Below are positions 1-37,009 of a DNA stretch of 37,009 nt, one piece after another. This stretch comes from Elusimicrobiota bacterium (GTDB lineage: Bacteria; Elusimicrobiota; Elusimicrobia; UBA1565; JACRDR01). The stretch's first letter is position 1, and each line of letters starts with the position of its first letter. The translations under genes and the position numbers were made by a program. The notes under the pieces are model-generated. The model searched no databases, was not told the origin of the DNA, and worked only from the letters and a program-made list of their open reading frames with translations. The stretch spans positions 1 to 37,009 of the forward strand of contig JACQPK010000032.1 in NCBI GenBank assembly GCA_016207565.1. The letters are read 5' to 3'.

Positions 1-3000
1 CCGCCGAAGGCCGCCGTGGTCGCGACCGAGGCGAGGCCCGGGTCGTACGCGAGCCCGCCCGGCGTCGTCGCCCGGGCCGACGCGTAGCGCGTCCCGGCCG
101 GGTTCCCGTTCGCGGTCCAGGCGACGGAGACGGAGTTGGGCGAGACCGAGGACGGCAGGAGATCGGCCGGGGTCGCCGCGAACGTCGCCGCGGAGGCCGG
201 GCCGGACTCCGTCACGCCGCCCGCGTTGAACGACTGCACGCGGTACGGGCCGACCCACGTGTTCGTCGCGAGCCCGAGTTGGAGCCAGGCGGTCGTGTCG
301 GGCGGCAGGTTGCCCGAGACGTTGGCGGCGCCGAGCATCACGCGATAGCCCGCCTCGCTGCCCGAGTTGTCGGTCCAGGTCCAGAGGATGCGAGTGCTCG
401 ACAGCGGCGTGCCGGCGAAGCCGCTCGGCGGCGCGGCGGCGGGCAGCGCGCCGGTCACGACGGCCGTCGAGGGGCCGGCGGTGAAGGCGCCCTCGACGTT
501 GACCGCCTGGAGCTGGTACGCGTAGAGCGTCGAAGGCGTCAACCCATAGTCGGCGTAGCTCGTCACGACGCCGCTGAAAGCGACCGACGCGCCGCCGCCC
601 GTGGAGCGCAGGAGTTGGTAGGTGGTCCCCGCGGGGTTGCCGGCCGCGCCCCAGGTCAGCGAGACGCTCGTCGAAGAGACGGCGGTCACCGCGAGGCCCG
701 ACGGCGGGGCGGCGAGGGTGGCGCGCGACGCTTGTCCCGAGTCGGCGGTCCCGCCGAGGTTGAACGCGCGCGCGACGTAGGGGCCCTTGAACGCGTTCGG
801 GCCTAGGCCTGCCTGCAGCCAGGTCGTGGTACCCGGCGGCAGGTCGCCCGACACGCTGATCGTGCCGCTCATCACGCGGAAGCCCCTCTCGTTGGTCGAG
901 CCCGGCGTCCAGCTCCACCGGATCGCCGCCGCGCCGAGGGCGACCCCCGAGAAGCTCGTCGGCGCGAGCGGCATCTCCTCGGCGAGCGTGCTCGCGACGG
1001 CGGGGCCGGCGTAGGACGTCGCTACCTGGTCGCCGTTTTCCGCGCGGACCCGGTACTGGTAGGTCGCCGAGGGCGTCAGCCCCGCGTCTCTAAAGGAAAG
1101 GCCGGTGGTCGACGCGATCTGGTCGAAGCTCGCTCCGTTGAAGCGCTCGAGCCGGTACACGGTCCCTGCCGGGTTGTCGTTCGCCGACCAGCCCAGGGTG
1201 ATCGTCATCGAGGTCGCGGCGATCGCGGCGAGGCCCGCCGGAGTCCGCGCGAGCGTGCGGCGCGACGCGTTGATCGAGGCCCAGTTGGCGCTCGGACCTT
1301 CGACCATGACGTCGTAGGAGCCGTAGAGCGTGTTCGGCGCGAGCCCCGTCTGGAGCCAGGTCGTGGCGCCCGGCCCGAGGTTGCCGGAGATGTTGGTCGT
1401 CCCGGATCGCACCTGATAGTTCGTTTCGTTGCACGCGTTGTCGTACCAGACCCACAGGATCGAGTCCGGACCGGCGGCGGTTCCGCGGAAGCCGCTCGGC
1501 GAGGCGGGCGCCGGGACGTATTGGAGGTTGCCCGGCGAGCCGGTCGCGGCGATGCCGTCGCCGTTGAGGACGCGCACCTGGTAGGCCACGGCGGTCACGA
1601 AACAGGTCGTGACTTCCGGGCTCGCGTCCCGGTAGGAGGTCGACGTCGACGTGGCGAGGGCCGCGTACGGCCCGCCCAGCCCGTTCGTCGAGCGCTGCAG
1701 CTCATACATGGTGCCGGGCGGATTCCCCGCCGTGCTCCAGCTCACGCCGATCTCCGTGCGGGTGCTCGCCGGCGCGAGGAAGTGGAACGGGGTCGGAGGC
1801 TGCGCGACCGCCGCCGCCCCGGCGAGCGTGTAGCGGCTCGCGGAGTTGGAGTCGGCGGTCCCGCCCGTGTTGAAGGCCCGCACGAGATAAGGCCCGTAGC
1901 CCGTGTTCACCTCGAGGCCCGTTTGCAGCCAAGCCGTCGTGTTGGGAGGGAGATATCCCGAGACGTCCGTCGTTCCGGCCATGACGCGGAATCCGGCTTC
2001 GTTCGTCGAGCCGTCGGTCCAGGTCCAGCGGATCTTACCCGTATCGATCGCCGAGCCCTCGAAGCCGCTCGGCGCGAGCGGCGTCGTCTCCAGGGTCTGC
2101 ACCCACAAGGTGGAGCGCGTGGTGGCGATCCCGTTCACGTTGATCGCGTACACCTCGAAGTAGTAGCTCGTGCCCGGCGTCAGCCCCGTCGACGTGAAGA
2201 CCGTGGGGCCGGGGCTGACCAAGATGTGCGGGAAGCCGACGATGGGGGCGAACGTCGACTTATCGAGGATCCAGGTCGTCCAGGTCGGGTTGGAGCCCGG
2301 CTGCCACGACAGCGTCACGCTCGTGACGTGGACCGCGTCGGCCGCCAGCCCGAAGGGCGGCACCGCGCGGGCGTAGCCCGTCCGGAGGTTCGAGTCCGCG
2401 GCCCCGCCCGCGTTGAAGGCCCGGACCTTGAGCGCGCCCACCGTCGAGTTGGTCGACAGCCCGAGTTGCGTCCACCGCGTCGTGCCGGGGGGCAGGTCGC
2501 CCGATAGGCTCACCGTGCCCAACAGGACCCGGAAGCCGTCCTCGTTGCCGGAATTGTCGCTCCAATACCACAGGACCGAGTTGACGGTCGCGTCCCAGAT
2601 GTCGAATCCCGTCGGCGCCGCGGGCGGCGCGGTCAACGTGACGACCGTGAGGACGCCCCCGAAGCCCGTCCAGATCCCATCGCCGTTCTGAGCCCGCATC
2701 CGCCACGTGTAGGTCGAGTTGGAGCTGAGGCCGGATTGAGTGAAGGTCGAGGCCGAGTAACCCACAAAGGCCGCGGCGAACGGCCCGCCGGTGGAGCGCT
2801 GCAGCTCCCACACGGTGGCCTCCGCGGGAGGCGCGGCCGGCCACGCGGGATTGCCGTTGGCGCCCCATGTCACCGAGATGCTGCTTACGCCGACGGTCAA
2901 CAACGTCGGGCCGGCCGGCACCTGCGCGAGGGAATGACGGGACGCCGTGCTGGAGTCGACCGTCCCGCCCGCGTTGAAGGCGCGCACGAAGAGCGGCCCT

Positions 3001-6000
3001 GCCAGGCGGTTGGGCAGGAGGCCGGCCTGGAGCCAGGAGGTCGTGTCGGGAGGCAGGTCGCCCGAGAGGCTGGTCGTCCCGGCCATGACCCGATAGCCGG
3101 CCTCGTCGGACGCGTTGTCCGTCCAGGTCCACAGGATCTTGTCCGTATCGAGCGCGATCCCGCCGAAGCCCGCCGGAGCGACCGGGGCTGTCCCGGACGA
3201 CGTCGTGACCGTCAGGGGCGGCGAGTCCTCCCAGCCCGGCGAGCCGAACGCCCGGAGGCGGATCGGCCCGTAGGAAACGCCCGGCAGCAGTCCCGTCTGG
3301 ATCCAGAACGTCGTGTTGGGGGCCAGGTCGCCCGAGAGGCTGGCCGTTCCTTGCATCACCCGGTAGCCGGCCTCGCCGGTGAACTCGTCGTTCCACGACC
3401 ACCGGATCGAGTTGGGGCCGAGCGCGGTCCCTTGGAACGAGGCGAACGTGTTCAACCAGAAGAGGGAGGCCGAGTACACGGGTCCGGGGTCGTAGCCGGA
3501 ATGGACCCCGTCGCCGTTGATCGCGCCGGCCCGGAACGACACCTGCGCGGAGCGCGTCGCGACGTACACGAGGGAGGGAGCCGCGGAACTCAGTTGGATG
3601 GTGGTCCAGGTGGCGCTGCTGGTCGGGAAATCCTCGTCGAAGAGGTTGTACTCGACGGCGATCTGGAGATCATAGATCGTGCCGGGTGGGTTCCCCGCGG
3701 TGGGCCATGTCACCGTCATGCTCGAGTCGAGTATCGCGCCGCTGAGATTCAGTGGGATGGCGGCGAGGGTGTAGCGGCTCGCCGCCGTGGAGTCGGCCGC
3801 TCCGCCTCCGTTGAAGGCGCGGACGGCGTAAGGTCCGTACTGCGTGTTCGTGGAGAGACCTGTTTGCAGCCACGACGTGGCGCCCGCCGGTAGATCCCCG
3901 GAGACGGCGATCGTGCCGCTCATCACGCGGTAACCCATCTCATCGGAGGCGTTGTCGGTCCACGTCCACCGGATCCTGCCGGTGTCGAGCGCGCTTCCGG
4001 TCAACGCCGACGGGGCGACCGGAGCGGAAGAGCCAGGGAACGTGTAGTCGGCATAGTCGCTGCCGCCGAAAGCGGTTCCGTCACCGTTGAAGGCATTGAA
4101 GAAGAGACGGTAAGCGCCCGCCGGCGCGGCCTCATAGACGCGGTAGTTCGCGCTGGAAACGGTGAGCGGCCATTGCGGTGGGTCGAAGCCTGGCGGATAG
4201 ATCGCGAATCCGGCTTCATAGGTGGTCCGGGCCGGGTCATTGCCGGCGTAGTCCCAATCCACTCTGAAGGAGCTGGACGAGAGCGCTGTGAATCGGATGT
4301 TCTCGGGATGAGCGGCCCCCGTGTGGCAGCCCTCCGGGGCGGGCTTGTTGCAGTCCGGGTCCGCGACGCGAGCCGTCCCGGTGGCGTTGAAGGCCTCGAC
4401 GGTCGTGCCGAGTCCGACCGGCAGGTTCGGGCCCGGCGCGGTTTCCACCCACTCGATCACCCACGCGGGGGTCGTGCTCGCGGGCAAGTCTCCGGAGAGG
4501 TTGATCGTCCCGCGCAGGACGCGGTAGCCGAGCTCGTCGGAAGCGTTGTCGCGCCAGCGCCAGCGGATCGTGCCCGTGCTGTCCGGGCTGGCCTCGAATC
4601 CGGAGGGCGCGATCGGAAAGCCGGCCGGGAGCGTCATGGCGCTCACGGGTCCTGTGTAGGCGGTGAAGATCCCGTCTCCGTTCTTCAGTCGCGTCCGGAG
4701 TTGGTAGGCGGTCGAGGGGGCCAGTCCGCTCACCGTCGCGCCCGCCCACAGGAACGTGCCGGACCCGATGAAGACGAACGGCCCTCCGGTCGACAGTTCC
4801 GTCTCCCAAGACGTCGATCCGGGATTCCCGGGCCCAGGGTACTCATGGGGATCCGAGAACTCGAGCTTGATGGTCGTGGGACCGACCGCCGCGATCGGCA
4901 TTGTCGACAGCGGCGCCGCGAACGTATGGCGGGAGGCCGCGGGTGAGTCGGCGGCTCCGGCGGCGCTGAAGGCTCGGACGAAATAGGGTCCCCGGAGAGT
5001 GTTGGTGGACAGGCCGCCCTGGGTCCACGAGGTGGAGTTGGGCGGTAGGTCGCCGGACAGGTTCGTCGCGCCGCTCATCACGCGGTAGCCGGCCTCGTTA
5101 TTGGAGTTGTCGCTCCAAGACCAGCGAATCGAGTGCGTATTGAGGGCGCTGCCCGCGAACGCCGTCGCGGCGACCGGCGCGCTGTCGACGGCCCCGGCGA
5201 CGATCGACAGCGAGACGGTCGCGGCGGCATAGGTGCCGTCGCCGTTGCGGGCCTGCACGCGGTACCAATATGTGGTCGGGCCCGGCAGGCCTGTGTCGGC
5301 CCAGGCCGTCGCCGTCGGGCTCGCGACGAGCACGCCCGGGGGGTAGATCGTGGAGCGGTAGACATCGTAGCGCGTGCCGGGCGGGTTGCCGTTGTCCGTC
5401 CACGACAGCGTCGCGCTCGACACGTGCCCGGCGGCGGCGAAGGAGCCGGGGATCGCCGTGGCGGTCCAACGCGTCGCCGGCAGGGAGTTCGCCGTGCCCG
5501 AGCTGTTGAACGCCTGGACGAAGGTCGGTCCGTAAGGGGCGTTGATCGCGAGCCCGGTCTGATTCCACGCGGTCGCGTTCGCGGCGAGGTCGCCGGAGAG
5601 GCTGATCGTGCCGCTCATGACGCGAAAGCCCGTCTCGTCGTTCGAGTTGTCGGTCCACGCCCACTCGATGGAGCTGGTCGTGAGGCCGAGACGGGTCAGG
5701 CCCGAGGGCGCGGCCGGCAATCCCGGCGTGGTCGAGACCGTGACGGAGTAGAGCTCCGCCGAGGTCAAACCCTCTCCGCCGGCGGCCAGCACCGCGCCGG
5801 ACGCGAGCAGCGTGGCCGAGAACCGTCCGCGCGCCGTCAGCATCGGGCTGAGCGAGCTCCACGCCCCGGCCGTCGAATCGAAGATCTCGACGGAGGCCGT
5901 CGTGGCCAGTGGCTCTCCGCCCATCATGAGCACGTGGCCGCTGGGCAGGAGCACCGCCTGGTGGTTCATGCGCCCGAGCCCCAGGCTCGCCGTCGCGGTC

Positions 6001-6857
6001 CAGGCCAGGGTGGCCGGGTTGAACAGGGCGGCGCCGGAGATCCCGCTGCCTCCATTGGCGCCGCCGGCGCACAGCACCCGGCCGTCGGGAAGCAGCGCCA
6101 CGGCCTGCAGGTACGCGGGACTGGGGAAACTCCCGGCCGTCGTCCACGTACCCGACGAAGGCGAGTAGACGTCCGTCGCTCCCGTGGGAGAGCCGACGCC
6201 GCTTCCCGTCTCTCCGCCGACGACGAGCACGCGTCCATCGAGGAGGCGTAAGGCGCGGCCGTAGCGGTGGCCGGCGGACATGCTCCCGGCCGAGGTCCAG
6301 AGCCCGGTTCCTGGGTCGTAGATCTCGGCCGTCTGCCAGATCGTGGTCGAGGGGCCGTTGTCGCCGCCGGCGGCGAGCACGCGGCCGTCGTCGAGCAGAA
6401 CCGCGGTGAGGCCGCGGCGCGCCGACGCCATCGAGTTCACGGTCGTCCACGTGCCGGAGGACGGGTGGTAGATCTCCGCGGACGCCAAGGACGAGTTGCC
6501 GGCCGGGTCCCCGCCGACGACCAGCACCCGGCCGTCCTGGAGGAGCACCTGGGCGTGGTGAAAGCGCGGCGTGCTCATGGTGCCCGCGGAGGACCAGAGG
6601 CCCGAGCCGGGATCGTAGATCTCCGCGGTCGCCCGGACGCCGGGGCCGCCCATGCCGCCCGTGAGCAGGACGCGTCCGTCGGGCAGCCGCGTGGTGGCCG
6701 CGAAATGCCGGTCCTGCGCCATCGAGCCCGTGAAGGTGGAGTTGGAGGTGATCTCGCCGGCGGCGGGAAGGGCGCACACGGCCGCCGCCAGGGTCAATAA
6801 GGAAGCGACCCCCCGGCGGGCGACGGACGGCAAAGCCCGTGCTCGTGACGCTTGCAT
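1..6857 (-). CDS. Giant secreted protein: signal peptide, seven kelch-like motifs, then alternating fibronectin-III-like repeats (partial, C-terminus beyond left edge, >=2285 aa)
   Basis: Reading the minus strand from ATG at 6857-6855 gives MQASRARALPSVARRGVASLLTLAAAVCALPAAGEITSNSTF..., then repeated DGRVLVVGG motifs, then repeats such as IRWTWTDNASDEAGYRVMSGT..LSGDLPPNTTSWLQTGL..NT.YGPY.VRAFN.GG.ADS. Frame checked at 6857, 4248-4250 and 1-8; open to position 1. Absent from the ORF track. Confidence 0.9.
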   Translation of the reverse strand, partial: MQASRARALPSVARRGVASLLTLAAAVCALPAAGEITSNSTFTGSMAQDRHFAATTRLPDGRVLLTGGMGGPGVRATAEIYDPGSGLWSSAGTMSTPRFHHAQVLLQDGRVLVVGGDPAGNSSLASAEIYHPSSGTWTTVNSMASARRGLTAVLLDDGRVLAAGGDNGPSTTIWQTAEIYDPGTGLWTSAGSMSAGHRYGRALRLLDGRVLVVGGETGSGVGSPTGATDVYSPSSGTWTTAGSFPSPAYLQAVALLPDGRVLCAGGANGGSGISGAALFNPATLAWTATASLGLGRMNHQAVLLPSGHVLMMGGEPLATTASVEIFDSTAGAWSSLSPMLTARGRFSATLLASGAVLAAGGEGLTSAELYSVTVSTTPGLPAAPSGLTRLGLTTSSIEWAWTDNSNDETGFRVMSGTISLSGDLAANATAWNQTGLAINAPYGPTFVQAFNSSGTANSLPATRWTATAIPGSFAAAGHVSSATLSWTDNGNPPGTRYDVYRSTIYPPGVLVASPTATAWADTGLPGPTTYWYRVQARNGDGTYAAATVSLSIVAGAVDSAPVAATAFAGSALNTHSIRWSWSDNSNNEAGYRVMSGATNLSGDLPPNSTSWTQGGLSTNTLRGPYFVRAFSAAGAADSPAASRHTFAAPLSTMPIAAVGPTTIKLEFSDPHEYPGPGNPGSTSWETELSTGGPFVFIGSGTFLWAGATVSGLAPSTAYQLRTRLKNGDGIFTAYTGPVSAMTLPAGFPIAPSGFEASPDSTGTIRWRWRDNASDELGYRVLRGTINLSGDLPASTTPAWVIEWVETAPGPNLPVGLGTTVEAFNATGTARVADPDCNKPAPEGCHTGAAHPENIRFTALSSSSFRVDWDYAGNDPARTTYEAGFAIYPPGFDPPQWPLTVSSANYRVYEAAPAGAYRLFFNAFNGDGTAFGGSDYADYTFPGSSAPVAPSALTGSALDTGRIRWTWTDNASDEMGYRVMSGTIAVSGDLPAGATSWLQTGLSTNTQYGPYAVRAFNGGGAADSTAASRYTLAAIPLNLSGAILDSSMTVTWPTAGNPPGTIYDLQIAVEYNLFDEDFPTSSATWTTIQLSSAAPSLVYVATRSAQVSFRAGAINGDGVHSGYDPGPVYSASLFWLNTFASFQGTALGPNSIRWSWNDEFTGEAGYRVMQGTASLSGDLAPNTTFWIQTGLLPGVSYGPIRLRAFGSPGWEDSPPLTVTTSSGTAPVAPAGFGGIALDTDKILWTWTDNASDEAGYRVMAGTTSLSGDLPPDTTSWLQAGLLPNRLAGPLFVRAFNAGGTVDSSTASRHSLAQVPAGPTLLTVGVSSISVTWGANGNPAWPAAPPAEATVWELQRSTGGPFAAAFVGYSASTFTQSGLSSNSTYTWRMRAQNGDGIWTGFGGVLTVVTLTAPPAAPTGFDIWDATVNSVLWYWSDNSGNEDGFRVLLGTVSLSGDLPPGTTRWTQLGLSTNSTVGALKVRAFNAGGAADSNLRTGYARAVPPFGLAADAVHVTSVTLSWQPGSNPTWTTWILDKSTFAPIVGFPHILVSPGPTVFTSTGLTPGTSYYFEVYAINVNGIATTRSTLWVQTLETTPLAPSGFEGSAIDTGKIRWTWTDGSTNEAGFRVMAGTTDVSGYLPPNTTAWLQTGLEVNTGYGPYLVRAFNTGGTADSNSASRYTLAGAAAVAQPPTPFHFLAPASTRTEIGVSWSTAGNPPGTMYELQRSTNGLGGPYAALATSTSTSYRDASPEVTTCFVTAVAYQVRVLNGDGIAATGSPGNLQYVPAPASPSGFRGTAAGPDSILWVWYDNACNETNYQVRSGTTNISGNLGPGATTWLQTGLAPNTLYGSYDVMVEGPSANWASINASRRTLARTPAGLAAIAATSMTITLGWSANDNPAGTVYRLERFNGASFDQIASTTGLSFRDAGLTPSATYQYRVRAENGDQVATSYAGPAVASTLAEEMPLAPTSFSGVALGAAAIRWSWTPGSTNERGFRVMSGTISVSGDLPPGTTTWLQAGLGPNAFKGPYVARAFNLGGTADSGQASRATLAAPPSGLAVTAVSSTSVSLTWGAAGNPAGTTYQLLRSTGGGASVAFSGVVTSYADYGLTPSTLYAYQLQAVNVEGAFTAGPSTAVVTGALPAAAPPSGFAGTPLSSTRILWTWTDNSGSEAGYRVMLGAANVSGNLPPDTTAWLQLGLATNTWVGPYRVQSFNAGGVTESGPASAATFAATPADLLPSSVSPNSVSVAWTANGNPAGTRYASARATTPGGLAYDPGLASVATTAAFG
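250..5720 (-). repeat. Alternating A/B fibronectin-III-like repeats, about 11 A-type units at about 540-595 bp period
   Basis: The codons for GYRVM-type motifs (plus strand c-a-t-c-a-c-g-c-g-g-t-a-g-c-c and variants) recur near 338, 870, 1408, 1980, 2524, 3084, 3354, 3920, 4515, 5076 and 5617. Confidence 0.8.
5740..6780 (-). repeat. Seven kelch/galactose-oxidase-like motifs (predicted seven-bladed beta-propeller)
   Basis: Seven motifs: LPDGRVLLTGG, LQDGRVLVVGG, LDDGRVLAAGG, LLDGRVLVVGG, LPDGRVLCAGG, LPSGHVLMMGG, LASGAVLAAGG, each followed by (S/T)AE(I/L)Y-type strands. Confidence 0.75.
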
Positions 6858-6873
6858 TCGGCGCGATGCAACG

Positions 6874-6965
6874 TCTGCTTCGGCAGCCACGGCCCGCTCG
6901 TCGAGAGCGCCGCGGCATTGCGCCCCCGGGTCGCCCCGGGTTTGCCCTTATCGGTCTCGCGCCGG
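6874..6965 (-). promoter_or_regulatory. Candidate cyclic-di-GMP class I (GEMM-I) riboswitch aptamer
   Basis: Minus strand: GATAAGGGCAAACCCGGGGCGACCCGGGGGCGCAATGCCGCGGCGCTCTCGACGAGCGGGCCGTGGCTGCCGAAG. Matches the GEMM-I layout GGGCAAACC - GNRA-capped stem (GCGA here) - GCAAAGCC (GCAATGCC here) - second stem - GCCGGGTTGCCG-like 3' segment. Located in the leader of the kelch/FN3 gene. Confidence 0.78.
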
Positions 6966-7022
6966 CCAGTCGGTAGGAACGGCTACATCACCGGCGTGCC
7001 AGCCAAGGATGTCGTGGGAGTT

Positions 7023-7051
7023 AGGATGGCCCCGGTTCACTAATTTGTCAA
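7023..7051 (-). promoter_or_regulatory. Candidate sigma70-type promoter for the riboswitch/kelch-FN3 transcript
   Basis: Minus strand TTGACA (7051-7046), 17-nt spacer, CATCCT (7028-7023); implies a leader of about 160 nt before ATG 6857. Confidence 0.5.
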
Positions 7052-7069
7052 GACACCGCAATGTTACAT

Positions 7070-7882
7070 TCACGGCGCTTGGTCGAAGCCGAGATCGTCG
7101 AGCCAGGCGGCTTCGGCCTGCTCGGCGGTGACGCCGAACGCCTCGCGAAAGGCGGCCTTCCAGGGGGTCGTCTTCGACCGGCGGAAGAAATCGGCCACCA
7201 CGCGCGGCCCGTGCTTGTCGACGAGCGGCTTCATGAAGGAGCCGGCGATCGGGTAGGCGGCGTTCTCGTCGAGCCGCTCGAAGCGGGCCGAAAGGCGGTC
7301 GAGGGAGCGTAGCTGCGGGTTGGCTTTCAGCCAGCCGCGCGCGACGTCTTTCACCTTCCGTCCGCCCCAGCGCCCGCCCTCGTCGAAAGCCACGGCCAGG
7401 CCTTCCGTGAAGAACTTGCCCGGGTCGCCGATCTTCATTGAGACGAGGTGGACGAGCTCGTGCTCGTGCACCTTATCGGTCGAGTGGACGACGCCGGTCT
7501 CGGGGTAGGCGACCCCCGAGGCGTAGCGGCCCGTGACCGCCGAGATCTCGGCGGCGTGCTCGTGGTGGAAGTAGTGCACCTTCACCGTCACGGTCTCGCC
7601 GAGCAGGCGCTCGAAGCGCTCGAGGTTCTTTTGCACCTTCTTCGCGTCGACGCGCTCCTTCGGGTCGCGGCTGTAGCAGGCGACGCGCTCCGTTTCGCTC
7701 ACGAGGTGGAACCCGCGCGGGATGACCGGCGGCGGCGGGACCGCGGGCCTCGGGCGCGAGGACCAGGCATCGACCCGAGTCAGCGCCTCGCCGAAATGCC
7801 TCGCGAGCTCGCCGTCGTCCGCGCGGGCGGAAAGGGCGAAGAGCAGCATAGCGGCCGCCGCGGCCGGGAGAGGCATCGACAT
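7070..7882 (-). CDS. Secreted gluzincin-like metallopeptidase (peptidase MA-like)
   Basis: N-terminal signal-like MSMPLPAAAAAMLLFALSARA; HEHELVH contains HExxH, followed by FFTEGLAVAFDEGG with a candidate third zinc ligand. Confidence 0.7.
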   Translation of the reverse strand: MSMPLPAAAAAMLLFALSARADDGELARHFGEALTRVDAWSSRPRPAVPPPPVIPRGFHLVSETERVACYSRDPKERVDAKKVQKNLERFERLLGETVTVKVHYFHHEHAAEISAVTGRYASGVAYPETGVVHSTDKVHEHELVHLVSMKIGDPGKFFTEGLAVAFDEGGRWGGRKVKDVARGWLKANPQLRSLDRLSARFERLDENAAYPIAGSFMKPLVDKHGPRVVADFFRRSKTTPWKAAFREAFGVTAEQAEAAWLDDLGFDQAP

Positions 7883-7889
7883 AAGCGTA

Positions 7890-7919
7890 AAGGCCCGCGT
7901 CGTTCGGGGCGCGGGCCTT
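7890..7919 (-). terminator. Hairpin downstream of the LonB-like gene, candidate terminator
   Basis: Perfect 10-bp stem aaggcccgcg (7890-7899) / cgcgggcctt (7910-7919), 10-nt loop; minus strand continues with TTTACGC. Confidence 0.55.
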
Positions 7920-7941
7920 ACGGACTACCTGCGTCCTAGGC

Positions 7942-10900
7942 CTATTCGACGACCGGGGCCTTGCGGCCTTTACGGACCGCGTCCGCGCGCTCGTCGATCC
8001 GACGCTTGATCTCGGGGTAGGCGACGCCGGTCAGGATCTCGATGCCTTGGCGGACGTCCGTGACGCCCCAGACGTTGAACTTGCCGGCCTTGATCGCGTC
8101 GACGATGTCCTGGCGGAGCATGAGCTCGGGGATGTTCGTCGCCGGGATGATCACGCCGTGCGAGCCGTCGAGCTCCTTGCCCGCCGCCTTGAGCTTGGCG
8201 GTTAGGACGTCGAAGTAGCCCTCGATCTTCTGGTTCACGCCGCCGATCGCCTGGACGTTGCCGAACTGGTCGGAGGAGCCCGTGATGGCGATCGCCTGCT
8301 TGATCGGCGTCTTGGAGAGCGCCGACAGCGTCGCGTAGATGTTGGTCGACGTGGAGGAGTCCCCGTCGATGCCGCCGTAGAGCTGCTCCTTCGAGACGCG
8401 GACCTCGAACGGCAGCGGCTTCTCCTGGCCGAACTCGTGGGCGAGGAAGCTCTTCAGCGTCTCGAGGCCCTTTATATAGGAAGGGCCGGACCAGCCCGCG
8501 TTGCGGTCGAGGCCGGTGACGCCGTTCTTGCCCGCCTCGACGACCACGGTCGCGCGCGTCGGCACGCCGAACTCGCCGCCGTAAACGGTCAGCGCGTTGA
8601 TCTGGCCGACCGCCGCGCCCTCGGTCTGGATGTGGAAGACGTCCTTCCAGTAGCCCTCCTGCATCCGCCGGCGCATCCGGCCCTCGAAGTCCCAGCGCTT
8701 GCGGATCGCGGTGGCGACGTCGGCTCCGGTCACCTGCGCCCGCCCGGCCTCCTTCGCCCAGTAGGTCGCCTCGGCGACGAGGTCGAGGATCGGCTTGAAC
8801 CTCGCGGACAGCTTCTCGTTGGACCCCGACTTGCGGGCGCTGTACTGGAGCACCTCGACGATCGCGTCGCGCGTCAGCTCGAGGACGCCGCTGGTCGCGT
8901 CGGCGGCCAGGCGGCGGAGGAACTGGATCGTCCCCGCGACGCTCTCGAGCGTGATGTCCATGGCGGACTCGAACTGCGCCTCCGCCTTGAAGTGGCTCTT
9001 GAAGTCCGGATCGTGCTCGGCGAGCATCATCTTGAGCGCGGGCGAGCCGATGAGGACCACCTTCACCTTGGCCTGCACCGCGTAGCGCTTCTCGCTGCGG
9101 CCGAGGAGCACGCCGGAGACGCCGCCCTCGGCGATCTCCGCCTGGCCCGTGCGGACCGCTCGCATGAGCGCCTGCCAGGCGCCCGGCTCGCGGAGCACGT
9201 CCATGAGGTCGAGCACGAGGAAGCCGCCGTTGGCGCGGATGAAGGAGCCCGCCTTGAGCATCGGGCCGCCCTCGGAGTCCGCCTTCACCATGCCCGCGCC
9301 GGGAACCATCATCACGCGCTGCGAGTCCTGCACCGAGCCCATCAGGTTCTCGAACGTGGGCGTGCGCTCGAAGATCACCGGCGCGCCGCCGCCCGGCGCG
9401 TTCGTCGCCAGGGTCTTCACGCGGAACGCCTCCGTGGGATCGGTCCGCCGCGCCGCCATCATCTTCGCCAGCGGGTGGCCGCCTTCCTCGCGCTGAGGGA
9501 GGAAGCCCTCGCGCGCCGCGGCGACTCGGCTCAAGAGCTCGCGGACCCACTCGTCGGCCCGCCGCTCCGCCGCCGTGGGCGCGGGGTCGTTCGCGTGCAG
9601 CGCTTGGTGCTCGACCGCGAGCTGTTGGGCGAGCCGCGCCAGCCCCTTGCGGTACTCGCCGGCGAAGGCCTTGATCTCCTGCTGGAGCCGGCCCCAGGAC
9701 TCGGGCGTGAGCTCGCCCGACGCGAGCATCCCCTCGAGGAGCTCCTGCGTGACGGGCTGCCCGTCCTTGTTGAGCTGCGGCATGGGCAGCGTGCCCATCG
9801 GGGTCTGCGCCATGCGGATGACCGCCAAGAACGGTCCGATCTGCCGCGAGCCGTTGGTGCGGCGGTACTCCTCCATGAGCTGCTTGGCGCGCTTGTCGAG
9901 CTCGGCGTGGCGAGCGTCGTCGTGCGGGGCGGGCGTGCTCACGAGGCTCCGCAGGCCGGAGCCGAGGGCGCTGACGACCTCGAGCGCGGCGGCGTCGTCG
10001 ATCTTGGACATCTGCTGGTGCGCCGCCGCGTGCTCGTGGGCGGTCTGCTCCGCGAGGCGGACGTAGTGGGTCATCACTTGCTGGGCGACCTGCTGTAGCT
10101 CGGCCTGCGCCTGGTCCCACTCCTGCTGGGTGAAATGGCTCTGCTGGATGTGCTCCTTCTCGGCGCCCTTCGGCACGGGCTGCCCCTGGAACGTCGGGGC
10201 GATCGCGAGCGAGGCGCGGCCTTCCCCGTCCTGCTGGGGCTGCACGTAGAGGCCGAAGCGCCCGCCGGCGAGGCGGGTCTGTCCGATCGCCTCCTTGAAC
10301 TCGGTCTCGCGCGCGGCGGCCTGCTGCTCGTAGGCGTCGTGGATCGCCTTCTTCTGCGCCGCCGCGGGGCCGGTGTTGAGCGCGAGCGGCAGCGTCTGGC
10401 GCAGCCCGTTGAAGAGCTCGGACAGCCCCTTCTCGAGCGCGGGTCCGTTGCCGGCCGGCACCTCCAGGACGAGCGGCTGCTCCTGGTTCTCGAAGTTCGT
10501 GACCGAGACGAGGTCGTTGGGCGTCGCGAGCTTCGGCGCGACCTCGGCGAGGATGTGGCGGACCGCCGTCTCGCGGCCGGCCCCGTCGGGCCCGGTCAGG
10601 ATGACGTTGTGTCCCTTGCCTTCCATCCGCAGGCCCCAGCGCAGCGCCTCGAGGCCGAGGTCCTGACCGACGATCTCCTTCTCGATCTTGGGGAGGTTTT
10701 GGGCCTGCTCGAGGAGGCCCGCGTCGGGCACCCAGCGCAGGCGGTCGGCGCGCACCTTGTACGCGTCGGGAGAGGCGGGCTCGGGCTTGGGCGCCTTCGC
10801 GCTCGCGCGCTCCTCGGCGAGGCGCCGCACGGGAGCGGGCAGGAGGGGGAAGCGGGCGAGGCGGTCCCAGAAGCCGAGCGAGGGCATCGGCGCGGCCGTC

Positions 10901-11430
10901 GGGACCGCCGGGCGGACGCCGTTCTCGAAGAGCTGGTCGAGGGCGAACTGGCGGGCCAGCCCGGGCGGGGTCGCGGCGGCGTCCGCGAGCTTGAGGATGC
11001 TGTCGCGGGCTCCGCCCGGAGGCAACGCCTCGGCGGCCTGCCGCAGCCGGGCCGCGTCGGCCGGCCCGTCGAGGGCTTCGGGCAGCGCGACGCCGGCACG
11101 CTGGAGCGTGTTGAGCACCTCGAGCACCGGGTGGCGCTCGACGCTGCCCGCGGACGCGAGGCCGGCGGCCGCGGTTCGCGGGAGCGCCAGGTCGACGGCG
11201 ATCGGGGACGCGGCGACCGGAGCCATGACCCGGGCGACGGGCGCCGAGAGCGGGAAGGGGTTGCGCAGCGTCGCGTTGCCGATGTCGAGCGGCGCGACCG
11301 GGGTCGCCGGGAGCGCCAGCACGCGGACGCCGGCCACCGCCGACGGGATCGCGATGCGTTGCGCCCAGGCCGAAGGCGCCGGCCCCAACAGGAGCGCCGC
11401 TGCCAAGAACACGCGAAGCACAGTAGTCAT
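7942..11430 (-). CDS. LonB-like ATP-dependent protease with N-terminal signal peptide and Ala/Pro-rich linker
   Basis: Signal-like MTTVLRVFLAAALLLGPAPSAWAQ; P-loop-like ILTGPDGAGRETAVRHIL; GGFLVLDLMDVLREPGAWQALMRAVRTGQAEI; Lon proteolytic segment GGIDGDSSTSTNIYATLSALSKTPIKQAIAITGSSDQFGNVQAIGGVNQKIEGYFDVL with Ser/Lys dyad context. Confidence 0.88.
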   Translation of the reverse strand: MTTVLRVFLAAALLLGPAPSAWAQRIAIPSAVAGVRVLALPATPVAPLDIGNATLRNPFPLSAPVARVMAPVAASPIAVDLALPRTAAAGLASAGSVERHPVLEVLNTLQRAGVALPEALDGPADAARLRQAAEALPPGGARDSILKLADAAATPPGLARQFALDQLFENGVRPAVPTAAPMPSLGFWDRLARFPLLPAPVRRLAEERASAKAPKPEPASPDAYKVRADRLRWVPDAGLLEQAQNLPKIEKEIVGQDLGLEALRWGLRMEGKGHNVILTGPDGAGRETAVRHILAEVAPKLATPNDLVSVTNFENQEQPLVLEVPAGNGPALEKGLSELFNGLRQTLPLALNTGPAAAQKKAIHDAYEQQAAARETEFKEAIGQTRLAGGRFGLYVQPQQDGEGRASLAIAPTFQGQPVPKGAEKEHIQQSHFTQQEWDQAQAELQQVAQQVMTHYVRLAEQTAHEHAAAHQQMSKIDDAAALEVVSALGSGLRSLVSTPAPHDDARHAELDKRAKQLMEEYRRTNGSRQIGPFLAVIRMAQTPMGTLPMPQLNKDGQPVTQELLEGMLASGELTPESWGRLQQEIKAFAGEYRKGLARLAQQLAVEHQALHANDPAPTAAERRADEWVRELLSRVAAAREGFLPQREEGGHPLAKMMAARRTDPTEAFRVKTLATNAPGGGAPVIFERTPTFENLMGSVQDSQRVMMVPGAGMVKADSEGGPMLKAGSFIRANGGFLVLDLMDVLREPGAWQALMRAVRTGQAEIAEGGVSGVLLGRSEKRYAVQAKVKVVLIGSPALKMMLAEHDPDFKSHFKAEAQFESAMDITLESVAGTIQFLRRLAADATSGVLELTRDAIVEVLQYSARKSGSNEKLSARFKPILDLVAEATYWAKEAGRAQVTGADVATAIRKRWDFEGRMRRRMQEGYWKDVFHIQTEGAAVGQINALTVYGGEFGVPTRATVVVEAGKNGVTGLDRNAGWSGPSYIKGLETLKSFLAHEFGQEKPLPFEVRVSKEQLYGGIDGDSSTSTNIYATLSALSKTPIKQAIAITGSSDQFGNVQAIGGVNQKIEGYFDVLTAKLKAAGKELDGSHGVIIPATNIPELMLRQDIVDAIKAGKFNVWGVTDVRQGIEILTGVAYPEIKRRIDERADAVRKGRKAPVVE

Positions 11431-11603
11431 GTTAGCCTCTTCCCTTATATAGAGACGGGGGCGCGCCCTGGCGCCGGGTCTCCAGAGGCTCGGATTCTAG
11501 GGAAACGACCGCGACATGTGGTGGGTCCTAGGGTCCCGTGGGCCAGGATAGTGGGCCTAGCGACGCGTGGGGCGATCGTACTAGAATGCGGCCCGGTTCC
11601 CGC

Positions 11604-12413
11604 GTGGCGAAATACGAGTACATCCTCGGCGACTCCTCCTACGAGGTGAGGCGGCTGGCCTTCCAGGCCGGCGTCTGGCGCGACATGACGGAGGGCCTCT
11701 TCGACCGCCTCGGCGTCGGCCCGGGCTGGAAGTGCCTCGAGGTCGGGCCCGGCACGGGCACCGTGCTCCTGCCGCTGGCCGCCCGGGTGCGCGGGCGAGG
11801 CGGGAGGCTCGACGCGGTCGAGCGCTCGCCGCGCTACCTCGCCTACCTCCGCCGCAAGCTGCGCGGCCGCGGCTTCGATCACGTGAGGCTCTTGGCGGGG
11901 GACCTTCTCGACGCGCCGCTGGAGAAGAACGCCTACGATCTGATCTTCGCGCGCTGGGTCTTCCTCTTCCTGCCGAGGGTGGAGGAGCACCTCGCGCGCC
12001 TCGCGCGCGCGCTCAAGCCCGGCGGGTTTTTGGCGATCGAGGACTACCACCGCGACAGCGTGGCGATCTATCCGCGTCTGCCTTCGTGGCGCTACCTCGT
12101 CACCGCGGACCGCGCCTGGTTCGCGTCCCAAGGCGGCGACCTGAACGTCGCCGGGCGCCTCCCGAAGCTGTTTCGCCGCGCCGGGCTGCGCGTTCACGAG
12201 ATCGTCCCGCACGTGAAAGTCGGCCGACCGGGGTCGGACGTGTGGAAGTGGCTCGAGGACTATTTCGTCGGGTATCTGGACCGTATCGCGAAGTTCCCGC
12301 CGTTCACGCCCGCCCGCGCGGCCTGCTTCCGGCGCGAGTGGCTCGCCGCCAAGCGGGACCGCGACTCGCTCATCATCTCGCCGATGATGCTCGACGTCGT
12401 CGGCCGGAAATGA
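11604..12413 (+). CDS. Class I SAM-dependent methyltransferase
   Basis: CLEVGPGTGTVLLPLAARV motif I, DAVERSPRYLAYLRRKL, LKPGGFLAIEDYHRDSV. GTG 11604 preferred; ATG 11586 in frame is an alternative. Confidence 0.8.
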   Translation: MAKYEYILGDSSYEVRRLAFQAGVWRDMTEGLFDRLGVGPGWKCLEVGPGTGTVLLPLAARVRGRGGRLDAVERSPRYLAYLRRKLRGRGFDHVRLLAGDLLDAPLEKNAYDLIFARWVFLFLPRVEEHLARLARALKPGGFLAIEDYHRDSVAIYPRLPSWRYLVTADRAWFASQGGDLNVAGRLPKLFRRAGLRVHEIVPHVKVGRPGSDVWKWLEDYFVGYLDRIAKFPPFTPARAACFRREWLAAKRDRDSLIISPMMLDVVGRK

Positions 12414-12492
12414 ACTAGACCCCGTTGTTACAGGACACCTATACGGAGGGCCCGCGGGCCGATCTATCCTTAACGCGAAGGAGGGCAAGCCC

Positions 12493-12822
12493 ATGGGCCC
12501 GGAGAGACCGAAGATCCGCAACGAGGGAGATCGCCAGGAGCTGATGGCCGAGGAGCTCGCCGGAGGAGAGCTGGAGCACGAGGAACTGGAGCTGGGGCGC
12601 GAGCTCCGGCGGCCGGCGCGGCAACGCCCTCCCGAGGAGATCCCCGAGCGCGCGGCGCCCGCGGTGGAGACGAGCGAGGGCTCCACCTTCGGCGTCGAGA
12701 CGGGCGAGGTGGGCTCGGTGGTCCGGCGCGCCCGACGTCAGCGTCGCCGGACGCGGCGCGCGGCCAAAGGCGGCCGCCGCTCCTCGCGACGCCCCAAGGA
12801 TGCGCTGACGCGCCCGATCTGA
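12493..12822 (+). CDS. Hypothetical small bipolar protein (acidic N-terminal half, Arg/Lys-rich C-terminus)
   Basis: ATG 12493 preceded by AAGGAGGG; MGPERPKIRNEGDRQELMAEELAGGELEHEELELGRELRRP...VVRRARRQRRRTRRAAKGGRRSSRRPKDALTRPI. Confidence 0.6.
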   Translation: MGPERPKIRNEGDRQELMAEELAGGELEHEELELGRELRRPARQRPPEEIPERAAPAVETSEGSTFGVETGEVGSVVRRARRQRRRTRRAAKGGRRSSRRPKDALTRPI

Positions 12823-12851
12823 CTTTGAGCTTGGGAAACCAGGCCGAGGCA

Positions 12852-12888
12852 AGAAAGTGAAGTGGGGACCGTCCCCACTTTACTTTCT
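12852..12888. repeat. 37-nt near-perfect palindrome abutting the nth stop codon (REP-like or bidirectional terminator)
   Basis: agaaagtgaagtggggac (12852-12869) / c / gtccccactttactttct (12871-12888); arms match at 17 of 18 positions. nth stop codon is 12889-12891. Confidence 0.8.
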
Positions 12889-13542
12889 CTACCTCCTGCG
12901 GGCGACGCCGACCTTGGCGCAGTACTTTGCGACGCCGCAGCGGCTGCACCACGGCGAGACCTGCTGGCATAGGTTCTGCCCGTAGGGAACCAGCAGATCG
13001 TTAAATTCCATCCAATAGCGCTTCGGCAGCTTCGCCCGAAGCGCGTCTTCCGTTTCATCGGCGTTCCGCGTCCTCACGTAGCCCAATCGGTTCGAGATCC
13101 GGTGCACGTGCGTGTCGACGCAGATCCCCGGCTTCCCGAAGCCGAGCGTGATCACGAGATTCGCCGTCTTGCGCCCGACGCCCGGCAGCTCGAGGAGCGC
13201 CTCGAGCGTGTCCGGGACCCGCCCGCCGTGGCGCTCGAGCAGCAGCCGGCAGACCGTCTTGAGCGTCCGCGCCTTCACGCGGTAGAAGCATGCGGGGTAG
13301 ATCAGGCGCTCGAGCCGCGCCGTCCTGATCGCGGCGATCGCGCGCGGCGTCTTGGCGACCGCGAACAGCTTCTTCGACGCGGCGTCCGTGACCGCGTCCT
13401 TCGTGCGCAGGCTGAGCAGGGTCGAGATGAGCACGAGGAACGGGTCCTCGGTTTCGGCGATGACGCCGACCGCGGGCGGGCGCCAGGCGCGGATCGTCCG
13501 CCGGAGGCTCCGTACGACGGCATGGATGTGCTCGTCCTTCAT
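12889..13542 (-). CDS. nth: Endonuclease III
   Basis: LPGVGRKTANLVITLGFGKPGICVDTHVHRISNRLG (HhH, catalytic Lys and Asp) and C-terminal Fe-S motif CQQVSPWCSRCGVAKYC. Confidence 0.93.
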   Translation of the reverse strand: MKDEHIHAVVRSLRRTIRAWRPPAVGVIAETEDPFLVLISTLLSLRTKDAVTDAASKKLFAVAKTPRAIAAIRTARLERLIYPACFYRVKARTLKTVCRLLLERHGGRVPDTLEALLELPGVGRKTANLVITLGFGKPGICVDTHVHRISNRLGYVRTRNADETEDALRAKLPKRYWMEFNDLLVPYGQNLCQQVSPWCSRCGVAKYCAKVGVARRR

Positions 13543-13582
13543 GGTCCGTGTTTTGATATAATACCAACGCTGTAGCGCCTTT

Positions 13583-13656
13583 GCGGGCGTGGTTCAATGG
13601 TAGAACGGGTCCTTGCCAAGGATCAGACGGCGGTTCGATTCCGCTCGCCCGCTCCA
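13583..13656 (+). tRNA. tRNA-Gly (anticodon GCC), CCA encoded
   Basis: GCGGGCGTGGTTCAATGGTAGAACGGGTCCTTGCCAAGGATCAGACGGCGGTTCGATTCCGCTCGCCCGCTCCA; complete cloverleaf, anticodon loop TTGCCAA. Confidence 0.96.
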
Positions 13657-13661
13657 CTTTA

Positions 13662-14141
13662 ATGCTAAGCGTCACTCGCAGCATCCTCGTCAGCGCCCCG
13701 CGCGAGCGGGTCTCGGAGTATCTCCGGGATCTCTCCCGCCTATCGGACTACGAGCAGAAGGTCGATCAGTGCTCGGTGACGTACCCCGACAAGCAGACCG
13801 GAGTCGCCGAGGTGACGGGCCGTTACTTCGGGCTTCCGTGGAAGGGCGTCTTCCGGATGGAGTACACGCAGGACGGCGGCTACCGCAGCGAGATGCTGCG
13901 CGGCCCGTTCAAGCGCGTGACCGGCGGCTTCCAGCTCCGGTCGGTCTCCGGCGGGACGCTGCTCATCCACGACGAGCACTACCTGCTTTCCCTGCCGTTC
14001 AAGTTCCTCAAGCCGGTCCTGCGCCGCTGGCTCGCGCGCACGATGGACACCGAGCTCGGCGTGATCAAGGAAGGCGCCGAGAGCCTGCACCGGCGCCGCT
14101 GCCTCGACGACATCGACCGCGACGTCCGGATCCCGGCCTAG
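13662..14141 (+). CDS. SRPBCC (START/polyketide cyclase-like) protein
   Basis: MLSVTRSILVSAPRERVSEYLRDLSRLSDYEQKVDQCSVTY..., a typical SRPBCC start. ATG lies 5 nt after the tRNA CCA; the longer listed ORF reads through the tRNA gene. Confidence 0.75.
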   Translation: MLSVTRSILVSAPRERVSEYLRDLSRLSDYEQKVDQCSVTYPDKQTGVAEVTGRYFGLPWKGVFRMEYTQDGGYRSEMLRGPFKRVTGGFQLRSVSGGTLLIHDEHYLLSLPFKFLKPVLRRWLARTMDTELGVIKEGAESLHRRRCLDDIDRDVRIPA

Positions 14142-14674
14142 CGAGCCGCCGGGAGCTTCTCGAGCAGCCGCTTCGCCGCCTCGTCCGTCTCCGCCTTCAG
14201 CTCCCCCGCGCGAACCGCCTTTCTGGCGAGATGCTCCACGAGCGCGCCCGCGGCCTCCGTGCCCGCGCTCGACTCTTGAACGGCGCCCGATGACCGGAAG
14301 AAAATCCTGCCTTCAGGGTCGGTCAAACGGAGGGTCAGCGCGACCGCGCGCCGGGTCAGCGCGACGGCGCTCTGCACGACGTATTCCGAGACCGTGCCGA
14401 AGCCGTAGAGATCCGCCCCCAGCTCGGCGGCGAGCGTGGGCAGCGGCAGCGCCCCGAGCTGTCCGCCGTCGGTGAAGCCGAGGTCCTTGAGGGCGGCGTC
14501 GACGCGATCCGCGTCCAGGACGCGATAGCCCTTCTCCCGCAGCCGCGCCGCCGTCGCCTCGCGCGCGAGCCGCGGGGCGTCGAGGTCGAGCGACTCGTTC
14601 GCGAACGGGAAGAGGGCCACTCGCGGGCCCGTCGCCGGAGGCAACCGGGCGCTCGCGCACCCGGCCGCCAGCAA
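14138..14674 (-). CDS. Putative lipoprotein, GNA1162/DUF799-like
   Basis: Lipobox-like VLLAAGCAS; ESLDLDAPRLAREATAARLREKGYRVLDADRVDAALKDLGF...LAAELGADLYGFGTVSEY. Exact start uncertain (TTG 14674 or further upstream). Confidence 0.6.
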   Translation of the reverse strand: MLAAGCASARLPPATGPRVALFPFANESLDLDAPRLAREATAARLREKGYRVLDADRVDAALKDLGFTDGGQLGALPLPTLAAELGADLYGFGTVSEYVVQSAVALTRRAVALTLRLTDPEGRIFFRSSGAVQESSAGTEAAGALVEHLARKAVRAGELKAETDEAAKRLLEKLPAAR

Positions 14675-14705
14675 GACCGCCAGCGCGGCGGGCCTCAGAC
14701 GCAGC

Positions 14706-15638
14706 TCACCGGCCGCCGAAGGTCTTGGCCAGCTTCAGGGTATAGGCGCCGGCGCCGCGCGTCATGTACGGGATCGGCGGCACGATGAGCATGCCCAGGT
14801 CCCACGGACGGTAGGTCAGCTCGAGACCAAGGGCCGGGATCACCTCGCGCGTCTGCTGCGAGTGCGTGGGCAGTAGGGCCCCCGTGGTCGTGTTCCGGAG
14901 CTCGCCGCGGTCCGTCGTCCTCTTGAGCGGGACGCTGATCATGGCGAACGGGCTGAAGCGAAGCCACTTGCCCGCGTCGAATTGGGGCGAGATGCCCGCC
15001 ACCGCCCCGAGCGAGCGGAGGTTCACGTCGGCGTTGAGGCGCATGTGCGCGGCGGCTCCGGTCGGCGAGTAGGCGGCCGGCAGGTCGGCGTCGGTCACCG
15101 AGAACTGGTCGAGGCTCATGTAGGAAAGGCCCACGAGCATCGGCATGCGGAAGCCCTCCTTGCTCTTGAACGGGTCCCAGTTGAGCGTGAAGGCCCCGAG
15201 GCCGCCGCGGAGCGTCTCGCCGCCGTAGAAGCTCAAGGGGGACAGGCCCGCCGGCGCGGAGCCGAGGGTCAGCCGCTTGCCGTTGGCCTTGAAGTAGACT
15301 CCGAGCGCGCCCATCCCGAAATAGCCCCAGTCGTTCTCGAAGAGCGTGTAGCTCACGGACACCGCGGCGCCCACGCCCGACGCCTTCTGGTCGCGCGCCC
15401 GCAGGTCCTGCTGGAGGGGCAGATTCTCCTTATTGGCGAATGTCACGAACGCCGGCACGGCCTTCACCGTGAGCTCGCCGACGGCCATGCGCCGGGTCGG
15501 GAAGGCATGGGGAAGCAAGGTCGAGGCGACGCGGAACGCGGCGAAGTCCTGCGTGGTCTCGCCGAATTGGGCGGACGCGCGGGACGCGGAGAGGAGCATG
15601 AGGCACAGGAGCGGCGTGACCAGCGATCGGGTTCGCAT
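14706..15638 (-). CDS. Secreted or outer-membrane beta-rich protein of unknown function
   Basis: Signal peptide MRTRSLVTPLLCLMLLSASRASAQ; alternating hydrophobic/aromatic strands; C-terminus AYTLKLAKTFGGR. Confidence 0.6.
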   Translation of the reverse strand: MRTRSLVTPLLCLMLLSASRASAQFGETTQDFAAFRVASTLLPHAFPTRRMAVGELTVKAVPAFVTFANKENLPLQQDLRARDQKASGVGAAVSVSYTLFENDWGYFGMGALGVYFKANGKRLTLGSAPAGLSPLSFYGGETLRGGLGAFTLNWDPFKSKEGFRMPMLVGLSYMSLDQFSVTDADLPAAYSPTGAAAHMRLNADVNLRSLGAVAGISPQFDAGKWLRFSPFAMISVPLKRTTDRGELRNTTTGALLPTHSQQTREVIPALGLELTYRPWDLGMLIVPPIPYMTRGAGAYTLKLAKTFGGR

Positions 15639-15699
15639 GCGGCGATTCTACCCTATCCGGAGGCGAATCGTCACAGGGGCGTCACGCGGGCGTCACGGG

Positions 15700-16551
15700 T
15701 CAGACCGGCACGACGACGGTCTTTCCGTCCCGCTCCACGAGCTTTCCCGCGCGTTGTCTCGGGTCGTGCTGGAACAGGAGCGTCCAGTCCTCTTTCAGCG
15801 CCCGCGCGAGCAGCCCGCGCTTGGCCTCGAGCGTGTGCACGGGGAACAGGTCGTAGGCCATGATCCACGGCAGCGGCACGTGCGACATGGTGGGGATGAG
15901 ATCGCCGAAATAGATCGCGCGCTGCCCTTCCGAGTCGATCATCACGCATTGGTGCCCCCGCGTGTGGCCGCCGGACTTGAGCACCTTGAGCCCGGGCTCG
16001 AGCTCGTACTCGCCGGTCACCAGCTCGAGCGCCTTGGCGTCGTCGAGCGGCGCGTAGTTCTCGGGCAGGTACGACGCCCGGTTGCGCTCGTGCGGCGACT
16101 GCGCGTCCTCCCACTCCTCCTTCTGGATGACGTAGCGAGCCTGCGGGAACTGTGGCGCCGGCCTGCCATCCGCTCCGAGCTCGGTGTTGCCGCCCGCGTG
16201 GTCGAAGTGGAGGTGAGTGTTGATCACGTAGTGGATGTCGCTCGGCTCGAGCCCGAGTCCCTTCAAGGCGTCCCGCAACGTGGACTTCCGGTCGACCGCA
16301 TAGAGACGCGTGAACTTCGGGTTGGCGTCGTACTTCGACGATAGCCCCGTGTCGACGAGGACGTTCTTGCCTCGCGGCGTCCGGATCAGCAGACAGCCCA
16401 GCTCGAGGGCGACGCGGTTCTCCGCGTCGGGCGGGTCGGTGCGTTGCCAGAGCGTGCGCGGGACGACGCCGAACATCGCCCCGCCGTCGAGCTTGAACCG
16501 CCCGTCGGAGAGCAGGTGCGCGGTGAACTGGCCGATGCGGAGCGGCTCCAT
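15700..16551 (-). CDS. MBL-fold metallohydrolase (N-acyl-homoserine lactonase-like)
   Basis: NTHLHFDHAGGN, SGGHTRGHQCVMI, IYFGDLIPTMSH metal-ligand motifs. Confidence 0.85.
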   Translation of the reverse strand: MEPLRIGQFTAHLLSDGRFKLDGGAMFGVVPRTLWQRTDPPDAENRVALELGCLLIRTPRGKNVLVDTGLSSKYDANPKFTRLYAVDRKSTLRDALKGLGLEPSDIHYVINTHLHFDHAGGNTELGADGRPAPQFPQARYVIQKEEWEDAQSPHERNRASYLPENYAPLDDAKALELVTGEYELEPGLKVLKSGGHTRGHQCVMIDSEGQRAIYFGDLIPTMSHVPLPWIMAYDLFPVHTLEAKRGLLARALKEDWTLLFQHDPRQRAGKLVERDGKTVVVPV

Positions 16552-16555
16552 GCGC

Positions 16556-18469
16556 CTATGATACGAAACGCGGCGGACGCGCGCCCAGGCCCTCGGCCTG
16601 GCGGATGTCGCCGCTCGAAACGAGCCATAGCGTCGTCGCGGCGTCCGCGCCCCCGCCGCCCCGGTGGTATGTGGCTCGCAGCTCGCCGCGTTCGGCGGCG
16701 AGCTCGTTGATCCGGCGAGGCGTCAGGACCCCGCCGTCGGCCGCCATCCATAGCGGCGTGTCCGGGAGTTGCTCGGCGTTCCAACGCATGAACCAGGCCC
16801 ACTGCGCGGCGCGCGCTAACAGCGGGTCCTCGCCCAAAGGGATGTGATACGTGGGGGAGAGATCGGCGGGATGCCGACGGTGCCTGTAGCTGTTGTGCCG
16901 CCGCCAAGTCGCCTCTTGGCCCTCGAACACGAGCCGCGCGGCGCTCGGGAAGAACAGGGCCCATTCGGCCGCGGTCTCAGCGACCAGCTCGAGCCCGGGC
17001 TCGCGGACGCTCGCGAGCGCCGCATCGAACTTCTCGTCGCGCACGACGCCGGTTTGCGAAACCGGAAGCGTCAGGTCATCGCAATCGAGCCAGCCGGCGA
17101 GAGCGCGCGGATCCGTGTAGGCCTTCGACTCGGCGCACCGGACGCCCAGGTAGTGCAGCGCCAGCCGGCTGCCGAACGTCCCCGTAGGCCCGCCGTAAAT
17201 CCTGCCGCGGACGCCTCCCTTGTCGAACGCCTTGTCGGGCGGCGCTTCCGCTGGAGGCTCGGCGGGAGGCCGTTCGGCGCCGTTGATGATCACCCGGAGG
17301 CGGCCGGTGCCGCAGGCGTCCCGGAGCTCCCGCAGCGCCTTCCGCCGAAGCGCCCAGGCGCGGAAGAAATCAAGCTGGCCGACCGTCCACTGCACCGTGA
17401 CGCGGTTGGAGCGGTCCGAGCCGCCGAGGCGGAAGTCGGTGGCGCTGCGGATCCTCGCGAGCTTTCCCCCGGACTCCAGGTCGACCCAGGAGGGCCGCCC
17501 GCGGAGCACGGCGAGGACGGCGGTGGCCGTCTCGATCGCCGCGCGATCGTCGCGGCGGTCGAACAGGGCCCCGAACGGATCGGCCACGCGCTCGGCCGGC
17601 AACGGCTTGCCGTCGTGCTCGACCGTGATGCGCGCGAGGCCGGCGCCGACTCGCAGGACTCGCGCGCCGGCGGCGGCCGCGGCCCGGGCCAAAGGCAGCA
17701 AGAACAGAGACGGGTCGGCGAGCTGGAAGGCCTGCAGCTTCTCGAGCGCTTTCTCGCGCGCGATGCGGAACTCCCCGGACCGCACGTAGGAGCCGCCGGT
17801 CGGGGACGCGGGCGCCGCGGGAGCGGGTTCCTCGGACAGGAGCATGAGCCGCTCCGTGTCCGGGGTCGGCCCGAGTCCCGACCCCGCCACGCGCAGGGCC
17901 TCCGACAGCACGCTCCAGTCTGCGCCCATGCCGTGGTGGAGCTTCAGAAAGCCGCTGGACGGCTTGTCCGAATTTAAGTTGAGGAAGAAGAACACCGCGT
18001 CGTCGCCTCGGCGGACGAGGACGGTCCCCGCGTTCGCCGCCGGGGTCACGCCGTAGTGCCCGCCGCGGCGGCCCGGGCGGAGGCCCCACCGGACGCCTTC
18101 CTCCGTCGTCTCGGCGGGCGCGGCGTCGTATTCGGGAATGTTGCGGAACGAGAGCCCGAGGAACGTCGGGGGGAATCCCGCCCAGACCAGGCGTCCTCCC
18201 GAGCGCATGAAGGCCAGGAGCCGGTCGTCGCGTCCGATCGCGGGCCCGTGGAGGTTGAAGAGCACCGTGGCGTCGGCGTCGCCGCGGGTCCGCACGGCGA
18301 GCCACTCGTCGAGCGCGCGCTCATCGAGGACGCGGTAGCCGCCGCGGACCGTGAGCGTCTCCGCGATCGCTTCGGGCTCGTCGATCCAGCCGGGATCGAC
18401 CTTCGGGTCGTAGAATACGACGCGCGTCGCCTCGCCGGGCCGGTCCTGAAACGGCGCGGCGGGGAGCAT
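16556..18469 (-). CDS. Large protein of unknown function; possible degenerate GHKL/Hsp90-like ATPase region
   Basis: Continuous 637-aa ORF; segment AREKALEKLQAFQLADPSLFLLPLARAAAAAGARVLRVGAGLARITVEHDGKPLPAERVADPFGALFDRR resembles the N-box region of GHKL-like proteins. Confidence 0.65.
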   Translation of the reverse strand: MLPAAPFQDRPGEATRVVFYDPKVDPGWIDEPEAIAETLTVRGGYRVLDERALDEWLAVRTRGDADATVLFNLHGPAIGRDDRLLAFMRSGGRLVWAGFPPTFLGLSFRNIPEYDAAPAETTEEGVRWGLRPGRRGGHYGVTPAANAGTVLVRRGDDAVFFFLNLNSDKPSSGFLKLHHGMGADWSVLSEALRVAGSGLGPTPDTERLMLLSEEPAPAAPASPTGGSYVRSGEFRIAREKALEKLQAFQLADPSLFLLPLARAAAAAGARVLRVGAGLARITVEHDGKPLPAERVADPFGALFDRRDDRAAIETATAVLAVLRGRPSWVDLESGGKLARIRSATDFRLGGSDRSNRVTVQWTVGQLDFFRAWALRRKALRELRDACGTGRLRVIINGAERPPAEPPAEAPPDKAFDKGGVRGRIYGGPTGTFGSRLALHYLGVRCAESKAYTDPRALAGWLDCDDLTLPVSQTGVVRDEKFDAALASVREPGLELVAETAAEWALFFPSAARLVFEGQEATWRRHNSYRHRRHPADLSPTYHIPLGEDPLLARAAQWAWFMRWNAEQLPDTPLWMAADGGVLTPRRINELAAERGELRATYHRGGGGADAATTLWLVSSGDIRQAEGLGARPPRFVS

Positions 18470-18478
18470 CCGTCTAGT

Positions 18479-18916
18479 TCAGGCGGAGGCGCCGTGGCAC
18501 TTCTTGAATTTCTTCCCGCTTCCGCAATGGCAGGGGGCGTTGCGGCCGATGTCGGGGCCGGTCTTCACGAACGTCTCCTGCTTGGCCTCGCCTTGGCCGA
18601 GCGTCCCGGACTCGAGGTCCTTTTGGTGCTCGGCGAGCCAGGCCTGCACCGCCTTCGGGTCTTTCACGTCGACGCCCGCCGCCTGCATGCGCGCGGCGAC
18701 GGCCTTGATCTGCTGCAGGAAGGCCGGGTTTTTCCAGTGCCGGAAGAACTGCCCGAGCATGCCTTTCTTCTCGAGCTCCTTGAAGTCGGGCATGGCGCCT
18801 TCGGCGCCTTCCTTCTCGGCCTGCTTCGTCGCGGCCGCGACCGCGGCCTTGGCCGCGATCTCCGCGGTCTTGCCGGTGATCTTCTCCTTCAGCTTCTCAA
18901 AGACGTTCCATCCCAT
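18479..18916 (-). CDS. SEC-C motif protein
   Basis: C-terminal [21 protein letters not shown] zinc-binding SEC-C motif. Confidence 0.85.
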
Positions 18917-19802
18917 CGTGGACCTCCCGCCCGAGTTCGTCGGGGTGCAGGATCGCCGCCAGGATCTCGAGGGACTCCGCGAGCCTCGGCCCCGGGCGGT
19001 TGAAGAACTGGTTCCCGTCGACGGCGTAGACGCGGCGCTCCCGGACCGCGCGCAGCTTCTCCCAGCCGGGCCGGCCGAGGAGCGCCTGCGTCTCGAGCCG
19101 GGTACGGGCCAGATCGAAGCCGCAGGGCAGCGCGACGATCACGTCCGGGTCGGCGGCCGCGAGCGCCTCGAACGTCATCTGGGGCGAGTGCTTGCCCGCC
19201 TCGCCGAAGAGGTTCTCGCCGCCGGCCAGGGCCACGAGCTCCGGCATCCAGTTGCCCGCGGCCATCAGGGGGTCGAGCCACTCGACGCACGCGACGCGCG
19301 TCCTGGGCAGGTCGCGCGCGCGATCGGCGACGGCCTTCATGCGCGCCCGGAGGCGGTGGATGAGGCCCTCGCCCGCCGCCTCGGCTCCCAGGGCGTCCGC
19401 CACCTTCCGGATGTCGCTGAAGACGTCCTCGAGCGCGTTCGGCTCGAGCGCGACCACCTTCGCCGAGACGCCGAGCTCGCGCCCGATCGCCGCCTCGACA
19501 TCCTTCAGGCTCACCGCGCACACCTCGCACTGCGTCTGCGTCACGATGACGTCGGGCGTGAGCGCCTTCAGCCGCTCGCCGTCGACGCGGTAGATCGAAA
19601 CCGCGTCTTTGAGGAGCGTCTTGACCTGCTCGTCGATCGAGCGGCTCGAGGCGGCCGCGTTGATCTTGGCCTCGGTCAAGACGGGCAGGCCCCTGACGGA
19701 GGCCGGGTAATCGCATTCGTGCGAGCGGCCGACGAGGTGGTCGCCGAATCCCAGCGCGCAGACGATCTCGGTGCTGGAGGCGATGAGGGAGACGACCCTC
19801 AT
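18897..19802 (-). CDS. BtuF/TroA-like cobalamin-binding-type substrate-binding protein lacking a signal peptide
   Basis: [33 protein letters not shown]..., [50 protein letters not shown]. Confidence 0.8.
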
Positions 19803-19808
19803 GGCGCC

Positions 19809-21026
19809 TCAGGCCGCGACTTTCTCGCGCGCGCCTTTTTTGGCCTTGGCCGCGGTCGCGGCCGGCGCGTCCTCGAGCCAGCGGAACTGCCACGAGATGT
19901 TGAGGCCGCGCTTCTTCATCTCCTCGAAGAACGGCTCCGCCGGGATGCCGAGCTCGACCGGGTAGGCCCCGGGCTTGTCGATGACCTTGGTGGCGAGCAT
20001 CTGCGCGGCGATCGAGGCCGGCCAGCCCGTGGTGCGCATCATCGCGGTCATCTTGCTCTTATCGTCGAAGTAGTCGAGCATGTCGTAGACGATCTCGGCG
20101 CGCCGGCCGTCCTTCTCGCCGCGGACCGTGGAGTGGATGATGACCAGGTCCTTGTCGTTCGGGCGCTCGAAGTGCTGCCGGAAGAGCTTCGCGCTGAGCT
20201 CGCGCGGGGCCAGGGTGGCGCCGTTGACCTGCAGCTTCTCCTCGCTGAAGAATCCCATGGTGTTGAGCGCGTTGATGACCGCGATGTGGCCCGGGTAACG
20301 GATGAGCTTGCAGTCCATGCTCCGGACCTTGCCTTCGTAGGTGTAGGCGAGCGTGGACAGACCGCCGGCCGCGTGGGCGGCCTCGCAGCGGCCGAGCGGC
20401 TTGGGCAGCTCGATCTCCTCGGTCTCGGAGAGGCCGGGCACCGTCACGCGCTTGCCGTCGCGGATCGCGGTGGCGTCGGCGACGTACTCGTTGATGAGGC
20501 CGTGCTCCGAGAAGGTGAGGAGGTAGTTCATCGGCGGCTTCGGCTTCTGCGGAAGGCCGCCGTCGCGCAGCAGCACCTCATCCACCTCGTCGAGCTGCGC
20601 GATGCCGTGCGCGGCGATCGTGCTCGTCGTGCCCGGGCCGAGGCCCACGTCGGGGAGGATCGTGACGCCCGCCTTCGCCGCGAGCGGCCCCAGCTTGAGC
20701 TCCTGGAGGACGACGTCCGTGTTGCCGCCGAGGTCGACGAAGTGGACCTTCGCCTCGATCGCCGCTTTGGCGAGCTCGAGGTTCAGGAAGTAAGGGACGC
20801 AGCTGATGAGCACATTGCGGCCGCGCGCGAGCTCGACCACGCGCTTGGTGTCGGACGCCGAGAGCTGGACCGTCTCGACCTTCTTCGACTTGAGCCAGGT
20901 CGCGGCCTTGGCGAGGTTTTCGGCGGAGGAGTCGGCCAAGAGGACCGACTCGACGGCCGGATTGCGGGTGAGGTCGTACGCGCAGGCGCGGCCCTGCATG
21001 CCGCTGCCCAAAATCATGAATTTCAT
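19809..21026 (-). CDS. Saccharopine dehydrogenase family protein (lysine 6-dehydrogenase-like)
   Basis: MKFMILGSGMQGRACAYDL Rossmann start; VHFVDLGGNTDVV; LPDVGLGPGTTSTIAAHGI. Leader has TACAAT and a GAGGAAA SD-like site. Confidence 0.82.
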   Translation of the reverse strand: MKFMILGSGMQGRACAYDLTRNPAVESVLLADSSAENLAKAATWLKSKKVETVQLSASDTKRVVELARGRNVLISCVPYFLNLELAKAAIEAKVHFVDLGGNTDVVLQELKLGPLAAKAGVTILPDVGLGPGTTSTIAAHGIAQLDEVDEVLLRDGGLPQKPKPPMNYLLTFSEHGLINEYVADATAIRDGKRVTVPGLSETEEIELPKPLGRCEAAHAAGGLSTLAYTYEGKVRSMDCKLIRYPGHIAVINALNTMGFFSEEKLQVNGATLAPRELSAKLFRQHFERPNDKDLVIIHSTVRGEKDGRRAEIVYDMLDYFDDKSKMTAMMRTTGWPASIAAQMLATKVIDKPGAYPVELGIPAEPFFEEMKKRGLNISWQFRWLEDAPAATAAKAKKGAREKVAA

Positions 21027-21066
21027 GGGGGTTTCCTCGGGAAGACGACCCCCGAATTGTACCTAA

Positions 21067-21681
21067 TTACGAGTGGTAGAGGAGCAGGACGGCGCCGCCC
21101 CTGAGCTCGCCGACCAATTCGTCCAGGTCGGCGGGGTCGACCGCCGGGCAGCCCCAGGAGCGGCCGGCCATGCCGCGGTCGCGGATGTAGTCGCGCGAGA
21201 CGTAGTCCGCGGCGTGGATGACGACGGCGCGCGACTCGGCCATGTTGTTTGAGCCCTCGAGCCCGCGGAGCTTGAGCGAGCGGCCGTGCTTGCCTTCGTA
21301 CTCCTCGCCGGTCAGGTAGAGCCCGAGCGAGCTCTGGTGGCTGCGGGGCTCGTCCGAGAATTCGGTCGCGTAGAGCCCGCCCGAGCCCTCGCCGTGGGCG
21401 ACGTAGTGGTGCTCGACCTCGCCGTCCTTGAGGCTGATGACCGCCAGGCGCTTGGCGTTCGAGGGGAGATCGAAGTTCACGATCGCGACGTAGCGCGCGT
21501 TCTCGACGTAGTGGGTCTTGAGATACCCGAAGGCCTTTTGCACGGCCCGCGTCGGAATCTCGGGATTCTCGCGCGCCAGCCGCTCGGCGAGCGCGTCGAG
21601 ATCCACGTGCGGCGCTCCGGACGCCCGGGGCGCCGCGATCGTGAGGGGGACCAGAAGGACCAGCCAGGCCGGGTGCCGCAT
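21067..21681 (-). CDS. Secreted murein L,D-transpeptidase catalytic-domain family protein (YkuD_2-like)
   Basis: Signal peptide; AVVIHAADYVSRDYIRDRGMAGRSWGCPAVDPADL (His and SxGCP active-site context). Confidence 0.82.
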   Translation of the reverse strand: MRHPAWLVLLVPLTIAAPRASGAPHVDLDALAERLARENPEIPTRAVQKAFGYLKTHYVENARYVAIVNFDLPSNAKRLAVISLKDGEVEHHYVAHGEGSGGLYATEFSDEPRSHQSSLGLYLTGEEYEGKHGRSLKLRGLEGSNNMAESRAVVIHAADYVSRDYIRDRGMAGRSWGCPAVDPADLDELVGELRGGAVLLLYHS

Positions 21682-21716
21682 GGCCTAAGCATTGGGGCCA
21701 CGAGGCCTAGATGAAG

Positions 21717-21755
21717 AGGGTCCCAGGGCCCAGGTTCGATTGGGCCTTTAGACCC
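21717..21755 (-). terminator. Candidate intrinsic terminator at the end of the first PiT gene
   Basis: Minus strand AGGCCCAATCGAACCTGGGCCCT hairpin within gggtcccagggcccaggttcgattgggcctttagaccc. Confidence 0.4.
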
Positions 21756-22737
21756 AGTAGAGGAAGATCCAGAAGAACGCTGCCGAGATCGCCGCCGACG
21801 CGGGAATCGTCATGACCCACGCCCACACGATGCGGCCGCCCACGTCCCATTTCACGGCCGACATCCGGCGCAGGGAACCGACGCCCATGATCGCTCCGGT
21901 GATGGTGTGCGTCGTGCTCACGGGGACGCCGAGGGCCGAGGCCAAATAGAGCGTCGCCGCGCCGCCGGTCTCGGCGGAGAACCCGTCGAAGGGCCGGAGC
22001 TTCGCGACGCGCTGCCCCATCGTCTTCACGATGCGCCAGCCGCCGAAGAGCGTCCCGAAGCCCATCGCCGCGTGGCACGACAGGACGACCCAGGTGGGGA
22101 CGTAGAAGGTGTCGCCGAGCTTGCCGGCCGAGAACAGCGCCACGGCGATGATGCCCATCGTCTTCTGGGCGTCGTTTCCCCCGTGTCCGAGGCTGTAGAG
22201 CGCCGCCGACACGAGCTGGCCCTTGCGGAAGATGTGGTCCACCTTTCCGGGGCTGGAATGCCGGAAGAGCCAGTACATCGCCACGCCGATGATCGAGCCC
22301 ATGAGCATTCCCAAAAACGGGGCGAGGATCATGAACAGCACGGTCTTCTTGATGCCGGCCCAGACCAGGCCGTGCGTGCCCACCTTCACCAGCGCGGCGC
22401 CGATGAACCCGCCGATGAGGGCATGCGACGAGCTCGTCGGCAGTCCCCAATACCAGGTGAGCAGGTCCCAGGCGCACGCCCCGATCAGTGTCGCCGCGAT
22501 CACGCTGTTGTCGACGATCTTAGGGTCGACGATCCCCTTGCCGATCGTGTTCGCCACGTGCAGCTCGAAGAACACGAAGGCGATGAAGTTGAAGAACGCC
22601 GCCCAGATCACCGCCGTTCGCGGGGTCAGCACGCGCGTCGAGACGACGGTCGCGATGGAGTTCGCCGAGTCGTGGAACCCGTTGATGAAGTCGAAGGCTA
22701 GGGCAAGGAGGATCAGGCCGACGAGCTGCGGCTCCAT
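21748..22737 (-). CDS. pit: Inorganic phosphate transporter, PiT family (copy 1)
   Basis: FINGFHDSANSIATVVSTRVL, GLPTSSSHALIGG, SLGHGGNDAQKTMGI, GVPVSTTHTITGAIMGVG. Confidence 0.93.
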   Translation of the reverse strand: MEPQLVGLILLALAFDFINGFHDSANSIATVVSTRVLTPRTAVIWAAFFNFIAFVFFELHVANTIGKGIVDPKIVDNSVIAATLIGACAWDLLTWYWGLPTSSSHALIGGFIGAALVKVGTHGLVWAGIKKTVLFMILAPFLGMLMGSIIGVAMYWLFRHSSPGKVDHIFRKGQLVSAALYSLGHGGNDAQKTMGIIAVALFSAGKLGDTFYVPTWVVLSCHAAMGFGTLFGGWRIVKTMGQRVAKLRPFDGFSAETGGAATLYLASALGVPVSTTHTITGAIMGVGSLRRMSAVKWDVGGRIVWAWVMTIPASAAISAAFFWIFLYWV

Positions 22738-22738
22738 C

Positions 22739-23365
22739 TCAGCTCTGCTTGACCAGGATCGACTCGATGGTGTTCGCGACGTCCTCGCACTTGTCGATGG
22801 CCGCCTCGATCGCCTCGTAGATCTCCTTCCACTTGATCACGTGCAGCGGATCGGGCTTTCCCTCGAAGAGCCGCCCGACCGCGTGCGCGAGGGCCTGGTC
22901 GCCGGCGTTCTCCAGGCGGTTGATCTCGATGCAGTAGTCGAGGAGGCGCCGCGGGTTCGAGAGGTGCTTGAGCTCTTTGATGGCCTTTTGCACGTTTTCC
23001 GCGGACTGGTGGAGGATGTCGGCGAGGTCGACCATGTCCTTGGGCACCTCGGAGATCTTGAACAGCTTCATCCGGATGGATACGGACTGGGCGAGGTCGA
23101 CGATGTCGTCGAGTTCGCTGGCGAGCGCATGGATGTCCTCGCGGTCGAAGGGCGTGATGAAGGTTCGATTCAGCTTGTCGATGATCTCGTGCGTGGTGAT
23201 GTCGGCTTCGTGCTCGATGTCGCGCAGCTTATCGATCAGCGGCGAATCGGAGCTCCATTTTTGACACAACTCCTTGAAGAGCCGTGTCGCCTCGACATTG
23301 TGTGCCGCCTGCGCCTCGAAAAAATCGAAGAACTTTTCTTCTTTGGGGATGAGACTGATCGCCAT
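22739..23365 (-). CDS. DUF47/PhoU-like protein (copy 1)
   Basis: MAISLIPKEEKFFDFFEAQ...LRDIEHEADITTHEIIDKLNRTFITPFDREDIHALASELDDIVD; SD GGAGGCGG upstream. The listed start 23422 is upstream of the likely one. Confidence 0.9.
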   Translation of the reverse strand: MAISLIPKEEKFFDFFEAQAAHNVEATRLFKELCQKWSSDSPLIDKLRDIEHEADITTHEIIDKLNRTFITPFDREDIHALASELDDIVDLAQSVSIRMKLFKISEVPKDMVDLADILHQSAENVQKAIKELKHLSNPRRLLDYCIEINRLENAGDQALAHAVGRLFEGKPDPLHVIKWKEIYEAIEAAIDKCEDVANTIESILVKQS

Positions 23366-23467
23366 GGTATCCGCCTCCGCGCGAGCCGTGTGATGATAGC
23401 ATGACGGCCGCGGCGGCCGCATCGGACGAAGGACCCGTCCGACCGAGAGGAATCGGCCCCAGGGCGG

Positions 23468-24616
23468 TTAGAATCGGGTCTGGAGGTCGAGCTGGAGGCG
23501 GCGCGTGGAGACGGGGAGCGCCGGGGTCTGCAGGCTCGAGTCGAGCATGCGGGTCGTGAAGAACTTCGCGCGCGCTTGGAGCCAATCGCGGAGGTTATAG
23601 GTCAGCCAGAAGATCCCTCCGACGCGATTGGTGCCCCCTTCGCCGAAGTCGGAGTCGGCGACGTCCGCCACGGTCACATCGGACTCCGAGTACTTCTTGA
23701 ACAGGCCGATCTCCCAGCCCCCCTGACCCTTCGCCTTTCCGAGGATCAGCCCGAACTGGTAGCCGTCGCGCGCCTGCGGTCCGCCGAGGTCTTGCGCCCG
23801 AGCGTTCCGCGCGAGCGTGAACTGGGCGCTGAAGGGCAGAATGATCTTGCCGGCCAGCTCCGAGGTCCATTCCAGCACTCCGAATCGATTGCGCAGGACG
23901 CCCGCGGCGGTCCGGCGGTTGCCCAGGTTGACGCCGACCTGAGAGAAGCCGGAGCGGTTCTCGTCGGACCACTTGTGGTACCCGACGGCCGACTTCAGCG
24001 AAGCCGAGCCCGGCATGGGCGCCTCGAGTCCCGCCTGCTGGCTAAATAGCCATTGGTTGCGGGCGGTGTCCGGGTCCTCGTCGGCGACCATCTGGAGGCC
24101 GTTCACGAAGACGCCCCACCCTCCCGCACGATAGCCGACGCCCTCGAAGAAGCCCTCGGGATTGAAATCGTCATCGAAGATGAGGTCGGAGGAGTACGTT
24201 CTCCACAGGAGGTTGGGGATCTTGCCGGACACCAGACGGATCGAGAGCGGCTCGTAGACCCGGGGTGACCAGCTCAGGTAAGCCAGGTCCACGAAGATGT
24301 TCTTTTGACTCCCGAGGTTGTCGAAGGTCTGGTTGTTCGAGAACTGCTCGCCGGTGCCCGCGCCGAACCGGAACGCCGCCATCAGCTCGTCCGGCAGCCT
24401 CAGCTCGGTCCCGAGGCGGAGCCGGTAGCGGAACCGCGTGCGGTCGGTGATTCCCGGGTCGCGCCGATAGATCGCCTCGTAGCGGCCGCGGAAGTCGCCC
24501 GAGAAGGCGGCGGATTTCACGAAGTCGGCGATCTTCAGCTTCGAGACGTCCTCCGCCCGCGCGGCGGACGAGGGCCAGAGGGTCGACAGGAGGATCGCGG
24601 CGAGGCGCAGGCACAT
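23468..24616 (-). CDS. Outer-membrane porin-like protein
   Basis: Signal peptide MCLRLAAILLSTLWPSSAARAED; FSGDFRGRYEAIYRRDPGITDRTRFRYRLRLGTE; AAGGAG SD upstream of ATG 24616. Confidence 0.8.
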   Translation of the reverse strand: MCLRLAAILLSTLWPSSAARAEDVSKLKIADFVKSAAFSGDFRGRYEAIYRRDPGITDRTRFRYRLRLGTELRLPDELMAAFRFGAGTGEQFSNNQTFDNLGSQKNIFVDLAYLSWSPRVYEPLSIRLVSGKIPNLLWRTYSSDLIFDDDFNPEGFFEGVGYRAGGWGVFVNGLQMVADEDPDTARNQWLFSQQAGLEAPMPGSASLKSAVGYHKWSDENRSGFSQVGVNLGNRRTAAGVLRNRFGVLEWTSELAGKIILPFSAQFTLARNARAQDLGGPQARDGYQFGLILGKAKGQGGWEIGLFKKYSESDVTVADVADSDFGEGGTNRVGGIFWLTYNLRDWLQARAKFFTTRMLDSSLQTPALPVSTRRLQLDLQTRF

Positions 24617-24626
24617 GGATGACTCC

Positions 24627-25622
24627 TTATCCGGCGATGAGGCGCATGACTTTGACGACAAACCAGCTGATGGCCGCGCAGATCGGGAACGTCAGCACCC
24701 AGGCGGTGATGAGCTCCGCGGTGACGCCCCAGCGCACGGCCGACGCCCTCCGGACCGAGCCGACCCCCATGATCGCGGTCGAGATCGTGTGCGTGGTGCT
24801 CAGCGGGATGCCCATGCGCGAGGCGAGCTCGATCGTCGAGGCGGCCGCCATCTCGGCGGCGAAGCCCTGGTGGGTCTCCAGCCGGGTCACTTTCATGCCC
24901 ATCGTTTTCATGATCTCCCATCCGCCGACGATCGTCCCGAGCGCCATGGTGCCGGCGCAGAGGAACATCACCCACTTGGGAATCTCGAAGGACGGTAGCA
25001 CTCCGCCGATGACCAGCGCCATCGTGAAGGTCCCCATGAACTTCTGCCCGTCGTTGGAGCCGTGGCTGAAGGCCATGAACCCGGAGGACAAGACTTGAGC
25101 CCAGCGGAACCAGCCTTTGACCGATCCCGGCGAGGACTTCCGGAAGAGCCAGTAGATCGCGGCCATGATGGCGACCCCGCCGAGGAAGCCGAGGAAGGTC
25201 GAGAAGAGGAGGCCGATGCCGACTTTCTTCCAGCCCGCCAGCACGACGACGCTGGGGCCCGCGGTGGCCAGGCCGGCTCCGGTGAGGCCTGCGACGAGCG
25301 CGTGGGATTCGCTCGTGGGGATGCCCCACTGGGCCGCCGCGGTCGACCAGATGATGATGCCGACCATGGCCCCACCGACCGTGATCAGGTCGACCGCCTT
25401 CGGATCGACGATCCCCTTGCCGATGGTGGAGGCCACGGCCGTTCCCGACAGGACGCCGACGAGGTTGAGCACAGCGGCCATGAGCACCGCCTGCCACGGA
25501 GCGAGGGAGCGCGTGCCGACCACGGTCGCGATCGCGTTGGGCGCGTCCGTCCAGCCGTTCACGAACTCCGCCCCGAGGATGAGCAAGAGCACGACGGCGA
25601 GTCCGAGGCTGATCTCGGGCAT
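24627..25622 (-). CDS. pit: Inorganic phosphate transporter, PiT family (copy 2, GWTDAPNAIATVV type)
   Basis: FVNGWTDAPNAIATVVGTRSL, GIPTSESHALVAG, FSHGSNDGQKFMG, GIPLSTTHTISTAIMGVG. Confidence 0.92.
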   Translation of the reverse strand: MPEISLGLAVVLLLILGAEFVNGWTDAPNAIATVVGTRSLAPWQAVLMAAVLNLVGVLSGTAVASTIGKGIVDPKAVDLITVGGAMVGIIIWSTAAAQWGIPTSESHALVAGLTGAGLATAGPSVVVLAGWKKVGIGLLFSTFLGFLGGVAIMAAIYWLFRKSSPGSVKGWFRWAQVLSSGFMAFSHGSNDGQKFMGTFTMALVIGGVLPSFEIPKWVMFLCAGTMALGTIVGGWEIMKTMGMKVTRLETHQGFAAEMAAASTIELASRMGIPLSTTHTISTAIMGVGSVRRASAVRWGVTAELITAWVLTFPICAAISWFVVKVMRLIAG

Positions 25623-25626
25623 CGCG

Positions 25627-26253
25627 CTAGCCCTGCTTCACGAGGATGCCTTCGATCGTGTTGGCGATGTCCTCGCATTTGACCGAGGCGGTCTCGATCG
25701 ACTCGTAGATCTCCTTCCACTTGATGACCTCGAGGGGATCGGGCTTGCCGGAGAAGAGCTTGCTCAGCGCGATGCCCAGCTGCTGGTCGCCCGCGTTCTC
25801 GAGCCGGTTGATTTCGATGCAGTAGTCGAGGAGGCGCCGGTTGCTCTTTTGGTTCTTGAGCTCGATGGTCGCCTTGAGCACGTTCTCGGTCGACTGCCAG
25901 AGAATGTCCGCGAGCGCGACGAGATCCTCCGTCGAGTGGTCGACGTGGTAGAGCTTCATGCGTGACGAGACGGATTGGATCAAGTCCACCACGTCGTCCA
26001 TCTCGCTCGCGAGCTCGTGGATGTCCTCGCGATCGAAGGGCGTGATGAAGCTGCGGTTCAGCTTGTCGATGATCTCGTGGGTCGTGATGTCCGCCTCGTG
26101 CTCGATGTCGCGGAGCTTGTCGAAGTCGGGCGATTCCACCGACCAGTTCCGGGCAAGGTCCTTGAACGCTTGGGCGGCGGCGACGTTGTGCCGGGCTTGT
26201 GCCTCGAACAACTCGAAGAACTTCTCTTCTTTGGGGATCAGGCTGATCGCCAT
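25627..26253 (-). CDS. DUF47/PhoU-like protein (copy 2)
   Basis: MAISLIPKEEKFFELFEAQ...KLRDIEHEADITTHEIIDKLNRSFITPFDREDIHELASEMDDVVD; the listed start 26331 is upstream of the likely one. Confidence 0.9.
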   Translation of the reverse strand: MAISLIPKEEKFFELFEAQARHNVAAAQAFKDLARNWSVESPDFDKLRDIEHEADITTHEIIDKLNRSFITPFDREDIHELASEMDDVVDLIQSVSSRMKLYHVDHSTEDLVALADILWQSTENVLKATIELKNQKSNRRLLDYCIEINRLENAGDQQLGIALSKLFSGKPDPLEVIKWKEIYESIETASVKCEDIANTIEGILVKQG

Positions 26254-26334
26254 GGGGGTCTCCTGCTGTCGGATGGTTGACGGCGGCATGATACCGCCGA
26301 GCCGGCGCGCGCCTCCATGGACCGCAGGCAAAAC

Positions 26335-26356
26335 CCGGATTACGGCCGGATGACAA
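26335..26356 (-). promoter_or_regulatory. Candidate Pho-box-like direct repeat
   Basis: Minus strand TTGTCATCCGG CCGTAATCCGG: two adjacent 11-mers matching at 8 of 11, similar to CTGTCAT-N4-CTGTCAT, between the phoR stop and the DUF47 copy 2 gene. Confidence 0.35.
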
Positions 26357-26357
26357 C

Positions 26358-27284
26358 TCAGGCGATGGGCAGCGTGAAGCGGAACGTGGAGCCGCGGCCG
26401 ACCTCGCTGGCGACGGTGACGGCGCCCCCGTGCAGCTCGACGAGGTGCTTCACGATGGAGAGGCCGAGCCCGGTGCCTCCGAGCTCGCGCGACCTGGCCT
26501 TGTCGACGCGGTAGAATCGCTCGAACACGCGAGGCAGCGCCTCGGGAGGGATCCCCGCGCCGTTGTCTTCGACGGAGACCGCGACGAAGCCCTCGGTCCG
26601 TTCCGCGCTCAGCCGCACGGTACCGTTTTCGCCCGTGTACTTGATCGCGTTGTCGAGGAGGTTCGTCAGCATTTGGCGGAGCTGTCCGCGGTCGGCGCGC
26701 ACGTCGGGAAAGCCGTGGAGCGGCTCGAGGCGCAAGACGATGCGCTTCTTTGCGGCGAGCGGCTTCATCGTCGCCGCGACGGAGCCCGCGAGCTCGGTGA
26801 GCGCGACGCGCTCGAACTTCGGCGGTTGCTTCCCGCTCTCGAGCGCCGCGAGGGAGAGCAGGTCGTCGACGAGTCGCGCCATCCGGTCGGCGTTCTCCGA
26901 AATCTCGCGGACGAACTCAACACGCTCCGCGTCGGTGCCCTCCGGGCGCTCCAGCGTCTCGGCGAAGACCTTGATCGAGGCGAGCGGCGTCCGCAGCTCG
27001 TGGGAGACGTTCGAGACGAACTCGTGGCGCACTTCCTCGAGCCGCTTCAGCTCCGAAAGGTCGTGCTGGAACCGCTCGGCCAGAAGGTTGAGCGTCATGC
27101 CGAGCCGGCCGAGCGGCGTCGAGGGCGGGAGGCGTACGCGGGCGTCGTGCTCGCCGCGCGCGAGGCGGTCCGCCACCGCGGACACCTCGCGGAGGGCGGA
27201 GGCGTGGCGGAGGCGGAACCAGAGCGCGCACCCCGCGGCGGCGGCCGCGGCCCCGAGGCAGAAGGCAAGCCATGGCGCCATCAA
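26358..27284 (-). CDS. phoR: PhoR-like sensor histidine kinase
   Basis: One N-terminal TM, HAMP-like segment, FVSNVSHELRTPLASIKVFAETL H-box, LLDNAIKYTG N-box, GGTGLGLSIVKHLVELHGG G2-box; 4-nt overlap with phoB. Confidence 0.88.
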   Translation of the reverse strand: MMAPWLAFCLGAAAAAAGCALWFRLRHASALREVSAVADRLARGEHDARVRLPPSTPLGRLGMTLNLLAERFQHDLSELKRLEEVRHEFVSNVSHELRTPLASIKVFAETLERPEGTDAERVEFVREISENADRMARLVDDLLSLAALESGKQPPKFERVALTELAGSVAATMKPLAAKKRIVLRLEPLHGFPDVRADRGQLRQMLTNLLDNAIKYTGENGTVRLSAERTEGFVAVSVEDNGAGIPPEALPRVFERFYRVDKARSRELGGTGLGLSIVKHLVELHGGAVTVASEVGRGSTFRFTLPIA

Positions 27285-27955
27285 TCGGCCTTGAGCCGGT
27301 AGCCGACGTTCTTGACGGTGACGAGCCGGGGCGCCTCCGGGCCCAGGCGCTCACGGAGCCGGAGGACGTGCTGATCCACCGTGCGAGTGTCGAGCTCGAG
27401 GCCCTTGTCGTAGCCCCACACCCGCTCGAGGATCTGCTCGCGCGTGAGCGCCTTGCCGTCCGCTTCCATGAAGCACCGGAGGAGGTCGAACTCCTTCGAG
27501 CTCAGGTGGACCGCGCGGCCGGAGCACTTGGCCTCGTAGCGCTCGAGATCGAGCTCAAGGGGCCCGGCGCGCAGCGCCGCCGGCCTCGCCGCGGGCCCGA
27601 CGCGCTTGAGGATCGCCTTCACGCGCGCCAGGAGCTCGCGCAGGCTGAACGGCTTGGTCACGTAGTCGTCGGCGCCGAGCTCGAGCCCGAGGACGCGGTC
27701 GATCTCCTCGCCGCGGGCGGTCAGCATCAGGATGGGCGTCTGCGACTTCTGGCGGATGGCCCGGCACACCCCGTAGCCGTCGACCTTGGGGAGCATGACG
27801 TCGAGGATCACGAGGTCGGGCTTCTCGCGGCCGAAGGCCTCCAGCCCCGCCTGGCCGTCCGTCGCGGTCGCGACCTTGTAGCCCTCGCGCTCCAGGTTGA
27901 ACCGGAGGCCTTTCAGGAGGGACCTCTCATCCTCGACGATCAGTATCTTCGCCAA
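27281..27955 (-). CDS. phoB: PhoB-like OmpR-family response regulator
   Basis: MAKILIVEDERSLLKGLRFNLE, DLVILDVMLPKVDG, GADDYVTKPFSLREL, C-terminal winged helix RTVDQHVLRLRERLG. TTG start. Confidence 0.9.
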   Translation of the reverse strand: MAKILIVEDERSLLKGLRFNLEREGYKVATATDGQAGLEAFGREKPDLVILDVMLPKVDGYGVCRAIRQKSQTPILMLTARGEEIDRVLGLELGADDYVTKPFSLRELLARVKAILKRVGPAARPAALRAGPLELDLERYEAKCSGRAVHLSSKEFDLLRCFMEADGKALTREQILERVWGYDKGLELDTRTVDQHVLRLRERLGPEAPRLVTVKNVGYRLKAD

Positions 27956-28031
27956 CCCGGGTATTCTATCAAACGCCCGTCACCGAGGGTTTCCGTCCCC
28001 GTCGCGCGCCGGCCGCTATAATGACCCCGGC

Positions 28032-28607
28032 ATGCCTATCGACTGGAAGGTCCTCACCGCCAAGCAGGTCATGCGGCGGCGGGTCGCGACGCTGGGACCC
28101 GACGACTCGCTCCGCGACGCCGCCGAGCTGTTCCTCGAGGAGGGCGTCTCCGGCGCGCCGGTCGTCGACGACGACGGGCGGGTCCTCGGCGTGATCTCGC
28201 AGACGGATCTCATGCGGCGCACGTGCGAGTCCGCGCTGGGGCAGCTTCCCCCGTTCTACTACGAGGGATCGGAGATCCGCGTCGCGAGGGTCGCGCCCGC
28301 GCACGACCTCTCTCCGGTCCGGGAGGCGATGAGCCGCGAGGTCGTCTCCGTCGAGGAGGACGTCCCGGTCCCCGACATCGCGGGGCTGATGGCGGAGCGC
28401 GGCATCCATCGCGTCCTCGTCACCCGCGGCGGGGAGCTCAGGGGCATCGTCAGCACGTTAGACATCGTGCGGCTCGTGGCTGACCAGGCGGAGCGGGAGC
28501 TGCCGAAGGCGCCGCCGGCGACGCGCCGGGAGAGGACGGCCAAGCCCGCGCGAAGGACCGCGCGGGCGACGCGGCGCCGCCCGCCGGCCCGGGCCCGCCG
28601 CGACTGA
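28032..28607 (+). CDS. Two-CBS-domain protein with basic C-terminal tail
   Basis: [51 protein letters not shown] plus second CBS; tail [27 protein letters not shown]. Confidence 0.87.
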
Positions 28608-28635
28608 GGGCTCCGCAATCTCGTAAAATGGCGGC

Positions 28636-29046
28636 GTGAAGGTCCTATTCATCTGTATCCACAACTCGGCGCGCAGCCAGATGGCCGAGGCCTTCCTCAA
28701 TAAGTTGGGCGGGGGCCGGGTCGCCGCCGAGAGCGCCGGCATCGAGCCCGGCACGCTCAACCCGATCGTCGTCGAGGCGATGCGCGAGAGCGGCATCGAC
28801 ATCTCGGGCCACAAGACCAAGGCGGTCTCCGGGATGCTCGGCCGGCCGTGGGACCTCGTTGTGACCGTCTGCGACGAGGCGAGCGCCGAGCGCTGCCCGG
28901 TGTTCCCGGGCAAGGTCCGCCGCGAGCACTGGGGCTTTCCGGACCCATCAGCGTTCGCGGGCACCCATTCGGTGCGCCTGGCGAAGACCCGCGAGGTCCG
29001 CGACGCGATCCGAGCCCGGATCGAGAGCTTCCTGAAGACGCTCTAG
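28636..29046 (+). CDS. arsC: Arsenate reductase, LMW-PTP/thioredoxin-coupled ArsC-like
   Basis: [27 protein letters not shown]-loop plus [17 protein letters not shown] distal cysteines; GTG start. Confidence 0.88.
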
Positions 29047-29078
29047 CCCCTCCCTCGCCGGAGGAGGTATACTGAGGC

Positions 29079-29210
29079 GTGGCCAAGCGCGCAAAGCCCG
29101 CTCGTGGGCGCTCTCGTCGGGCGCCTCGCTGGGATCCAGCCGACAAGCTTTGGGTTCACGGCGCGGCACAAGCGCTGATCGCTCACGTCGCTCACCTAAA
29201 GCGGCCTTGA
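29079..29210 (+). CDS. 43-aa micro-ORF, candidate partner of the downstream nucleotidyltransferase gene
   Basis: GTG 29079 to TGA 29208-29210: MAKRAKPARGRSRRAPRWDPADKLWVHGAAQALIAHVAHLKRP. TATACT 29068-29073 just upstream; stop overlaps the downstream TTG (TTGA). Not in the ORF track. Confidence 0.5.
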   Translation: MAKRAKPARGRSRRAPRWDPADKLWVHGAAQALIAHVAHLKRP

Positions 29211-29749
29211 GGCTCGACTACCCACACCTCAGGGTCTTAGCCCGGCTCAATCGCTCTAGGGTCGATTATGTGCTGATCGGCATGCTGGCGATCAATCACT
29301 ATGCCGACGACCCCGCCGCTGCTTTTTTCACGGAAGACTGCGACGTGCTCCTTCGCCCGAGCGCCGAGAACCTACAGCGCGCCATCCGGGGGATGCTCGC
29401 CGAGGGTTATGAGCTCTTCGCGGGCGACGAGCCGTTGCCCGATGCCGACGCGCTCGTGGTCCGCCGAATGCTCGAACACCGTGCGACGATTCGAGGAAGA
29501 AGGCAGGATGCTCTCGGGATCGATCTGGTTCTTGATGCGGGCAAGATGACCTACTCTGAGTGGGGCAAGGGTCGCCGAGTGTTTCAAGTGGGCCCCATTC
29601 GCGTTCCCTGCGCGGCGCTCGAGAAGCTGCTGCTGGCGAAGAAACGAGCGAATCGTCCCAAGGACCGCGCCTTCCTCGCACTCTATCGGGCGGGGCTCAA
29701 GACCGCGGGCCGTCCGCGTCGGGCGGCGAAGCCTCGCCGGTCGCGCTGA
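29207..29749 (+). CDS. Nucleotidyltransferase-fold protein (DUF6036/AbiEii-like)
   Basis: MRLDYPHLRVLARLNRSRVDYVLIGMLAINHYADDPAAAFFTEDCDVLLRPS...ALGIDLVLDAGKMTYSEW; NTase-like DCD motif. Confidence 0.65.
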   Translation: MRLDYPHLRVLARLNRSRVDYVLIGMLAINHYADDPAAAFFTEDCDVLLRPSAENLQRAIRGMLAEGYELFAGDEPLPDADALVVRRMLEHRATIRGRRQDALGIDLVLDAGKMTYSEWGKGRRVFQVGPIRVPCAALEKLLLAKKRANRPKDRAFLALYRAGLKTAGRPRRAAKPRRSR

Positions 29750-29767
29750 CAGGGTACGGCGCGCCGC

Positions 29768-31300
29768 TCAGGTCTTTCCCGCCGGCTTGGGGGAGGCTCC
29801 CGCGGCGTCGGGGGCGGGCGCGGGCGCCTGGGCCGCGACCGGCTTGCTCGCGGGGGTGGCTCGGGTCTGCGCCCAATCGCGGATCTGCTTGATCTGCTCC
29901 GCCATCGTCGTGGAGAGCGGCACCATGAGGCTGGCCTGCTTGCGGATGTCGTCGGCGGTCATGCGGCGCTTCTCGGACAGCGTCTCGATCCGCGCCGCGA
30001 TGATCGCCTGCTCGATCTCGGCGCCGCTCCAGCCCTCGAACCGATAGAGCAGATAGTCCATCTGGATCTCGCCCGGCTGCATGCCGTTCTTGGCGAGGTG
30101 CAGATTGATGATCGCCTTGCGCTCGTCCTCGTTGGGCAGGTCGCAGAAGAAGACTTGGTCGAATCTTCCCTTGCGGATGATCTCCGCGGGCAGGTTCTCG
30201 ATGCGGTTGGCCGTGGCGGCGACGAAGATCAAGGGAGGCTTTTCCTGCATCCAGGTCAGGAAGTTCGAGAACACCATCGATTGGGGCGAGGCGATATCCT
30301 TGGGCGTGCTGAGGCTGGCCTCCATCTCGTCGATCCACAGGACGGCCGGGGCGAGGTCCTCGACGGTTTTGAGCGCGCGCGCGAAAGTCGCCTCCGGGCT
30401 CCCATAGACGCCCGAGAATACCATGCTCATATCGAGCCGGAAGAGGGGGACCTGCCAGAGCCCCGCGATGGACTTGGCCAGGAGGCTCTTTCCGCAGCCG
30501 GCGATGCCCATGATCAGCACGCCCTTCGGGACCGGCACGCCCGCCTTGACCGCTTCCTGGGTGAAGGTCTGCTTGCGCTTGAGGGCCCAGTCCTTCACGT
30601 TCTCGTGCCCGCCGACGTGCGTGAGGTCGTGCCGGAGGGGGACGAACTCGAGGAAGCCGGAGCGCTTCGCCAGGGCGGCCTTTTCCTGGAATATCTCGTC
30701 GAGGAGACGGGAGCCGGCCTGCCCGACGGAGAACGCGCGATGCAGGACGTGCTCGGCCTCGTGCAGCGCGAGGCCCCGCAGCGCCAAGACGAGCTGCGAC
30801 TGCAGCTCGGCCGTGAGCTGGGCGCCCGGATACAGGGACTGGACCTTCGCGACCTGGGCCTGCACCTCCTCGGCGGACGGCGCCCCCGCTTCGATCGAGC
30901 ACACCTCCCGCTCGAGCGACGGTGGAATCTCGCTTCGTTGCCCGAGCAGCACCACCGCGGCGGGATAATCCCGGCGCAGGAACATATAGATCTCGCGGAG
31001 CGCGCGCGCGGGGCGGGCGTCGGCGAGGAAGGGGGCGAGGTCCTTCATGACGTAGAGGCCGCGGCGCGGCTGGAGGATGACGTAGCTGAGCGCGGCGAGC
31101 GGGTCGCGGGTGTCGACGCTCGGGATCGGAGGGTCCATGCCCCGCACGCAGCTCCAGGTCGTGACCGTCCCGCCGGAGAAGTATTGGGCCGCGAGCTGCC
31201 GGAGCTGGCCGAGGACGCGCTCCTCCTCGTTCGTCTCGATGGAGATGATCGGGTGCCGGCCCCGGATCGCGCGCCCAAACGCCTCTGCTAGTCCCGCCAC
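29768..31300 (-). CDS. Ycf46-like AAA ATPase
   Basis: GVLIMGIAGCGKSLLAKSIAGLW Walker A, PAVLWIDEMEAS Walker B, FVAATANRIENLPAEIIRKGRFDQVFFCDLPNEDER; N-terminal region SIETNEEERVL...LQPRRGLYVMKDLAPFL. GTG start. Confidence 0.87.
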   Translation of the reverse strand: MAGLAEAFGRAIRGRHPIISIETNEEERVLGQLRQLAAQYFSGGTVTTWSCVRGMDPPIPSVDTRDPLAALSYVILQPRRGLYVMKDLAPFLADARPARALREIYMFLRRDYPAAVVLLGQRSEIPPSLEREVCSIEAGAPSAEEVQAQVAKVQSLYPGAQLTAELQSQLVLALRGLALHEAEHVLHRAFSVGQAGSRLLDEIFQEKAALAKRSGFLEFVPLRHDLTHVGGHENVKDWALKRKQTFTQEAVKAGVPVPKGVLIMGIAGCGKSLLAKSIAGLWQVPLFRLDMSMVFSGVYGSPEATFARALKTVEDLAPAVLWIDEMEASLSTPKDIASPQSMVFSNFLTWMQEKPPLIFVAATANRIENLPAEIIRKGRFDQVFFCDLPNEDERKAIINLHLAKNGMQPGEIQMDYLLYRFEGWSGAEIEQAIIAARIETLSEKRRMTADDIRKQASLMVPLSTTMAEQIKQIRDWAQTRATPASKPVAAQAPAPAPDAAGASPKPAGKT

Positions 31301-31345
31301 GGGCTTACTATACCAGCTAGAGTCGCGGTTGCCCAGGTCGCGAAA

Positions 31346-32848
31346 CTACGAGCGCGGCTCGGGGGAAGGCGGCGCCGGGGCCGGCGTCACCGAGTTGCCG
31401 TCGGCGTCCACCACGCGGACCGGGGCGATCTGGCCCAGCTCGGCGCGGATCTTCGCGGCGTCTCCCACGATCACGACCTGGAGGTCGCCCGCGCGCAGAT
31501 GCGCGCGCGCCGCGGCCTGGACGTCGTCGGCGGTCACCGCCGCGATCCGCTCGCGGTAGCGAGCGACGGTGTCTCCCGGGAGTCCGTAAAGCTGCATGCC
31601 CGCGATCTGGCCGCCGATCGATTGGATCGTCTGCTGCCGCAGCACGAAGGTGCCGGCCATGAAGCGCTTCACCGCGGCGAGCTCCTCCTCCGGCACCTTC
31701 TCGTCGCGCATGCGGCTGAACTCCCGGAGCATCTCGAGGAGCGCTTTTGCGGTCGCGTCCGTCTGGACGTCCGCCTCGGCGGAGAACACGCCGCCTTTCT
31801 TGAGCGCCTGGACCGCGGAGCCAGCGCCGTAGGCCCAGTTGTTGGTCTCGCGGAGGTTCTTCTCGAGGCGGCCGGTGATCGGCATCTGGCCCAAGACGTA
31901 GTTCATGACGGCGACCGCGTAGTAGTCGGGCGCGTCGCGCGCGATGGAGCGGTGGCCGACGCGGATCGCCGACTGGATCGAGCCGGGCATGTCGATGACG
32001 TCGATCGTCATGCCGCGCGCCGGCGCCGCGGGAGCCTGCTCGGCGACGGCCGGGACCTCGTCGGGGAGGGGGACGGCGGACGGCTTCCAGCCGCCGAAGT
32101 GCTTCTCGGCGAGCTTCCTCAGCTCCGGCATGGAGACGGCGCCGCTGACGGCGAGCACCGCGCCGTCCGGGCGCACGGTCGCCGCTTGGAACGCCTTCAC
32201 GTCGTCGAGCGTGATGGAGGCGACCGAGGCGGCGTCCGCCTGCCGGCCGTACGGGTGGCCCTCGAAGATCCTCTCGCCGAGACGGCGGTCGGCGACCTTG
32301 CCGGGGTCGCCCAACTCGGCCTGGAGGCCGACCTGGGCTTCGGCCTTGATGCGGTCGAACTCGCCCTGCGGCAGCGCGGGCTCGCGGAGCATCGCGGACA
32401 TGAGCCCCAAGGACTTATCGAGGTTCTCCTTCGTGGTGAACAGCGTGGCGACCATGCCGTCCGCCTGCGCGTCGACCGACAGCGTCGCGCCGAGGTCGTC
32501 GAGCTTCTCGGCGAAGCGCGCGCGCGGCAGGTTGCGCGTGCCTTCCATCATGAGCGAGGCCACGAAGCCGGCGAGCCCCGCCTTGCCGTCGGGCTCGAAG
32601 GCGGAGCCGCCGTACGGCAGGACGACGCGCACCGACACGATCGGCAGCCGCGAGACCTGCGCCAAGGCGATCTTCATGCCGCGCTTGAGTTGCGCCTCCT
32701 CGGGTGCGGAGACCGAGAAAGGTCGCGCCGGGCCGGGCTCGACGGGAGTGGCGCGGTCGAGTTCGGTCGTGGGGACGGACTTCGGTAGCTCCTGCGCGAA
32801 GGCTTGCGGCGCCAGCGCGAGGAGGGCGGCGACGAGAAGGCGGTTCAT
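31346..32848 (-). CDS. M16-family peptidase-like protein lacking HxxEH (probably non-catalytic subunit)
   Basis: Signal peptide MNRLLVAALLALAPQAFAQ; M16 architecture (FAEKLDDLGATLSVDAQADGM..., PGSIQSAIRVGHRSI). HxxEH position reads FVASL. The 764-aa listed ORF extends too far upstream. Confidence 0.85.
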   Translation of the reverse strand: MNRLLVAALLALAPQAFAQELPKSVPTTELDRATPVEPGPARPFSVSAPEEAQLKRGMKIALAQVSRLPIVSVRVVLPYGGSAFEPDGKAGLAGFVASLMMEGTRNLPRARFAEKLDDLGATLSVDAQADGMVATLFTTKENLDKSLGLMSAMLREPALPQGEFDRIKAEAQVGLQAELGDPGKVADRRLGERIFEGHPYGRQADAASVASITLDDVKAFQAATVRPDGAVLAVSGAVSMPELRKLAEKHFGGWKPSAVPLPDEVPAVAEQAPAAPARGMTIDVIDMPGSIQSAIRVGHRSIARDAPDYYAVAVMNYVLGQMPITGRLEKNLRETNNWAYGAGSAVQALKKGGVFSAEADVQTDATAKALLEMLREFSRMRDEKVPEEELAAVKRFMAGTFVLRQQTIQSIGGQIAGMQLYGLPGDTVARYRERIAAVTADDVQAAARAHLRAGDLQVVIVGDAAKIRAELGQIAPVRVVDADGNSVTPAPAPPSPEPRS

Positions 32849-34176
32849 TGGGCGGCTCCCTGCTTCGGCGTGATCGTCAGGACGGAGTTGTTGTCGGGCG
32901 TCAGCCAGCGGCCGGCCGCTTCCGCCGCCTGCTTGGGCTTGAGGTGGAGCACCTCCTCCATCTGCTTCTGGAGGGCCCCGGCGTCGCCGAAGGAGCCCTG
33001 TCCCTCGGCCAGCGCCTCGGCGATGCCTTCTGCGTTCTGGAGCGCGTTGAGCCTGGAGGTCCGGAGCCCGGCCTTCACGCGGTTGAGCTCGCGGTTCTCG
33101 ATGCCCTGGCGGGCGACTTTGGCCACCTCGGCCTCGATCTCCGCGACCAACGCCTCGGGCGTCACCCCGGGCAGCGGGATCGCCTCGATGAGGAAGAGGT
33201 CGTTCTCCCGCAAGCCGGCGACGCCCGAGCTCACCTGCGCGGCGAGCCGCCGGTCGTACTGCAGGGACTTCGCGAGTCGCGAGGAGCGCCCGCCGCCGAG
33301 CACGGCGGCGACGGCCGACAGCTCCGTCCAGCCGGGCTGCCCCTTGCCGGGGATGGGATAGGCCATGAGGATCAGCGGCACTTGAGCCTTCGCGTCCTCG
33401 AGCGTCCGCTCCTTGCGCCCGTTGGGGCGCGCGACGCGGGGCATGTTGAGGGCCGGCGGAGCCGGGCCCGAGGGGATCGGGCCGAACCACTTGCGGACCT
33501 TGGCCAAGGCGTCCTGGGTGTCGAAATCGCCCGACAGCACCAGCACGGCGTTGTTCGGCAGGTAGTACGTCGCGTGGAAGTCCTTCACGTCCTGGACCGA
33601 CGCGGCCTCGAGGTCCGCCATCGAGCCGATGACGCCCCACTTATAAGGATGGCCCTGCGGCCAGACCATGCCGTTGACCGCGTCCCAGGCGCCTCCGTAG
33701 GCCGCGTTCTCGCCCTTGCGCTTCTCGTTTTGGACGATGTCGCGCTGCTTCTCGAGGTTCTTGGCGTTGATGCTCGAGCGCAAAAATCCCATCCGGTCCG
33801 ACTCCAGCCGGAGCACCTCCTCGAGGTTCTCGGAGGGCACCACCGCGAAGTAGTCCGTGCGGTCGTTCGTCGTGTTGGCGTTGGTCACGCCGCCCATGCC
33901 GAAGATGCGTTGGAAGTACTCGCCCGCGGGGGAGTGCTTCGAGCCCTCGAACATGTAGTGCTCGAAGAGGTGGGCGAACCCGGTCCGGCCGGGCTGCTCG
34001 TGCTTGGACCCTACCTTATACCAGAGGTTCACCGCGACGACCGGCATCGAGTGGTCCTCGTGGGTGACGACCGTCAGGCCGTTGGCGAGCGCGTGGCTCT
34101 GGAAGACGATCCGAGGGGCGGCCGCGAGAGCCGGCGCGGCGGCGAGCAACAAGGCGAGCGACAGGGGTCGGTGCAT
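32845..34176 (-). CDS. M16-family zinc metallopeptidase (catalytic)
   Basis: HLFEHYMFEGSKHSP contains HxxEH; signal-like MHRPLSLALLLAAAPALAAA. Confidence 0.9.
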   Translation of the reverse strand: MHRPLSLALLLAAAPALAAAPRIVFQSHALANGLTVVTHEDHSMPVVAVNLWYKVGSKHEQPGRTGFAHLFEHYMFEGSKHSPAGEYFQRIFGMGGVTNANTTNDRTDYFAVVPSENLEEVLRLESDRMGFLRSSINAKNLEKQRDIVQNEKRKGENAAYGGAWDAVNGMVWPQGHPYKWGVIGSMADLEAASVQDVKDFHATYYLPNNAVLVLSGDFDTQDALAKVRKWFGPIPSGPAPPALNMPRVARPNGRKERTLEDAKAQVPLILMAYPIPGKGQPGWTELSAVAAVLGGGRSSRLAKSLQYDRRLAAQVSSGVAGLRENDLFLIEAIPLPGVTPEALVAEIEAEVAKVARQGIENRELNRVKAGLRTSRLNALQNAEGIAEALAEGQGSFGDAGALQKQMEEVLHLKPKQAAEAAGRWLTPDNNSVLTITPKQGAAQ

Positions 34177-34279
34177 GCCGGTGAGGGTAGCACCGGCCGG
34201 GGTTCAACACCCAGAGACCTCCGGCACCCTCGGAGGCGCCTTAGGGGCCCAGGGGACGGCGCCCAATCGGCACCGGGAA

Positions 34280-34561
34280 CTATTTCAGGACTCTCCAGCC
34301 GCGCGCCCGCAGGGCCTTCGCGCGTCGCTCGATGACCCCGCGCGCCTCGCGGGCCTTCACCGAGTAATCCAGACAGCGGTAGTCCACGTTGTGCCGGGCC
34401 GACCAGTGGGCGATCGCCGGCGGGGGGGTCTTCTGGTGCTCGCGCACGAGCCGCTGGAGGAGCCTGGCGGTGACGCCGAGCAGCACCTCCTTCAGCGTCT
34501 CGTTGCTCGCCTCGAAGACGCTGACCAGATGGTGGGGAGGGGTTTCTTCTTCTCGGGACAC
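34280..34561 (-). CDS. Hypothetical 93-aa protein
   Basis: GTG ORF MSREEETPPHHLVSVFEASNETLKEVLLGVTARLLQRL...HWSARHNVDYRCLDYSVKAREARGVIERRAKALRARGWRVLK. Confidence 0.5.
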   Translation of the reverse strand: MSREEETPPHHLVSVFEASNETLKEVLLGVTARLLQRLVREHQKTPPPAIAHWSARHNVDYRCLDYSVKAREARGVIERRAKALRARGWRVLK

Positions 34562-34752
34562 GGAATAGCCTTGCCGGCCTCGTCACGTGCCTGCTTACGG
34601 CGCCGACGGGAAAGTGTAGATGACTTCGCGATGTCGCGGCTGCAAATCATTGATGACGGAGGACGTTACACGATCGTCAAAATAGGGAAACCCCCTAGTC
34701 ACCCGAGGGCGGGAGGCCGAGCGAAGACGACGCCCATGGGGCGAGAGAAAAC

Positions 34753-34843
34753 TGGCGGAGAGGGTGGGATTCGAACCCACGAGGCGGGGTTACCGCCTAA
34801 CGCTTTTCGAGAGCGTCCGTTTCAACCGCTCACGCACCTCTCC
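34753..34843 (-). tRNA. tRNA-Ser (anticodon CGA), CCA encoded
   Basis: Minus strand GGAGAGGTGCGTGAGCGGTTGAAACGGACGCTCTCGAAAAGCGTTAGGCGGTAACCCCGCCTCGTGGGTTCGAATCCCACCCTCTCCGCCA with long variable arm. Confidence 0.95.
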
Positions 34844-35045
34844 AAAAGCGGTGGAAACGCATTATAGCTCGGGGGGAGGCGGAGGTTCAATGAGCCGTGC
34901 GGTCGAGCCCCGTTCGCTCGGGTCCACTCTTCGGAGAAAGGCGGAGCGCCGACCGTAGCCAGCAGCGTGCCTCCCGGTATCGCCTTTCCCATGCCGGCGT
35001 CAGGGATCGGACTCTGGGGGGGCGCTCCATGGTCGAAGGCCGGCC

Positions 35046-35450
35046 CTACTTGAGCAGGATCGCCTCGTACTCGTCGATCTTGGCCTGCGTCGCGCTCAAG
35101 CTGCGCTCGAGCTCGGCCAACCTCGCCTTCGATCCCCCCCTGTCGCCGTAGGTGTGGAGGTATGCCCGAAGCTCCGCGATCGGGATTTGTAGAGTCGCGC
35201 GCGCCACGTAAAGCCCCGAGAGCGCCTGCCCGATGTTCGCGCTCAAGACCGTGGAGCGTTGCCTCGCCTCGGCGCTGACGACTCTCCCTACGGCGGGGGC
35301 CGGGCTTGCCTGCGCCAGGAGCAACCGGGAGTCGCCGAGCCGCGAGAAGTCCGCGGCGGCGGACGACGCGATTCCCTCCGGGGTCCGGGCCTGCGCCGAG
35401 CATGTCGCGGAGACCAGCAGGGCGAGGACACGCAATGCGTTCTTTTTCAT
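35046..35450 (-). CDS. Small secreted helical protein, unknown function
   Basis: MKKNALRVLALLVSATCSAQA signal peptide; C-terminal coiled-coil-like ARLAELERSLSATQAKIDEYEAILLK; GGAGGG SD upstream. Confidence 0.65.
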   Translation of the reverse strand: MKKNALRVLALLVSATCSAQARTPEGIASSAAADFSRLGDSRLLLAQASPAPAVGRVVSAEARQRSTVLSANIGQALSGLYVARATLQIPIAELRAYLHTYGDRGGSKARLAELERSLSATQAKIDEYEAILLK

Positions 35451-35713
35451 CGTTCCCTCCAGCATGCCTCGAGCGTAGCGGCGAGGCGGCACGGGAAGGA
35501 GGGTCGTCTTCCCCACGGGGCGGGTGCCTAAAGGCCGTGAAGCGCGGCGTCGCCCGTTCGGTGATCGGGGACTCGACGCTTCCGCGGGCCCGGGCCACGA
35601 GCTCGGCCGCCGGCGGGATCAAAGCGCGCGTGGCGAGGATCGCGGCCAGCGCGACGACCGCGGTCGAGCCCGCCGCGCGAGGGCCGGGTCTCGCGCGGCG
35701 GCCGCTCCGGCCT

Positions 35714-37009
35714 TCAGGGTCCGTCGAAGCCCGGCGCCGGCAGGCTCTCGAAGGAGCTCGAGCCGTCGAGCCCCAGGGGCTCCCGGGACGTCGAGTTTCC
35801 CTGCGGGTCGAACGTCTCGTAGCTCCCGTCGGCGGTGAGGACGAGGATCTCCTCGAGCGTCGCGCTCGTCGTCCCGTCCGCCTCCGTCGCCGTCGAGAAC
35901 CGGAACCGCACCTCGTCGACGTGCTTCGCGAGCCATTGAGGCTCGAAGGCCGCGGGCTCGGCGGTGTCGTAGAGGAACGCCTCCCGGTCGGTCCCGAAGA
36001 GCTGGACCATCCGCGAGCCGTCCTTGCTGTAGTACGTCGTCGGGGCTTGGTCCGCGGCCGGAGCCGCCGGCTCCGGCGGCGGCGCCGTCGTCGGGGCGGT
36101 CGTATCCGGGATCACAACGACGCCGCCGTTGGCGGAGTCGTAGCGCGAGTACGAGCCCCCCTCATAGATATAGACGTACGTCGGCCGGACGGGATCCTGC
36201 CACCACCAGCGCCCGTCGTGGAGGTAGCACCAGCGCGAGTAATACGGATCCCACCACCAGTAGCGGTCGTTGTGGTAGCGGGTCCAGAAGTACACGTCGC
36301 CGAGGTAGAACCCCCACCAATGGAACCCGTACGTGTCGTACTGGTGGCAGACCCGATGCCCCCCCCAGTCGTACCAGCGGTATCGATGATCGCGCACGTC
36401 CCAGCGGCTGTGGATCGCGCCGATGTTGCCGATGATCGTGCGGTCGATCATGACGTCGATGTGCACCCGGCCGGGTGGAAGGTGCCTTCCCCCTCGGCTC
36501 GCCCAAGGCCGGTGCGTGAGCGGGCGGTTGTCCCAGCCGCGGCTCGGCGGGCGGAGGACGTCGCCGCCGTGATGCCGGTGGTCGATCCAGCCCCCGGGCG
36601 GCAGTTGCCTTGGCCGCTCGGGCATATGCCGGTCGGGACGCCTGCCGATGGGAGCGCCCGGCCGCGGCGTCACGATGACCGGCGGCCGAGATACCGGGGG
36701 CCGGTACCCGGGCCTTCGGGGCTGCGTCGGACGATCGTTCCGGGGCCGGTCGTGTCGCGGCTCCCGCGGCGGGGTCCACGGATCCTGGCGGGGCGGCTCG
36801 TGCCTCGGCTGCTCGCGTCGAGACGGCTCGCGTCTAGGCTGCTCGGGCCGCGGCCACTCTCGCCCGGGCTCCTCTCGTCTGGGATCCTCGCGGCGAGGCG
36901 GCTCACGGCGCGGGTGCTCGCGGCGCGGCTCCTCCCGCCTGGGCTGCTCGCGGCGCGGCTCCTCCCGCCTGGGCTGCTCGCGGCGCGGCTCCTCCCGCCT
37001 GGGCTGCTC
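35714..37009 (-). CDS. Trp/Tyr/His-rich protein with charged pentapeptide repeat N-terminal region (partial, N-terminus beyond right edge)
   Basis: Same frame open from 37009 to stop 35714; EQPRREEPRREQPRREEPRR... then YRWYDWGGHRVCHQYDTYGFHWWGFYLGDVYFWTRYHNDRYWWWDPYYSRWCYLHDGRWWWQDP. The listed start 36673 is an internal GTG. Confidence 0.8.
   Translation of the reverse strand, partial: EQPRREEPRREQPRREEPRREQPRREEPRREHPRREPPRREDPRREEPGREWPRPEQPRREPSRREQPRHEPPRQDPWTPPREPRHDRPRNDRPTQPRRPGYRPPVSRPPVIVTPRPGAPIGRRPDRHMPERPRQLPPGGWIDHRHHGGDVLRPPSRGWDNRPLTHRPWASRGGRHLPPGRVHIDVMIDRTIIGNIGAIHSRWDVRDHRYRWYDWGGHRVCHQYDTYGFHWWGFYLGDVYFWTRYHNDRYWWWDPYYSRWCYLHDGRWWWQDPVRPTYVYIYEGGSYSRYDSANGGVVVIPDTTAPTTAPPPEPAAPAADQAPTTYYSKDGSRMVQLFGTDREAFLYDTAEPAAFEPQWLAKHVDEVRFRFSTATEADGTTSATLEEILVLTADGSYETFDPQGNSTSREPLGLDGSSSFESLPAPGFDGP
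36921..37009. repeat. Perfect 30-bp tandem repeat (3 copies, last one truncated by window end)
   Basis: cggcgcggctcctcccgcctgggctgctcg at 36921-36950, 36951-36980 and 36981-37009; encodes the EQPRREEPRR decapeptide. Confidence 0.95.

Follow-up and report, generated by a model that had tools for sequence, protein, structure and literature searches.

Lon proteases are cytoplasmic, mitochondrial or inward-facing membrane enzymes, and the gene described here raises the question of what a Lon-type protease would do with an export signal at its N-terminus. It lies in a 37,009-nucleotide stretch of DNA from an uncultured Elusimicrobiota bacterium (hereafter the window), as an open reading frame that occupies exactly 7942-11430 on the minus strand and starts with ATG (Table 1). 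The initial annotation called the product an ATP-dependent LonB protease with a secretion signal and saw a paradox in this, ATP being scarce outside the cytoplasm. The reading we favor, with a probability of about 0.7, is that Elusimicrobiota have moved a LonC-type protease out of the cytoplasm, where it would degrade unfolded proteins independently of ATP. The LonC fold and the class of ATP-independent Lon-like proteases are already known; what is new is a LonC-type protease with an export signal. We found no description of an exported Lon-like protease in the literature searched on Elusimicrobia and on periplasmic Lon.

Table 1. Features of the exported Lon-like gene and its product, in window coordinates
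Feature	Position	Strand	Basis
Complete CDS, exported Lon-like (LonC-type, MEROPS S16) protease, 1162 aa + stop	7942..11430	-	ORF, Pfam, PDB relatives, fold match
Upstream region, Shine-Dalgarno-like GGGAAGAGG	11431..11455	-	Sequence; purine-rich sites also before starts of several relatives
Sec-type signal peptide, residues 1-23 (MTTVLRVFLAAALLLGPAPSAWA/Q)	11362..11430	-	Like signal in relatives with intact 5' end; n-region charge
Disordered Ala/Pro/Val-rich linker, residues 24-100, ~77 residues	11131..11361	-	AlphaFold pLDDT about 26-36; charge-poor A/P/V composition
Conserved helical module, residues ~101-169 (VLEVLNTLQRAGVALP...DAARLRQAAEALPPGG...), exported-group-specific	10924..11130	-	Profile search; helices at pLDDT 70-85
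Degenerate Walker A, residues 280-288 GPDGAGRET, Lys to Arg286, Ser/Thr to Glu287	10567..10593	-	Alignment of members
Degenerate Walker B-like strand, residues 736-742 GFLVLDL, no Glu (Leu742)	9205..9225	-	Alignment; MtaLonC GYLILDA (PMC3391209)
Catalytic Ser1025 in IDGDSSTS	8356..8358	-	Ser in 31/31 exported members having the column
Catalytic Lys1068 in GGVNQKIEG	8227..8229	-	Lys in 30/30 exported members having the column

The assignment to the LonC type rests on several lines of evidence. All four Pfam models for the expected domains score above their cut-offs, namely AAA_32 (E 1.6e-29, residues 682-821), the LonB-type lid LonB_AAA-LID (E 1.2e-18, residues 852-912), LonC_helical (E 2.7e-6, residues 310-339) and Lon_C, which is part of the Lon protease domain (E 1.6e-4, residues 1022-1069). 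A PDB sequence search gives LonC of Meiothermus as the best solved relative (E 8.5e-53), and an AlphaFold model computed from the window protein and 20 homologs (mean pLDDT 74, pTM 0.58) retrieves LonC structures as its top Foldseek matches (8k8v, E 9.6e-40), with archaeal LonB 3k1j at E 1.4e-24. Together with these four domains and the LonC fold, the protein has a Ser-Lys dyad in a GDS context and non-canonical Walker A, Walker B and sensor motifs. A relative 70% identical to it (L034) was found in the scan of named genomes. The Pfam and PDB matches bear out the Lon-type Ser/Lys core that had been proposed as complete, with the qualification that its AAA+ part is a fold with degenerate ATPase motifs. 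The name LonB does not hold: the LonB equivalog model lon_rel scores 112 bits against a cut-off of 517, and archaeal-type LonB is ruled out by the absence of membrane segments in the AAA+ domain (the highest 19-residue mean hydropathy past residue 30 is 1.56), of a GK[ST] Walker A and of the Walker B Glu, the positions in question being Arg286, Glu287 and Leu742. LonA is likewise ruled out, as the protein lacks the PF02190 LON domain, has DGDSST in place of PKDGPSAG and does not have intact AAA+ motifs.

The decay of the ATPase motifs is shared by the whole exported group. The Walker A Lys is replaced by Arg in all 33 exported members, usually followed by Glu in place of Ser/Thr, and the Walker B Glu is absent from all 33; the Walker A Lys is kept in both cytosolic-type members of the order and in 15 of 25 homologs elsewhere. 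LonC of Meiothermus taiwanensis (MtaLonC), with Walker A GPPSLGKHE and Walker B GYLILDA, lacks ATPase activity and needs no ATP to degrade unfolded proteins, while folded ones are not degraded (PMC3391209). Because the motifs of the window protein are degenerate like those of MtaLonC, the ATP-scarcity paradox does not arise for it. The same likeness supports the ATP-independent role that the initial annotation had listed as one option for an exported Lon, and speaks against its description of the enzyme as ATP-dependent; the name "ATP-dependent protease LonB" can mislead on energy use and location alike. Walker motifs are imperfect in several homologs outside the exported clade as well, so part of the loss is older than export.

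The N-terminus of the window protein has one Arg, a hydrophobic core and a cleavage site at Ala21-Trp-Ala23, and contains neither a lipobox Cys nor a twin Arg. Our signal calls come from our own script for hydropathy, charge and cleavage sites, which finds a positive n-region, a hydrophobic h-region and an AxA site, all kept in orthologs; the mean n-region net charge across 25 relatives is +1.96. Since homologous open reading frames across the order start with the same kind of signal, its presence here is more than chance, and the proposed secretion signal is borne out as a Sec-type signal conserved across the order. The sequence AAGGGAAGAGGCTAAC lies directly upstream of the ATG, and the Shine-Dalgarno-like site reported there is present. 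The upstream TATATA, which had been taken as further support for the start, is not promoter evidence, as the region contains no sigma-70 match; a promoter and terminator scan of the region found nothing. The roughly 200-residue Ala/Pro-rich linker originally described proves to be composite: the disordered stretch ends near residue 100 and is followed by the conserved helical module and by further sequence that separates this module from the AAA+ fold in the AlphaFold model. When a profile of residues 96-155 was searched against 1,444 genes from ~2.1 Mb of related sequence, together with the LonA and PPK2 sets, every match was an exported LonC-type protein. The judgment that the signal does not reflect a mis-start therefore stands, a mis-called start being ruled out by the signals in relatives and by this conserved, group-specific module in the upstream extension.

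The same architecture recurs in relatives. Signal and linker are found at 26 of 30 loci (L004-L033) from the order to which the window genome belongs, 25 of them called by the script at an acceptable start and one (L025) added from reading its open frame. The other four are damaged or cut: the start of L030 is disrupted, L015 and L024 are cut by contig ends and L019 is frameshifted, and the signal is therefore present wherever the 5' end is intact. Within the order, the layout is conserved in three families, namely f1, f2 and much of f3, and the phylum-wide sample shows no match in the genomes of family f5, which are small (about 1.3-1.7 Mb). In the tree, exported members form a single clade (SH-aLRT 99), apart from the cytosolic-type members of the order. 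Homologs without the extension occur only outside this clade, on separate branches, and no conserved internal start with loss of the extension was found within it.

These data bear on the possibility that the protein is cytoplasmic after all, an ordinary Lon-like protease with a mis-called start or a non-exporting N-terminus. Signal-less LonC homologs of about 800-820 residues do exist, in two genomes of the order (G010:C69 and G016:C44) and in other phyla, but these cytosolic-type relatives sit on their own branches, the extension is conserved in sequence down to the group-specific helical module, purine-rich sites precede the upstream starts, and cysteine has been purged in the exported group only, so we give this reading very little credence. 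An unlikely alternative of another kind is that the signal is an uncleaved anchor, tethering the protease to the inner membrane so that it faces the periplasm as an outward counterpart of archaeal LonB. A small Ala-rich hydrophobic segment followed by a long flexible linker would suit such a tether, and the mean charge is +1.96 ahead of the segment and +0.96 behind it, a difference that favors an N-in/C-out orientation; yet the window protein and most relatives have a clear AxA cleavage site. Sequence alone fits both anchoring and cleavage, and the functional side of the membrane is identical under the anchored form and the exported LonC-type protease that we favor.

A relative in which other domains follow the same N-terminal region is found in genome G034 (L069:1387-3816, plus strand). 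Over its first 56-82 residues this protein is about 41-47% identical to the signal region of the exported Lon group. It also has the group's central helical region, matching the window protein at E 6.8e-14, but in place of the Lon domains it carries a subtilisin whose Asp, His and Ser motifs are all there. Such an architecture would be expected of a protein located outside the cytoplasm. Another protein of interest, in a different order of the class, is encoded by a single open frame over a whole contig (G056, L065:1-4524, minus strand) and joins M48, Lon-like and MFS parts; it forms the sister branch of the exported group, and its Lon core is also cysteine-free. Separately, an exported-type relative in G031 (L068:2021-4516, minus strand) has the AAA+ domain and lid and ends ahead of the protease domain.

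Gene neighborhood offers few functional clues, as the genes next to the exported Lon-like gene differ between families and little sign of a conserved operon was found. The exception is family f2, in which five genomes (G004, G006, G008, G010 and G012) have an ordinary cytosolic lonA a few kb upstream on the same strand. In the window, the next gene downstream on the same strand (7073-7882, minus) encodes a signal-bearing protein with an HExxH motif (HELVH), possibly a metallopeptidase, which matched no Pfam family. Further downstream on that strand is a very large signal-bearing protein of about 2285 residues (~2-6890, minus) that appears repeat-like on reading. Two neighboring gene pairs elsewhere in the window (21748-23422 and 24627-26331, minus) resemble, by reading, a PiT-type phosphate transporter with a PhoU/DUF47-like partner.

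Besides the signal, the loss of cysteine in the exported group, the window protein included, points to a different compartment. Its 33 members have 0.38 cysteines per 1000 core residues; the corresponding value is 5.86 for the order's two cytosolic-type members and 6.53 for the 25 homologs that come from other phyla. As the exported members form one clade, this loss represents one or a few events, not 33, and the p-value for the contrast carries no phylogenetic correction. A census of the sampled contigs (about 2.1 Mb), in which proteins were picked by a strict signal-plus-linker rule blind to cysteine content, shows that the property extends to other proteins. Past residue 110, cysteine stands at 0.5 per 1000 residues in the 46 signal-plus-linker proteins; the figure is 5.9 for the remaining signal-bearing proteins and 8.6 for signal-less ones. 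About fourteen of the 46 are exported Lons and a few look like false positives, the "signal" being a first membrane span. Methionine is undiminished (23.5 vs 18.1 per 1000), so the loss of cysteine is not simple sulfur saving, an explanation that finds no support here.

Many of these proteins are cysteine-free over 400-2700 residues (on contigs of G000, G002, G006, G010, G013, G025 and G038), including ATP-grasp and multi-spanning membrane proteins, one of them with 1412 residues and 19 hydrophobic segments. The domains represented are ATP-grasp, GGDEF with a degenerate SGEEF motif, PHP, Na+/H+ exchanger, an M48-MFS fusion, M28, M50, PspA/IM30, MscS, endonuclease I and a giant subtilisin-glucanotransferase-debranching protein. 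Some signal-plus-linker proteins are ordinary exported or membrane proteins; the odd ones are ATP-grasp, LonA, PPK2 and PspA.

Two of the odd ones are encoded in the window genome itself. One is a canonical LonA with signal, linker and no cysteine (G000:C41, L077:175-3108, minus strand), related copies of which occur in genus g10. Signal-bearing LonAs form one clade (support 100), although at some of these loci the signal was recognized by eye and not by the script, or the 5' end is cut. Past the signal, their cysteine content is 0.28 per 1000 residues, compared with 6.06 for the ordinary LonAs of that order, and two conserved cysteines of ordinary LonA (ILCF, FICTAN) are substituted in nearly all of them. 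The other is a PPK2 with signal peptide and linker, again without cysteine (G000:C91, L211:1429-2673, plus strand, GTG start). The catalytic cores of 22 exported-type PPK2 sequences, 5,417 residues in total, contain no cysteine at all; 1-7 were counted in each of the few cytosolic-type PPK2s inspected. PPK2 co-occurs with the exported LonC-type gene (Fisher p 4.7e-5 over all genomes), although the association is weak without genomes under 2.5 Mb (p 0.08), and genome size and kinship may therefore explain it. PPK2 could use polyphosphate to form ATP or GTP, which would make it a possible energy source for exported LonA.

It is conceivable, though very unlikely, that the window protein uses ATP after all, in an ATP-containing compartment that it shares with exported LonA and PPK2. 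The signal-bearing LonAs, that of the window genome among them (which also has the LON domain), retain Walker A, Walker B, sensors, Arg finger and Ser-Lys dyad, and in G012 the gene immediately preceding that of the exported LonC-type protein, about 0.5 kb from it and in the same orientation, encodes a signal-plus-linker PPK2 (L182:10009-11289, plus strand). The window protein, however, has neither the Walker A Lys nor the Walker B Glu, and the studied relative MtaLonC lacks ATPase activity (PMC3391209). Since the same genomes appear to export enzymes that require NTPs, a lack of ATP outside the cytoplasm may not be what explains the decay of the ATPase motifs. A broader and rather doubtful joint reading is that these bacteria keep a cysteine-free second proteome beyond the cytoplasm, in a compartment where exported PPK2 supplies NTPs and exported LonA is one of the ATP-dependent machines; the Lon-like protease would be part of this proteome, as would the signal-plus-linker ATP-grasp, PspA-like, transporter and protease proteins. 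If true, such a compartment, extracytoplasmic or organelle-like, would have an ATP economy of its own. The presence in one genome of a LonA with intact ATPase motifs and a PPK2 raises the question of whether AAA+ proteolysis outside the cytoplasm can run on polyphosphate-derived ATP.

For the ATP-independent exported protease that we favor, a mechanism can be proposed. The signal peptide would engage Sec, and residues 1-23 would be cut off or kept as an N-in anchor. The Lon chain would cross unfolded; once out of the cytoplasm, probably in the periplasm, it would assemble into a ring that encloses the Ser/Lys sites in an inner chamber, as in LonC. Because the AAA+ layer probably cannot hydrolyze ATP, the assembled protease would be a passive gated chamber in which only unfolded or damaged polypeptides are degraded, free of ATP. 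The disordered linker and helical module may tether the protease or select substrates. For the ATP-independent Lon-like proteases, whose role is otherwise unexplained, a member adapted to work outside the cytoplasm offers a concrete candidate.

Among known systems, MtaLonC, which belongs to the Lon-like LonC subfamily (MEROPS S16) and is the nearest solved sequence, and TTC1975 of Thermus resemble the window protein in domain order, fold, Ser/Lys dyad and degenerate Walker A and B. MtaLonC is still able to bind nucleotides. The window protein is about 430 residues longer than MtaLonC, with a larger central helical region, and has a signal peptide, linker and N-terminal helical module, none of which is mentioned in the accessible part of the MtaLonC description (PMC3391209). 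Bacterial Lon-like AAA_32/LonB_AAA-LID proteins of about 800 residues, found in many phyla, share the core and the catalytic motif GDSAS/GDSST, but those examined have no export signal and several cysteines each, and about a third have a GK[ST] Walker A. Archaeal LonB, as in Thermococcus onnurineus, has related AAA+ and protease domains, but is an active ATPase anchored by membrane segments inside its AAA+ domain, and the window protein has neither property. With canonical LonA, the window protein shares only distant homology in the protease domain.
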